This document shows, in pieces, positions 1 through 48,427 of a DNA stretch of 48,427 nt. Numbering within the stretch: position 1 is the first letter of the stretch; every line of letters starts with the position of its first letter. Location: positions 1 through 48,427 of the forward strand of contig JAUTCQ010000023.1 in assembly GCA_030673845.1 (NCBI GenBank), in the 5' to 3' direction. Position numbers and translations under genes: made by a program. The notes beneath the pieces are model-generated. The model saw nothing but the letters and a program-made list of their open reading frames with translations. It was not told the DNA's origin and searched no databases. Source of the DNA: Verrucomicrobiota bacterium JB022 (GTDB taxonomy: Bacteria > Verrucomicrobiota > Verrucomicrobiia > Opitutales > Oceanipulchritudinaceae).

Positions 1-743
1 TTCTGCGCCCGTTCGCGATTTTCCATCGTGGCATGCACCAAAGCGAGGTTGGCATAGGACTGCGCGGTATCGGCATGTTTTTCGCCGAGCGAAGCCAAAC
101 GGGCATCGAGCGCCATCATGTGCATCTCACGCGCTTGCTCAAACTGACCATAACGGTAGTAAAGCCCCCCCAAATTGTTACAGACGAGTCCGGTCTGTTC
201 GTGCTCACTGCCCAGCTCTTCGTGAGAGATTTTCAAAGCTTCGAGCAGGAGGCCTTCCGCCTCTTCGAAATTCCCTTCAGCGTCGTAAAAAAACGCCAGG
301 TTGTTGCTCAAATCCGCGATATCCAGCAAAGCGGGCGGGTCAAGACGGCGGAAGTGGGCAATGGCCCGTTCGTAAAATCGCTTGGCCTCGGCCGGCATGT
401 CATCAAGGTCATTCAAAACGGCCAGGCTCGCGCTCACGCGGCCGCGCTGCTCGTGGTTCGCCCGTTGTTTGCGCAGCAATTCCAAGGCCTCTTCGTAGGC
501 TTCGCGCCCTTCGTGATAGTCTCCGGACTGGCGCAGCAAATCCCCCATGACCTCCAGAGAGAGAGCCAGTTCCACGATCCCGTTATCGCCCGACGCATGC
601 AAGGAACGCGCTTTACTCACCGCGGCCTCCGCCGTTTCCCGGGCTTCCTCGAAGCGGCCTTTTTCGATGAGAGATTCGACCCGACTTTCCAACATATGGA
701 GTAAGTTCGTGGTGCCCGATTCCTTGCTGTGTGCGTTGAACAT
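1..743 (-). CDS. TPR-repeat protein, C-terminus cut by window edge
   Basis: The minus strand is open from an ATG at 743 to the left edge, giving at least 247 residues without a stop. The protein begins MFNAHSKESG. It consists of amphipathic helix pairs with tetratricopeptide features, such as AEAKRFYERAIAHF and a unit of about 42 residues containing CNNLGGLYYRYGQFEQAREMH, the kinesin-light-chain style of TPR. Such proteins are protein-interaction scaffolds, often joined to a second domain that would lie beyond the window. No signal peptide is visible in the part seen. It starts 44 bases after recO on the same strand and may be cotranscribed with it. The overlapping plus-strand frame at 33-704 is only its shadow. 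Partner and role are unknown. Confidence 0.75.
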   Translation of the reverse strand, partial: MFNAHSKESGTTNLLHMLESRVESLIEKGRFEEARETAEAAVSKARSLHASGDNGIVELALSLEVMGDLLRQSGDYHEGREAYEEALELLRKQRANHEQRGRVSASLAVLNDLDDMPAEAKRFYERAIAHFRRLDPPALLDIADLSNNLAFFYDAEGNFEEAEGLLLEALKISHEELGSEHEQTGLVCNNLGGLYYRYGQFEQAREMHMMALDARLASLGEKHADTAQSYANLALVHATMENRERAQ

Positions 744-786
744 GTGATGAAGTTACGTTGTAGTTACGGATATATCCAGTAAGAAA

Positions 787-1317
787 TCACTCGGCAAGCA
801 TTTTCACGCAGCGCGCCCGAAAGCCTGATTTCTCACCCAAGTCCTTGACCTCCTGTGCCTTAAATCCATCAGATCCCGCGATTTTGGCAAGCTCACTTTC
901 AAAAAAGAGCAGTTCCTTCATCCCCGCATCCTTCTCCTGTAAAAAGTCCAGCGCCCGCCCCAGTAAATCCGCCACCTCCGGCACCGGAAAATCCTCTTCG
1001 ACCATTTCCTCGACCAAAAAGCCGAAATAACTCGCCACCAGCGTCGCCCGGTAGCGATTCCGCAAAGGCAAGCGGTAATCCCGCACCGCGACCTCCCGCA
1101 GGTAGTGCAAATCCCCGCGCCGCGCCCGCGCCCACTGCACATCGGCCTCGACAAACAAATCCAGCTTCCCGGCGAAGGGCCCCCGCGTCCGCCGCGCCCC
1201 CTTGGCAACCATGCGCACCAGGCCCGCCCCCTCTGTCAACCAACTCACGATCAAGCTGCTATCCGTCAGCTTGCGCAAGCGAATGATCGTTCCCCGGTCG
1301 GCTTCCATACCGTGCAT
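787..1317 (-). CDS. recO: DNA repair protein RecO, short form
   Basis: The 176-residue product carries the RecO N-terminal OB-fold pattern: RGTIIRLRKLTDSSLIVSW, then GLVRMVAKGARRTRGPFAGKLDLF and LREVAVRDYRLPLR. RecO binds single-stranded DNA and helps load RecA in the RecFOR gap-repair pathway. Bacterial RecO is usually about 230-250 residues, so this copy has a short C-terminal helical half, and no four-cysteine zinc site is visible. Two starts are possible, ATG at 1317 or at 1308; a GGAG lies about 12 bases before the first. The gene diverges from prfB across a 76-base gap, and the TPR gene follows it. The family call rests on the N-terminal domain. Confidence 0.75.
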   Translation of the reverse strand: MHGMEADRGTIIRLRKLTDSSLIVSWLTEGAGLVRMVAKGARRTRGPFAGKLDLFVEADVQWARARRGDLHYLREVAVRDYRLPLRNRYRATLVASYFGFLVEEMVEEDFPVPEVADLLGRALDFLQEKDAGMKELLFFESELAKIAGSDGFKAQEVKDLGEKSGFRARCVKMLAE

Positions 1318-1354
1318 TCCACGCTAATTCTCCGCGAATTTCATCACAAAAAAA

Positions 1355-1383
1355 TTGACCCCGCCCGCGCCCGCCCCTATGCC
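1355..1383 (+). promoter_or_regulatory. Candidate prfB promoter
   Basis: TTGACC at 1355-1360 and TATGCC at 1378-1383 are separated by exactly 17 bases, a sigma-70-like arrangement. Transcription would start near 1390, only a few bases before the ATG at 1394, so the messenger would be nearly leaderless; no Shine-Dalgarno sequence precedes that ATG. An in-frame upstream ATG at 1379 overlaps the -10 box and would compete with this reading. Confidence 0.4.
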
Positions 1384-1393
1384 TCGTCTCCAC

Positions 1394-2540
1394 ATGTCAG
1401 ATCAAACTATCGCGGACCTCCTGGCGGTCGACACCGACTCTCTCAAGAGTCGCCTGTCGGAACTCAGGAGGTATCTTTGACGTCCCCACCATCACCAGCG
1501 AGCTGGAAGCTCTGGAAGCCAAAATGACCGAACCCAGCTTCTGGGATGATTCGGAAAAAGCCCAGGGCGTCGTCGGCGAGGCCAACGCCATCAAGCGCAA
1601 GCTCAACCCCTTTCTCGATCTCGAAAAACGCTTCGGGAACCTCACGGCCGCCATCGAGCTGGCCCAGGAATTCGACGACCTCGATTCCGCCCAGGAAGCG
1701 AACGCGCTCTATCAGAAAGTCTCGAAAGACCTCGAAGCCTTCGAGCTCCTCACCCTACTTGACGGCCAATCCGACCCCAACAACGCCTACCTCACGATCC
1801 AGGCCGGCGCGGGGGGAACGGAGGCCTGCGACTGGGCTTCGATGCTGCTGCGGATGTACACGCGCTGGGCCGAGCAAAACGACTTCACCGTCACCACCAC
1901 GGACTACGCCGAGGGTGAGGGCGCGGGCATTTCCTACGCCTCCCTGAAGATCGAAGGCCCTTACGCCTACGGCTACCTCAAGGCCGAGCGCGGCGTCCAC
2001 CGACTCGTGCGCATTTCGCCCTTCGACTCCGCCGGCAAGCGGCACACCTCCTTTGCCGCCATCGACGTCACGCCGGAAATCTCGAACGACATTAAAATCG
2101 AAGTTCCCGACTCCGACGTCGAGATCCAGACCGCCCGCTCCGGAGGTGCCGGTGGCCAGAACGTCAATAAAGTGGAAACGGCCGTCATCCTGAAGCACAA
2201 GCCGACCGGCATCGTCATTCGCTCGACACAGGAACGTTCCCAACTCCGCAACCGCGAGCTCGCCTGGGAATTACTCAAAGCCAAACTCTACCAGATCGAA
2301 GAAGACAAGCAGAAGGCCGACGCCGACCGCACTTACTCCGAAAAAGGGGAAATCGGCTGGGGAAACCAGATCCGCTCCTACGTTTTCCAACCCTACCAGA
2401 TGGTCAAGGACCTCCGCACTGGCGTCGACACCTCCAACATCCAGGACGTGATGGACGGCGACATCAACCGCTTCATCCACGCCTGGCTCCGCGCCGGCTG
2501 CCCCGTCCGCCGCAACAAGGATATCCAGATCGAGGATTAA
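1394..2540 (+). CDS. prfB: Peptide chain release factor 2, with programmed +1 frameshift
   Basis: RF2 recognises UGA and UAA stop codons and triggers peptide release on the ribosome. The gene is in two frames. A 28-codon leader frame from ATG 1394 ends at an in-frame TGA (1478-1480), directly after AGGAGGTATCTT, the conserved RF2 frameshift site with an internal Shine-Dalgarno-like AGGAGG. Slipping one base at CTT continues at GAC (1479) as [15 protein letters not shown] and runs to TAA at 2540, about 381 residues in all, normal for RF2. The SPF tripeptide (RISPFDSAG), which reads the stop codon, and the catalytic GGQ ([11 protein letters not shown]) are both present. An in-frame ATG at 1379 is an alternative start. 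Low RF2 would raise frameshifting, the known autoregulatory loop. Confidence 0.97.
1466..1481 (+). promoter_or_regulatory. Programmed +1 frameshift site of prfB
   Basis: AGGAGGTATCTTTGAC holds an internal Shine-Dalgarno-like AGGAGG, a slippery CTT codon and the UGA stop followed by C, a poor termination context. This is the layout known from Escherichia coli prfB. The leader frame stops at 1480 and the long frame resumes at 1479. Confidence 0.95.
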
Positions 2541-2917
2541 TCCTTACGGAACACTTCGAGGTCTATTTCTGTGATCATCCGATAGTGTTTGCCGTTTCCC
2601 GTCAAAACGGTGTGACGGTATTCAACGGCGGTCGCGGCGATGAGAGCATCGGCCATTTCGAGAGAGTCTGATAGCGAATACTCCTCGACGTATATACACG
2701 CGCGATGGCTGATATTCTCCGACAAAGGTAGAACAGAGAAAGACAGTTCGCGGAGAAATTTGCCAATCTGCTTCTGTTCTTGCTTGTTGCGGGCACCTTG
2801 GTGCAACTCCATCAACGTAACGGCGGAAATTGCGCGGGAGGTTGCCGCACGGATAGCTTCAGCCGCTTTTGAATTACCTCGGAAGCACCAGATCAGGACG
2901 TCGGTATCAAAGATCAT
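2537..2917 (-). CDS. PIN-domain toxin, VapC-like
   Basis: This 126-residue protein has the PIN ribonuclease pattern: [12 protein letters not shown] at the N-terminus with acidic D4 and D6, TLMELHQGA with E37, and an acidic [16 protein letters not shown] segment around residues 84-99, followed by LTGNGKHY. VapC-type toxins are Mg2+-dependent endoribonucleases that cleave RNA and slow growth when freed from their antitoxin. It overlaps the upstream antitoxin gene by 11 bases, the usual sign of translational coupling. Its stop codon (complement of 2537-2539) lies inside TTAA, which also contains the prfB stop, so the two genes converge with a 4-base overlap. Confidence 0.85.
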
Positions 2918-3149
2918 TGAAGCGGCTTTTGCGCATCTTCCGCACGACTTCTTCTACCGGCTGCTCTTGGTCTTTCCACATACCAAAGGCAGGATGTTCG
3001 GTTACTTCCACTTCCTGTTTGGCACTGTCAATTGGAATGATCTCACCGACAGGCTCTCCTCTTTTGGAGAGGATGACGCGCTCGCGACGTTTTAGGGCGT
3101 CGAGAATTTTGCCGGGATGGCGGCGCAGGTCCATCAGATTTGCTTCCAT
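2907..3149 (-). CDS. Phd/YefM-type antitoxin
   Basis: This 80-residue protein begins MEANLMDLRRHPGKILDALK and contains RRERVILSKRGEPVGEIIP, the pattern of Phd/YefM/VapB-type antitoxins. These bind operator DNA through the N-terminal part and wrap the toxin with a flexible C-terminal tail, here rich in charged residues ([15 protein letters not shown]). It is the first gene of the pair and overlaps the PIN toxin by 11 bases. Type II pairs normally repress their own promoter, and an inverted repeat lies 14 bases upstream of the start, where an operator is expected. The combination of a Phd-like antitoxin with a PIN toxin is common. Confidence 0.8.
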   Translation of the reverse strand: MEANLMDLRRHPGKILDALKRRERVILSKRGEPVGEIIPIDSAKQEVEVTEHPAFGMWKDQEQPVEEVVRKMRKSRFNDL

Positions 3150-3162
3150 CAGGTCTCAGGTG

Positions 3163-3179
3163 TGCACAACAACTGTGCA
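3163..3179 (-). promoter_or_regulatory. Inverted repeat upstream of the antitoxin, probable operator
   Basis: TGCACA at 3163-3168 and TGTGCA at 3174-3179 form a perfect 6-base dyad with a 5-base spacer, 14 bases before the antitoxin ATG. The position fits autoregulation by the antitoxin-toxin complex. A TTGACA-like -35 lies further upstream on the minus strand, but I see no good -10 paired with it. Confidence 0.5.
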
Positions 3180-3265
3180 TTACATCTTCAGCATTGTCAA
3201 TCAGGCTGCAAGCTCCCCCACTTTCGCCATTGCGCTGCGCTGAGTCCTGACGCAGGCTGCGGGGC

Positions 3266-4195
3266 ATGTCCAAGCGATTGATACCCTTCTTTTTGTTGGC
3301 GGCGGCGACACCCGCTTTTCTGGTGGCGCAGGATCAGCCGACGGTCGAGGCCCTTGAGACGCTGCGTGAAGCGGCGAGCAACCCGGAGGGCGACTTCATG
3401 AGCGCCTACGATGCAGCGCAAGAGGCCGGGGTGGCCAAGGGTGAGCTGGCGGCGGCCCGTGTGCTCTACCTGATGCGCCAAGGCGACGCCAACGGCCTGC
3501 TGGCGATGTTGGGCGACTTGGAGGCGGCGATGGACGAGATCGAATACAGTCCGCAGTCCAGCTTTGCCTCGCGCGATCAGCTGGAAGGCTTGATCGAGGC
3601 GCTGAAGGCTTTCCGCGCCTACCGCGACAGCGACATGGAGGCCTTCGAGACGCACACGAAGAAGTCGTTCTGGCTCTGGCCGCAGTGGGTCACGAGCTTT
3701 GGCATCGACCAGATCGTGCTGCAAATGCGCTTTGAAGACATTCAGAAGGCCGCGATGGAAAACCTCAGCATCGACATGAGCTACGAGGTCCGCGATCTGG
3801 AGGGCAACCCCGTGAGCCTTGCCAGCCTGGCCGAAGGCAAGAAGGCGGTATTGCTCGACTTCTGGGCCAGCTGGTGTGGCCCCTGCATCCGCCTGATGCC
3901 CGAGCTGAAGCAGCGCGCGGCCAGCCTCTCCGCCCAAGGCATCTACGTCGCCGGTATGAACACCGACGAGGAAGACCCCCTGAACAAGGCCAAGCAGACC
4001 CAGGAGCAGCACGGGATGGACATGCCGTGGCTGGTCGAGGCCGAAGTACCGGAGCTGAGCGGAGAACTGTATATCGACTCGATCCCCCGCATGGTGCTGC
4101 TGAGCCCCGAGGGTAAGGTGCTCTACAACGGGCACCCGATGGATGAGGCCCTCGGTGATGCGCTCGCCAAGCTGGGCGTCACGCTCGAAGACTGA
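3266..4195 (+). CDS. Exported TlpA-like thioredoxin-fold protein
   Basis: This 309-residue protein starts with a signal peptide (MSKRLIPFFLLAAATPAFLVAQ). Residues about 25-165 are a helical region I do not recognise. Residues about 170-309 form a thioredoxin domain of the TlpA/ResA type: AVLLDFWASWCGPCIRLMPEL with redox cysteines C204 and C207, and a cis-Pro loop in SIPRMVLLSPEGKVLYNG. Such proteins work outside the cytoplasmic membrane as disulfide reductases, often for cytochrome c maturation or for rescuing other thiol proteins. No cytochrome gene is next to it, so the target is open. A terminator-like hairpin follows, which suggests a single-gene transcript. Confidence 0.85.
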   Translation: MSKRLIPFFLLAAATPAFLVAQDQPTVEALETLREAASNPEGDFMSAYDAAQEAGVAKGELAAARVLYLMRQGDANGLLAMLGDLEAAMDEIEYSPQSSFASRDQLEGLIEALKAFRAYRDSDMEAFETHTKKSFWLWPQWVTSFGIDQIVLQMRFEDIQKAAMENLSIDMSYEVRDLEGNPVSLASLAEGKKAVLLDFWASWCGPCIRLMPELKQRAASLSAQGIYVAGMNTDEEDPLNKAKQTQEQHGMDMPWLVEAEVPELSGELYIDSIPRMVLLSPEGKVLYNGHPMDEALGDALAKLGVTLED

Positions 4196-4205
4196 TTTCT
4201 CCTCT

Positions 4206-4238
4206 CGCCGCTTCTTTTTATGGAGCGGCGATTTTCTT
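4206..4238 (+). terminator. Rho-independent terminator after the TlpA-like gene
   Basis: CGCCGCT (4206-4212) pairs with AGCGGCG (4224-4230) across an 11-base loop, followed by ATTTTCTT. It sits 10 bases after the stop codon. Confidence 0.75.
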
Positions 4239-4283
4239 ATATTATCCTTTTCTTGGATAAGGTAGATTTATAGCATCGCCTTT

Positions 4284-4802
4284 ATGGAACGAGGCTATGT
4301 GCAAATCTACACCGGCAATGGCAAAGGGAAGACCACCGCTTGCCTGGGCTTGACCTTACGGGCCTGCGGGCGCGGGATGCGCGTCTACATCGGCCAGTTC
4401 ATGAAGGGCCAGGATTACGGCGAGCTGAAGTCGGTCCAATACCTGCCCGGGGTAAAGCTGGAGCAATACGGCGACCCGGGCTGGTGCCGCAAGGGCAAGC
4501 AGACCGACGAGCAGCGCGCTCTTGCCCAAGCCGGGTATGCCAAGGGCCGCGCGGCGCTCACCAGTGGGGAGTACGACCTCGTGATCCTCGATGAGATCAA
4601 CATGGCCGTGTGGTTCGAGCTGCTGAGCGTCGAGCAGCAACTGGAGCTCTTCGACGTGAAACCGCTGGGGACGGAGCTGGTGATGAGCGGCCGCAACGTC
4701 GATCCGGTGGTCATCGAGCGCGCCGATCTGGTGACGGAGATGCGCGAGGTGAAGCACTATTACCAGCAAAAGGTGCCGGCGCGCGTCGGCATCGAGATGT
4801 AG
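4284..4802 (+). CDS. cobO: Cob(I)yrinic acid a,c-diamide adenosyltransferase (CobA/BtuR type)
   Basis: The enzyme transfers the adenosyl group of ATP to cobalt(I) corrinoids, giving adenosylcobalamin or its precursor. The 172-residue length is normal. The family hallmarks are clear: [16 protein letters not shown] near the N-terminus, whose GNGKGKTT is the P-loop that binds ATP in the reverse orientation, then [20 protein letters not shown] and LVMSGRN near the end. It is cytoplasmic. No other corrinoid gene lies nearby, so here it may serve salvage. The 88-base upstream gap is mostly taken up by the preceding terminator and has no room for a cobalamin riboswitch. Confidence 0.93.
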
Positions 4803-4843
4803 CCTGCCGCTGGCATTCTGCGCGTCCCCGGTTAAGGTGGGGC

Positions 4844-5671
4844 ATGTGGACGAGCCTCGCAGAGTGGTTTCGCGACTTGAGCCCGGTGTGGCAAGCGCTC
4901 CTGGCGGGGCTGTTCACATGGTCGATCACTGCTCTGGGGGCGTCGCTCGTCTTTCTCTTTCGCGGCGTCAACCAGCGCCTGCTCGACGCGATGATGGGCT
5001 TTGCCGCGGGCGTGATGCTGGCGGCCAGCTTTTGGTCGCTGCTGGCCCCGGCGATCGAGATTGCGGAGGGGCAGGGCGTCCCCGGGTGGTTGCCCGCCGT
5101 GGTTGGCTTCCTGCTGGGCGGGGCCTTCCTGCGCATTGGCGATAGCCTCTTGCCCCACTTGCACATCGGTTCGAAAACCCCCGAGGGGCCCTCCGTTTCC
5201 TGGCGGCGCGCTACTTTACTGGTCACGGCAATCACGCTACACAACATCCCGGAGGGTCTGGCGGTAGGGGTGGCGTTTGGCTCCGTCGCACAAGAGGGGG
5301 GCACCGTGCTCGGTAACTCGTTGGGAACAGCCCTCGCGCTGGCCTTGGGCATCGGCCTGCAAAACTTCCCCGAAGGCACCTCGGTGGCCATGCCCTTGCG
5401 CGGGGAGGGGATGTCGCGAGGCAAGAGCTTCTGGTATGGTCAGCTTTCAGGCGTCGTGGAGCCAGTGGCTGCAGTCCTTGGCGCTGTGGCTGTAGTGGCC
5501 GTGAGCCCAGTCTTGCCCTACGCGCTGGCCTTTGCCGCCGGGGCCATGGTGTTTGTGGTGGTGGAAGAGCTGATCCCCGAATCTCAGGCGCACGGCAATA
5601 CCGATTTGGCGACATTGGGCGCGCTGGGAGGCTTTGCGCTGATGATGTTGCTCGATGTCGCACTGGGCTGA
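4844..5671 (+). CDS. ZIP-family metal transporter
   Basis: This 275-residue membrane protein has the ZIP signature in its transmembrane helices 4 and 5: [14 protein letters not shown] and [16 protein letters not shown], whose His, Asn and Glu residues form the metal path in ZupT/GufA-type zinc transporters. About eight hydrophobic segments are visible (for example [19 protein letters not shown] and [12 protein letters not shown]). It moves Zn2+ or a related divalent metal into the cytoplasm. I chose the ATG at 4844 because AAGGTGG lies just before it and the hydrophobic protein begins there; the frame itself is open further upstream, overlapping cobO. The exact metal cannot be read from the sequence. 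Confidence 0.88.
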
Positions 5672-5705
5672 TTCCACGCAAGGGGATCGAAGGAAAGTAT
5701 CTTCA

Positions 5706-5726
5706 CGTAGCGATATCTTTGCTACG
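5706..5726 (+). repeat. Inverted repeat CGTAGC/GCTACG upstream of the pilin-like cassette
   Basis: CGTAGC (5706-5711) and GCTACG (5721-5726) form a 6-base stem with a 9-base loop. The same core recurs in the larger inverted repeat at 10416-10471, just after the pilin-like cassette. No T-run follows, so it is not a typical terminator. The rest of the 265-base gap 5672-5936 shows a possible weak terminator near 5757-5784 (a TGCA/GATGCA stem, then six T) and a short ACAAGG/CCTTGT hairpin, but no gene. Confidence 0.4.
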
Positions 5727-5936
5727 AGGTCGTGACAGCTGGGCGACGTTCTAGGGGTTGCACATCAGTGGGATGCAGTTTTTTGAAGCCTTGGCATGAG
5801 GGATCGACACGAGCCTTTAGCTCTTGCTCCTTTTGGTCGATATATACAAGGTGAAGGCCTTGTCCTTAGGCTGTCCCCGGGTTGCAAAACCGGGTGTATT
5901 CAGGCCCCTGCTGAGTGTTATTTCCGTTGCTGATCC

Positions 5937-6461
5937 ATGCACCTGCGAATCCCTGCTGGCATTACCCACTCCCGCCGCGCTTTTACCTTGGTCGAGGTAG
6001 CGATCGGCTTTGCCGTCTTTGCCGTGCTGGCGCTTGGCGTGACGCTTTCGGCCATGGAATATTTCAAGGGCACGGAGGAGCAGTCGCGCGCCATGGCTGC
6101 CAATTCCCTCGCCATGAGTGTGCTCCAGCAGGTCTCGTCCTATCCCTACGATCAGCTTTTGACGGCGACAGGTAACCCCGAGGTCGTGCTGCTGGCTTAC
6201 GATTCCCAGGGCAACACCTTCTCGTTTCAAAACGACGGCTCCGTTGTGACCGCTTCTTTTGTAACGATCACTCGTAGCGGCAGCCGCGTGTCAGAGGCCG
6301 AAAACGAGGTGAACCTTAGCATGCAGGCCGAGCTTGTTCCCGGCTATTCCGCGATCCGCGTCACGATCTTTTACACCTACGACTCGGCTTACACCGGTGA
6401 GGAAAAGCAGAGTTCGATCAGCACCATACGCACCGTCGATGAAAAATCCGCTGAACCCTGA
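5937..6461 (+). CDS. Prepilin-like protein, PilV-type
   Basis: This 174-residue protein has a type III signal sequence: a short basic leader, then RRAFTLVEVAIGFAVFAVLA at residues 13-32. Prepilin peptidase would cut before F and methylate it; the residue before the cut is Ala where Gly is usual. E at position +5 of the mature protein is present. The hydrophobic N-terminal helix is followed by a soluble domain with no cysteine pair. Minor pilins of this kind prime or cap type IV pili or pseudopili. The gene overlaps the next one by 23 bases and opens a four-gene run ending at 10388. Confidence 0.82.
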   Translation: MHLRIPAGITHSRRAFTLVEVAIGFAVFAVLALGVTLSAMEYFKGTEEQSRAMAANSLAMSVLQQVSSYPYDQLLTATGNPEVVLLAYDSQGNTFSFQNDGSVVTASFVTITRSGSRVSEAENEVNLSMQAELVPGYSAIRVTIFYTYDSAYTGEEKQSSISTIRTVDEKSAEP

Positions 6462-7251
6462 TCCTGCCCGCCGGACTTCCCGCAAAGGCTTTACGCTACT
6501 GGAGATACTGGTCGCCGGGGGCCTTTTCGCGCTCCTTTCGGTTATGGTCGGTACTTTTCTGGTGGAGGTGACGTCGATCTACTATGCGAGTACGGCCCGC
6601 TCCAACTTTTCGCAAAGCGCGCAAGAGCTGGCAGAAGGGCTGGGGAGGGACATTTCGAGCACGCACGCCCTGTATCTCTTCCCGTCGATGCTCACAGCCG
6701 ACCGGGATGAAGATAATGACAAGCTGTCGCTCGACAAAGGAGGCAGCTTCCTCGTGTTGATGCATGTCGAGCCGCGCTACACCACGACCCCGGCGCACCT
6801 CGCCATCACCCGACTGGTGGCCTATGGCGTGGATCGCGAAAACCCCTTGAAGAACGATGCGGGGGAGGTCGTCGCCTACAACGTGCTGCGCTACGAAGTC
6901 GAGGCGCCCCCGGCCCCTGAGCCCGGCGCAACCTCCAAGGAAGTCTGGCTGCGCAACCCGGCGGTAAAAAATTTCTCCCCGGCTTCCGAGATCGAGCAGC
7001 CCGCCCGCTTTACGCAGACGATCGACTATGTGGCTGAAGTGCTCAAGGACCCCAACCCTCGGGTGGTCGTGACCATCGACGCCAATTCGGACTTTTCGAT
7101 CGACCATGCATTCATTTTACGCGCCAACGGAGTCGTCACGATGGCCTTTGGCGTTATCCACAGCTCCGGTCTGCAGCAGACGGCCTCCAAGTTTGGGGGG
7201 CACGATATCGTCTCGAATACCTTTAACTACTCATTCCAGCGCCAAGGTTAA
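6439..7251 (+). CDS. Prepilin-like protein, PilW-type
   Basis: I place the start at ATG 6439, inside the end of the previous gene, because it yields a short basic leader followed by RKGFTLLEILVAGGLFALLS, a canonical prepilin peptidase site (G then FTLLE). The product is 270 residues. After the hydrophobic helix there is a globular domain with no recognisable enzyme motif. Size and second place in the operon match PilW/GspJ-type minor pilins, which form the tip complex together with PilV- and PilX-like partners. It needs membrane insertion, the prepilin peptidase and the assembly ATPase, none of which are encoded in this window. Confidence 0.82.
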   Translation: MKNPLNPDPARRTSRKGFTLLEILVAGGLFALLSVMVGTFLVEVTSIYYASTARSNFSQSAQELAEGLGRDISSTHALYLFPSMLTADRDEDNDKLSLDKGGSFLVLMHVEPRYTTTPAHLAITRLVAYGVDRENPLKNDAGEVVAYNVLRYEVEAPPAPEPGATSKEVWLRNPAVKNFSPASEIEQPARFTQTIDYVAEVLKDPNPRVVVTIDANSDFSIDHAFILRANGVVTMAFGVIHSSGLQQTASKFGGHDIVSNTFNYSFQRQG

Positions 7252-7254
7252 CCG

Positions 7255-9630
7255 ATGCCGTCCAAACGCTTCTCCTTTCGCCGCCGTCGCGGCTCGATCT
7301 ACATCCTGGTGCTGATTTTTGCCGGGATATTTGGGAGCCTCATCTGGAATGCGCTGGCGATTCAGCGGCACCAGATGGTGCTCAACCAGCAGCAGATCAT
7401 GCGCAATCAGGCCCGCCTGATCAACGAGTCCCTCGTCCGCATGGCCAGCCTGCAGTTGTCGGCCTTTTTCGAGAACGGTATCAACACGCTCCCGGGCACG
7501 TCACCCTCTGTCACCGTGCCTTACGAAGAGCTGGAGAAGTGCCTCGACCCTCACCTGCGCGCCACGCTCGTGCGAGCCGAAACCGAGGTGGTGATCGACC
7601 GGCTGAAAGCGCCCGTTTTTCACTTTATCGACCCCGATATTCCCGGCCGGGAAACGCGCCAGTTGCTCGGCAGCACCGTCTCGGCGCAAGACGTCCCCAT
7701 CTACGCCAAGGTAACACTGGTGGGGCCGATGGACACCAAGGTGACCGTCTACGCCGAGGCCAGCTACGAGCTGCTCGCTTCGCCGCTGTTCGGGTTCTCC
7801 ATGTTTTTCAACCAGAAGATGGAGTCCTCCGCCGGTGCAGACCTTACGGTGATCGGTGCGCCGATTTACATCAACGGCGACTTCATGCAGTCCACGCGTG
7901 GCGACTTGGGCTCGCTGCACATTTACGCTCCCATGACGCTGGTGCGGGGTCGCTTCCTCGACGACGATTACTATGGCGACACCTGGGGCGGTTATGTGGC
8001 GTTTCCCAATGCCAAAGGCGTCTTTTACAATACGACGAAGGACAACTACACCAAGACGATCGCTGGTACGACCTACAAGACGAACGCCTTGAAGATCCCG
8101 ACCGATATCTACGGCAATGCCCGCAGCTACGCGTCGCTTCAGAATTCTCGCGACACCTTTACCGATAACGCGGAGGGCTACCTCTCCTGGATGGATCGCA
8201 AATACAACGAGAACGACAAGGACTGGTACAACATCTCGCTGTATAACTGGGACGGCATGCTCAAGACGCAGGCGCACAATGTGCAGCAGATGAGCGTTCC
8301 GGGGATGGACACCTACAATTTCGTCAAGAACCCGAAGTCCGACCAATACGTCAACACCGCCTACCAGATCATCCAGCCGCTGCGTAATAATAACGACCCG
8401 GCCTTCAATTCGGCGACCAATGCAGAGCTTGCGCAGAAGAACCGCGTGCGCGAACAGAACAAATACTCCTACAAGGCCAACCTCATCATCAAGCTGGAGG
8501 AAAAAACGGTAGGGGCCAACACCACCTACGAAGTCGACCCCACCAACATGAAGGTGAGCTACTGGACGCCTGCCCGCGACAGCAACGGCAACCTCGTTTA
8601 CAATGGCGACGGCACGCCCAAGCTCACCTCGGTCGGCCTGCCCAGCGGCCTGGTGGAAGTCGTCCCCTACACCCCTGAGACGCAGACCGTAAAGAAAAAC
8701 GGCAAATGGGTGACTCAGGAAACCGGTTATGTGACCTCTGGCCTCTACGACAACCGCCGCGAAGAAGGCGTCAATCTGGTCAAGCTCAACGTCGGTCGCC
8801 TCCGGGAATTGACGGACGGCCATGCCTCGGCCAGTGGCACCAAATTTACCCAGGACCCGGGGGCGAGTAGCCTCACGGACAACAACGGCTGGTGGAACGG
8901 CGGCGTCTATGTCGAGTTTCCCGTGGCCAAGACCAACCCGCGCACCGGCTCCTCGGGGCCGGCGGCGGACGGCGTGCAGCCCTCGATCAAAAACTACGGC
9001 CTGTATGTCCATAACGGCGAGTATCTGCCGAAGGAAGGGCTGACCATTGCCACCAACAACGCCATGTATGTGGCGGGCCACTTTAACGCCAACGGCACCA
9101 TTACCGCCGATTCCAACAGCAAGCCCGACCGCACGACGGAAGCCCCCGCCTCCCTCGTGGCCGACGCGGTGACGATCCTTTCCAGTAACTGGGAGGCGAA
9201 CAACAACGCCTACCGGAGCAAGAAGGCTCACCAGGATCGCCCCGCCGCGCATACCGAAATCTCTGCCGCGATCCTGACGGGCTTCGCGCCCTCTTACCGC
9301 GAGACCTCGACCGGCTCCGGCTACAGTGGGTCGATGGCCAACTTCATCCGCTACCTCGAAGACTGGGGCTACTATTTGTCCGACCACCGAGACCTCGCGA
9401 TCCGCGGCTCCCAAGTCTGCCTCTTCGACTCCGAGGTGGCCGAAGAGCACTGGCATGGTAATTCCAACGTCTACTGGCCGCCGGACCGCCTCTTTGGTTA
9501 CAACACCATGTTCAATACGCGCATGCCTCCGCTGACGCCCATCACCCCGGTGTCCGGCCCAGCCTTTTACCGCGAAATCGCACCCCGCCTCTGGGCCGAC
9601 GAGGTGGCCGCGATCAGGACTGGATTATGA
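7255..9630 (+). CDS. Large PilX-like membrane-anchored protein
   Basis: The 791-residue protein has a basic N-terminus (MPSKRFSFRRRRGS), one transmembrane helix at about residues 14-32, and then a large exported region. The order RRRRGS-hydrophobic helix without an FTLVE site resembles PilX N-terminal domains, and the gene sits exactly where pilX would follow pilV and pilW. Typical PilX is only about 170-200 residues, so this is about four times longer. The exported part is rich in Asn, Tyr and Gly and contains beta-type stretches such as GLTIATNNAMYVAGHFNANG and DLTVIGAPIYINGDF. It has no enzyme motif that I recognise. Its stop overlaps the next start as ATGA. A role as adhesin or tip scaffold is inference. 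Confidence 0.7.
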   Translation: MPSKRFSFRRRRGSIYILVLIFAGIFGSLIWNALAIQRHQMVLNQQQIMRNQARLINESLVRMASLQLSAFFENGINTLPGTSPSVTVPYEELEKCLDPHLRATLVRAETEVVIDRLKAPVFHFIDPDIPGRETRQLLGSTVSAQDVPIYAKVTLVGPMDTKVTVYAEASYELLASPLFGFSMFFNQKMESSAGADLTVIGAPIYINGDFMQSTRGDLGSLHIYAPMTLVRGRFLDDDYYGDTWGGYVAFPNAKGVFYNTTKDNYTKTIAGTTYKTNALKIPTDIYGNARSYASLQNSRDTFTDNAEGYLSWMDRKYNENDKDWYNISLYNWDGMLKTQAHNVQQMSVPGMDTYNFVKNPKSDQYVNTAYQIIQPLRNNNDPAFNSATNAELAQKNRVREQNKYSYKANLIIKLEEKTVGANTTYEVDPTNMKVSYWTPARDSNGNLVYNGDGTPKLTSVGLPSGLVEVVPYTPETQTVKKNGKWVTQETGYVTSGLYDNRREEGVNLVKLNVGRLRELTDGHASASGTKFTQDPGASSLTDNNGWWNGGVYVEFPVAKTNPRTGSSGPAADGVQPSIKNYGLYVHNGEYLPKEGLTIATNNAMYVAGHFNANGTITADSNSKPDRTTEAPASLVADAVTILSSNWEANNNAYRSKKAHQDRPAAHTEISAAILTGFAPSYRETSTGSGYSGSMANFIRYLEDWGYYLSDHRDLAIRGSQVCLFDSEVAEEHWHGNSNVYWPPDRLFGYNTMFNTRMPPLTPITPVSGPAFYREIAPRLWADEVAAIRTGL

Positions 9631-10388
9631 GCCTCAAGAAGCACTTGTTGATCGCCGGGCTGGCCTTTGGGGCCGCCTTGCAGCTCACGGCCGAGGCCCC
9701 GGCCTACGACCCCGCCGTGGTGAAGGAATATCGTGAGATCAGCGCCCCAGCCCTCGCGTGGCCGGCGCAGGCCCTGGCCATCCCGATCACGCAGGAAGAG
9801 CGAGAGCTGGATGGCTATCCCGCCCGCATGCTGGTTGGCAGCCTGCCGGAATACCGTCTTTTGATGGATCTCGGCGCGCTGCGCACCCCATTGCAGTTCC
9901 AGCCCGGCGGAGGTGCGTGGTCCTGGCAATGCACCCTCCCGTCTTACCCTGATTCGCGTCTGCGGCTCGCCGCCTACCCGGTGGACAAGGTGGCGCGGGG
10001 AGACCTGCTCGGCACCTTGTTTGCCCACGCCAAGACGGTCGTCACCCAAGCCAAGGACAGCTACCTCGTCGTCATCAACGGCCCGATGGACGGCAAGGTG
10101 GAGTCGACCACCTTCCTCAGCAATCCGGCCCAGTTCTTCGAATACGGCTTTGTGGATACTCCGCAAGGGGGCCAGCTCCAGCGCATGGTGTGCGACTACA
10201 TCACGTTCAACGAGCGCTACGCCTTCCTGATCCGAGTCGAAGCGCCCGCCGTCCACTACGAAGCCTTTCGGACCCTCGCGATGGGCGCGCTCAAGCCGCT
10301 CTACGTGGAATACCCCCTCGACTGCCGCCGCGTTACCCCGGGGGAGCGGGCCGCGTTGCTCAACGAAGCAAAGTGGCTTGAGGAGTAG
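9627..10388 (+). CDS. Secreted protein of unknown function, fourth gene of the pilin-like cassette
   Basis: This 253-residue product has a signal peptide (MSLKKHLLIAGLAFGAALQLTAEA). Visible segments include YPARMLVGSLPEYRLLMDLGAL, VVINGPMDGKVESTTFLS and MVCDYITFNERYAFLIRVEAP. Two cysteines are seen in the second half (CDY and LDCRR), plus one in WQCTLP. I do not recognise the family. It overlaps the preceding gene by four bases (ATGA), so it is translationally coupled. In proteobacterial minor-pilin operons this place is taken by the tip adhesin PilY1, to which I see no resemblance. It could be a tip or periplasmic partner of the large PilX-like protein, which is inference from position only. 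Confidence 0.65.
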   Translation: MSLKKHLLIAGLAFGAALQLTAEAPAYDPAVVKEYREISAPALAWPAQALAIPITQEERELDGYPARMLVGSLPEYRLLMDLGALRTPLQFQPGGGAWSWQCTLPSYPDSRLRLAAYPVDKVARGDLLGTLFAHAKTVVTQAKDSYLVVINGPMDGKVESTTFLSNPAQFFEYGFVDTPQGGQLQRMVCDYITFNERYAFLIRVEAPAVHYEAFRTLAMGALKPLYVEYPLDCRRVTPGERAALLNEAKWLEE

Positions 10389-10415
10389 ACCTGTCGAGTC
10401 CGAACGTTAGGTGGG

Positions 10416-10471
10416 CGTAGCTACAAATGATTGTTAATGTGAAGCTTCCGCATTTTTATCATTTGGCTACG
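10416..10471 (+). repeat. Long inverted repeat after the pilin-like cassette
   Basis: CGTAGCTACAAATGAT (10416-10431) and ATCATTTGGCTACG (10458-10471) pair over 14 bases with one 2-base bulge and a loop of 26 bases. It begins 28 bases after the last cassette gene and has no T-run, so it could be an mRNA 3'-end stabiliser or a regulator site for the next gene. The outer CGTAGC/GCTACG matches the hairpin at 5706-5726. Confidence 0.5.
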
Positions 10472-10530
10472 TCGATAAAAATCTGGTCAGCAGCTGAGAT
10501 TTGTCCTATGGTGAAGCCTCATCCTATTTC

Positions 10531-12093
10531 ATGAAAAACTCCCCAGTTTCTATTTCCCGTTTGTTTTCGTGGACGGCTGCTACCCTGGCCTTTGCCGCTC
10601 AACTCTCTGCCGCCGTGGTGACGGAGATTGAGCCTTGGCAAAGCGAGGTGACCGGGCAGATGATCGCCCGCACCGAGATCGTGCCCGACGGCACCGCCGC
10701 CAATGCAACTCTGGCCACCGTCATCTACCTGCAAAACCTGTCCGCCCCGCGCGTTGGACGCGAAGCCGACGAGACGATTATCGAGAGTTTTCTCGATCAA
10801 GGGATGGCGGTCATCACGTTGGATTACGCCGACCACGCCAAGGCGCGCGTTCCCTTCTTCAATCGCGACCTCTTCAACATCCGCGATCAAATCCTCGCCG
10901 ACTCCAGCCAAAGCGACCCTAGCCAGCACCAGTTCCCGACGCCTCACGCGCTCGACCACGCCCATATCTTTATCGTGCCCGAAGGCTGCCGCCTCTTGCG
11001 TGATGTGGAATATGATACCGAGGGTCGCGCGATGGACATCATCTACCCGTCGGATCCTGCCATGCCGGTGGGCGGCATCATCGAGTACTCGGCCGACAAC
11101 GTGAACCGCATGGGCAACTTCTCGCTCGCCTTCTGCCACGACACAATCCTCCCGGCCCAGGCCAGCGAAGGCTTTGCCGTCGCGATGGCCGACCACCCAG
11201 TGGTGGGGGGCTACAGTGGTCTTGATCCCATGCCGCAAAGCGCTCTGGCTGTGTTGGCGTCGATCCAGACCTTCCGTGCGCAAGCAGAGAATCTGCCTCT
11301 CAATGGCCGCATTGCCACGATGGGCTTTTCTCGGGGAAGTGGTGTCGCCCTCATGGGGGTAACTACGGCGGATGAGACGGAGTGGGATGTCTATCTCAGC
11401 GCGACCTCCAAGCTGACCTTTTCTTACGAGCAGATCACCAAATCGAAGCACCCTGACGTCGACCGCCACGTCCAAGGGGCCGTCATCATGTCGGGCCGTT
11501 TCACTTACATCGACCTCTTGGAATCCGATGGCAAGGCTGCTCCGGGTGGCCTCTACACGCAGAACTGGGGGCCGATCGAGACCAACCTCGAGCGCTGGAA
11601 GGACCAAGGCGCGATCGACTACCTTGAAGGAGACCCCGGCATCCCGCTTTTCCTCACGATCAACAAGGACGACGAGCACGCCTGGCACCAGATGGACGTG
11701 CTGCGCGAGCGCCTGACGGATCTGGGCGTCGAGTTCGAATACTACGAAGACGATGTCGAGCCGTTGGCCCACCGTATGCCGTTGGAGCATAACATCCTCA
11801 ACGCCATGAACAGCTATTTCCGCCGCACGCTGATGGAGCCGACGCCGGAAACCGTCGTTTCTCAAGCGAAGCTCTCGCCGGCGCTGCTGGGCGAAGGCAA
11901 GGTGCAGTGGACGGCCGATGTGCAGGTGCCGCTCGCCGATTACCCGGTGGAAATCTCTACCAATCTCCAGGACTGGTCCGAAGATGCCCGCGTGCGCCCC
12001 GACCAGGACGGCAACCTCAGCTTCGAGACCGTGGGCACTGGCGACGCTGCCGTCTTCGTGCGCTTGGCGAGCCCGCGCGCGCCGATTGAATAA
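10531..12093 (+). CDS. Exported alpha/beta-hydrolase-like protein
   Basis: From ATG 10531 the product is 520 residues with a signal peptide (MKNSPVSISRLFSWTAATLAFAAQLSAA). An upstream in-frame TTG at 10501 is less likely because it would bury the signal peptide. The centre has the nucleophile elbow GFSRGSG (ATMGFSRGSGVALMG), typical of serine hydrolases of the alpha/beta fold. The first half contains AVITLDYADHAKARVPFFNR. A later DDEHAWHQMD and a final LAHRMPLEHN segment could supply the acid and histidine. The last 80 or so residues (PVEISTNLQDWSEDARV) look like a small beta domain. Substrate is unknown; peptidase, esterase or polysaccharide deacetylating roles are all possible. Confidence 0.65.
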   Translation: MKNSPVSISRLFSWTAATLAFAAQLSAAVVTEIEPWQSEVTGQMIARTEIVPDGTAANATLATVIYLQNLSAPRVGREADETIIESFLDQGMAVITLDYADHAKARVPFFNRDLFNIRDQILADSSQSDPSQHQFPTPHALDHAHIFIVPEGCRLLRDVEYDTEGRAMDIIYPSDPAMPVGGIIEYSADNVNRMGNFSLAFCHDTILPAQASEGFAVAMADHPVVGGYSGLDPMPQSALAVLASIQTFRAQAENLPLNGRIATMGFSRGSGVALMGVTTADETEWDVYLSATSKLTFSYEQITKSKHPDVDRHVQGAVIMSGRFTYIDLLESDGKAAPGGLYTQNWGPIETNLERWKDQGAIDYLEGDPGIPLFLTINKDDEHAWHQMDVLRERLTDLGVEFEYYEDDVEPLAHRMPLEHNILNAMNSYFRRTLMEPTPETVVSQAKLSPALLGEGKVQWTADVQVPLADYPVEISTNLQDWSEDARVRPDQDGNLSFETVGTGDAAVFVRLASPRAPIE

Positions 12094-12124
12094 CGCTGCG
12101 CCAGCCCCTGCGCCCCTGCTTTAC

Positions 12125-12151
12125 AGCCTCCCCATCGTGGGAGGCTTTTTT
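12125..12151 (+). terminator. Rho-independent terminator after the hydrolase-like gene
   Basis: AGCCTCCC (12125-12132) pairs perfectly with GGGAGGCT (12139-12146) around a 6-base loop, and T12146-12151 form the run. It lies 31 bases after the stop codon. Confidence 0.9.
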
Positions 12152-12318
12152 GTGGTCTCAAATCCTTACGATTGTGTGCAGGTGAAGCCGAAAACGCTGG
12201 CCCTCCGATAAAACAGGGCTATGTATGCTGTTACCCATTTGTTACCTTTACGTAAGAGAATCCGTTCCAACGCCCCACCATCAAGGGCTCCTTACCCCAA
12301 CATTTCCACTCCTACCCC

Positions 12319-13266
12319 ATGAAAGGTCTACCTTCGTCGACCCCGGTTGGTCTCGACTGTTTTCGCGCCATCTTTCAGGACTATCTGCAGCGATGGACGG
12401 CGCAGGAAGTGATCTTGCGGGTGCCGGACTGTGCGGCGGCCCAACGGCTGGAAGCCACCGCTTCCCGCGTTTTCCATTTCCAGCCCGAACTGTTCCTCCA
12501 GGTGCAGGGCACTACGGTTTTCGATACCCCGGGCGGCAGTGTTTCCGTCGGCCCCGGTGAGATTGCGCTCGTGCCTGCCGGGGTGCCCCATGCGGAGACG
12601 ATTGCCCACGAGGCAGAGCGCCCATTCGGCAACCTTGTGGTCGGCTTCTTTAACGGCAACGTCTCGGTCCACCTCGGGCAAGAGTCGGCCCCGGGCGTAC
12701 CCGCAGTGGCAGAGCGCTTCCTGTTCTGGACGGACCGCTTCAGCGCGCTGGTGCAAAACCTCGAGCTGATCGCTGTGCTGCAGCAGGCCGCCACTTCGCG
12801 CTCCCGCCAATCGGTGCGCGGCCTGATGCAAGGGGTGCTCTGCCTGCTTGTCGACGTGTTGGAGACGGAATCGTTTACCGAGGCCAGCGACTCGGCCAAG
12901 GTGGTGCAGAGCAAGTGGATCATCAGCGAAAACCTGTCGAATTCCGACCTCAGCGTCGGCTTCCTCAGCGAGCAGCTCGGCTGTAACCCCAACTATCTCT
13001 CGCGCCTCTTCCACCAGAAGGCCGGCGAGAAACTGACCGACTACATCACCAAGACGCGCCTGCGCTACGCCATGAACGCCCTGATCGAGACGGACCGCTC
13101 CGTCAAGGACGTGGCTCGCATCTGCGGCTTCAGCGACCCCAACTACTTCGCGCGCGTCTTCCGGCAATACATCGGCTGCAGCCCCCACGCTTACCGCAAG
13201 CAAGAGCGCACTCTGCGCGAACGCATTAGCGTCAAAGGGGTGGGGGAGATGCTCGCCGCCGAATAG
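12319..13266 (+). CDS. AraC-family transcriptional regulator
   Basis: This 315-residue protein has a cupin-like sensor half (residues about 45-140, with VSVGPGEIALVPAGVPHAE as the beta-barrel strand and His-containing turn) and the double helix-turn-helix of AraC/XylS regulators at the C-terminus. The latter includes LSVGFLSEQLGCNPNYLSRLF, then VKDVARICGFSDPNYFARVF and the ending GCSPHAYRK. It likely senses a small ligand, often a sugar, and activates nearby genes. It runs toward the exchanger-like gene, ending 17 bases from that gene's stop. Target and ligand are not visible. The 225 bases before it hold the preceding terminator and no other gene. Confidence 0.92.
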   Translation: MKGLPSSTPVGLDCFRAIFQDYLQRWTAQEVILRVPDCAAAQRLEATASRVFHFQPELFLQVQGTTVFDTPGGSVSVGPGEIALVPAGVPHAETIAHEAERPFGNLVVGFFNGNVSVHLGQESAPGVPAVAERFLFWTDRFSALVQNLELIAVLQQAATSRSRQSVRGLMQGVLCLLVDVLETESFTEASDSAKVVQSKWIISENLSNSDLSVGFLSEQLGCNPNYLSRLFHQKAGEKLTDYITKTRLRYAMNALIETDRSVKDVARICGFSDPNYFARVFRQYIGCSPHAYRKQERTLRERISVKGVGEMLAAE

Positions 13267-13283
13267 CGGAGAGCCAGCGGTGC

Positions 13284-14267
13284 CTAGACGCTGTATTGAA
13301 CCCCCAGCAGCAGCATGATGCCCGCGATGAGGCAACCGAGCACGCCCAGGGCGAGGTTGACCCCGCTGGAGTAGCTGCAGGCAGCCAGAGCGGTATTGAG
13401 ATCGGCGGAAGTCCCGTGCTGGAGGTTGTCCGTCGCCACCTTGGTCTCGGGTAGCGAGGTGAGGATGCTGGCGACAAAATAGTGGATGCCAGCAAAGATC
13501 GCGCTGCCGAAGATCCCCACGAGCGCCGCATGGTAGATCTGGGAGACAGCGAGAAAGACCCCATTCATCAGGAAGGTGCTGGCGACCAGGCCAACGGTGC
13601 CGAGCGTGAACTTGAGCCAGCTCGGGTCGTGCCGCTCGCTGTTGATCTCGTCGAACAACTCCGGCCGCTTCCGCTTCAGCCCACGCTCGAGCACCATGAA
13701 GATGCCGATCCCGATGCCGCACACTCCCGCCGCCAGCAATAGCCACGGCGCACCGCGATACCCTTCCGAGGGCGGCAGCAGGTTGAATTGGTCGGTGCCG
13801 GTGAGGCACCAGTAGGCAAAGGAGGAAAAGAGAAACAGCATGATGCTGACCCCCGCATGCCAGGCTACGAGGCGCTTTTCCCGCCCCGCCAGCTGGATCA
13901 GAGCCTTCACGCGGCTGCCCTTGCCGGTCAGCACCCACCTCAGCATTACGAAGAGGGGGGCGATCAAATACATCAGGTAGATATTGGCAAAGTTGCTCCC
14001 CAGCGGATTGGCGATCCCGCCCAACTGCAGCAGCGCGAACGCCGTCAACATCGAGAACAGCTCCGGGTTGTTCGTCGAAGCGTTGATGACGAGAGTGCGC
14101 TGGTTGGCCCCCCAGTATTTGCCCGCCAGCCCCGCTGCCGAGTCGACCATCCAGTCGGTCGTGAAGGGGATGGCCGCAAAGCAAAGAAACAGGCTGATAG
14201 CGATTACGATACAGAGAAAGCCGAAGTGGCCCACCTGCTCGTAGAGGGAGATAAACAGAGCATCCAT
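13284..14267 (-). CDS. Na+/Ca2+-exchanger-like membrane protein (CaCA superfamily)
   Basis: The 327-residue protein has about ten hydrophobic segments in two halves separated by a charged loop (RGLKRKRPELFDEINSERHD). Each half has an exchanger-like alpha repeat. The first (about residues 55-100) is LVINASTNNPELFSMLTAF followed by GGIANPLGSNFANIY, close to the canonical TSxPEL and GNxxGSNxxN pattern with Asn replacing Ser in the first. The second (about 250-300) is ASILTSLPETKVA followed by NTALAACSYSSGVNLALG. Such antiporters export Ca2+ or other cations. The second half keeps a canonical TSLPE but has SYSSGVN in place of GSNxxN, so ion choice may differ. The assignment is by motif only. Confidence 0.6.
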   Translation of the reverse strand: MDALFISLYEQVGHFGFLCIVIAISLFLCFAAIPFTTDWMVDSAAGLAGKYWGANQRTLVINASTNNPELFSMLTAFALLQLGGIANPLGSNFANIYLMYLIAPLFVMLRWVLTGKGSRVKALIQLAGREKRLVAWHAGVSIMLFLFSSFAYWCLTGTDQFNLLPPSEGYRGAPWLLLAAGVCGIGIGIFMVLERGLKRKRPELFDEINSERHDPSWLKFTLGTVGLVASTFLMNGVFLAVSQIYHAALVGIFGSAIFAGIHYFVASILTSLPETKVATDNLQHGTSADLNTALAACSYSSGVNLALGVLGCLIAGIMLLLGVQYSV

Positions 14268-14362
14268 GGGGAAACGGGCATTATAGGAACAGGCGGACGG
14301 CCAAGTGCAACCGCCAAGCAGGATTTTGTGAACCGGCGGGGCCGCTGGAGCGCGGGATTTAC

Positions 14363-14391
14363 TTGTCAGGGAGGGTGCGATGCCCTCTCAT
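14363..14391 (+). promoter_or_regulatory. Candidate rnpB promoter
   Basis: TTGTCA (14363-14368) and TCTCAT (14386-14391) are 17 bases apart. The predicted start near 14398 falls within a few bases of the 5' strand of the RNase P P1 helix, which supports the assignment. Confidence 0.55.
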
Positions 14392-14399
14392 GGCGGCGG

Positions 14400-14766
14400 T
14401 TCTTTAGCGTCAGGCCTCCGCTCCGCCCGCTTCGGTGGGTCGGGGAGGAAAGTCCGGACACCATAGGGCAGGATTCCCGGTGAAAGCCGGGGCACGGCGG
14501 GGGAGACGCCGCCGTGACGGCCAGTGCAACAGAAAGCAAACCGCCGGTTGGCCCACGCCAGCCGGTAAGGGTGAAAGGGTGGGGTAAGAGCCCACCGCCC
14601 GACCGGTAACGGCCTCGGGGCACGGTAAACCCATTCCGGTGCAAGACCAAATAGGGGATCAGGTGGCCCGCCTTACGATCCCGGGTGAGTCGCTTAGATA
14701 AATGGAGGCCAGCGCAGGCAGGGCAACGTGCGCGCGCGACAGAATCCGGCTTATGACGCTAAAGAG
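14400..14766 (+). ncRNA. rnpB: RNase P RNA, bacterial class A
   Basis: This is the catalytic RNA of ribonuclease P, which removes 5' leaders from precursor tRNAs. Conserved core blocks are present in order: GAGGAAAGTCCGGACACCAT (14444-14463), CATAGGGCAGGATTCC, CAGTGCAACAGAAAGCAAACC, then AAGGGTGAAAGGGTGGGGTA, GGCACGGTAAACCC, GCAAGACCAAATAGGGG and GACAGAATCCGGCTTAT near the end. The ends were set by the P1 helix: TCTTTAGCGTC at 14401-14411 is the exact reverse complement of GACGCTAAAGA at 14755-14765. The length of about 366 bases and the conserved loops fit the ancestral type A fold. A GC-rich hairpin follows directly. Confidence 0.97.
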
Positions 14767-14797
14767 CCCCCGCCGGGGGCGGTCGCCTCATCTTTTT
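14766..14797 (+). terminator. Probable terminator of rnpB
   Basis: GCCCCC (14766-14771) pairs with GGGGGC (14775-14780) around a 3-base loop, directly after P1. The T-run (TCTTTTT) comes 11 bases later, so it is imperfect. Confidence 0.5.
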
Positions 14798-14819
14798 GTG
14801 AATGGCAGGTCGATGGGTC

Positions 14820-14848
14820 TTGACAGCGGCCCCCACTGCTGTGAATTT
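14820..14848 (+). promoter_or_regulatory. Candidate rpsT promoter
   Basis: A perfect TTGACA box lies at 14820-14825. The best -10 is TGAATT (14842-14847) at 16 bases, a weak match. The messenger would start near 14855, leaving a leader of about 25 bases without a Shine-Dalgarno sequence before the rpsT ATG. Confidence 0.45.
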
Positions 14849-14880
14849 TCTCGCTTTTCATTTTCCCAGCGAATTTTCAG

Positions 14881-15132
14881 ATGGCCAACCTCAAGTCCTC
14901 CAAGAAAGACGTCCGTCGTATCGAGCGCCGCACCGAGCGTAACCGCCGCATTGTCAGCCGCCTCAAGACCCTCCGCAAGAAGGTCGTTGCTGAGCCGACC
15001 GACGAGAATCGCGCCGCCTACATGTCCGCCCTCGACAAGGCTGCCAAGTCCAACGTGATTCACAGCAACAAGGTGAGCCGCGAAAAGAGCAAGATGGCCA
15101 CGGGCGGCCTGCAGGCCAAAGTGCGTGCTTAA
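14881..15132 (+). CDS. rpsT: 30S ribosomal protein bS20
   Basis: The 83-residue basic protein begins MANLKSSKKDVRRIERRTER and continues NRRIVSRLKTLRKKV, the usual bS20 N-terminal pattern. The second half has AYMSALDKAAKSNVIHSNKVSREKSK, matching the family's conserved KGVIHKNKAARxKS region. bS20 binds 16S rRNA near the base of the small subunit as a three-helix bundle. The start is fixed by the family N-terminus, yet AATTTTCAG before the ATG is no Shine-Dalgarno site. It lies between rnpB and a pseudouridine-synthase homologue that begins 27 bases after its stop. Confidence 0.97.
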   Translation: MANLKSSKKDVRRIERRTERNRRIVSRLKTLRKKVVAEPTDENRAAYMSALDKAAKSNVIHSNKVSREKSKMATGGLQAKVRA

Positions 15133-15159
15133 TCTTAGCCCCCTCGCAGGCGCGCAAGT

Positions 15160-15978
15160 ATGACGTGGAGCGCGTCAGAGCCGGCACAAGGCTACATTGG
15201 TTTCCCGGAAGGCAGCCTGGGTGAGCGTTCGGTACGCTTGCCCATCTGGCATGACGCTCCGGGATTCTTTGTTTTGGCCAAGCCCGGCGGCATCCTGGTC
15301 CAGCCCGACCCCTGGTTTCAGCGGGTGCCCAGCCTCTCGGAGGCCATTGCCTCGCAGCTGGTTCTCGGCAAGCCCGAGCTTCAGCGCCTTGGCATCGAGG
15401 AAGATGGGCTGCGGCCTACCTACATCCTCCCGCCGTCGGCCGAAGGAGCCGTTGTGTGGTCCAAGACCCACGCGAAAGCTGAAGAGCTGCGCAACAGCTA
15501 CGGCTCGGAGCAGTGGACGCTGCGTTTTGAGTTGCTGGCGGTCTCGGAACCCCGCGAAAGCAGCATTTTTTGCGACCTCCCGGTCGCCCGCCACTGGCAG
15601 CACGCCCAGGCGATCGTCTCCCACACCAGCGGCAAGAAGACCGAAACGCGCTTTGACCGCGTGGCCAAGGTCGGCCGCTACAGCCTGTGGATCGCCGAAA
15701 CGCGCTTTTACCGCCTCGACCACATCTGCCTGCACGCCTATGAGCGCGGCTTGAGGGTCTTGGGCGATGAGCGCTATGCGCGCAGCCTCGTGCCGATGCT
15801 TTCCGACCTCAAGCGCGACTACCGTCCCGGCCGTCGCGAAGAACTGCCCCTCTGGCACGGCCCAGCCATGCGGCTGAAAGAGCTGGAAGGGCCGAAAGAG
15901 CTCGGGATACCCCGCCTCGAACTGCCAGCCAGCAAAGCCTGGCAGCGCCTCTTGCAAACGCTGGGCCGTTACAGCTAA
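15160..15978 (+). CDS. RluA-family pseudouridine synthase homologue without catalytic Asp
   Basis: The 272-residue protein follows the RluA catalytic fold: APGFFVLAKPGGILVQPD near residues 33-50 matches the first conserved strand, and LRNSYGSEQWTLRFELLA, GKKTETRF, GRYSLWIAETRFYRLDHI and LHAYERGLRVLGDERYA match the later motifs. The active-site motif, normally HRLDxxTSG, reads YILPPSAEG at residues 88-96, so Pro91 stands where the essential Asp should be. The family isomerises uridine in rRNA or tRNA; without this Asp it should not. It may bind RNA as a pseudoenzyme. It lies between rpsT and a ribosomal microprotein gene. There is no frameshift, so it is not a decaying gene. Confidence 0.8.
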   Translation: MTWSASEPAQGYIGFPEGSLGERSVRLPIWHDAPGFFVLAKPGGILVQPDPWFQRVPSLSEAIASQLVLGKPELQRLGIEEDGLRPTYILPPSAEGAVVWSKTHAKAEELRNSYGSEQWTLRFELLAVSEPRESSIFCDLPVARHWQHAQAIVSHTSGKKTETRFDRVAKVGRYSLWIAETRFYRLDHICLHAYERGLRVLGDERYARSLVPMLSDLKRDYRPGRREELPLWHGPAMRLKELEGPKELGIPRLELPASKAWQRLLQTLGRYS

Positions 15979-16061
15979 GGAATTTTTGATTTAATTCTTT
16001 ACGTTGCCGGACGGTCTGGCATTCTCTAAGTTTTAATCCCTTTTTAGTTACAGCAAAGCTT

Positions 16062-16160
16062 ATGGGCAATCTTCGTAAAAAACGCCGCCGCAAAATCTCG
16101 CAACACAAGCGCCGCAAGCGCAGCCGCGCCAATCGCCATAAGAAGCGGACTTGGGGTTGA
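16062..16160 (+). CDS. bS22/COX24-domain ribosomal microprotein
   Basis: A 32-codon frame from ATG 16062 to TGA 16160 encodes a strongly basic peptide starting [20 protein letters not shown] and ending NRHKKRTWG. The pattern KKRRxKxxxHKRRKRxRxxR is that of AURKAIP1/COX24 C-terminal-domain proteins, which include mycobacterial bS22 and mitochondrial mS38, small subunit ribosomal proteins that bury in rRNA. Length and start fit that family. The gene sits close to rpsT and is followed by an exact 10-base inverted repeat and a strong terminator. It would be missed by a length cut-off. Function as a ribosomal protein is by family resemblance only. Confidence 0.75.
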
Positions 16161-16168
16161 TCACCCAA

Positions 16169-16189
16169 GGGTGCTTACGGTAAGCACCC
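16169..16189 (+). repeat. Perfect 10-base inverted repeat
   Basis: GGGTGCTTAC (16169-16178) and GTAAGCACCC (16180-16189) are exact reverse complements with a single base between them. It lies 8 bases after the microprotein stop codon and has no T-run. It could be an RNA 3' stabiliser or a protein-binding dyad. Confidence 0.6.
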
Positions 16190-16227
16190 AATCACCGCTA
16201 ACAAATTTACGTTCTTTGGTTTACATC

Positions 16228-16271
16228 GCTCCGCAGCGCCTCATTCGGCCTGCGGAGCTTCTTTTTGTCTT
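16228..16271 (+). terminator. Rho-independent terminator after the microprotein gene
   Basis: GCTCCGCAG (16228-16236) pairs perfectly with CTGCGGAGC (16250-16258) around a 13-base loop, followed by TTCTTTTTGTCTT. It separates the ribosomal group from the pilus operon. Confidence 0.9.
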
Positions 16272-16318
16272 GTAAAGGCGGGGTCGCGATTATTTTTTTA
16301 CAACCCATCCAAGCCCAC

Positions 16319-16347
16319 CGTTACCGCCTGCTTTTCCCTGGGTAACG
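16319..16347 (+). promoter_or_regulatory. Hairpin upstream of pilM-like gene
   Basis: CGTTACC (16319-16325) pairs with GGTAACG (16341-16347) around a 15-base loop, ending 18 bases before the first gene of the pilus operon. It would lie in the operon's leader and could hold an operator or RNA switch. No known riboswitch class is recognised. Confidence 0.4.
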
Positions 16348-16365
16348 ACTGGCCCCTGTCCTGCC

Positions 16366-17421
16366 ATGCTGTCTAAAAAGTCGAAAGGTCTCTTCGTTGA
16401 AGTCAGCAGCTTTTCGGTGCTGACTGCCACGACCTCCCAATACGACACCCCTTTGACCCTGGAGGCGGTTCACGAATATCAGGGTGATCTGGATGCTCCG
16501 GAGTTCCGCGCTCAGGTTGAGCGCATGGTGCCCGGCAAAGGCAGCCGCTTCGTCACTGCGCGCTGCGCGGCGTATCCCGTTTCCCGCTTTTTCCGTCGCC
16601 ATACGCTGGAAAGCTCGGCGAAGGCAAAAGACCCCCGCTATTTCCCCGATGTGCTGCAGCAGCAGTTCCGCATCGAGCCCTCCAAGCACATGGCCGCCGT
16701 GCTGCTTGCGACCACCGGGGAGTCCTTCAGCGCCGACAAGCCGATGACGGCGCAAAAGGAAGTTTTGATCGCAGGCGCTTCCAACGAAGATTTTTCCCGC
16801 CTGCAAGAGAGCTTTGTCTCGCGCCAAGTAGTCCCTGAAACCCTGGAGCTCGGCACCCTGGCCAGCCTGGGCGGCGTAATGGACTACCTTCGCTGGTCGC
16901 GGGCCGATCAGCCCGTGCTGCTACTGGAGATCACGCCGCAAAACTCCAACCTCTTCGTCGTCAACAACGGCCTGGTCGACCTCTGCCGCCCGATCCCCTA
17001 CGGCCTCAACGCGATGTTCCCCATCGTGCAGAAGGAATTGGGCCTCAAGGACGAGGAAAGCGCGAAGAAGCTCTTCTTCTCCAACACCTTCGACTTTACC
17101 GAAATGGGCCCCGCGCTGATGCGCAAGATGCTCAAGGAGTTGCAGGCCTCTACCGGCTTTTACGAGGTGCAGACCGGGCAGAGCATCGGTGCCTTCGTGC
17201 TCACGCTCCTGCCCCGCAACCTCACGTGGATCCGCGACGTGCTCACGCGCGATCTCGGCCTGCGCGCGCTGTCGTTCGACTACGCCGGCTGGCTGGCTTC
17301 GCGGCAGATCGAAGTGGCGCCCGGCATCAGCCTCGACCCGCAAGACCCGCGCTGGCTGGGCCTGCTCTCGATGATCGGCAACCTTTCCACCACCAAGGGC
17401 CATGGCAACCAAGAAGGTTAA
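16366..17421 (+). CDS. pilM: PilM-like actin-fold protein of type IV pilus assembly
   Basis: The 351-residue cytoplasmic protein resembles PilM more by context and general layout than by strict motifs. It begins KSKGLFVEVSSFSVLTATTS, an actin-like first strand, and ends with LTWIRDVLTRDLGLRALSFDYAGWLA, like the PilM C-terminal lobe. PilM binds the N-terminal tail of PilN on the inner face of the membrane and links the motor to the PilN/PilO ring. The stop lies 20 bases inside pilN, so the two are translationally coupled. ATP-binding loops are not clear in this copy. It heads a run of five assembly genes reaching to the secretin. Confidence 0.62.
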   Translation: MLSKKSKGLFVEVSSFSVLTATTSQYDTPLTLEAVHEYQGDLDAPEFRAQVERMVPGKGSRFVTARCAAYPVSRFFRRHTLESSAKAKDPRYFPDVLQQQFRIEPSKHMAAVLLATTGESFSADKPMTAQKEVLIAGASNEDFSRLQESFVSRQVVPETLELGTLASLGGVMDYLRWSRADQPVLLLEITPQNSNLFVVNNGLVDLCRPIPYGLNAMFPIVQKELGLKDEESAKKLFFSNTFDFTEMGPALMRKMLKELQASTGFYEVQTGQSIGAFVLTLLPRNLTWIRDVLTRDLGLRALSFDYAGWLASRQIEVAPGISLDPQDPRWLGLLSMIGNLSTTKGHGNQEG

Positions 17422-18052
17422 AGAAGACCTGCACCCGGCCTGGCGGCCCAGCTTCGTCAACGAGGCGGCGCTGCCCGACACCAAGGTAGTCCGCACCAAC
17501 TTCCTCTACAACTTTGGAGCGATCGCGCTGCTGGTGTGCCTGCTCTCCTTTGCGGTCTTCAACGAGTTTCGCATCCAGGTGGCAAAGCAGGCGGTGGCCT
17601 CCAACCAGCAGGAAGTCGACCGCCTCCACACCACTCACCTGCGCGGCGTACGCCAAAGCACCGAGTTCCGCAAAGAGAGCGAAAAGCTGCAGCAGGTCGC
17701 GGATTTTTCACAAGACTCGCTCAGCCGTTCCGAGCTCCTCGTGGTGCTGGCGGAGCAAGGCCTGGAAGACATCGTGCTCAACTCCTTCAGCTTCCGCCCC
17801 ATCGTCGCCACCACCGGGCGCGGTCGCAGCGCCAAACGCACCATCACCTACGAGCTTGTCTTCGATGGCACCATCCTCGACCGCGACCGCGCGGTAGAGC
17901 TGCTGGAAGAGTTTCGCAGCAGCATCGCCGACAGCGAGCTGCTGGCGCCTTACCAGCCCCGTTGGACGCAAGACAGCTTTAACCGCAACGTGGCGACCAA
18001 CACCTCCACCTTTACCGGGCGCTTCCTGCTCACGCCGCCCGCCAAGTCGTAG
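17402..18052 (+). CDS. pilN: PilN-like inner-membrane assembly protein
   Basis: The 216-residue protein has a short cytoplasmic N-terminus, one transmembrane helix at about residues 33-52 (NFGAIALLVCLLSFAVFNEF), a coiled-coil stretch (residues about 55-105) and a C-terminal globular domain. This is the classical plan of PilN, which forms a heterodimer with PilO in the periplasm and meets PilM by its N-terminus. It overlaps pilM by 20 bases and pilO starts five bases after its stop. A conserved PilN Asn-rich N-terminal peptide is not evident, so the name rests on topology and order. Confidence 0.6.
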   Translation: MATKKVKEDLHPAWRPSFVNEAALPDTKVVRTNFLYNFGAIALLVCLLSFAVFNEFRIQVAKQAVASNQQEVDRLHTTHLRGVRQSTEFRKESEKLQQVADFSQDSLSRSELLVVLAEQGLEDIVLNSFSFRPIVATTGRGRSAKRTITYELVFDGTILDRDRAVELLEEFRSSIADSELLAPYQPRWTQDSFNRNVATNTSTFTGRFLLTPPAKS

Positions 18053-18057
18053 CCGTC

Positions 18058-18651
18058 ATGGACACCCAACGCCTCATTGCCCTGCTCAAGCAGTACCCCT
18101 TGGTCGTGGTATGCCTCGTCCTGTCTCTGGCGGCCGGCCTCGTCATCTATTTTCGTGGTGGCGAGATCCAGACCTTGGAGAGCCAGGCCGAGGAGGCCGA
18201 GCGAGACGTGCTCGTGATGAACCGCGACATCAATAATGCGCGGGAGCTGGAAGCGCAGATCGAGACCGCAAAGCGCCTGAACGAGGAACTGACCGGGCGC
18301 CTGATCGACCGGCGCGACCTCACGCGCAACATCAACCTCTTTTATGAGCAGGAGCGCCGCTTCGAGCTCAAGATGACCGGGCTCTCTCAGATCGGGGGCA
18401 CCTCGATGGCGTCGCCCCCTCCCTACCTGCCGGAGTTGAAGGATTTCGACATCGTGCGTTTCTCCGTCACGGCTGAGGGATCTTATTCATCCATCGTTCG
18501 TTGGCTTAAATTTCTCGAAGGTAGCCGTTACTTTATACAGATCGGCGAGCTGTCGATCAGCCAATTGAACGATCCCACCGATCGCTCGAAAGTCCGCGCG
18601 AGTGTGCAGATCGACATGCTCGGCATCCGGCCACCCGAACCCGCAAAATAA
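18058..18651 (+). CDS. pilO: PilO-like inner-membrane assembly protein
   Basis: This 197-residue protein starts MDTQRLIALLKQYPLVVVCL with a transmembrane helix at about residues 14-33. A coiled coil (LESQAEEAERDVLVMNRDINNA and following) and a small alpha/beta domain follow, including GSYSSIVRWLKFLEGSRYFIQI, similar to the PilO ferredoxin-like core. PilO pairs with PilN to form the alignment complex between inner membrane and secretin. The gene lies directly between pilN and the pilP-like gene, which begins 3 bases downstream. The assignment comes from topology, order and the short conserved core. Confidence 0.65.
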   Translation: MDTQRLIALLKQYPLVVVCLVLSLAAGLVIYFRGGEIQTLESQAEEAERDVLVMNRDINNARELEAQIETAKRLNEELTGRLIDRRDLTRNINLFYEQERRFELKMTGLSQIGGTSMASPPPYLPELKDFDIVRFSVTAEGSYSSIVRWLKFLEGSRYFIQIGELSISQLNDPTDRSKVRASVQIDMLGIRPPEPAK

Positions 18652-18654
18652 TAC

Positions 18655-19209
18655 ATGAAAGTCTGCTTCACCTCCGTTCTGGCCCTCTGCATCATGCTCG
18701 CCTCGGCGGAGGCGGCCGTCACGGGCTCCGTCACCCCCTACAGCAGCCGCAGCGAGCTGATGGGCAACCTGGAGAAAGCCTTTGCCGTGCATGAAGCTCC
18801 GGCCAAGGGCGAACTCGAGTTGAGCAACCCCTTTGCCCCGCCTGCCGTTCCGGTCTTTCAGGCGGCAGCGCCACAGGCCGCTGCTGCGGAGGCCAAGCCT
18901 GCGGCCCCCCCGCCACGCCTCGCTGATTCCGTGGCTGTCGTGGCCGTAGCCGATACGCTCCAGCCTAACGGAAGCACCGTTGGTTTGGGGCGCGCATTTT
19001 TGCTGCTAGATAATAACCGTCGCCTAGAAGAGGGTAAAACCATCAGTGCAACTATCCAGGGACAAGCCTATGAAGTCATCCTTGCTGAAGTCACGATGAG
19101 CTCCTATACCCTTCGTTTGGGTTCCGCTAGTGTCACGCGCCCAATCACTTCCATTACCGACCCTCAACGCATCAAGCGCTCGGTCGATCCTGCTACCTCT
19201 GCTGAATAA
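18655..19209 (+). CDS. PilP/GspC-like periplasmic protein
   Basis: The 184-residue protein begins with a signal peptide (MKVCFTSVLALCIMLASAEA). Its middle part is rich in Ala and Pro (residues about 60-90, a flexible linker). The C-terminal 90 residues (VAVADTLQPNGSTVGLGRAF followed by EEGKTISATIQGQAYEVILA) form a small beta domain, similar to the HR region of GspC and PilP that contacts the secretin. PilP is usually a lipoprotein, but I see no lipobox cysteine. Its place between the pilO-like gene and the secretin gene supports the role. Two bases separate its start from the pilO stop region. Confidence 0.6.
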   Translation: MKVCFTSVLALCIMLASAEAAVTGSVTPYSSRSELMGNLEKAFAVHEAPAKGELELSNPFAPPAVPVFQAAAPQAAAAEAKPAAPPPRLADSVAVVAVADTLQPNGSTVGLGRAFLLLDNNRRLEEGKTISATIQGQAYEVILAEVTMSSYTLRLGSASVTRPITSITDPQRIKRSVDPATSAE

Positions 19210-19252
19210 TCCCTACGCACCTCTGCATTCCTTCCTTTCTGATTCCTGCGCC

Positions 19253-20995
19253 ATGAAGTTTCTGCCTTATGTTATCCTGTCTGCAGCCTCGTTTGCGACC
19301 GTGCAGTCGCTGGTTGCCCAGGCACCCGATGCCGGTTCTGTCACCCGCACGCCGGCCGCGCCGGCCCTGCCAGAGCAGTCGGTCGACATCCCGACCGACG
19401 AGGTCTACCTCGATTTGCCGCCCGCTGGGCAGCCCGTTCAAAGCATGAACCGGGAAGCGGAAACGATCTCCGTCGATTTCCCGGATGAAGACGTGCGCAA
19501 CATCATCCGCAACGTCGCCGAGCTTTATGAGCTCAACGTCGTCATCCCCGAAGAGCTGACGGGGCGCGTGAGCCTCCGCCTGCGCAACGTCACCTGGCGC
19601 CAGGTCTTCGACGTGATCCTGCGCCCGCTCGATTACACCTACGTGATCGAAGACAACATCATCATGGTCAAGAGCTTCAGCGACATTGAAGCCGAGCCGA
19701 CCGTGACCCGCGTCTTCGTCATCTCCTTTGCCGACGCCACGGCCCTCAAGGCCACGATCGACCCGCTGGTGCAAACCGAAGCCGGCGGACGCATGCAAGT
19801 CGACCAGCGCAATAACGCCTTGGTTGTGACGGAGCGCCCCAGCAAGATGGACGAGATCCAGGAGATCATCGACTTGCTCGACCGCCCCAACAACCAGGTG
19901 ATGATCGAGTCCAAGTTCGTGGAAATCTCCGGGCGCGACCAAAAGAACATCGGCATCGACTGGTCGGGCGCACTCGGTGGCTCCACCGGCTTTACCGCCG
20001 GGCCCTTCAACCGCACCTACGAAAGCGAATACGAGCGCGAACGTGGCTCGACCAACGAAAGCACCAGCCAGTCGACCAATACGATCAACAACGGCAATTT
20101 CAATTACAACACCTCCGACGCGCAGACGTCCGAGTCTGTGTTGGGGCGGACGGATACCGACACCTGGAGCGATACGGCGGTATTCTCGGCGGACGCCTTC
20201 CGAGTGGTGGTCGGGGCGCTGCAAAGCAACTCCGGGGTGGAGCTGGTTTCCAACCCGACCGTTGTGACGATGAACAACCAGCCGGCGGAGATCCTCGTCG
20301 GCCAGGAATACCCCGTCGTCTCGACCCGCTTCAACCCGCAAACCGGCACCTACGAGGCCGACGAAGCGGAATACAAGAACATCGGTATCCAGATGATGGT
20401 GACGCCGAGCGTCAACTCGGCCGGCTTCATCACCCTCAACGTCGAGCCCGAAGTCTCCAGCCTCGACGGCACCGTCACGCAGCTGAGCGCGAGCTACCCG
20501 ATCATTTCCACCCGCCGCACCCGCAGCGTCGTCACGATCAAGGACGGTTACACCCTCGCCCTCGGCGGCCTGATCGAACGCCGCGAACAAGACGGCAACA
20601 CCCGCGTCCCCGTGCTCGGCAAAGTGCCCGTGCTCGGCCGCCTCTTCCGCAACGACACGGGTGACTCCGAGCGCCGCAACCTCGTGATCTTCATCACCGC
20701 CAAGGTGCTGAGCGCCAGCGGGGCCACCTACCGCGACGTCTTCTCGCAACGCCGCCTGTGGGAGATGGGGATCAACCAGCGCGACTTGCCCGGCTACCAG
20801 CCACCGGCGGCCGAAGACGCCCTCTTTGACTCCATCCAGGAGCGCGCCGAAACGCTCGAGCGCATGGATGCCGAGACCCGCCTCCAAAAGCAGCTCGAAG
20901 AGCTGAGCGAGCAAGAGCGCAAGCTGCAAGAAAAGGCCGCCGCCGACAGCTCCTCCGAGCTGGAGCGCGAAGTCCCGCGCCGCAACCAACCCTAA
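19253..20995 (+). CDS. pilQ: Type IV pilus or type II secretion secretin, PilQ-like
   Basis: From ATG 19253 the product is 580 residues with signal peptide MKFLPYVILSAASFATVQSL. Residues about 72-140 (VDFPDEDVRNIIRNVAELY) form the N0/STN domain, residues 150-220 the N1 domain (VFVISFADATALKATIDPLV), and residues about 320-490 the secretin barrel (VELVSNPTVVTMNNQPAEIL, ALGGLIERREQDG, NLVIFITAKVL). The C-terminal tail from about residue 520 is a charged coiled coil (ETLERMDAETRLQKQLEELS). Secretins form the gated outer-membrane ring for the pilus or pseudopilus. The in-frame upstream ATG at 19130 gives no signal peptide, so I rejected it. Confidence 0.9.
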   Translation: MKFLPYVILSAASFATVQSLVAQAPDAGSVTRTPAAPALPEQSVDIPTDEVYLDLPPAGQPVQSMNREAETISVDFPDEDVRNIIRNVAELYELNVVIPEELTGRVSLRLRNVTWRQVFDVILRPLDYTYVIEDNIIMVKSFSDIEAEPTVTRVFVISFADATALKATIDPLVQTEAGGRMQVDQRNNALVVTERPSKMDEIQEIIDLLDRPNNQVMIESKFVEISGRDQKNIGIDWSGALGGSTGFTAGPFNRTYESEYERERGSTNESTSQSTNTINNGNFNYNTSDAQTSESVLGRTDTDTWSDTAVFSADAFRVVVGALQSNSGVELVSNPTVVTMNNQPAEILVGQEYPVVSTRFNPQTGTYEADEAEYKNIGIQMMVTPSVNSAGFITLNVEPEVSSLDGTVTQLSASYPIISTRRTRSVVTIKDGYTLALGGLIERREQDGNTRVPVLGKVPVLGRLFRNDTGDSERRNLVIFITAKVLSASGATYRDVFSQRRLWEMGINQRDLPGYQPPAAEDALFDSIQERAETLERMDAETRLQKQLEELSEQERKLQEKAAADSSSELEREVPRRNQP

Positions 20996-21031
20996 TCGGG
21001 CGCACCTCCAACTCCTGCGGAGAACACCATC

Positions 21032-24000
21032 ATGAATTTGCATCTACCCAAGCTCCAGCACCGGAGCCTTGTGGGCATGCTGGGGTGCAGCCTTGCCGCA
21101 CCTCTGCTCCCGGTCGTGCAGGCCGATACCCTCGAAGCCGGCGACAACTACGTCATGGTCATCACCGAGTCCGGCGAGCTCTGGACCTGGGGGACCAGTG
21201 CCACCGGAGGCTTGGGCCTCGACACCGCGACCACGGCGATCAACCCGACGCGCGTGCTGGGCGACCGTGAATGGCTCGATGTCGCCATCGGGGCCGACCA
21301 CACGGTGGCGATCGCGGCCGACGGCTCGCTGTGGGCCTGGGGCAGCAATGCCAGCGGCCAGCTGGGCACCGGGGGCACCGACGACCGACGTGTGCCACAA
21401 CGCATTGGCTACGACAACGACTGGAAAGACGTCGACGCGACGGGCAGCTACACGCTGGCCCTGAAGTCCAATGGCGTCCTCTACGGCTGGGGCAGCAATA
21501 ACAACGCACAGCTCCTGCGCAGCCCGTCGACTTTTCCGCGTCAGCTCTCGCCCCTGATCCTGAACGATTCCCGCAACTCACTGTCGGGGGTAAAGATCAC
21601 CGCCATGTCGGCCGGGGTAAACCACGTGCTCGCCGTCGACAGCGAAGGCCGTCTGCTGGGGTGGGGCTTGAACGCTTCCGGCCAGCTCGGCATCCCCGGC
21701 CTGCCGGCGCTGCCGAGCCAGTCGGTGCAAGTCATCAGCACCGATCCCAAGTGGGTGTCGGTCGAGGCAGGCGCCGTGCAGTCGTTCGCCCTCGACAACC
21801 AAGGCCAGGTCTATGCTTTCGGCTACGGCACTCTTGGTAGCCTTGGCCTCGGAGGCACCTCGACGGCTTCTACGCCGACCCGGGTTCCCTTCCCGGCGGG
21901 CGTCCAGATCAAGAGCATCAAGATGGACCGCGCGACCCCTACCCATGTGGTTGCGATCAGCACGGAAGGCGACGTCTATGCCTGGGGCGCCAATACCCCC
22001 GCTTTCGGCCAGTTGGGCGTCGACCTGTACGACGACTACGACCGGGTGATCTCGGCCAATATGCAGTTCTCCAGCCCGCAAAAGCTGGTGGACAAGGCGG
22101 TATTCGTCGAAAACGTGGCCCAGCTCGACTTTACTGAAGTTGCGATGGGCGATGAATTTACGCTGTTGCGGGCGGGGGCTAGCCAGCTCTACGCCACGGG
22201 CAGCAACGCAGCGAACCAGCTCGGCACCGGCCTCGGAGCAGGCGGCAGCAACGTCTTCCTGCGCGTCCCTCTCGGCATTCCGGATATGGTCGCGGAAGCA
22301 AGTCTCTCGGCCAACGAAACGCCCTACATCAGTGGCACTTTCGATCTCAGCCTGACCTTGTCGAACATCGGCTCCGGGCCCCTGCCGAGCAATTCCGGCC
22401 TCGAAATCGCCCTTTACCTGAGCGAAGATCCCAACTTCTCCCGCGATACGGATGTGCGCCTGCCGGTGGCCCTGGGGGCGGACCGCCCGATGCAGGAGCT
22501 TGGCAACGAGATCGTCTACAACAACTCGCTCGCGGGCAGCAACCAGCGTGTGTTGACCGCTTCGGTCGGTCTGCCTGCCGATCGTCTCCGCGCGGGCACT
22601 TATTACCTCTTTGTCGATGTGAATGGAGAGGGGACGACGCTGGAGGCCAACCTGGACAACAACACCTTCCAGGTTGAAGAGCCCCTGAGCTTCACGCCCG
22701 ACCTTTCGGTTGTCGCCACCCTCACGGTGCCCGATGCGCCGGTAAATGTCGGCGAAACCATCGCGCTCAACTACACGTTGGCGAATGGCGGGACCGCTCA
22801 GGTGGTCGAAGGCACGACCCTGCAGGCTTTCTACCAGTATCTCGGCACGGCGACCGGCACTTCCACCACGGCTGACAAGGTAGCGGTGGGGCCAATCCAA
22901 GCGGTGGAAGGGCCCATCTTGCCCAATAGCTCGACGACGGGGACGCTCAACTTGGTCCTGCCCAGCATCAGCGCGGGCAACTACCGCTTTGGCATCTTCG
23001 TCGATCCGGCGAACCAGGTCGAGGAGATCAGCGAGGTCAACAACGAGTCGACGGACAACCGCCCGGGCCGCTACGTGCAAGTCCTGCTGTCGAACGATGG
23101 GAGCAATAACTTGAAGGAAGGGGCCGATTTTACGGTCCAGCCGGCACCGACGAGTGAGGACGGGCAGTTGCGTTACCTGAACCCCAATACCATCCGGTTC
23201 AACCCGGCGGCGGGGGCTCAGTGGCAGAACACCACTGCTCTCGACGCGATCCAGAACGAGCCCAACAATGAGGTGCAGCCTTACACGCCCGAAGGTGATA
23301 ACGCGCTGATTCCTCAGCCCGGGTTGGTCGCAGGTCAGAGTGCCTCCTTCGAAATCGAAGTCACCGGGCCCTTTGTCGTGGAGTTCGTCTGGGGCCTGGC
23401 TGCCACCGAAGCAGGGATCGACAATTTCAACGATTCGATCACCTTCACGATCGACGGCGCTGCCCCCTTCGGCTTTGAAGATCAGGCGGTAATTTCAGGC
23501 AATCAAGGGTGGACCGCTTACCGCCAGCTGGTTGAAAAAGGCGCGACCCCGCGCAAGCTGCGCTGGACTTACACTCGCGGCACCGGCAGCCCGGCAGCCT
23601 ACGCCTTTGTTGACCGCATCGTCGTGCGCGAAGAGCTCCGCCCCGACTTGACGGTCGAATCGGTCGAGTACAACTCGCAGAACATCGAGCTGTTCATCCT
23701 GAAGAGCCATCAATACCTTGATGTCGTCATCAACGGCATCAATGCCGGGGCAGCGATGGAACCCGCTGGAGGTTCCCACTTCTTCGATACGGAGGTTCGC
23801 CTTTCGCGAGACAAAGTGTGGGGCAACTCCGACGACGTCATTCTCGGCGTGCTTGAAGAGTTGCAGGATCTCGACGGTAACGGGCGCTTTATATACGGGC
23901 AGGACTTCGACATGAACTTCTGTATGCCCGACGGCGAATATTACCTCGCTGTCTACGTGGATAGCACCCGTCGCTATCGCGAAATCAACGACGAGACGGC

Positions 24001-25696
24001 AGATGAAATCCTGCGTAATACCGCCGGGTGGCCTTTGTATGCCTATACCGATGAGGAGACAGGTCAGATTACCAACCTGAATACGGAACAGCGCAACGGG
24101 GCTTGGGGCATCGTCAATCCCTTCGACGGCAACACCTTTGTGCAGATCGCGAACCGCTATACGGGCACATTGGCGAGCTCGATCAATGGTGTGCGACTTC
24201 GCTACGCTCCGGAGACGAACAACAACATCTGGTTTTCCGACGAGCCCGACATCGTGATCGAAGGGCGCCCGTATCTCGAAGTAAATGACCTTGTTTACCG
24301 ACCCGGTATTTACTACCGCGAGAGCGAGTGGGCCTTTACCTTCAACCTCGAGAACTCAGGTTGTAAAGACTTCCTGCCGGGCTCGGAGGCCACTCTGGAA
24401 ATCTCTCTGGCTGGCTATGACACTGCTCGAGAATCGGTCGAAGGCAGTTCTACCATTCCGGCAACCACATTTACAGGGAACGGGAGTTTGGACCGCGTCG
24501 TTGCGACGGTACGGGATGTTCGAGGCCTGCCGCGAGGCACCTCCGCGCCCTTCCGCAGCAGCCTGCGCATCCCCAAATACAATGAGGCTGCCGTTTCGTC
24601 TTATGCCGGCATCGAACCGAACCCGGACGAAACCTACATTCCTCCCGTTTTCCCAGCCTTCTCCGTCAGCCGCCCGGAAGAAGAAGGAGAGCCGATTAGC
24701 TACCTGCCGCTGTCAACCATTGGAATTACCGATACGATCCCCGGGGATCAGGCTCCTTGGCGATTGGACGGCAATCAGAACTTCGTCGATCCGAACGTAC
24801 TTCGTTGGCCAATGTTCTTCTTCCCGTCTAACGCATTGGTCGGAGGCAGCCCTTATTCGCTGTTCTTTACGCGAGAGCCGGCCGCGTTTGCGCCCCGCTT
24901 CACGATTACCGCCAATGTGCCGCTGGCAGTCGATGAACTTCAGTTGACGTTTACGGCCGGCATCTTCGTTGATGTGACGCCCCCAAGGCAGACCCTGCGT
25001 CAATGGCAGACTTTCTGGAATATCCAGCGGGAGATGCCCGACTTCCTTCGTCAGGAATCTGCCGCATTTGCCAACAATGATGAAGGGTTGGGCTTGCTCG
25101 ACAACTTTACGGTGCCTCTCAGCTCGGGTATCGGCCTCGACTATGTGGGCCAAGGCGCTTCGAGCATTGCAGAAATCCTTGCTCTGGATCCCGATGGAGA
25201 CGGCTATACGAATGCGGCTGAGTGGGCCTTCGTGGCCAATCCGTTGAAAGCCGATCTGCCGGGAGCTCTGGTGGCGACCGATCTGGTGGTGGAAGACCAA
25301 AACGGGACTTCCGCAGAATACCTCCAGGTCACGTTCAATGCCCTGTCGGATTATTCCAATTCCAGCTTTATCTACGAAGTTTGGGCTTCGGACTCCGCTC
25401 GCTTCAATGGCTTCGAGGAGGATGCTGCTACCAATACGGTCCGTTTGCTGCATTACGACCCGCGGGCCGGTGGAAACGCTGATAATGCGGAGCATCTGCG
25501 CACCTTGCGCCCTGCCGTCCAGGCCGTCATCCACAACGGCTACAGCTACCGGATTACGGTGCGCGATGTGGAGGCTCTTGGCAAGGACGCCAGCGGCAAC
25601 CTGACTCAGGCGCGCTTTATCAAGGTGATGGCCTATTACATCCCGGACTCGGAGTTCGCTGACAAGACGCCCTTCAACGAGGGCGCCAGCGAATAG
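21032..25696 (+). CDS. Giant secreted RCC1-repeat and CARDB-domain protein
   Basis: The 1554-residue product has a signal peptide (ending near PLLPVVQA). Residues about 33-410 are RCC1 beta-propeller repeats, for example GSLWAWGSNASGQLGTGG and GVLYGWGSNNNAQL. From about 430 there are several CARDB-like immunoglobulin folds: around 435-560 (SLTLSNIGSGPLPSNSGLEI), 560-690 (DLSVVATLTVPDAPVNVGET), 870-1000 (RPDLTVESVEYNSQ) and 1080-1190 (RPYLEVNDLVYRPGIYYRES). Near residue 1385 is LDPDGDGYTNAAEW, a calcium-loop motif common in large PVC secreted proteins. RCC1 propellers and CARDB domains are interaction or adhesion modules. It follows the secretin by 36 bases and is ended by a strong terminator, so it may be cargo or surface partner of this machine. 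Confidence 0.85.
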   Translation: MNLHLPKLQHRSLVGMLGCSLAAPLLPVVQADTLEAGDNYVMVITESGELWTWGTSATGGLGLDTATTAINPTRVLGDREWLDVAIGADHTVAIAADGSLWAWGSNASGQLGTGGTDDRRVPQRIGYDNDWKDVDATGSYTLALKSNGVLYGWGSNNNAQLLRSPSTFPRQLSPLILNDSRNSLSGVKITAMSAGVNHVLAVDSEGRLLGWGLNASGQLGIPGLPALPSQSVQVISTDPKWVSVEAGAVQSFALDNQGQVYAFGYGTLGSLGLGGTSTASTPTRVPFPAGVQIKSIKMDRATPTHVVAISTEGDVYAWGANTPAFGQLGVDLYDDYDRVISANMQFSSPQKLVDKAVFVENVAQLDFTEVAMGDEFTLLRAGASQLYATGSNAANQLGTGLGAGGSNVFLRVPLGIPDMVAEASLSANETPYISGTFDLSLTLSNIGSGPLPSNSGLEIALYLSEDPNFSRDTDVRLPVALGADRPMQELGNEIVYNNSLAGSNQRVLTASVGLPADRLRAGTYYLFVDVNGEGTTLEANLDNNTFQVEEPLSFTPDLSVVATLTVPDAPVNVGETIALNYTLANGGTAQVVEGTTLQAFYQYLGTATGTSTTADKVAVGPIQAVEGPILPNSSTTGTLNLVLPSISAGNYRFGIFVDPANQVEEISEVNNESTDNRPGRYVQVLLSNDGSNNLKEGADFTVQPAPTSEDGQLRYLNPNTIRFNPAAGAQWQNTTALDAIQNEPNNEVQPYTPEGDNALIPQPGLVAGQSASFEIEVTGPFVVEFVWGLAATEAGIDNFNDSITFTIDGAAPFGFEDQAVISGNQGWTAYRQLVEKGATPRKLRWTYTRGTGSPAAYAFVDRIVVREELRPDLTVESVEYNSQNIELFILKSHQYLDVVINGINAGAAMEPAGGSHFFDTEVRLSRDKVWGNSDDVILGVLEELQDLDGNGRFIYGQDFDMNFCMPDGEYYLAVYVDSTRRYREINDETADEILRNTAGWPLYAYTDEETGQITNLNTEQRNGAWGIVNPFDGNTFVQIANRYTGTLASSINGVRLRYAPETNNNIWFSDEPDIVIEGRPYLEVNDLVYRPGIYYRESEWAFTFNLENSGCKDFLPGSEATLEISLAGYDTARESVEGSSTIPATTFTGNGSLDRVVATVRDVRGLPRGTSAPFRSSLRIPKYNEAAVSSYAGIEPNPDETYIPPVFPAFSVSRPEEEGEPISYLPLSTIGITDTIPGDQAPWRLDGNQNFVDPNVLRWPMFFFPSNALVGGSPYSLFFTREPAAFAPRFTITANVPLAVDELQLTFTAGIFVDVTPPRQTLRQWQTFWNIQREMPDFLRQESAAFANNDEGLGLLDNFTVPLSSGIGLDYVGQGASSIAEILALDPDGDGYTNAAEWAFVANPLKADLPGALVATDLVVEDQNGTSAEYLQVTFNALSDYSNSSFIYEVWASDSARFNGFEEDAATNTVRLLHYDPRAGGNADNAEHLRTLRPAVQAVIHNGYSYRITVRDVEALGKDASGNLTQARFIKVMAYYIPDSEFADKTPFNEGASE

Positions 25697-25730
25697 GCGG
25701 GGGACTTTTCTCTCAACCTGTCTTGTCCAA

Positions 25731-25769
25731 GGCCCGATCGGTGTCAAAAGCCGGTCGGGCCTCTTTTTG
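25731..25769 (+). terminator. Strong terminator after the giant gene
   Basis: GGCCCGATCGG (25731-25741) pairs with CCGGTCGGGCC (25751-25761) with one G-T pair and a 9-base loop, followed by TCTTTTTGTC. It lies between convergent genes and may serve both. Confidence 0.9.
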
Positions 25770-25778
25770 TCTGCCCGA

Positions 25779-26405
25779 TCAGGCGAGGGAGGTCACGTGG
25801 CCTTGGGCGAGCTTGACGAGGAAGACGGCCAGGTTGCTCGACATGTGGGCCGCGATGCAGGGCAGCAGGGAGCGGTCGGGGTTGAGGCTCCAGAAGCGCA
25901 CGGTGTAAAACCAGAGCGAGTTGAGGAAAAGCAGCAGCAGGGCCCAGGCAGCCTGCTTGTCCAGCGCCCAGCTAAACTGATACCAGGCGGCGCCTTCGGC
26001 CTGCTCGGTATAATACTGGTAGTGGGCGAGGGCAAAGAGCAGCGAAAACCCGACGATGCTGGCCCAGAGGACCGCCTTGCCTTTTTTCGTGACTACGAGA
26101 TAGCCGCGGAAGATCAGCTCTTCGCCAAAACCGGCTGCGAGCATGGGCAGCAGGTAGAGCCACGAGATGTCGCTCTGGTCGGCACTTACGCCGAGCGCGT
26201 ATTCGCCGCCGGTCTCCAGCGCGACGAGCGCGAGCGCGCCGCCGATGGCGATCCAGATGGGCAGGAGAGGGGAGGGCACGGCGCCAGGGAAGGCTTTGGG
26301 GTTGGGCTCCCCCCGGCGGTGGGCCTGCAAGTCGGCCCACCAAAGCTTGCCCAGATAGGCGGCCCCGGCAGCCACCAGTAACATGATGAGAGGAGATTCG
26401 TTCAT
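25779..26405 (-). CDS. CPBP-family intramembrane metalloprotease-like protein
   Basis: From ATG 26405 the product is 208 residues with about six transmembrane segments. The CPBP/CAAX motifs are present: motif 1 GFGEELIFRGYLV with paired glutamates and arginine, motif 2 SLLFALAHYQYY with the histidine, and motif 3 CIAAHMSSNL near the C-terminus. These enzymes cleave membrane-near peptides or act in bacteriocin maturation and immunity. A longer in-frame form from 26459 would run into the start region of the polyprenyl synthase gene, so I prefer 26405. The gene diverges from that gene and converges with the giant gene. Substrate is unknown. Confidence 0.85.
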   Translation of the reverse strand: MNESPLIMLLVAAGAAYLGKLWWADLQAHRRGEPNPKAFPGAVPSPLLPIWIAIGGALALVALETGGEYALGVSADQSDISWLYLLPMLAAGFGEELIFRGYLVVTKKGKAVLWASIVGFSLLFALAHYQYYTEQAEGAAWYQFSWALDKQAAWALLLLFLNSLWFYTVRFWSLNPDRSLLPCIAAHMSSNLAVFLVKLAQGHVTSLA

Positions 26406-26483
26406 TGCAGCGATCAGTTTTGGTTTTTGCCAGCCAAGTGAACCCGCTTGATTTTGCAACCCTCACTGCCTAAGGTCCCCCAA

Positions 26484-27521
26484 ATGGTAGCATCCAGTGG
26501 TCCCAGCACGCCCCGGCCCGAGGGCATCGGCAGCATCACCGCCCCGATCGAAGCGCACCTGCAGGCGCTTGAGCGGTACTTGCTGGACGAGGTGTCTTCC
26601 TTTGAGCCGGAGGTGCAGGAGCTGGTGCGCTACACCTTCCAGCACAGTGGCAAGAAGATCCGGCCCATCCTCGTATTTTACAGCGGCTGGACAGGCGAGG
26701 GCGAGGAGCCGCCGACCGATCTCATCCGCGCCGCCGCCATCGTGGAGCTCGTCCACCTCGCCACGCTGGTGCACGACGATATCCTGGACAATGCCGACCT
26801 GCGGCACCGCACCCCCACGGTGGCCCACCGCTACGGGGCCCATGCGGCGGTGCTGTTGGGCGATGCTGTGTTTGCCCACGCGCTGAAGCTGGCGGCGGAC
26901 TTCCCGACCACCTTCGTCTGCCGCGAAGTGGCGCAGGCCACCCGGCAAGTCTGCTCAGGCGAGATCGCGCAGACCTTTGCCCGTGGGCGCGCCGACCTCT
27001 CTCTGCCGGCCTACTACCGGATGATCGACTTGAAGACGGCGGAGCTGTTTCGCGTGTCGGCCCTGTTGGGCGCTACCTTGACGCACCCGGCCTCGGGCTT
27101 CCCCGAAGCGGCAGCGGAGTTCGCGCGCCGCCTCGGCATCGCTTACCAGATCTTCGACGACCTGGCCGACCTCTTTTCCTCGGAAGACAAGGCGGGCAAA
27201 ACGCTGGGGACCGACCTCGCGAGCGGCAAGTTCACCCTGCCGTTCCTGCTCTGGTTCCCCACGTTGACCGATGCGCAGCAGCAGGAGTGGATCCGCCGTA
27301 TCAACACCCACCCCGATGCGGTGCTGGAGCTGCGGGCGGAGTGGGAGCAGGCCGGCATCCTGCCCAAGGTGGTCGACGCCTTCCGCCACGAGCTGCGCTT
27401 GGCCACCGAGGCCCTCGAGCCCTATCAGGAGCTGCCGGCGGCCCAGAGGCTTCCCCGCCTGCTCGGTTTCGTGGAGGCCGCCTGCGCCAAGCTGCTCGCC
27501 CAGATCGGCTATCAGGAGTAA
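26484..27521 (+). CDS. Polyprenyl diphosphate synthase
   Basis: The 345-residue product is a trans-prenyltransferase of the octaprenyl or heptaprenyl type. The first Asp-rich motif is LVHDDILDNADLRH and the second is QIFDDLADLFSSEDKAGKTL followed by LASGKFTLPFLL. Such enzymes extend allylic diphosphates with isopentenyl diphosphate to make the side chain of menaquinone or ubiquinone. ATG 26484 is preceded by AAGG; an in-frame TTG at 26448 is possible but gives no added conserved sequence. The residues before the first motif are not bulky aromatics at the usual chain-stop positions, so a longer product is likely, but its exact length cannot be read. Confidence 0.92.
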   Translation: MVASSGPSTPRPEGIGSITAPIEAHLQALERYLLDEVSSFEPEVQELVRYTFQHSGKKIRPILVFYSGWTGEGEEPPTDLIRAAAIVELVHLATLVHDDILDNADLRHRTPTVAHRYGAHAAVLLGDAVFAHALKLAADFPTTFVCREVAQATRQVCSGEIAQTFARGRADLSLPAYYRMIDLKTAELFRVSALLGATLTHPASGFPEAAAEFARRLGIAYQIFDDLADLFSSEDKAGKTLGTDLASGKFTLPFLLWFPTLTDAQQQEWIRRINTHPDAVLELRAEWEQAGILPKVVDAFRHELRLATEALEPYQELPAAQRLPRLLGFVEAACAKLLAQIGYQE

Positions 27522-27614
27522 GACCGGGCGGTCTGGCCCGGTGCAACTCTACCGGGCAGTTGGGGTTAAAACCGTTAAATCTACCGCATTTGCGGTTGAA
27601 ACTGCTGTCCTATT

Positions 27615-28265
27615 ATGGCATCTTTCAGCTCCTCAATGGCTTTGACCGGCACACTCGACAAGGCGGCGACTACTTCATCTGCACCTGTGACCAGTGCGGA
27701 CGAGGATTGGTCGTACGTGGAGCGAGTGCAGGCCGGCGATGTGGCGGCCTTTGATTTCCTCGTCACCAAGTACCGGGAGCGTCTCTTTTCGATCGTCTAC
27801 AACATGACGTCGAACCGGGAGGACGCTGCCGACCTGACGCAGGAAGCCTTTATCAAGGCCTTTTCGTCCATCAAGCGCTTCCGCGGCAAGTCCTCGTTCT
27901 TCACGTGGCTTTACCGCATCGCCGTCAATACCACCCTCAGCCAGCTGAAAAAGCACCGCTTGCGCCGCTTCTTCAGCCTGGAAAACCTGCACGACGAAGC
28001 CACTTCTTCGGAGATTGTCGAAACCCTCTCCGAGGGCGGCAAGGCGGAGCGTCGCAGTTTGGCCAGCGAGCTGCAGGAAAAATTGAACGAAGCGCTTCAG
28101 AAGCTGTCTCCTAAGCATAGAACGGTCGTGGTCCTTTTCGAAATCGAGGGTCTTAGCCACCAAGAGATTTCGGAGATCATGGGATGTTCTGTCGGGACGG
28201 TCCGCTCACGCTTGCATTATGCCAAGCAACAGCTCCAGGCCTACCTGCAGGACTATATCCGCTGA
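27615..28265 (+). CDS. ECF sigma factor (RpoE-like)
   Basis: The 216-residue protein has the ECF sigma layout: a short extension (residues 1-30), then sigma region 2 (VERVQAGDVAAFDFLVTKY, SNREDAADLTQEAFIKAFS, GKSSFFTWLYRIAVNTTLS) that binds the -10 element and core polymerase, a linker, and region 4 (LQKLSPKHRTVVVLFEIEGL, HQEISEIMGCSVGTVRSRLH) that binds the -35. It directs RNA polymerase to a stress regulon. A putative anti-sigma gene follows after 10 bases. The upstream gap has a repeated ACCGGG motif but no convincing auto-promoter. Cognate promoters elsewhere in the genome would reveal the regulon. Confidence 0.93.
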   Translation: MASFSSSMALTGTLDKAATTSSAPVTSADEDWSYVERVQAGDVAAFDFLVTKYRERLFSIVYNMTSNREDAADLTQEAFIKAFSSIKRFRGKSSFFTWLYRIAVNTTLSQLKKHRLRRFFSLENLHDEATSSEIVETLSEGGKAERRSLASELQEKLNEALQKLSPKHRTVVVLFEIEGLSHQEISEIMGCSVGTVRSRLHYAKQQLQAYLQDYIR

Positions 28266-28275
28266 CCGTCCTCTG

Positions 28276-28923
28276 ATGCTCATGCCGGAAAACAAGCCAC
28301 AACCTCGTATCGCGGTCGAAGACCTGCTCCAGCTCAAGCGAGCCGAAAAGCCTGATCAGGCTTTCTGGCAGGATTTCGATCGTCAGCTCCAGGAACGCCG
28401 CCTCCGCCTCTTGATGGATCGCGAGGACCCCACCGCAGGGTGGGCACGGGGCTGGATCCGCTGGAGCTTCCTGGCTGGCACACCCGCCGCCGCCACCGCC
28501 TTTTTGTTTGGCTTCGGCATCCTGCAGTTGCCTGTCACCGCCTTCAACCCGTCCGGCACGCCCGGGCAGACCGATGAAGGAGCGACGGCCTCCGCGCCCC
28601 GCCCGGCTGGTCAGCCCCTGCAGGCTTCGTCCTTCGGCCCGGCGGTGACTGCGCTGGCGATGGATCTGCCGACGCCTTCGCGCGAGCGCCCCGCCGAGCT
28701 GGCTACCCCGAGCGCCAGCAACCGGATCGACTTGATGTCGTCTTTTGTGTCGTTTGCCAACGATGCGCTTTCCGGTGAAGACGCCACTACGGGCAGCTTC
28801 CGCAAGATCATGGCCCCCACCTCGCTGGTATCCGAACCACGGCCCAGCTACCAGTATGTGGCGGAGCCGTTGACCTCCAACGAGGTGGACACCAGGGCAC
28901 ACCGCAGTTCGGAACTTTTCTAG
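28276..28923 (+). CDS. Single-pass membrane protein, candidate anti-sigma factor
   Basis: From ATG 28276 (or 28282) the product is about 215 residues. Residues 1-60 are charged and helical (EDLLQLKRAEKPDQAFWQDF) and would be cytoplasmic. One transmembrane helix lies at about residues 61-85 (WIRWSFLAGTPAAATAFLFG). The rest is a low-complexity exported tail without known domains. I find no HxxxCxxC zinc anti-sigma motif. Its place directly between the sigma factor and the HtrA-like gene, and its topology, match anti-sigma factors such as RseA. The family is not recognised from sequence, so this role is inferred from context. Confidence 0.6.
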   Translation: MLMPENKPQPRIAVEDLLQLKRAEKPDQAFWQDFDRQLQERRLRLLMDREDPTAGWARGWIRWSFLAGTPAAATAFLFGFGILQLPVTAFNPSGTPGQTDEGATASAPRPAGQPLQASSFGPAVTALAMDLPTPSRERPAELATPSASNRIDLMSSFVSFANDALSGEDATTGSFRKIMAPTSLVSEPRPSYQYVAEPLTSNEVDTRAHRSSELF

Positions 28924-28929
28924 CAGCGT

Positions 28930-30051
28930 ATGCGGTGGCTCTTGATGATGATAGCCGCTCTTTGGGGAGTTGGTTCAGGGTCGCCCTTGTTTGCCCAGGA
29001 TTTTATGGCGCTCCAGCGCCGCATGGTGGAGCTGTATGAGCAGCACTCGCACTCCATCGTCCGCGTCAAGGCCGCCTATCCGTCTTCCGGGCCCGACGAC
29101 ACCCCACGCGTGCTGATCGGCACGGGCTTCTTCATTTCCCGCGAAGGCCATGTGCTGACCAATGCCACCGTGGTGCAAAAGCCCGAGCGCGCCTGGGTCG
29201 AGCAAAACGGCGTCTCCTATGCCGCCGATGTGGTGGGCATCGACGAAAGCAGCAACCTGGCGCTGCTCAAGGTCCGCGACCTGCCGCCCCGCTTCAATTT
29301 CTTCCACTTGGCCGATACGCCGGAGCTGCCGCCGGTGGGCACCATCCTCGTCCGGATCAGTATGCCGTTGGAGTTTGGGCCGTCGCCCAGCCTGGGCCTC
29401 GTTACCGGCTACGAATCGCGGTTCGCCCAACGCTTTTTCCCCTGCAAGTTTATGCGCACCTCCCTGCCAGCCGGCCCGGGCGAGGGTGGTGCCGCCTATA
29501 TCGACCTCAGCGGTCGCCTGGTGGGCATGCAGACCTTTTCCTTGCCTGAGATGGGCGCCACCTATGCCCTGCCGGCCCGGGCGGCCCTGCGCCTGCGGGA
29601 CGACCTGCTTTTCAACGGAGAGATCGGTTATGGCTGGATCGGCTTCGAGATCCGCATCGAGAGCGACCGCGAGCGCGGCGCACGCCTGGTGATCGATAAG
29701 CTCGTGCCTGAGACGCCCGCTACCAACTCCGGCCTTGAGCCCGACGACGTGCTGATCGAGATCGGCGGCTATGAGATCCATACGCTCGACGATCTACGCA
29801 ACGCCATGTTCTACTCCCGCGTAGGCACGTTTACCGACATCAAGGTGCGCCGGGGCGATGTCGTGAAGGAATTTTCCGTGCAAGTGGCCAAGCGGCCCAA
29901 AAACGAGCCGCTGGAGATCGTGACCCGCATGCCCCGGCTCGACGGCGAAGTCTCGCCCATCCGCCGCCCCAGTGAGCCGCCCGAAGATTCGATGATCCTG
30001 CCCTTCAGCGCCGAAATGCCGCTCCCCATGATGCCGGCGGAAGGCCAGTAA
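28930..30051 (+). CDS. HtrA/DegS-like protein lacking the catalytic triad, with PDZ domain
   Basis: The 373-residue exported protein (signal peptide ending near SPLFAQ) aligns along the whole HtrA trypsin-like domain: IGTGFFISREGHVLTN, VVGIDESSNLALLKV and GRLVGMQTFSLPEMG. The three catalytic positions are replaced: Thr80 in LTNATVV for His, Asn109 in SSNLALL for Asp, and Gly186 in PGEGGAA for the Ser of GNSGG. A PDZ domain follows (about 235-322, LVPETPATNSGLEPDDVLIE). It should thus be a pseudoprotease. It starts 6 bases after the candidate anti-sigma gene. A likely part is to sense envelope damage by PDZ binding and hand the signal on without cutting. A Pro-rich tail ends the protein. Confidence 0.85.
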   Translation: MRWLLMMIAALWGVGSGSPLFAQDFMALQRRMVELYEQHSHSIVRVKAAYPSSGPDDTPRVLIGTGFFISREGHVLTNATVVQKPERAWVEQNGVSYAADVVGIDESSNLALLKVRDLPPRFNFFHLADTPELPPVGTILVRISMPLEFGPSPSLGLVTGYESRFAQRFFPCKFMRTSLPAGPGEGGAAYIDLSGRLVGMQTFSLPEMGATYALPARAALRLRDDLLFNGEIGYGWIGFEIRIESDRERGARLVIDKLVPETPATNSGLEPDDVLIEIGGYEIHTLDDLRNAMFYSRVGTFTDIKVRRGDVVKEFSVQVAKRPKNEPLEIVTRMPRLDGEVSPIRRPSEPPEDSMILPFSAEMPLPMMPAEGQ

Positions 30052-30119
30052 AACCGGGGCCGCACAAAAAGGCGGGCGAAGGGCATTGACATAACCAGTT
30101 CACCGCCTTAGGGCTGCGG

Positions 30120-30140
30120 TAGATAAGCACGTCTTATCTA
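30120..30140 (+). promoter_or_regulatory. Dyad upstream of fumC
   Basis: TAGATAAG (30120-30127) and CTTATCTA (30133-30140) form a perfect 8-base inverted repeat with a 5-base spacer, 25 bases before fumC. A TTGACA box lies at 30086-30091, but its -10 partner is poor. The dyad could be an operator or leader hairpin. Confidence 0.5.
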
Positions 30141-30165
30141 AATCCTCCCTTTCCACGGTTTTATC

Positions 30166-31551
30166 ATGAGAACTGAACGCGACTCGATGGGCGAAATGCA
30201 AGTGCCCGATTCCGCTCTCTACGGCGCCTCTACCCAGCGGGCCGTCCTGAACTTCCCCATCAGTGGGCGCGGGATGCCTGCCGACTTCGTCCAGGCCCTC
30301 GGCCTGCTCAAGTGGGCCTGCGTATCGGCCAATGAAGAGCTGAGCCGCATTTCGAAGGACAAGGCCGACTTGATCCGCGCGGCCTCGCTCGAGATTTACG
30401 CCGGCAAGCACAACGACCAGTTCCCGGTCGACGTCTTCCAGACGGGCAGCGCCACCTCCAGCAACATGAATGCGAACGAGGTGATCGCCAACCTGTGCAG
30501 CCTCGCCACCGGTGAGGCCGTCGGCTCCAAGAAGCCCATCCACCCCAACGACGATTGCAACCTCGGTCAGTCCTCCAACGACACGATGCCGACCACCCTG
30601 CACGTCGCGGTGGCCCTCGCGCTGAAGGACAAGCTGATCCCCGCCCTGGAGCACCTCCACGCCAAGCTCGACGAAAAGGCCAAGTCCTTCGACGACGTGG
30701 TGAAGATCGGCCGCACCCACTTGATGGACGCCACGCCGCTCACGCTCGGCCAGGAATTCAGCGGTTACGCCCAGCAGGTCAAGAAGTCGATCGTGCGCGC
30801 GAAGAAGGGCATCGAAGCCCTCGAAGAACTCGCTATCGGCGGCACCGCAGTCGGCACCGGCATCAACACGCACCCTGAGTTCAGCGCCCGCGTGGCCCGC
30901 CTGCTCAGCGAAAAGACGGGCCTGAAGTTCCGCGAAGCCGACAACCACTTCGAAGCCCAGGGCGGTCGCGACGACTCCGTGGAAGTTGCGGGCTACCTCA
31001 GCACCATCGCTGCCAGCCTCACCAAGGTCGCCAACGACATCCGCCTGCTCGGCAGCGGCCCCCGCAGCGGCATCTTCGAGATCAATCTGCCCTCCACCCA
31101 GCCGGGCAGCTCGATCATGCCGGGCAAGGTCAACCCGGTGATGAGCGAAATGCTGATCCAGTCCGCCATTTACACGCAGGGCCTCTGCACCAGCGTGGCC
31201 ATCTGCGGCCGCGACGGTCACTTCGAGCTCAACGTGACGATCCCGCTGATCGCCTACAGCCTGCTCGAATCCATCACCGTGCTCGCCAACGGCGCCCGCA
31301 CCTTCGCCGACCGCTGCGTGGCTGGCATCGAGTGCAACCGCGACCGCTGCGACGAGCTGGTGAAGAAGAGCCTCATGCTCGTCACCGCCCTCAACCCCTA
31401 CATCGGCTACGACAATGCCGCCAAGGTGGCCAAGAAGGCCTTCGCCGAGAACAAGACCCTCCGCGAAGTGGTGCTCGAAATGGGCCTGATGGAAGCCGAC
31501 AAGCTCGACGAGGCACTCGACCCCAGCACGATGGTGACGCCGCAGGCCTAA
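30166..31551 (+). CDS. fumC: Fumarate hydratase, class II
   Basis: The 461-residue enzyme interconverts fumarate and L-malate in the citric acid cycle without an iron-sulfur cluster. The superfamily signature GSSIMPGKVNPVMSE is present near residues 315-330. The substrate-binding segments QTGSATSSNMNANEV and GRTHLMDATPLTLGQ match class II fumarases, and the N-terminus (RDSMGEMQVPDSALYGASTQ) is typical. The length is normal. It works as a cytoplasmic tetramer. Aspartase has the same fold; the HPNDDCNLGQSSND segment favours fumarase. The gene stands alone, with a dyad upstream and a strong terminator downstream. Confidence 0.95.
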   Translation: MRTERDSMGEMQVPDSALYGASTQRAVLNFPISGRGMPADFVQALGLLKWACVSANEELSRISKDKADLIRAASLEIYAGKHNDQFPVDVFQTGSATSSNMNANEVIANLCSLATGEAVGSKKPIHPNDDCNLGQSSNDTMPTTLHVAVALALKDKLIPALEHLHAKLDEKAKSFDDVVKIGRTHLMDATPLTLGQEFSGYAQQVKKSIVRAKKGIEALEELAIGGTAVGTGINTHPEFSARVARLLSEKTGLKFREADNHFEAQGGRDDSVEVAGYLSTIAASLTKVANDIRLLGSGPRSGIFEINLPSTQPGSSIMPGKVNPVMSEMLIQSAIYTQGLCTSVAICGRDGHFELNVTIPLIAYSLLESITVLANGARTFADRCVAGIECNRDRCDELVKKSLMLVTALNPYIGYDNAAKVAKKAFAENKTLREVVLEMGLMEADKLDEALDPSTMVTPQA

Positions 31552-31585
31552 GGGCCATTCTGCCGCGTTTAACGTGATTTCTACG

Positions 31586-31623
31586 ACCGGACGGAAGCGC
31601 CTGCTTCCGCCCGGTTCTTTTTT
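31586..31623 (+). terminator. Strong terminator after fumC
   Basis: ACCGGACGGAAGC (31586-31598) pairs with GCTTCCGCCCGGT (31603-31615) with one A-C mismatch and a 4-base loop, followed by TCTTTTTT. It lies 34 bases after the stop. Confidence 0.93.
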
Positions 31624-31662
31624 GGCTGCCGCCGCCCCCTTGAGGCCTCAAGCTTCGCCTTC

Positions 31663-32064
31663 GTGGACGAGCCGCCGATCCTCTTCTTCGACGGGGTGTG
31701 CAACCTCTGCAACCACACGGTCGACTTCATCCTCCGGCACGAGCGGGAGCCACGGCTGCGCTTCGCCCCGCTACAAGGGGAGCACGCCCGCCGCCTCCTG
31801 CCCCCGCTGGGGATCGACCCGGAGGCGCTCGACAGCCTCGTGCTGTACGAAGCGGGCAGGGTGTATCAGCGCAGTGCCGGGGCCTTCGCACTGGCCGCTT
31901 ACCTGCGCGCCCCGTGGTGCTGGCTGCGCGCCTTTCGTATTTTGCCCCGGGCCTGGCTCGATGCTTTATACCGTTATGTCGCCGCCCGCCGCTATCGCTG
32001 GTTCGGCCAAAAGGAGAGCTGCCGGTTGCCGACTCCTGAAGAGCGCGCCCGTTTCCTCGATTAA
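31663..32064 (+). CDS. DCC-family thiol-disulfide oxidoreductase-like protein
   Basis: The 133-residue protein (GTG start) has the DCC family opening ILFFDGVCNLCNHTVDFIL, whose DGVCNLC supplies a CxxC pair, followed by LRFAPLQGEHARRLL and a late YRYVAARRYRWFGQ. Members are small thioredoxin-like proteins, also annotated as DUF393, and their substrates are not well known. A membrane-leaning segment (LDALYRYVA) is weakly hydrophobic, so the protein is probably cytoplasmic. It lies between the fumC terminator and a YjbQ gene that starts 41 bases downstream. The GTG is the first plausible start in the frame. Confidence 0.85.
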   Translation: MDEPPILFFDGVCNLCNHTVDFILRHEREPRLRFAPLQGEHARRLLPPLGIDPEALDSLVLYEAGRVYQRSAGAFALAAYLRAPWCWLRAFRILPRAWLDALYRYVAARRYRWFGQKESCRLPTPEERARFLD

Positions 32065-32105
32065 ACGCTCTTTCCCTTTCCAGGCCGCTGCCGTATCTTG
32101 CGCGC

Positions 32106-32525
32106 ATGAAGATCCATCAGGCGACGATCAGCGTTTCCGCCCGCGGGCAAGGCACCACCGAGTTCACGCACGATATCGAGCGCGAGGTGCGCCAGAGCGG
32201 CGTGCGCAACGGCCTCGTGCACGTGTTCTGCCAGCACACCAGTTGCAGTCTCGTCATCATGGAGAATGCCGACCCCACCGCCCGCCGCGATCTGGAAGAA
32301 TGGCTGAACCGCCTCGTGCCGGAAAACGTGCCCTACTTCCAGCACACGCTGGAAGGGCCCGACGACATGCCCAGCCACATCAAGATGGCGCTCACCCGCA
32401 CCAGTGAGACGCTCCCGCTGCACGACGGCCAGCTCCAGCTCGGCACCTGGCAAGGCGTATTCCTCTGGGAGCACCGCCGCTCTTCCCACCGCCGCCGCAT
32501 CTTCATCACCGTGATGGGAGAGTAG
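32106..32525 (+). CDS. YjbQ/UPF0047-family protein
   Basis: The 139-residue protein matches the YjbQ family: GVRNGLVHVFCQHTSCSLVI, NADPTARRDLEEWLNRLVPE and GTWQGVFLWEHR. YjbQ members have been described as secondary thiamine-phosphate synthases on the basis of overexpression effects, while the main biological role is unsettled. The conserved His and Cys residues in FCQHTSCS and the Glu-His pair near the end (WEHRR) form the likely metal or active site. It is cytoplasmic. The gene follows the DCC gene and converges with an MFS transporter gene 16 bases downstream. Confidence 0.88.
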   Translation: MKIHQATISVSARGQGTTEFTHDIEREVRQSGVRNGLVHVFCQHTSCSLVIMENADPTARRDLEEWLNRLVPENVPYFQHTLEGPDDMPSHIKMALTRTSETLPLHDGQLQLGTWQGVFLWEHRRSSHRRRIFITVMGE

Positions 32526-32541
32526 GGCTTGGGCAGATAGC

Positions 32542-33903
32542 CTAAGCCTTCTGCTTTGCCACCTTCTCGCCCGGGGGCAGCTTGGGCAGGGTAAAGCTCA
32601 TCGCGAGCGAGACCAGCACGAGGCCGGCGGCGGCATAGTAGGCAAAGTCGGAGCCGAACTTGTAGTAGATCAGCGCACCCGCGAGCGGGCCGATGGCGCG
32701 CGCCAAGGCACCGGCGGAGCGGAAGGCACCGAGGTTGGTGCCCTGTTCATCGGCGGGGGAAAAGCGCGAGGCGGCCGCGGTCAGGGAAGGGCTGACGAGA
32801 CCGGCCCCAAAGCCCAGCAGGCCGAGCCCGGTGTAAAAGAGGGGCGCCTGCAGAGCCGCGCCGAGGCAGACGAGCGCCAGAAACACCATGAGGAAGCCGA
32901 CGAAGATCAGCGGCATTTCCCCAATCTTGGGGCTCAGGCGGCGCACCACCATGCCTTGGCTGATCAGGAGCATCAGGCCGATGAAGACGAAGATTTTCGT
33001 CATCGCCAGCGGAGAGTAGAGCAGACGCTCGCGAGCCAGGAAGGTCAGCGAAAACTCCATGCCCGCAAAGGCGATCACGAAGATCAGGTAGACGAAGATC
33101 ACGAGCTGCACCACCTGCGACTTGACGATAAAGATCTCGGCGAGGCGGTTGGGGCGCTTCTGGCCCTCTTCGAGTGTGGGCTTGGCCTTCTTCACCGCCA
33201 GCGTCTCGGGGAACGAGCGCCAGACCCACACGAGGTTGACGAGCGAGAGCAGCAGGGCCACCAGCGCCGCACCGGAGAACGGATGCAGGCCGATGCCTTC
33301 CAGCGAGGGCCAAATGTGCAGGGGGTTGAAATAGGTGGCACTCACCGCGCCGATGGCCGGCCCGAGGATGAAGCCGAGGCCGAAGGCGACACCGATCAGC
33401 GCCATGCCCTTGCCGCGCCCCTTCTCGTCCGTCACGTCGGCGATGGCTGCGGTGGCGACGGCGATATTGCCCGCCATCAGACCCCCGAGAGCGCGCGAGA
33501 TGAGCAGCGCCCAAAAGTGCCCGGAGAAGAACCAGAGCAGGTAGCTGACGGCCACGCCCGTCACCGTAAGGAGCAGCACCCGGCGCCGGCCCTTGTAGTC
33601 GGAGGTGCGCCCCCAGTAGGCCGCACTGAAGAATTGCAGCAGGCTGTAGAGCGAGCCGATGATGCCGCCAAAGAGCACGGTGGTCAGGAACTCCGCTTCG
33701 AGCGGGTCGGGCACCACTGCGGCCAGTCGCTCCACCATGCCGCCGATCAGGCTGTTCGGCCCCTCCAGCTCCAGATAGTAATGGAGCATGGCGGGGAAGA
33801 GCGGGAAGATGATGGAGAACCCGACGAGGTCGAGGAAGACGGTCAGGAAAATGACGCCGAGGGTTCGTTTCTGGTTCTGCGGGGAAGGCTCCGTTGCTGC
33901 CAT
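32542..33903 (-). CDS. MFS transporter, TetA/Bcr-like
   Basis: The 453-residue protein has twelve hydrophobic segments and MFS motifs: LGVIFLTVFLDLVGFSIIFP in helix 1, and in the helix 2-3 loop AAYWGRTSDYKGRRRVLLLT, the classic GRxSDxxGRR pattern. A central loop (residues about 235-260) is charged. The helix 1 segment with its Asp resembles tetracycline and multidrug antiporters (TetA type). It probably exports a small molecule by proton antiport. Substrate is not readable, and resistance should not be presumed. The nearby coaD gene is on the same strand, but 93 bases away, with its own start. Confidence 0.88.
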   Translation of the reverse strand: MAATEPSPQNQKRTLGVIFLTVFLDLVGFSIIFPLFPAMLHYYLELEGPNSLIGGMVERLAAVVPDPLEAEFLTTVLFGGIIGSLYSLLQFFSAAYWGRTSDYKGRRRVLLLTVTGVAVSYLLWFFSGHFWALLISRALGGLMAGNIAVATAAIADVTDEKGRGKGMALIGVAFGLGFILGPAIGAVSATYFNPLHIWPSLEGIGLHPFSGAALVALLLSLVNLVWVWRSFPETLAVKKAKPTLEEGQKRPNRLAEIFIVKSQVVQLVIFVYLIFVIAFAGMEFSLTFLARERLLYSPLAMTKIFVFIGLMLLISQGMVVRRLSPKIGEMPLIFVGFLMVFLALVCLGAALQAPLFYTGLGLLGFGAGLVSPSLTAAASRFSPADEQGTNLGAFRSAGALARAIGPLAGALIYYKFGSDFAYYAAAGLVLVSLAMSFTLPKLPPGEKVAKQKA

Positions 33904-33996
33904 GACAAAAAAGTGATCATGGACCGAACCCGGCGGAGCGTCTAGAGCGCATTTCTAATTTCTTGTCTTCCGCAACTAATAGGGGTTCTGCGGCGC

Positions 33997-34479
33997 CTAA
34001 CTGTGGTTGTATTTCTTTTTCAGCGCCGCCGCCACATTCAGCGGGATGAACTTTTGTACGCGCTCGGGGTCGAAGGCGGAGACCTGTTTGACCAGCGTTG
34101 AACTCGTGAAGTAGTAGAGCGAGCCCGGCATGAGGAAGATCGTCTCCACCTCCGGGTCGAGGTCGCGGTTCATCTGCGTCATCTGGAATTCGAATTCGAA
34201 GTCCGACACCGCACGCAGGCCCCGAATCAGGGCGATGGCACCCTTTTTCTTCGCGAAGTCGACCACGAGGCCCTGGAAGGGCTCCACGCTGGCGTTGAGG
34301 CCGCGAATATTGCCGCGGATCAGCTCCACGCGCTCTTCGAGGGAGAAGAGGGGGCCCTTGCGCTGGTTGTTGGCTACGGCCACAGTAATGTGGTCGAACA
34401 GCTTGCAGGCGCGGTGCAGGATGTCGAGGTGCCCGTTGGTGACGGGATCGAAGGTGCCAGGGTAAAGGGCGAGTTTCAT
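33997..34479 (-). CDS. coaD: Phosphopantetheine adenylyltransferase
   Basis: The 160-residue enzyme joins AMP from ATP to 4'-phosphopantetheine, the penultimate step of coenzyme A synthesis. The nucleotidyltransferase motif GTFDPVTNGHLD is at residues 8-19 (with the H17 of the HxGH-type motif), and the family segments AVANNQRKGPLFSLEERVEL, LIRGLRAVSDFEFEFQM and FTSSTLVKQV follow. I use ATG 34479 because conserved sequence begins there; an upstream in-frame start at 34530 would add 17 residues with no match. The gene diverges from pgsA across an 83-base gap. The length is normal. Confidence 0.97.
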   Translation of the reverse strand: MKLALYPGTFDPVTNGHLDILHRACKLFDHITVAVANNQRKGPLFSLEERVELIRGNIRGLNASVEPFQGLVVDFAKKKGAIALIRGLRAVSDFEFEFQMTQMNRDLDPEVETIFLMPGSLYYFTSSTLVKQVSAFDPERVQKFIPLNVAAALKKKYNHS

Positions 34480-34562
34480 GGCGAAGACTTTGCGTTGGAG
34501 TTTGACCAACCCGCTTTGGGAATGGACCATGTAGGGAACGATGGCAAACCCCTTCTGCAGCG

Positions 34563-35141
34563 GTGCTTAGACACATCCCCAACATCATCACTTTTTCGCG
34601 CATCCCCGCGCTGGCTTTCGTGGCCTACTGGACGCTCGTCCCGGGCGACGATCATGCCGCCTGGGCGTGGTGGATGCTGCTCTGGGCAGTCGCGTCGGAC
34701 TTCCTCGACGGTTACCTCGCGCGTCGCTTCAACTGGACCTCCAACCTCGGTAAGCTGCTCGACGCCATGATCGACAAGGTGCTGGTGCTGGGCGGCTTCG
34801 CGCTGCTCATTATCGTGGGCCTGCTCGTGCCGTGGTGGTTTGTGACCGTCGTCGTGCTGCTGATGGCGGTGCGCGAATTTGGCATCACCTGGATGCGCCT
34901 CGTGGCCGCCAAAAAGGGCCTCGTGCTGGCGGCGGAGAAGACGGGCAAGATCAAGACCGCCGCCCAGATGGCCAGCCTGCTCGTGATCTTCGCCGTGCCT
35001 GCCCTGCCGCTGGAAGCGCGGACGGCGTTGCTCTACGTGGGCTGGATCCTCTTTTACGTCTCGGCCTACCTCACGATCAAATCCGGCCTGATCTACCTCA
35101 AGAAATACGGCCCGCTCCTGAAAAACGGGGGTGCGGCGTGA
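34563..35141 (+). CDS. pgsA: CDP-diacylglycerol-glycerol-3-phosphate 3-phosphatidyltransferase
   Basis: The 192-residue membrane enzyme makes phosphatidylglycerol phosphate from CDP-diacylglycerol and glycerol 3-phosphate. The CDP-alcohol phosphotransferase motif is intact: DFLDGYLARRFNWTSNLGKL then LDAMIDK (pattern DGxxARx8GxxxDxxxD) at about residues 47-70. It begins MLRHIPNIITFSRIPALAF, typical for PgsA, from a GTG start at 34563. Four or more transmembrane segments follow. The next gene encodes the phosphatase for the product and overlaps by four bases (GTGA), so the pair supplies two consecutive steps. Confidence 0.95.
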   Translation: MLRHIPNIITFSRIPALAFVAYWTLVPGDDHAAWAWWMLLWAVASDFLDGYLARRFNWTSNLGKLLDAMIDKVLVLGGFALLIIVGLLVPWWFVTVVVLLMAVREFGITWMRLVAAKKGLVLAAEKTGKIKTAAQMASLLVIFAVPALPLEARTALLYVGWILFYVSAYLTIKSGLIYLKKYGPLLKNGGAA

Positions 35142-35680
35142 GGCGCGAGATGCAGTTGCCGCTCGCGGTGCAGTTGCTCTTGCGTCAACTGCCCGATGCA
35201 GCCGTGGTGCCGGTCGTGACGCTGGGCAAGCTCGGCCACTTGCGACCGGGGCCGGGCACCTGGGGCAGCGCAGTGGGGGTGCTGGTTTACACCGTCCTCT
35301 TTTACCCGCTGCCGTTCCCGCTGCAGATCCTCCTGCTGGCACCGTTTCTGATCTTCTGCCTGCTATGGTGCGAAGAAGGCGAGCGACGTCTCGGTCACAA
35401 AGACCCGAGCGAGCTGATCCTCGACGAAGTCGCCGGGCAACAACTGGCGTTTTTCGGCCTCGGTAGTATCATCCACGCCAGTAACTACCCGTGGGCCTAC
35501 TTCCTTGCCGGGTTCGCGCTCTTCCGCTTTTTCGACATCCTGAAGCCCCTCGGGATCAAACGCCTGCAGAACTTCCCCGGCGGCATGGGTGTGCTGGTCG
35601 ACGATCTGGTGGCCGGCCTTGCCGCCGCCGTCTGCCTCGGCCTCGCGCACTTCTATCTGCTGCCGTTGGTTGTGGAGTAG
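35138..35680 (+). CDS. pgpA: Phosphatidylglycerophosphatase A
   Basis: The 180-residue product removes the phosphate of phosphatidylglycerol phosphate to give phosphatidylglycerol. PgpA hallmarks are GHLRPGPGTWGSAVGVLVY near the start, SELILDEVAGQQLAF in the middle and LQNFPGGMGVLVDDLVAG near the end, all rich in conserved Asp and Gly. The GTG at 35138 overlaps the pgsA stop as GTGA and is my chosen start; an ATG at 35150 would remove four residues. Hydrophobic segments suggest membrane attachment. The coupling with pgsA ties both phosphatidylglycerol steps together. Confidence 0.92.
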   Translation: MRREMQLPLAVQLLLRQLPDAAVVPVVTLGKLGHLRPGPGTWGSAVGVLVYTVLFYPLPFPLQILLLAPFLIFCLLWCEEGERRLGHKDPSELILDEVAGQQLAFFGLGSIIHASNYPWAYFLAGFALFRFFDILKPLGIKRLQNFPGGMGVLVDDLVAGLAAAVCLGLAHFYLLPLVVE

Positions 35681-35694
35681 GGCGGGGTATTGGG

Positions 35695-35773
35695 CCTCAC
35701 GCCAAGGCGCAAAGACGCCAAGAAAAATCCCGATCTACTCCCCTCCTTCGCGTCTCTGCGGCTTGGCGTGAGG
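35695..35773. repeat. REP-like imperfect palindrome, CTCACGCC type
   Basis: The left arm starts CCTCACGCCAAGGCGCAAAG (35695-35714) and ends ACGC at 35718; the right arm 35750-35773 ends GGCTTGGCGTGAGG and is its near reverse complement. About 31 bases lie between. The arms have the period of short near-repeats (GCGCAAAGACGC). Elements of this type are dispersed in many environmental genomes. It fills most of the gap after pgpA. A related left half occurs at 48229-48247. Confidence 0.75.
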
Positions 35774-35785
35774 TTCGCTTGAGAA

Positions 35786-36136
35786 TCAAAGCTCGTCCGC
35801 CGTACTTGAAGTCGGAAAAATGGGCAGTTCAAAACGCGCCATCCCGTTGGCGTAGCGAAACTGCACCATCTGCACTTCTGTCTCGGAAACTTCGCGGTCG
35901 GCGCAGCCGTAGGTGGCCGACCACGCAAAGCGGTAGCTGAGGTGATAGGCGTCGTCGTTTTCCGCCACCACCTCTTGCAAGCCAAACACGTCGCACTTCG
36001 CGCTAGGGTGGAGGTGCGTCATGTCTTCCAGCAGGAAATCTTGCAAGGCTGGCTCGTGACTGCGCAAGCAACGCAACAGCAAAGCCGGGGTGGCAGGTGC
36101 CGCCCCAAGCTTCAGTTCGAGCTGCCGAACGGCCAT
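35786..36136 (-). CDS. Hypothetical protein downstream of ispH
   Basis: The 116-residue protein begins MAVRQLELKLGAAPATPALL and contains CLRSHEPALQDFLLEDMTHL and YRFAWSATYGCADREVSE. There is no signal peptide or membrane helix, and I do not recognise a family. It starts 5 bases after the ispH stop on the same strand, so the two are probably cotranscribed. Codon use is like its neighbours, and the frame has no competing plus-strand gene with recognisable content. A role in isoprenoid or iron-sulfur metabolism would be guesswork. Confidence 0.6.
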   Translation of the reverse strand: MAVRQLELKLGAAPATPALLLRCLRSHEPALQDFLLEDMTHLHPSAKCDVFGLQEVVAENDDAYHLSYRFAWSATYGCADREVSETEVQMVQFRYANGMARFELPIFPTSSTADEL

Positions 36137-36141
36137 CGCTC

Positions 36142-37038
36142 CTACACGCCAGCCGCTTCGCCCACCGTATCAATGGCGGCGAGTTGCTCGCAGACGCGGC
36201 TGATCAGGAATTCTGGGGTCGAGGCACCGGCGGTGACGCCGACGATGCGGAATTGCGCCATCTCTTCCGCGTCGATCTCCTTGGCAGTCTCGATGTGGTA
36301 GGTCGGCTTGCCGGTGCGTTGGGCAAGCAGGGCCAGCTTGCGAGTGTTGGCCGAGTGATGGCCGCCGATCACGACAAAGGCTTCGACGCCCTGGTCCATC
36401 AACACCGCGATATCGCCTTGGCGGTCCTTCGTCGCGCCGCAAATGGTGTCGACGATCACGGCCTTGGGGAAGCGGGAGATCAGGTGATCGCCGAGACGGT
36501 GAAACTCGTCCGTAAACATGGTAGTTTGCGACACCATCAGCACCTGGTCGCCCAGCTCGGGCAGGGCGTCGATCTCGTCGGTATTCTTGATCACGTGGCC
36601 GCGGCCCTCGGTGTAGCCAAGCAGGCCGATGACCTCCGGGTGGCGCTCGTCGCCGAAAATTACGGTGTGGAAGCCCTTGCGCGAGTGCAGCTTGATCTTG
36701 CCCGCTACGATGCCCACATCCGGGCAGGTGGCGTCCTTGAAATCAATCCCGATGGACTTGAGATAGGAGCGACGCTCGGGGGAGATGCCGTGCGCGCGCA
36801 CCACGAGTACAGCGTTCTTGTCCTGCTCCGCATCGATCGTGAGGTCGGAACGGCTCTGGTAGTCACCCACTTCGCGCACACCTTCGGCCTGCAGCTTTTC
36901 CATCATCTGGCTGTTGTGGATCAGCGGCCCGTCGGTGTAGACGGGGTGGCGGCCCTTGGAGGCAAAATCGCGTGCAATGTTGATCGCCCGCTCGACGCCC
37001 CAGCAAAAACCAGCGCTCTTGGCCCGAATAACTTTCAT
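36142..37038 (-). CDS. ispH: 4-hydroxy-3-methylbut-2-enyl diphosphate reductase
   Basis: The 298-residue enzyme performs the last step of the non-mevalonate pathway, giving isopentenyl and dimethylallyl diphosphate. The three cluster cysteines are in AKSAGFCWGVERAI (C12), FKDATCPDVG and VDTICGATKDRQ. AHGISPERR, VSQTTMF and the late GVTAGASTPE match too. ATG 37038 places MKVIRAKSAGFCWGV at the N-terminus, as usual; the in-frame start at 37077 adds 13 unmatched residues. It supplies substrate units for enzymes such as the polyprenyl synthase at 26484. The cytoplasmic protein needs an iron-sulfur cluster. A hypothetical gene follows closely. Confidence 0.97.
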   Translation of the reverse strand: MKVIRAKSAGFCWGVERAINIARDFASKGRHPVYTDGPLIHNSQMMEKLQAEGVREVGDYQSRSDLTIDAEQDKNAVLVVRAHGISPERRSYLKSIGIDFKDATCPDVGIVAGKIKLHSRKGFHTVIFGDERHPEVIGLLGYTEGRGHVIKNTDEIDALPELGDQVLMVSQTTMFTDEFHRLGDHLISRFPKAVIVDTICGATKDRQGDIAVLMDQGVEAFVVIGGHHSANTRKLALLAQRTGKPTYHIETAKEIDAEEMAQFRIVGVTAGASTPEFLISRVCEQLAAIDTVGEAAGV

Positions 37039-37110
37039 GATGCCTGCTAATATGGGCCAACCCGCCCCCGGCGTCAACGCTGGCGAACGGGTGGGGGATG
37101 CGTGTTTTCA

Positions 37111-37200
37111 AGCCGCAGATTTACGCAGATCAACGCAGAACAGAATCTCGTGCCACGGCACTAGTCTCCATCCGCGACAATCCGCGTTTCATCCGCGGCT
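37111..37200. repeat. REP-like imperfect palindrome, CCGCAGATT type
   Basis: The left arm AGCCGCAGATTTACGCAGAT (37111-37130) continues CAACGCAGA to 37139; the right arm (about 37171-37200) ends CATCCGCGGCT and is its near reverse complement, with CGCAGAT opposite CGCGGAT. Each arm is three short units of about 10-12 bases. It lies between ispH and a lone RelB-like gene. It is a second, distinct family from the palindrome at 35695. Confidence 0.75.
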
Positions 37201-37224
37201 AAAACCATTACGGCTTTATCTGAT

Positions 37225-37452
37225 TCAATATTCACCTAAAGAGTGGTTCCAGGTATGGCCGAGCTGCTCGTCTGTCTGTAGACGTTCGCTGGGAAAAGTA
37301 GCGGTAAATGGCAAATCTCCCCGCGAGGCCACTTCCACGAAGAAAAGGTCAATGGCGTCGCTCAGCCCCAAGCCGAGGCGACTGAGGACCTCTTCAGCCT
37401 CGCGATACCGTGCTTCTTCAACATGTAAATGAAGGACGATCGTATGTGGCAT
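37225..37452 (-). CDS. Orphan RelB/DinJ-type antitoxin-like protein
   Basis: The 75-residue protein reads like a RelB/DinJ antitoxin: VEEARYREAEEVLSRLGLGL followed by SDAIDLFFVEVASRGDLPF, matching the ribbon-helix-helix pattern (LGLTxSxAIxxFLxxVxxxxxLPF). Such antitoxins bind DNA as dimers and neutralise an RNase toxin. Normally the toxin gene (RelE/YafQ type) follows directly. Here the downstream side holds only a palindromic repeat and then ispH, and the upstream side a divergent lipoprotein gene, so no partner is in sight. It may be a remnant, act on a toxin elsewhere, or serve as a stand-alone regulator. Confidence 0.75.
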   Translation of the reverse strand: MPHTIVLHLHVEEARYREAEEVLSRLGLGLSDAIDLFFVEVASRGDLPFTATFPSERLQTDEQLGHTWNHSLGEY

Positions 37453-37500
37453 AGGTTATTAGATGTCCAAAGACGCTGGATTCTCAAGCCCCATCGAGAA

Positions 37501-37524
37501 GGCGCAACTTGCGAATCTTGCGCC
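37501..37524 (+). promoter_or_regulatory. Inverted repeat between divergent relB-like and lipoprotein genes
   Basis: GGCGCAA (37501-37507) pairs with TTGCGCC (37518-37524) with a 10-base loop. It lies 18 bases before the lipoprotein ATG and 48 bases from the antitoxin start, so it may be an operator of the antitoxin or a leader hairpin. Confidence 0.4.
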
Positions 37525-37542
37525 GGTTCATAGGTTGTAGAT

Positions 37543-37926
37543 ATGCGCACACGGTGGATCATGGCGTTGGTGGGGCTGGGCTGGATGGGCATGGCTGGCT
37601 TGGCTATGACCGGGTGCAGGCAGGAGCCGCTGGAGACGCCCACGCTCCAATACCCGGCCGATCTCGCCCGCAAGCTGGAGCGCAAGTTTCCACCCGGCAC
37701 GGCAATGGCCAACGTCACCAAATGGATGTTCCGCGAAGCCTTCGAGCTGGAGAGCTGGACGGACCAGATTGTGACCTACAAGCGCGTCGATCGTCCTTAC
37801 ATCGACGGCTCCGTGACCTACCACGTTTACGTCTACCACGAAAATGGGTTTGTGCAGGGCTTTGAGGTCGACCGGGCGGACTCATCGGGCACGGGCGGCG
37901 ACAGTAGCGCCCGTCGCAGCCGGTAA
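37543..37926 (+). CDS. Small lipoprotein of unknown function
   Basis: The 127-residue product starts with a lipoprotein signal, MRTRWIMALVGLGWMGMAGL followed by AMTGCRQ; the cysteine at position 25 would be lipidated. The mature part (LARKLERKFPPGTAMANVTK and SVTYHVYVYHENGFVQGFEV) resembles small envelope proteins of the OmpA-associated BamE-like kind (PGTxxxxVxxWM, then a beta hairpin). That resemblance is loose. The tail is Ser/Gly-rich and basic. The gene lies between a divergent antitoxin-like gene and metG and could be read through into metG. The location is the inner leaflet of the outer membrane or the periplasmic face. Confidence 0.7.
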   Translation: MRTRWIMALVGLGWMGMAGLAMTGCRQEPLETPTLQYPADLARKLERKFPPGTAMANVTKWMFREAFELESWTDQIVTYKRVDRPYIDGSVTYHVYVYHENGFVQGFEVDRADSSGTGGDSSARRSR

Positions 37927-38002
37927 AGTCGGCAGCCCAGTGTTTGCTGTTTGAATTGCGCGGTTGAAAAAGGTTCGGCCTGTCGCCAACCTGTGTGCGT
38001 CC

Positions 38003-39550
38003 ATGAAACATTTCTACATCACCACCGCCATCGACTATGCGAATGGGAGCCTGCACATCGGCCACGCCTACGAAAAGGTGCTGACCGATGTCATCGCACG
38101 CTACCACCGCCTGATGGGCGAACCGGTCCACTACCTGACCGGTCTCGACGAGCACGGGCAAAAGGTGCAGCAGAAGGCAGCCAGTGAGGGCGTCGAGCCC
38201 CAGGCCTTTGTCGATCAGGTGGCAGTGATGTTTGGCGAGCTGATCCAGAAGCTCGACATCACCAACGACGACTTTATCCGCACCACGCAGCCCCGCCACA
38301 AGCAAGTCGTGCAGGACATCCTGCAAGACCTCTACGACCGTGGAGAAATCTACCTCGGCGACTACAAGGGCTACTATTCGGTGCGCCAGGAGCAGTTTGT
38401 GGCCGAGAAGGAGCGTAATGAAGACGGTTCGTGGCCGGAGCTGTACGGCGAAGTGGTCGAGCTGGTGGAGCAGAATTACTACTTCCGCCTCAGCAAGTAT
38501 CAGGACTGGCTGATCGACTTTCTGCAGCAAAACCCGGACTTCATCCTGCCCAGCTTCCGCCAGAAGCAGGTGCTGGAGTTCCTTAAGGAGCCGATCAACG
38601 ACCTCTGTATCACGCGCCCGAAAGAGCGCTTGGCGTGGGGCATCCCCATGCCCTTCGACGACAACTACGTCACCTACGTCTGGTTCGATGCCCTGATCAA
38701 CTACCTTTCCGCCACCGGTTGGCCCAACGAGGGCTGGGACAAGTATTGGCCTGCCGATTACCATGTGATCGGCAAGGACATCCTCGTGCCCGCCCACAGC
38801 GTTTACTGGCCGATTATGCTCAAGGCGATCAACGTGCCGCTGCCCAAGCACCTGCTCGTGCACGGCTGGTGGCTGGCGAAGGGCGGCTCGAAGATCAGCA
38901 AGAGCACCGGCAACGCGGTCGACCCGCTCGACTTCATCGACGAGTTTGGTGCCGACTCTTTCCGCTACTTCCTCACGCGCGAGATGAACGTGGCGCAAGA
39001 CAGCGAGTACAGCCGCGAGCTGTTCCTGGCCCGCTATAATGGCGACCTCGGCAACAACCTCGGCAACCTCGTGAGCCGCCTGCTCAACATGGCCGGCAAG
39101 AGCTGCCCCGACGGCCTGCCCTCGGCGACCGTCGACGAGCAGCCCGAGCAAGACGTGAAGGCCGCGTGGGAAACGACCCGTGAGGAAGTGCTGCGCCTGT
39201 TTGAAGACTTCCAGTTCCACCTCGCGATGGAGCGCGTGATGGCCTTCTGCTCCAAGCTGAACAACTACCTGGAGCTGCGCCAGCCGTGGAAGCTCGCCAA
39301 GAGTAAAGAGGCGGCCGATCAGGAGCTGTTCAAGACCTCGCTCGCGGTGGTGGGCGAAGGCCTGCGCCTGTCGACGGTCTTCCTCAAGCCCGTCATGCCC
39401 ACGATTGCGGACCGCATTCAGCAGCTGCTGGCCCAGCCGTCGGTCGATCGCTGGGACGACCGCCTGGAGTGGGGCAACCGCCTCGATGGCTGCGTGCTGG
39501 GCGAAAAGACGATCCTTTTCCCCCGCCCGCAACCCACTCCCGAAGCCTAG
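38003..39550 (+). CDS. metG: Methionyl-tRNA synthetase
   Basis: The 515-residue class I synthetase charges tRNA with methionine. It starts MKHFYITTAIDYANGSLHIG with the HIGH motif (HIGH at about residues 18-21), has the WFDALINYLSATGW region, and the KMSKS-type SKISKST near residues 296-302. The zinc-knuckle insertion lacks the usual cysteines (YSVRQEQFVAEKERNEDGSW instead of CxxC), as in the short form of the enzyme, and no C-terminal EMAP-type domain is attached. ATG 38003 gives the conserved N-terminus; an in-frame start at 37964 adds 13 unmatched residues. A small secreted protein follows. Confidence 0.96.
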   Translation: MKHFYITTAIDYANGSLHIGHAYEKVLTDVIARYHRLMGEPVHYLTGLDEHGQKVQQKAASEGVEPQAFVDQVAVMFGELIQKLDITNDDFIRTTQPRHKQVVQDILQDLYDRGEIYLGDYKGYYSVRQEQFVAEKERNEDGSWPELYGEVVELVEQNYYFRLSKYQDWLIDFLQQNPDFILPSFRQKQVLEFLKEPINDLCITRPKERLAWGIPMPFDDNYVTYVWFDALINYLSATGWPNEGWDKYWPADYHVIGKDILVPAHSVYWPIMLKAINVPLPKHLLVHGWWLAKGGSKISKSTGNAVDPLDFIDEFGADSFRYFLTREMNVAQDSEYSRELFLARYNGDLGNNLGNLVSRLLNMAGKSCPDGLPSATVDEQPEQDVKAAWETTREEVLRLFEDFQFHLAMERVMAFCSKLNNYLELRQPWKLAKSKEAADQELFKTSLAVVGEGLRLSTVFLKPVMPTIADRIQQLLAQPSVDRWDDRLEWGNRLDGCVLGEKTILFPRPQPTPEA

Positions 39551-39553
39551 CCT

Positions 39554-39928
39554 ATGCCCCTTCGCCTGTTCGCCCTCGGGCTCCTCGCCCTGCTGCCGCC
39601 TGCTCTCCATGGGCAGGCCAGCAATCGGGTCGTGATCGACCCCGCCGCGTCGTCCAAACTGGACATCAACGTCGGGCCCAACCCCGATGCGCGCGAACTG
39701 GCCAAGTCGTGGACCCAGGTGCTGGACTCGCTCGACCTGCGCAACAACGTGCGTCTCACGGTGGTGCGTGGCGACACGCAACTGCACTACATGTCGGTGA
39801 TCAAGCTGGAGCCCGTCGAGCACCTGCTCGTGGTGACGCTGGGCACGGGCGGCAGCCGTAGCGGTCGCCATCGCGTCGTCGTGCGAGCCGACGAGGTGCT
39901 GGCCCTGGCGGAGACGCCAGGCGAGTAA
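39554..39928 (+). CDS. Small secreted protein of unknown function
   Basis: The 124-residue protein starts with a signal peptide (MPLRLFALGLLALLPPALHG). The mature part, with DPAASSKLDINVGPNPDARE, QVLDSLDLRNNVRLTVVRGD and HLLVVTLGTGG, appears to be a small alpha/beta domain. I do not recognise the family. Its start is 4 bases after the metG stop, so the two are likely cotranscribed, and a terminator follows. Its link to methionyl-tRNA synthesis is probably incidental. No cysteine is present in the mature protein. Confidence 0.7.
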   Translation: MPLRLFALGLLALLPPALHGQASNRVVIDPAASSKLDINVGPNPDARELAKSWTQVLDSLDLRNNVRLTVVRGDTQLHYMSVIKLEPVEHLLVVTLGTGGSRSGRHRVVVRADEVLALAETPGE

Positions 39929-39961
39929 GGCAGAACCGCAGACACCCAGGTTTTGATCGAG

Positions 39962-39992
39962 CCGAGGACGCCAAGGGCTTCCTCGGTTTTTT
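39962..39992 (+). terminator. Terminator after the metG operon
   Basis: CCGAGGA (39962-39968) pairs with TCCTCGG (39980-39986) around an 11-base loop, followed by six T. It ends the metG transcript. Confidence 0.9.
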
Positions 39993-40031
39993 CGTATCTG
40001 TCGCCTCACGAGGGCCCTTCCGGGCATCCGT

Positions 40032-40060
40032 TTGACAGGGTAAAGTGATCGTTTTACCTT
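40032..40060 (+). promoter_or_regulatory. Promoter and TetR-type operator
   Basis: A TTGACA box at 40032-40037 is followed 17 bases later by TACCTT (40055-40060), a weak -10. Between and over them lies the dyad GGTAAA (40039-40044) and TTTACC (40053-40058), 20 bases in all with a central GATC-type core. Overlap with the promoter and a position 8 bases before the TetR gene fit autorepression. Confidence 0.7.
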
Positions 40061-40066
40061 GAGCAG

Positions 40067-40594
40067 ATGGACACGCACGACAAAATCGTCTCTGCGGCCG
40101 AGCAACTGTTCTACCGGCACGGTTTCGTTGCCACCGGGGTCGACCGCCTGACGCAGGCAGCTGGCATGTCGAGCCGCACGCTCTACAAACACGCGGGCAG
40201 CAAGACCGCCCTCATCACGGCAGTTTTGGCCGAGAGGGATCGCCGGTTCCTGAGTGCCGTTAAAATAAACAGCGTGAGCGCTCTTTTTCAGGCGCTGGAA
40301 GATTGGGTGCGCGTCGAGGGCAGTCGCGGTTGCCTGTTCCTGCGGGCCTACGGCGAAACGGGCGGCGATATTCCGGAAATCGCAGCAGCCGTCACCGCCC
40401 ACAAGGCGCACCTCCACGAGAAGATTCAGGAGATTCTGGCGGTGGAGCTTGGCGGTGCTGACAATTCGGAGCTGGCGGACCAGATCCTCATCCTTTTCGA
40501 GGGCGCAACGGCGGCTGCCGTCTACCGAGGCGTAGCTGCGGTAAAAACAGGCTGCCGCATGGCAGAAGCCCTGGTGGAGCAGGCAAGATCATGA
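40067..40594 (+). CDS. TetR-family transcriptional repressor
   Basis: The 175-residue protein has the TetR N-terminal helix-turn-helix: IVSAAEQLFYRHGFVATGVD, then LTQAAGMSSRTLYKHAGSK as the recognition helix region. The C-terminal ligand-binding half is divergent, as usual; the conserved LFLRAYGETGGDIPEIAAAV is of the type found in TetR regulators of efflux genes. It should repress the two-gene unit from the dyad just upstream until a small molecule is bound. The stop overlaps the next start as ATGA, and the downstream gene is an MFS exporter, which is the classical repressor-efflux pairing. The ligand is unknown. Confidence 0.93.
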   Translation: MDTHDKIVSAAEQLFYRHGFVATGVDRLTQAAGMSSRTLYKHAGSKTALITAVLAERDRRFLSAVKINSVSALFQALEDWVRVEGSRGCLFLRAYGETGGDIPEIAAAVTAHKAHLHEKIQEILAVELGGADNSELADQILILFEGATAAAVYRGVAAVKTGCRMAEALVEQARS

Positions 40595-41772
40595 GCCGCG
40601 GGGTTTATTTGAGCGTGGCAGGCTTTGGGCTGATCGCCGTCTGCTACGGGTTTGCCCGTTTTGCCTTCGGCCTGTTTCTGCCCCAGATCGACGCCGAGCT
40701 GTCGCTTTCGCCCACTCAGAGCGGGCTGATTTCCGGCGGGTCGTTCTTCGGCTACTGCATCGCGATTGTCCTCTCTGCTCAGTTGACGGAGCGGATGGGC
40801 GCGAGGGCGGTGGCGATCGGCGCAGCACTGGTCGCCGCAGTCGGAATGGTGGGCATCGCGACTGCAGAATCGCCGTGGTGGCTCGCGGCTGCCGTAATGT
40901 TTGCCGGTTCAAGCACGGGGCTGGCTTCCCCGCCCATGGCGGCGGCTGTGGCCGAGGTCATTCAGCCTGCCCGTCAAGCTGCGATCAATACTGTGATCAA
41001 CTCCGGCACAAGTGCGGGCGTGGTGCTTTCGGGGCCGGCGGCCCTGTTGGTGGCCGGGCAGTGGCGCCTTGCGTTCGCCGCGTTTGCAGGCGCTGCCCTG
41101 GTGGTGGGGCTTGCCGTCGCGCGCAGCGTGCCCGGTGCCACTCGCAAGGGCACAAAGACCGCAGATAGCGCCAGCCTTTTCACCCCTGCGATCCAGCGCC
41201 TGATCGTAGCCAGCTTCCTGCTTGGTATGTCCAGCACGGCCATCTGGTCGTTCGGGAGCCAACTCGTCACGCTCCGGCTGGATTGGGACCACGTGGGCGG
41301 AGGGCTGCTTTGGACGGTGATCGGCGCGGCGGGGATTGCGGGCGCGGCGGCAGGGGCATTGGTGGCACGTTTCGGTATCGACAAGGTGCACTGGGCCTCG
41401 CTGGGGGCTATGGCAATGGGGATCCTCGCCGTGGGCACGAGCATCACGACGCCTGTGGCGACCTTCGTGGGTGGTGCGCTCTTCGGGGCTGCCTACATCA
41501 TGCTCAGCGGCGTATACCTGGTTTGGGGGGTTGTCGCGCTGCCCGCGCGCCCCGCCACTGGGTTGATGATCGGATTTCTGACGCTGGCCATCGGGCAGAC
41601 GGTGGGTGCTCCGATCTTTGGCCTTCTGATGGGCTGGCTGCCGGCCGATGCGGCGGTAATCGTGTTCGCCGCGCTTGCCCTTGGCGCGGGCTCCGCGCGG
41701 GCGGGTGGGGGTGCCCGCCAGCCATCGCGCCCTGCGCCGACCGGTGGCGCTTCGACCTGCCTTGACCATTAG
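40591..41772 (+). CDS. MFS transporter, YbfB-like
   Basis: The 393-residue membrane protein has about 12 hydrophobic segments and begins SVAGFGLIAVCYGFARFAFG then LFLPQIDAELSLSPTQSGLI, a pattern seen in YbfB/YjiJ-like MFS proteins. The helix 2-3 loop reads SAQLTERMGARAVAIGAAL, a relaxed form of the GRxxDxxGRR motif. It overlaps the TetR gene by four bases, so it is presumably repressed with it. It most likely exports a compound that also binds the repressor. The end of the frame (residues about 375-393) is Ala/Gly/Pro-rich and basic, probably a loose cytoplasmic tail. Confidence 0.9.
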   Translation: MSRGVYLSVAGFGLIAVCYGFARFAFGLFLPQIDAELSLSPTQSGLISGGSFFGYCIAIVLSAQLTERMGARAVAIGAALVAAVGMVGIATAESPWWLAAAVMFAGSSTGLASPPMAAAVAEVIQPARQAAINTVINSGTSAGVVLSGPAALLVAGQWRLAFAAFAGAALVVGLAVARSVPGATRKGTKTADSASLFTPAIQRLIVASFLLGMSSTAIWSFGSQLVTLRLDWDHVGGGLLWTVIGAAGIAGAAAGALVARFGIDKVHWASLGAMAMGILAVGTSITTPVATFVGGALFGAAYIMLSGVYLVWGVVALPARPATGLMIGFLTLAIGQTVGAPIFGLLMGWLPADAAVIVFAALALGAGSARAGGGARQPSRPAPTGGASTCLDH

Positions 41773-41796
41773 GGCGCGGTGCCTTTCGCTATTAAC

Positions 41797-41819
41797 GCCG
41801 GCTGATTCCAAAAGCCGGC
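41797..41819 (+). terminator. Possible terminator after the MFS gene
   Basis: GCCGGCT (41797-41803) pairs with AGCCGGC (41813-41819) around a 9-base loop, 24 bases after the stop. The following CTGTATTCTAATT is only loosely T-rich. Confidence 0.45.
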
Positions 41820-41899
41820 CTGTATTCTAATTGGCGGCTGTTCTGTGTTTTGATAATCTCACGGGCATCCGCTCACCGCTGCCATCCCTGCTGCTTCCC

Positions 41900-42790
41900 A
41901 TGAAAAAACAACACGTCCTTCTCATTCTGCTCGGTGCCATCGTCGTGATCGTCGCCGCCTTTGGTGCCCGCTTCGTCAAGACGGTTGCGCCCGGCCATGT
42001 GGCGGTGGCCACGCTCTTCGGCAAAGTCCAGGCAGAGCCTTACGGTGAAGGCCTGCACTTCCCCGTCAACCCCCTGCTCGTGTGGTATGACTACGATGCC
42101 CGCGAAGACCAGTTGACCGAGTCGGCCCGCGTGCCCTCGCAGGACCAGCTGCAGACCGAGATCGACGTGACGGTGCGCTACCGCATCAACGCCCAGCTTG
42201 CCGCCCAGATCCTCAAGGAGACCGGCCTGAAGGACCGGGTGGTGGAAGTGCACCTCAAGCCATCGCTGCGCTCGACCTTGCGCGAGGCCGGCAAGTCGAT
42301 CGAGCGCGCCGAAGACTTCTTCCGCGAAGAAACGCAAGACCAGCTGCAGGACTACATCCTCCTCACGCTACGCGAAGACCTCGAGCCCAAGGGCCTGCTG
42401 ATCGACAAGGTGTTCATCCGCCGCATCGACCTGCCGCCCTTCATCACCAAGGCCATCGAGTCCAAGAAGGAGCGCGAGCAGGCGGTGGAGAAGCAGAAGG
42501 CCGAGCTGGAGCGCTTCCGTACCGAGCAGCAGCAACAGCTGGTGCAGGCGCAGGCCCAGCGCGCCGCCGCCGAAGAGCGCGCCGCCCAGCAACGCGTGCT
42601 GGCCGACGCCCGCGCCTACGAAATCGAGGTGATCAACAAGGCCGTGGCCGCCAACGAGGCCTACCTGCAGCTCCAGGCGCTGGAAGCCCTCAAGGAGATG
42701 GCCAAGGACCCGAGCACCAAGATCTACTTCCTCGACGGCGACAGTCCTCAGCCGCTGCCCCTCATGAACATCGGCGACAGCCTGAAATAA
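41900..42790 (+). CDS. SPFH/prohibitin-family membrane protein
   Basis: The 296-residue protein has one N-terminal membrane helix (MKKQHVLLILLGAIVVIVAA) followed by a Band-7/SPFH domain: VAPGHVAVATLFGKVQAEPY, then GLHFPVNPLLVWYDYDARED, DVTVRYRINAQLAAQIL and LREAGKSIERAEDFFREETQ. The second half is a long coiled coil with the repeated E/Q/A/R pattern. Prohibitin/HflC-type proteins form membrane-tethered cages that arrange microdomains or regulate FtsH. ATG 41900 gives the membrane helix at the very start; an in-frame upstream start would put a 23-residue unrelated extension before it. It is a single gene with its own terminator. Confidence 0.9.
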   Translation: MKKQHVLLILLGAIVVIVAAFGARFVKTVAPGHVAVATLFGKVQAEPYGEGLHFPVNPLLVWYDYDAREDQLTESARVPSQDQLQTEIDVTVRYRINAQLAAQILKETGLKDRVVEVHLKPSLRSTLREAGKSIERAEDFFREETQDQLQDYILLTLREDLEPKGLLIDKVFIRRIDLPPFITKAIESKKEREQAVEKQKAELERFRTEQQQQLVQAQAQRAAAEERAAQQRVLADARAYEIEVINKAVAANEAYLQLQALEALKEMAKDPSTKIYFLDGDSPQPLPLMNIGDSLK

Positions 42791-42865
42791 TAATCGCCGC
42801 TGCTTTAGCCGCCTTTTGAACCAAAAGAGCAGCATCCTGTCTGTTCTGTTAGATGCCAATGGTTG

Positions 42866-42893
42866 CTCCCCCTTGCACGAGGGGGAGTTTTTT
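42866..42893 (+). terminator. Strong terminator after the SPFH gene
   Basis: CTCCCCCT (42866-42873) pairs perfectly with AGGGGGAG (42880-42887) around a 6-base loop, followed by six T. Confidence 0.95.
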
Positions 42894-42986
42894 CGTTGGC
42901 AAAACGGGCCCACATGCGTGACTTATGAAAAGAAAGTTGCGCTCGTGGCTTGAAACGCGCGTCGTCTTTCCCTACTCAACCCCCTT

Positions 42987-43673
42987 ATGACATTTCGATG
43001 GATCCAGGCCAGCCTCGCCCTCGCGGGCTTAACCCTGCTGGCCGGTTGCGGCAGCGACCGTGAACTCGAACTCTACCGCCCCGGGCAAGTGCCGGTCTGG
43101 CGCACCGCCGACCAATACACTCCGCCCACCGCCATCCCTTCAACCACCTCATCGATAGACCCAGAAACAATGGCTGAATATCCCCGCGTCACGCTCAAGA
43201 CCTCCAAAGGCGACATCACGATCGCGCTCTTCGAAGACAAGGCCCCCATCACGGTGGCCAACTTCCTCGAATACGTCTCCAGCGACCACTACGACGGCAC
43301 CATCTTCCACCGCGTCATCCCGGGCTTCATGATCCAGGGCGGCGGTATGGACGCCAACATGATCGAGAAGCCCACCAACGCTCCGATCAAGAACGAAGCC
43401 AAGAACTCCGTGCCCAACAACCGCGGCACGCTGGCCATGGCCCGCACCAACGCCATCGACAGCGCCACGTCGCAGTTCTTCATCAATCTGGTGGACAACA
43501 GCTTCCTCAACGGCAACGGCATCACCGGCGGCTACGCCGTGTTCGGCCAGGTCGTCGAAGGCATGGAAGTGGTCGACGCGATCGCCAAGGTCCAGACCAC
43601 CAGCAAGGGCTATCACGACGACGTGCCCGCCCAGCCTGTCGTGATCGAAGACGCCTCCCGCGTCGAACAGTAG
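42987..43673 (+). CDS. Cyclophilin-type peptidyl-prolyl isomerase, lipoprotein form
   Basis: The 228-residue protein has a lipoprotein signal ([12 protein letters not shown], Cys21), a Pro/Thr-rich linker to about residue 60, and a complete cyclophilin domain: [20 protein letters not shown], then [37 protein letters not shown] and [18 protein letters not shown]. The residues FHR, Q and F typical of the active site are present. The enzyme would assist protein folding at the outer membrane. An internal ATG at 43170 begins [15 protein letters not shown], exactly where cytoplasmic PpiB proteins start, so a second, soluble form could be made. The next gene starts 7 bases after the stop. Confidence 0.9.
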
Positions 43674-43680
43674 GCCGAGC

Positions 43681-44541
43681 ATGGGCCCGCTTGTCCTTAG
43701 TGCGGACTTCCCCGATTACCAACTCCTGGACAGCGGGCGCGGGCGCAAGCTCGAGCGCTTCGGCGATGTCATCCTGATCCGGCCCGAGCCCAAGGCCTGG
43801 TGGCGCACTGCCACCGGCGAAGAGCAATGGGGCCGGGCTCAGGCCGTTTTCCAGGACAGCGGCAAATGGAAATTCCTGCGCCGCAACCTGGACCCGAGTT
43901 GGAACCTCTCCGTCTGCGGCACCACGCTGGAGGTGAAGCTGACCGACATGTCCAAGCACGTCGGCGTCTTCCCCGAGCAGGAGCCGCACTGGAGCTGGCT
44001 GCAGGAGCGGATCAAAGGCCGTTCGCAGCCCCGCGTGCTCAACCTCTTCGGCTACACCGGCGCGGCCTCGCTCGCCGCCGCCAAGGCCGGGGCGCACGTG
44101 ACGCACGTCGACGCTTCCAAGCCCGCCATCGCGTGGGGGAAGCGCAACCAGGAAATCTCCGGCCTGCAAGACGCACCCGTGCGCTGGCTGCTGGACGATG
44201 CCTTCAAGTTCATCGCGCGCGAAATCCGCCGCGGTAACACCTATGAGGCCATCCTGCTCGATCCGCCCAGCTTCGGGCGTGGCCCCAAGGGCGAAGTCTG
44301 GAAAGTGGAGGAGCAGATCGTCGATTTCCTCGACCACCTGCGCAAGCTGCTCAGCGATCAGGCTGCCTGCCTCATCCTGACCATGTACAACCTCGAAGCC
44401 TCGTCCATCATGCTGCACAACCTCGTGCAAGACATGCTGCCGCCGGGCGAGGTCTCCAGCGGTGAACTCGCGCTGACGCCCAAATACGGCCAAAGCCGCC
44501 TCCCGCTCTCCCTCTTCTGCCGCTGGCAACCCGCGCAGTAG
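43681..44541 (+). CDS. SAM-dependent methyltransferase, RlmI/COG1092-like
   Basis: The 286-residue cytoplasmic protein has a class I methyltransferase domain: motif I VLNLFGYTGAASLAAAKAGA with the SAM loop, THVDASKPAIAWGKRNQE, and motif IV AILLDPPSFGRGPKGEVWK. The DPPSFGRGPKGE block matches enzymes of the RlmI/RlmK family, which methylate 23S rRNA. RlmI is about 396 residues and carries an N-terminal PUA domain; this one is shorter, with a different first 100 residues (WKFLRRNLDPSWNLSVCGTT). The rRNA site is therefore uncertain. It directly follows the cyclophilin gene. Confidence 0.85.
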   Translation: MGPLVLSADFPDYQLLDSGRGRKLERFGDVILIRPEPKAWWRTATGEEQWGRAQAVFQDSGKWKFLRRNLDPSWNLSVCGTTLEVKLTDMSKHVGVFPEQEPHWSWLQERIKGRSQPRVLNLFGYTGAASLAAAKAGAHVTHVDASKPAIAWGKRNQEISGLQDAPVRWLLDDAFKFIAREIRRGNTYEAILLDPPSFGRGPKGEVWKVEEQIVDFLDHLRKLLSDQAACLILTMYNLEASSIMLHNLVQDMLPPGEVSSGELALTPKYGQSRLPLSLFCRWQPAQ

Positions 44542-44684
44542 GGTAGGGGAGACAATCCCTCCGCCAAACCAAATGCAATGTTGAGTGCTGCGCTCTGCGC
44601 AGATTTGGTTTTTTAACCGAGGAGCTGCGCGAACAAAGACGGATCCATGGCTTATTCATGTGGACGTTGTCAATCTCTATGGTG

Positions 44685-44899
44685 GCACCCTTTCAGAGTG
44701 CATTTGCGTGGCCGATATTACCCGGGGTTGAGGTCCACAATTGCGGACCTCAACCCCGCGCTAAGAGCTGGCAAGCCGCTGGCTTGCTTGATGATGCAGC
44801 ATCCCGGAGGGATGCCAGCTAGATAGCCGGTGGTTGAGGACGCTCCGCGTCCGACACCACCGGATGGTATCCGTACTGGATTGCACCCTGGCGGGGTGC
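44685..44899. repeat. Array of six short hairpins
   Basis: Six stems lie in about 215 bases: GCACCCT/AGAGTGC (44685-44701), a 14-base stem with CGGGGTTGAGGTCC at 44723 and its complement at 44745-44758, GCAAGCC/GGCTTGC (44771-44787), GCATCCC/GGGATGC (44799-44815), the nested CCGGTGGT/ACCACCGG with inner GGACGC/GCGTCC (44827-44863), and GCACCC/GGGTGC (44883-44899). Most are perfect with small loops. The pattern is that of a dispersed, structured, non-coding repeat. Confidence 0.65.
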
Positions 44900-45244
44900 C
44901 ACTGCTGAAAGGGCCACTCAATAGGACACCTAGACCTTGCGACAATCAGGAGCCTTCATGCCTGCCGGGTCCTGTTGGCGAAATCAGATCGGCGCCAAGC
45001 GCCGCACTCCATAACGTCTCAGGCTGTTACAAGGCTTTTTCTTGGAGCTCGACTGCCGCCCGAGCCGCTTGCTCAGCGGCTTGTGCAACTTTTTGAAACT
45101 AAATCTCAAAAAGTGCTTGCGTCAAAGTGAGAATGGGTATCATATTCAAATCAGATCTTCGGGGCCTAGACCACTCCGGAGACGTGAGTAAAATATAACG
45201 AAGCAGTCAGTTAGATTCATCATCAGTCAGGATAGCGAACTCAT

Positions 45245-45274
45245 AAACGGCCGGGCTACAGAGCCCGGTCGTTT
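45245..45274 (+). promoter_or_regulatory. Hairpin upstream of the nuclease gene
   Basis: AAACGGCCGGGCT (45245-45257) pairs with AGCCCGGTCGTTT (45262-45274) with one G-T pair and the loop ACAG, 68 bases before the nuclease ATG. It may be a bidirectional terminator of weak type or a leader hairpin. A T-run is short (three T). Confidence 0.45.
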
Positions 45275-45342
45275 GCATGTACGCTGGTAGCGAGGCATTT
45301 TCGCCTTTTCGGGCTGCGAGTTCCCGCCTAGCTTCAGCAGCT

Positions 45343-46317
45343 ATGGCAAAGAAAAAGGGTGGGGCCAAGAAGGCCGCCGGATCGCGCAGCAAAGGCTTTT
45401 CGCTGCCCAACAAGCTGATTTTCGCCTGCATCGTGTTGCTGGTCGGGCTCGGGGTCTACCTGACGAATGCCGGGCGCGACTTTAGCCGCGAGGGCATGCA
45501 AGACCGCCTGCAATCGCTCGCCGACGAAGCCAAGCAGCGCGTGGACGGTATGGGCGGCGACGGCCTCTACGAACCGACCCGCCCCACCACGGTCACTTAC
45601 GTCCCGGACGAGACGAGCCTGATCTACGGCGGCTTCCCGGAGCCCACCGGCGGCCTCTCGCTCCTCCAGCGCGAAGGCTTCATGGTCGCCTACGACGAAG
45701 GGCGCGAGAACCCCGCGTGGGTGGCCTACAAGCTCGCCGGCCCGCCGCGTTTCCCCTCGACCAAGCGTCCCAGCCGTTTTTCGACCGACGACGAGACGCG
45801 CGTCCGCGTGAGCCACGACGACTACACCGGCACCGGCTACGACCGTGGCCACATGGCCCCAAATTTTGCCATCTGCACCTACTACGGTCCGGAGGCCCAG
45901 GAGCAGACCTTCCTCATGAGCAACATCGTGCCGCAAGACCCCGACCTCAACCAAGGGCCGTGGCGCGAGCTGGAGGAGCAGATCGCCACCACCTTTACCG
46001 AGCGCTTCGACGCCGTCTATGTGATCACCGGCCCCGTTTACGATCACGAGCGCGAGATGTTACCCAAGCGCGACCCCAAAGACCCGAACAACGTGGAGAT
46101 CCCCGACGCCTTCTTTCAGGTCATCGTGGGGCAAAAAGCCGATACCGTGCAGGCCATGGGCATCCTCATGCCGCAAGAGGCTGGCCGCCGCGATGACTGG
46201 CGCGACTACGTGCGTTCGATTGACGAGATCGAAGCCATGACCGGTTACGACTTTATGAGCAAGCTGCCGGACGACCTCGAGAACCGGCTGGAGTCGGCCA
46301 AGGCAGCAGCGTGGTAA
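45343..46317 (+). CDS. Membrane-anchored DNA/RNA non-specific endonuclease
   Basis: The 324-residue protein has a basic cytoplasmic N-terminus, one transmembrane helix at about residues 24-41 (KLIFACIVLLVGLGVYL) and a NUC1-type (beta-beta-alpha metal) nuclease domain on the outside: VAYKLAGPPR, then YDRGHMAPNF at about residues 166-175 with catalytic His170, and FLMSNIVPQDPDLNQGPWRE supplying the metal-binding Asn. Such enzymes cut double- and single-stranded DNA and RNA and serve in nutrient uptake, defence or competition. I use ATG 45343; an in-frame ATG at 45277 would add 22 residues without hydrophobic character. Anchoring instead of secretion is notable. Confidence 0.9.
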   Translation: MAKKKGGAKKAAGSRSKGFSLPNKLIFACIVLLVGLGVYLTNAGRDFSREGMQDRLQSLADEAKQRVDGMGGDGLYEPTRPTTVTYVPDETSLIYGGFPEPTGGLSLLQREGFMVAYDEGRENPAWVAYKLAGPPRFPSTKRPSRFSTDDETRVRVSHDDYTGTGYDRGHMAPNFAICTYYGPEAQEQTFLMSNIVPQDPDLNQGPWRELEEQIATTFTERFDAVYVITGPVYDHEREMLPKRDPKDPNNVEIPDAFFQVIVGQKADTVQAMGILMPQEAGRRDDWRDYVRSIDEIEAMTGYDFMSKLPDDLENRLESAKAAAW

Positions 46318-46429
46318 TCGCGTAGCCCAAGCGTCACTACTTTTTTGCAGATTTCATACAAAAAGGCTGGCTTGAAGCGGGAAGAGGAGTAAACTGCATA
46401 TACCCACGGGACACGTCCCGATTCACTCT

Positions 46430-46440
46430 ACCCCCCCCCG
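46430..46440 (+). repeat. Homopolymer run of C
   Basis: A run of nine C lies 8 bases before the ATG at 46448, in the leader of the small secreted protein gene. Such runs are prone to slippage in replication or sequencing. A CGGGAC/GTCCCG hairpin precedes it. Confidence 0.6.
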
Positions 46441-46447
46441 CTACTCC

Positions 46448-46876
46448 ATGACCTTTTCTTTCCCCTCCTTTGGTGGGCGCCTTCCTTGGGCGACCCTAAC
46501 CATCTGGTCCGTTGTCGCCCCCGCTTTTCTGGCCTCCAGCCTGCATGCCGAGAGCGCTGCCCCTGCCGTAACCGAGCAGTCGGCCTGCAAGGTGCAGATG
46601 AGCGGCGACCTGCAAGACGGTGTAGCGACCCTGCAAATCCAGGTAGTGCCCGAGCGGGCAGGGCAGGAAGCCTCCGGCGGCATTTACCGCCTGCTGGTGG
46701 TCGACGCGCAAGGGGCGGTCTTGGCCGAAAGCGAACCGCAGCCCGTTTATGCTGGAAAAACGACGGAAATGAGCTTTCTAATGCCCGGCAGCGCGGCCCA
46801 GATCCAACTCCTCGGGCCGGATAACGCGGTCTCCGCCCACCTCAACGTGCCGGCGCGAGGCTATGATCGTTCCTAA
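46448..46876 (+). CDS. Small secreted protein of unknown function
   Basis: The 142-residue protein has a signal peptide within residues about 1-35 (WSVVAPAFLASSLHAESAA). The mature part (CKVQMSGDLQDGVATLQIQV, IYRLLVVDAQGAVLAESEPQ, PGSAAQIQLLGPDN) is a compact beta-rich domain with one cysteine. I do not recognise a family. It stands directly before the galactokinase-like gene (6-base gap), so the two may be cotranscribed. The unusual C-run in its leader could affect transcription or translation. Confidence 0.65.
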   Translation: MTFSFPSFGGRLPWATLTIWSVVAPAFLASSLHAESAAPAVTEQSACKVQMSGDLQDGVATLQIQVVPERAGQEASGGIYRLLVVDAQGAVLAESEPQPVYAGKTTEMSFLMPGSAAQIQLLGPDNAVSAHLNVPARGYDRS

Positions 46877-46882
46877 AGCTAC

Positions 46883-48127
46883 ATGGCTTCCTCCTCCCGC
46901 TACTCCGATCTCCAACAAGCCCTTGAACGCCTCCGGCTCCAGCCCGAAAAGCTGAAAATCCGCCGGACTTCCTCCCGCTTCTGCCTCGGGATCGAACACG
47001 GCGACTATAACGGCACCGAGCTGTTCGGCGTCGGCACCGACCGCTTTATCTGGTGTTCTTACGCCGAAAACCACACCGGCAAGCTGCGCCTGCTCAGCAC
47101 CAATTTCCCGGACGACGGCGTGCTCGAGATCGACCCGCTGGCGCTGCCCGAGCGCGAAAGCGTGGCGGATTCCTGGGCCCGATTCCCCGCTGGCGTACTG
47201 GCGATCCTGCAAGAGGCGGGCTACCCCGTGCGTCAGGGCTTCGACGCCGCCCTGGTGGGCAACATCCCCGGCGGCGGCATGTCCCGCTCGGCCTCGCTCG
47301 CGATCAACCTCCTGCTCACGGTGGCGGAGGTCAACGGCTTTGAATTCGAGAGCGGTATGCGCGTGGTCGAGCTGGCCCAGCGCGTGGAAAACGACTACAT
47401 CGGCTCCCCCTGCGGCATCCTCGATCAGGTGATGATCTACTTTGCCAAGGCGGGCATGGGCACGCGCTTCAACCCGGCCGACAAGTCGATCCAGCACGTG
47501 CCGCTCGGGGGCGACGCCGACGCCTTCCGCCTCGTGAGCCTCGACACCGGCACCGTGCGCCACGGCCTCGAAAAATCGACCTACAAGATCCGCCGCACCG
47601 AGTGCGAGCAACTGGTCGAGCTCTGCCGCCCGGAATTTGGCCTCAAGAATCTCGGCGAGGTGAAGGAGCAGGAGCTTTACGACGGCATCATCAGCCGCTT
47701 CGGTCAGACGCACCCGCACCTCTGCGCCCGCCTGCGCTACCTCTTCGGTGCCCAGCAGCGTTTCGAGCGGATGATGCAGGCCTGGCGCGATGGCGACATT
47801 GAGACGGTCGGAGCGATCTTCCGCAAAGACGGCGTCTCCCTGCGCGACGATTACCAGATTTCGGGGCCCGAACTCGAAACCATGTGCGACATCGCCCGCA
47901 GCGTGCCCGGCGTGCTCGGCGAGCGCATGCTCGGCGGCGGCGACAAAGGGGCCAGTGGCGCCCTCGTCCGCAAGGATGCCGTGCCCGCGCTGCAAGAGGC
48001 CGTCAAGCTCGCCTACCCGCGCAGCCGTCCGGAGTTGAAACACCGCTTCGCCACCCACGCCTGCAGCCTTGTCGACGGCGTTTCCACCCTCCAGTGGAGC
48101 GACCTCCAGCCGACCGACCTCGACTAG
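46883..48127 (+). CDS. Galactokinase-like GHMP kinase
   Basis: The 414-residue protein has the galactokinase plan. Near the N-terminus, SRFCLGIEHGDYNGTELFGV keeps the Glu-His-Asp triad (E38, H39, D41) that binds the sugar. The GHMP motif reads NIPGGGMSRSASLAIN (about residues 127-142), a variant of PxGxGLSSSAA. CGILDQVMIYFAKAGM (about 177-192) holds the catalytic Asp, and RMLGGGDKGASGALV is the third motif. It phosphorylates galactose or a related sugar C1 with ATP. Motif changes against standard GalK suggest a different sugar or subgroup. A strong terminator follows. Confidence 0.85.
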   Translation: MASSSRYSDLQQALERLRLQPEKLKIRRTSSRFCLGIEHGDYNGTELFGVGTDRFIWCSYAENHTGKLRLLSTNFPDDGVLEIDPLALPERESVADSWARFPAGVLAILQEAGYPVRQGFDAALVGNIPGGGMSRSASLAINLLLTVAEVNGFEFESGMRVVELAQRVENDYIGSPCGILDQVMIYFAKAGMGTRFNPADKSIQHVPLGGDADAFRLVSLDTGTVRHGLEKSTYKIRRTECEQLVELCRPEFGLKNLGEVKEQELYDGIISRFGQTHPHLCARLRYLFGAQQRFERMMQAWRDGDIETVGAIFRKDGVSLRDDYQISGPELETMCDIARSVPGVLGERMLGGGDKGASGALVRKDAVPALQEAVKLAYPRSRPELKHRFATHACSLVDGVSTLQWSDLQPTDLD

Positions 48128-48177
48128 GCCCGCCCGCCTTTAGGTTCCATAACTGCTAGTATAGTTCCTGTATATCG

Positions 48178-48208
48178 AAAAGCCCTTCCGGCACCGGAGG
48201 GGCTTTTT
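48178..48208 (+). terminator. Strong terminator after the galactokinase-like gene
   Basis: AAAAGCCCTTCCGG (48178-48191) pairs with CCGGAGGGGCTTTT (48194-48207) with one T-G pair; T-run to 48208. The A-rich 5' side makes it possibly bidirectional. Confidence 0.93.
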
Positions 48209-48228
48209 GGTGGAAGGAATGAGGGGAA

Positions 48229-48247
48229 CTCACGCAGAGGCGCTGAG
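48229..48247. repeat. Left half of a REP-like palindrome at the IS junction
   Basis: CTCACGCAGAGGCGCTGAG resembles the left arm of the palindrome at 35695 (CTCACGCCAAGGCGCAAAG), with 15 of 19 bases alike. No right arm follows: 12 bases later begins the stop codon of an IS110 transposase. An insertion into such an element is suggested. Confidence 0.55.

Positions 48248-48427
<180 letters not shown>

Follow-up and report, generated by a model that had tools for sequence, protein, structure and literature searches.

A catalytically degenerate HtrA homologue beside a presumed anti-sigma factor with an outer-membrane-protein-like C-terminus: a possible binding switch in Verrucomicrobiia

What can an HtrA homologue contribute to an ECF sigma factor locus once its catalytic residues have been replaced? 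The question is raised by three consecutive genes of Verrucomicrobiota bacterium JB022, whose 4.35 Mb genome is available in 25 contigs; the window, meaning the whole stretch of DNA analysed here, comprises 48,427 nucleotides of contig C23. The initial annotation had recognised the order sigma factor, single-pass membrane protein, HtrA-like protein. The interval that it gave, 28276-30051, is correct as it stands and leaves the sigma gene outside (Table 1). The three ORFs are separated by 10 nt (sigma/middle) and 6 nt (middle/HtrA-like), with a polyprenyl synthetase gene before the cassette and a fumarase C gene after it. The sigma gene product contains the Pfam domains Sigma70_r2 and Sigma70_r4_2, which identifies it as an ECF sigma factor of the kind found in RpoE-RseA-DegS systems; against TIGR02939 it scores 159.3 bits, below the cut-off of 236.15. 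No clear common ECF-type promoter element was discerned by eye in the aligned regions upstream of the sigma gene from 16 loci of the window's family. Elsewhere in the window, positions 21032-25696, directly after a secretin gene (19130-20995), encode a 1554-aa protein that combines RCC1-like repeats with a CARDB domain.

Table 1. Positions in the window of the cassette genes and of the protein features discussed in the text.
Feature	Position	Strand	Basis
ECF sigma factor, RpoE-like by best NCBIfam match (under the model's cut-off)	27615-28265	+	Pfam, NCBIfam
Middle protein, presumed anti-sigma factor, predicted single-pass membrane protein, 215 aa, end ...SSELF	28276-28923	+	Order conserved, one hydrophobic peak
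N-terminal motif of middle protein, K21..E24.P26...F30W31..F34	28336-28377	+	Alignment of 51
Predicted transmembrane stretch of middle protein, residues 65-83	28468-28524	+	Kyte-Doolittle maximum 1.68; helix 52-83 in AF2 fusion model
E-L-F C-terminus of middle protein, candidate PDZ ligand	28912-28920	+	F/Y in 120/125 relatives
Pseudo-HtrA (pHtrA), 373 aa, degenerate protease domain and one PDZ	28930-30051	+	Pfam, alignment, AF2
T80 of pHtrA at catalytic His position	29167-29169	+	His in 0/132 orthologues
N109 of pHtrA at catalytic Asp position	29254-29256	+	Asn 91, Gly 28, Asp 1 of 132
G186 of pHtrA at catalytic Ser position	29485-29487	+	Gly 63, Ser 22 of 132
G235-W-I-G-F239 of pHtrA, PDZ carboxylate-binding loop	29632-29646	+	Alignment with DegS GYIGI

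By its Pfam matches (Trypsin_2, 64.2 bits; PDZ_2, 43.7 bits) pHtrA has the domains of the HtrA (Do/Deg) family, and by eye its N-terminus resembles a signal peptide. Its AlphaFold2 model (pLDDT 91.3, pTM 0.82) was grouped by Foldseek and VIA-align with DegP, DegQ, DegS and AlgW, the best structural row being a DegP chain (Z 31.4, rmsd 2.6, 289 aligned). In alignments with E. coli DegS and DegQ, T80, N109 and G186 occupy the positions of the triad His, Asp and Ser, and the same correspondence was obtained with DegP/DegQ-type PDB chains, some of which are Ser-to-Ala mutants. The triple loss proposed in the initial annotation therefore holds in alignment and on a predicted fold of the DegP/DegQ type, and the PDZ domain that it had described as kept is indeed there, the loop glycine G238 being present in 131 of 132 orthologues drawn from the order and the wider class. 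In the His column these orthologues, one of which (L136) is a partial match within a 1133-aa frame, have Ser in 63 cases, Asn in 18, Thr in 11, a gap in 13, and others. No orthologue retains two residues of the triad together. An intact triad at this locus was sought and is absent from all 132, and none was seen to gain a His/Asp/Ser set by a shift of the alignment; this explanation was ruled out, a His lying within 3 columns of the His column in only 3 rows. As a positive control, 14 of 14 paralogues from the window's family, two of them from the window genome, read H-D-S in the same columns. Hence pHtrA lacks the His-Asp-Ser triad of the HtrA family, and the cassette lacks the active HtrA protease that is the sensor in RpoE-RseA-DegS systems. 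Judged by its residues, pHtrA is an HtrA by fold and descent and not an HtrA protease; it would presumably be devoid of proteolytic activity.

Some other degenerate sites were noted. In genus g9, L015 and L017 retain the catalytic Ser with His and Asp lost, and L016 is without the Ser. The window genome encodes a second trypsin-like protein with a broken triad (L292, G000:C24:109622-110074, minus strand; 248 aa), which has His, Asn and Ile in the three columns and no aligned PDZ loop. In a genome of family f14, a Trypsin_2 match under the cut-off (L295, G112:C10:41521-41730) has Gln in place of His and Asn in place of Asp, again with no PDZ loop aligned, and lies about 1 kb from the H-D-S HtrA L285.

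An orthologue of pHtrA was found in 16 of the 17 genomes of the window's family, the exception (G001) being 80% complete. The order sample yielded one in 86 of 132 genomes at E below 1e-39, and all 76 matches outside the window's family were retrieved. Of the 188 genomes in the class sample, 89 gave a match at E 1e-38 or better; 11 of these belong to the window's order, one of them (G134) with an active HtrA as its match, and 40 of the 80 matches in other orders were retrieved. The gene order claimed for the window proved general: a sigma gene precedes pHtrA on the same strand in 124 of 132 loci, a middle gene in 125, and 124 loci have both. The eight loci without a sigma gene comprise two contig ends (L107, where the middle gene is still visible, and L184), the partial match L136, a locus with neither gene in reach (L095), and four with an unlinked pHtrA, three in family f17 (L121, L122, L126) and one in G122 (L132); in all four of these genomes sigma and middle genes stand together at another place. 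This order is maintained across the 46 families sampled, and we regard the three genes as one old regulatory cassette of the class.

With a broader profile, the matches in the phylum sample fell into two sets, one extending to 1e-86 and the other starting at 7e-63, and 20 further matches from both sides of this gap were examined. Eighteen are H-D-S, with sigma and middle genes absent from the stretch retrieved. The remaining two, L236 (G304) and L237 (G453), are pseudo and have adjoining sigma and middle genes; G304 is assigned to a different class of the phylum, whereas G453 is an f14 genome with the full cassette. In a tree, 34 pseudo and 20 active proteins are split by one 100/100 branch, which is present in all 200 bootstrap trees. 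This pattern fits a single loss of activity close to the root of the class or slightly earlier; a series of losses on the same stem may also have occurred.

The initial annotation had read the loss of the triad as selected rather than neutral, and this view is supported. The loss is class-wide and lies on one side of one tree branch, the frame appears to be under purifying selection (dN/dS between the window and the same-genus locus L004 is 0.20 for pHtrA, 0.34 for the middle protein and 0.06 for sigma), and the position of the gene is kept even in family f30, where little of the protease domain is left. This erosion in f30 is what speaks for a protease on its way out. Such decay is nevertheless very improbable and was rejected, given the dN/dS value, the intact frames, an identity of 46-58% between genera of the window's family and the conserved order.

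The middle protein was chosen by profile in 118 of 125 loci, by position only in six (L151, L152, L154, L155, L162, L182) and by hand in L099, where the profile gave a short frame-shifted piece; in L174 the profile's pick of two candidates was used. Its description as a single-pass protein is supported as a prediction: there is a single hydrophobic peak in 102 of the 125 relatives, and in 122 a hydrophobic stretch averages at least 1.3. Lys and Arg are more abundant before than after this stretch in 102 of the 125, suggesting an N-in topology. In an RpoE-RseA-DegS type system its place would be that of a membrane anti-sigma factor of the RseA family; one transmembrane segment is predicted in most relatives, and no Pfam or NCBIfam family was found for it, 51 relatives giving only stray weak matches of one member each; this lack of a family match argues against an anti-sigma role. 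Mean column identity is 23% (51 rows), the exceptions being K21, E24, P26, F30-W31, F34 and the last residue. K21, P26 and W31 are invariant in 51 of 51 aligned sequences, and E24, F30 and F34 are found at 90% or more. The region of this N-terminal motif is probably the cytoplasmic part that binds sigma. Of the 125 proteins, 75 have a second, periplasmic motif, [YF]V.[DEGS], within their final 60 residues; at its place the window has 28846-28857 (residues 191-194, SYQY), where the fusion model described below has a short strand.

The strongest clue, absent from the initial annotation, is the near-universal terminal Phe or Tyr of the middle protein. Its last residue is F in 100 of the 125 cases, Y in 20 and another in five (N, N, K, M, I), and 42 of 46 families have F or Y without exception. 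In the same loci a terminal F or Y is found in 1 of 124 sigma factors, 3 of 130 pHtrA proteins and 20 of 466 other long ORFs (stop to stop, 200 codons or more, non-overlapping, with the sigma and pHtrA genes included in the count). Residue -3 is mainly hydrophobic. The Omp85 proteins of the same genomes (11) end in F in 18 cases and Y in one among the strongest 19 of 24 matches; the middle protein thus ends like the outer-membrane proteins of the same genomes.

On the side of pHtrA, the loop in Table 1 aligns with GYIGI, which we take to be the carboxylate-binding loop of DegS, and position 294 is F or Y in 131 of 131 orthologues. Both halves of a PDZ-ligand pair can accordingly be read from the sequences, a carboxylate-binding loop in pHtrA and a hydrophobic C-terminus on its neighbour. 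According to PMC8545111, the PDZ groove of AlgW and DegS, at whose end lies a G-X-G motif, takes up the terminal aromatic residue when WVF or YQF peptides bind, and C-terminal YxF peptides are ligands of the DegS PDZ; the YTF end of seven middle proteins of family f2 fits this YxF signature.

Two further results are less favourable. The exchange of terminal F for Y covaries with pHtrA columns without enrichment of the PDZ (7 of the top 20 columns against 87 of 307; within the order alone 3 of 20); the top 20 does include loop columns 235, 236, 237 and 241, and clades act as a confounder of the comparison. An AlphaFold2 model of a read-through fusion of the middle protein and pHtrA (pLDDT 71.2) gave values under 50 for middle residues 83-188 and 201-213, and no docking of the tail on pHtrA was seen in it. 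Together with the five odd tails, these observations count against a switch based on binding of the tail.

Families that depart from the general pattern are informative. In f30, which we infer to be the Akkermansia family (Akkermansiaceae), a search with profile A2, built without f30 rows, found a pHtrA-like PDZ gene behind the middle gene in 18 of 19 loci (L299-L303, L313, L316-L318, L320-L328) at E 1e-14 to 1e-39. Nine of the frames have about 290-320 codons, four of them ending with the stretch; the nine proteins align along the whole of pHtrA and keep G187, P215, G238 and D273 in 9 of 9. Pfam scans of four gave Trypsin_2 below and PDZ above the cut-off in all four. Erosion of the protease part, with a PDZ-bearing gene still in place, speaks for the PDZ as the reader of the tail. 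A simple version of this reading is opposed by the tails of f30 themselves: in 8 of 18 middle proteins (the count leaves out G266, L320, whose middle gene had been mis-picked), all of one genus, the end is M, and a pHtrA-like gene follows all eight.

Family f14, probably Opitutaceae, also speaks against the simple version. All nine genomes retrieved have sigma and middle genes with no pHtrA in the stretch that follows, and all nine middle proteins terminate in F, OMP-like ends such as VSIKF being among them. In L257, L259, L260 and L261 the middle protein is longer, with an OMP-like KF tail, and a gene recognised by its N-terminus as fumarase follows directly, which suggests that pHtrA was lost from this interval. 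In six of the nine genomes, all 13 Trypsin_2 matches with an aligned PDZ loop are H-D-S; another PDZ may therefore read the tail there, and perhaps everywhere. If the terminal Phe marked the middle protein for an active HtrA or for some other PDZ protein, and pHtrA had a different client, f14 would be accounted for. We consider this unlikely; family f53, where no pHtrA match was found within roughly 0.9 kb behind the middle gene in any of six genomes, has lost the aromatic end in all but one of them (R in four, Q in one, Y in one), which speaks for a link between the tail and pHtrA. The expectation that terminal F is lost together with pHtrA was borne out in f53 (5 of 6 tails without an aromatic end) and failed in f14; it failed too in f17 and G122 with their unlinked pHtrA genes, F being kept in 4 of 4. 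Unlinked pHtrA genes may exist elsewhere in f14 or f53 genomes.

The active paralogues lead to a different proposal, in which pHtrA binds the anti-sigma tail and delivers the protein, possibly within mixed trimers, to an active HtrA, thereby speeding up cleavage. HtrAs with an intact triad do occur in the same genomes, and the predicted structure of pHtrA resembles the subunits of DegP/DegQ trimers. The hetero-oligomers are conjecture, however, and f14 keeps sigma and the middle protein without a linked pHtrA; we assign this adaptor function a rather low probability.

In E. coli, the gene for DegS, an active protease anchored in the membrane, lies apart from rpoE and sits between degQ and mdh. 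The E. coli RpoE-RseA-RseB-DegS system shares with the cassette an ECF sigma factor, a single-pass partner and a periplasmic HtrA-PDZ protein. It differs in that DegS is active and anchored in the membrane, whereas pHtrA has no triad and a signal-peptide-like N-terminus, and in that here the aromatic C-terminus is on the presumed anti-sigma factor itself. The gene order around M. tuberculosis sigE is a closer match than the likeness to RpoE-RseA-DegS drawn by the initial annotation. There, according to PMC10027907, sigE stands with rseA-htrA-tatB, in the same order sigma, anti-sigma, HtrA; the HtrA is an essential serine protease by that account, and sigE and rseA are not cotranscribed. In P. 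aeruginosa AlgW-MucE (AlgU-MucA-MucB), a dedicated envelope protein likewise uses its C-terminus, PMC8545111 describing how WVF of the periplasmic MucE is bound by the AlgW PDZ; AlgW is an active protease switched on by MucE, and MucE is not an anti-sigma factor. MamO of magnetotactic bacteria, as presented in PMC4794232, resembles pHtrA as an HtrA without proteolysis that is kept for another function; it differs in having Thr for the Ser nucleophile, in binding metal and in serving magnetite formation rather than a sigma cassette.

Pseudo-HtrAs (PMC4794232), the order ECF-anti-sigma-HtrA (PMC10027907) and dedicated C-termini read by a PDZ (PMC8545111) are each known separately. No literature on such a cassette was found in searches of open PMC articles. 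Within that literature, the combination of the three features in one cassette and the terminal Phe/Tyr of the middle protein are new here. It is also conceivable that pHtrA is simply a product of the sigma regulon, a periplasmic chaperone that makes no contact with the anti-sigma factor. HtrA proteins with an inactivated active site retain chaperone activity, suppress aggregation and rescue stress phenotypes, as PMC11642142 reports, and the reason for the place of M. tuberculosis htrA beside rseA is called difficult to understand in PMC10027907. This explanation leaves unaccounted for both the terminal F/Y of the neighbour and the f30 proteins, in which the protease domain is eroded with PDZ and gene position retained, and it appears improbable to us.

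The reading that we prefer, and to which we give an even chance, is a binding switch, in which the PDZ of pHtrA holds the OMP-like tail of the anti-sigma factor and thereby shields it, and unfolded outer-membrane proteins compete. It would give a concrete form to the sensing of envelope damage by binding alone that the initial annotation had suggested. The middle protein would be a membrane anti-sigma factor whose short helical N-terminus retains the ECF sigma factor in the cytoplasm and whose tail, in the periplasm, ends in an OMP-like aromatic residue. The secreted pHtrA would no longer cut; its PDZ would bind the free C-terminus of the tail and fix the anti-sigma factor in one state, most likely one shielded from the site-1 protease, which may be one of the active HtrA paralogues. 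Once site-1 cleavage had taken place, RseP would complete the cleavage and free sigma; as in RpoE-RseA-DegS systems, RseP is encoded here, with TIGR00054 above the cut-off in 9 of 9 genomes, that of the window included. Unfolded outer-membrane proteins, having the same terminal residue, would compete for the PDZ and in this way constitute the signal. Recognition of the tail by the PDZ is favoured by the conserved loop, the terminal F/Y in 120 of 125 relatives and the AlgW-MucE precedent, and also by the coincidence of pseudo status with the cassette, which both pseudo matches of the phylum sample have and all 18 H-D-S matches are without in the stretch retrieved. A more comprehensive version, namely that across the class the anti-sigma factor carries its own mimic of an OMP C-terminus to which the PDZ of a dead HtrA binds, that competition by OMPs senses stress and that in one family the fold has become a PDZ scaffold, is offered tentatively and may well prove too broad.

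In textbook sigma-E signalling, stress is sensed by regulated proteolysis. Here, in lineages throughout the class, the place of the HtrA sensor and its PDZ have been kept and the catalytic residues discarded, and the neighbouring protein has an OMP-like end. If the pair does bind, the sensing and the cutting steps of the pathway would have been separated by evolution.
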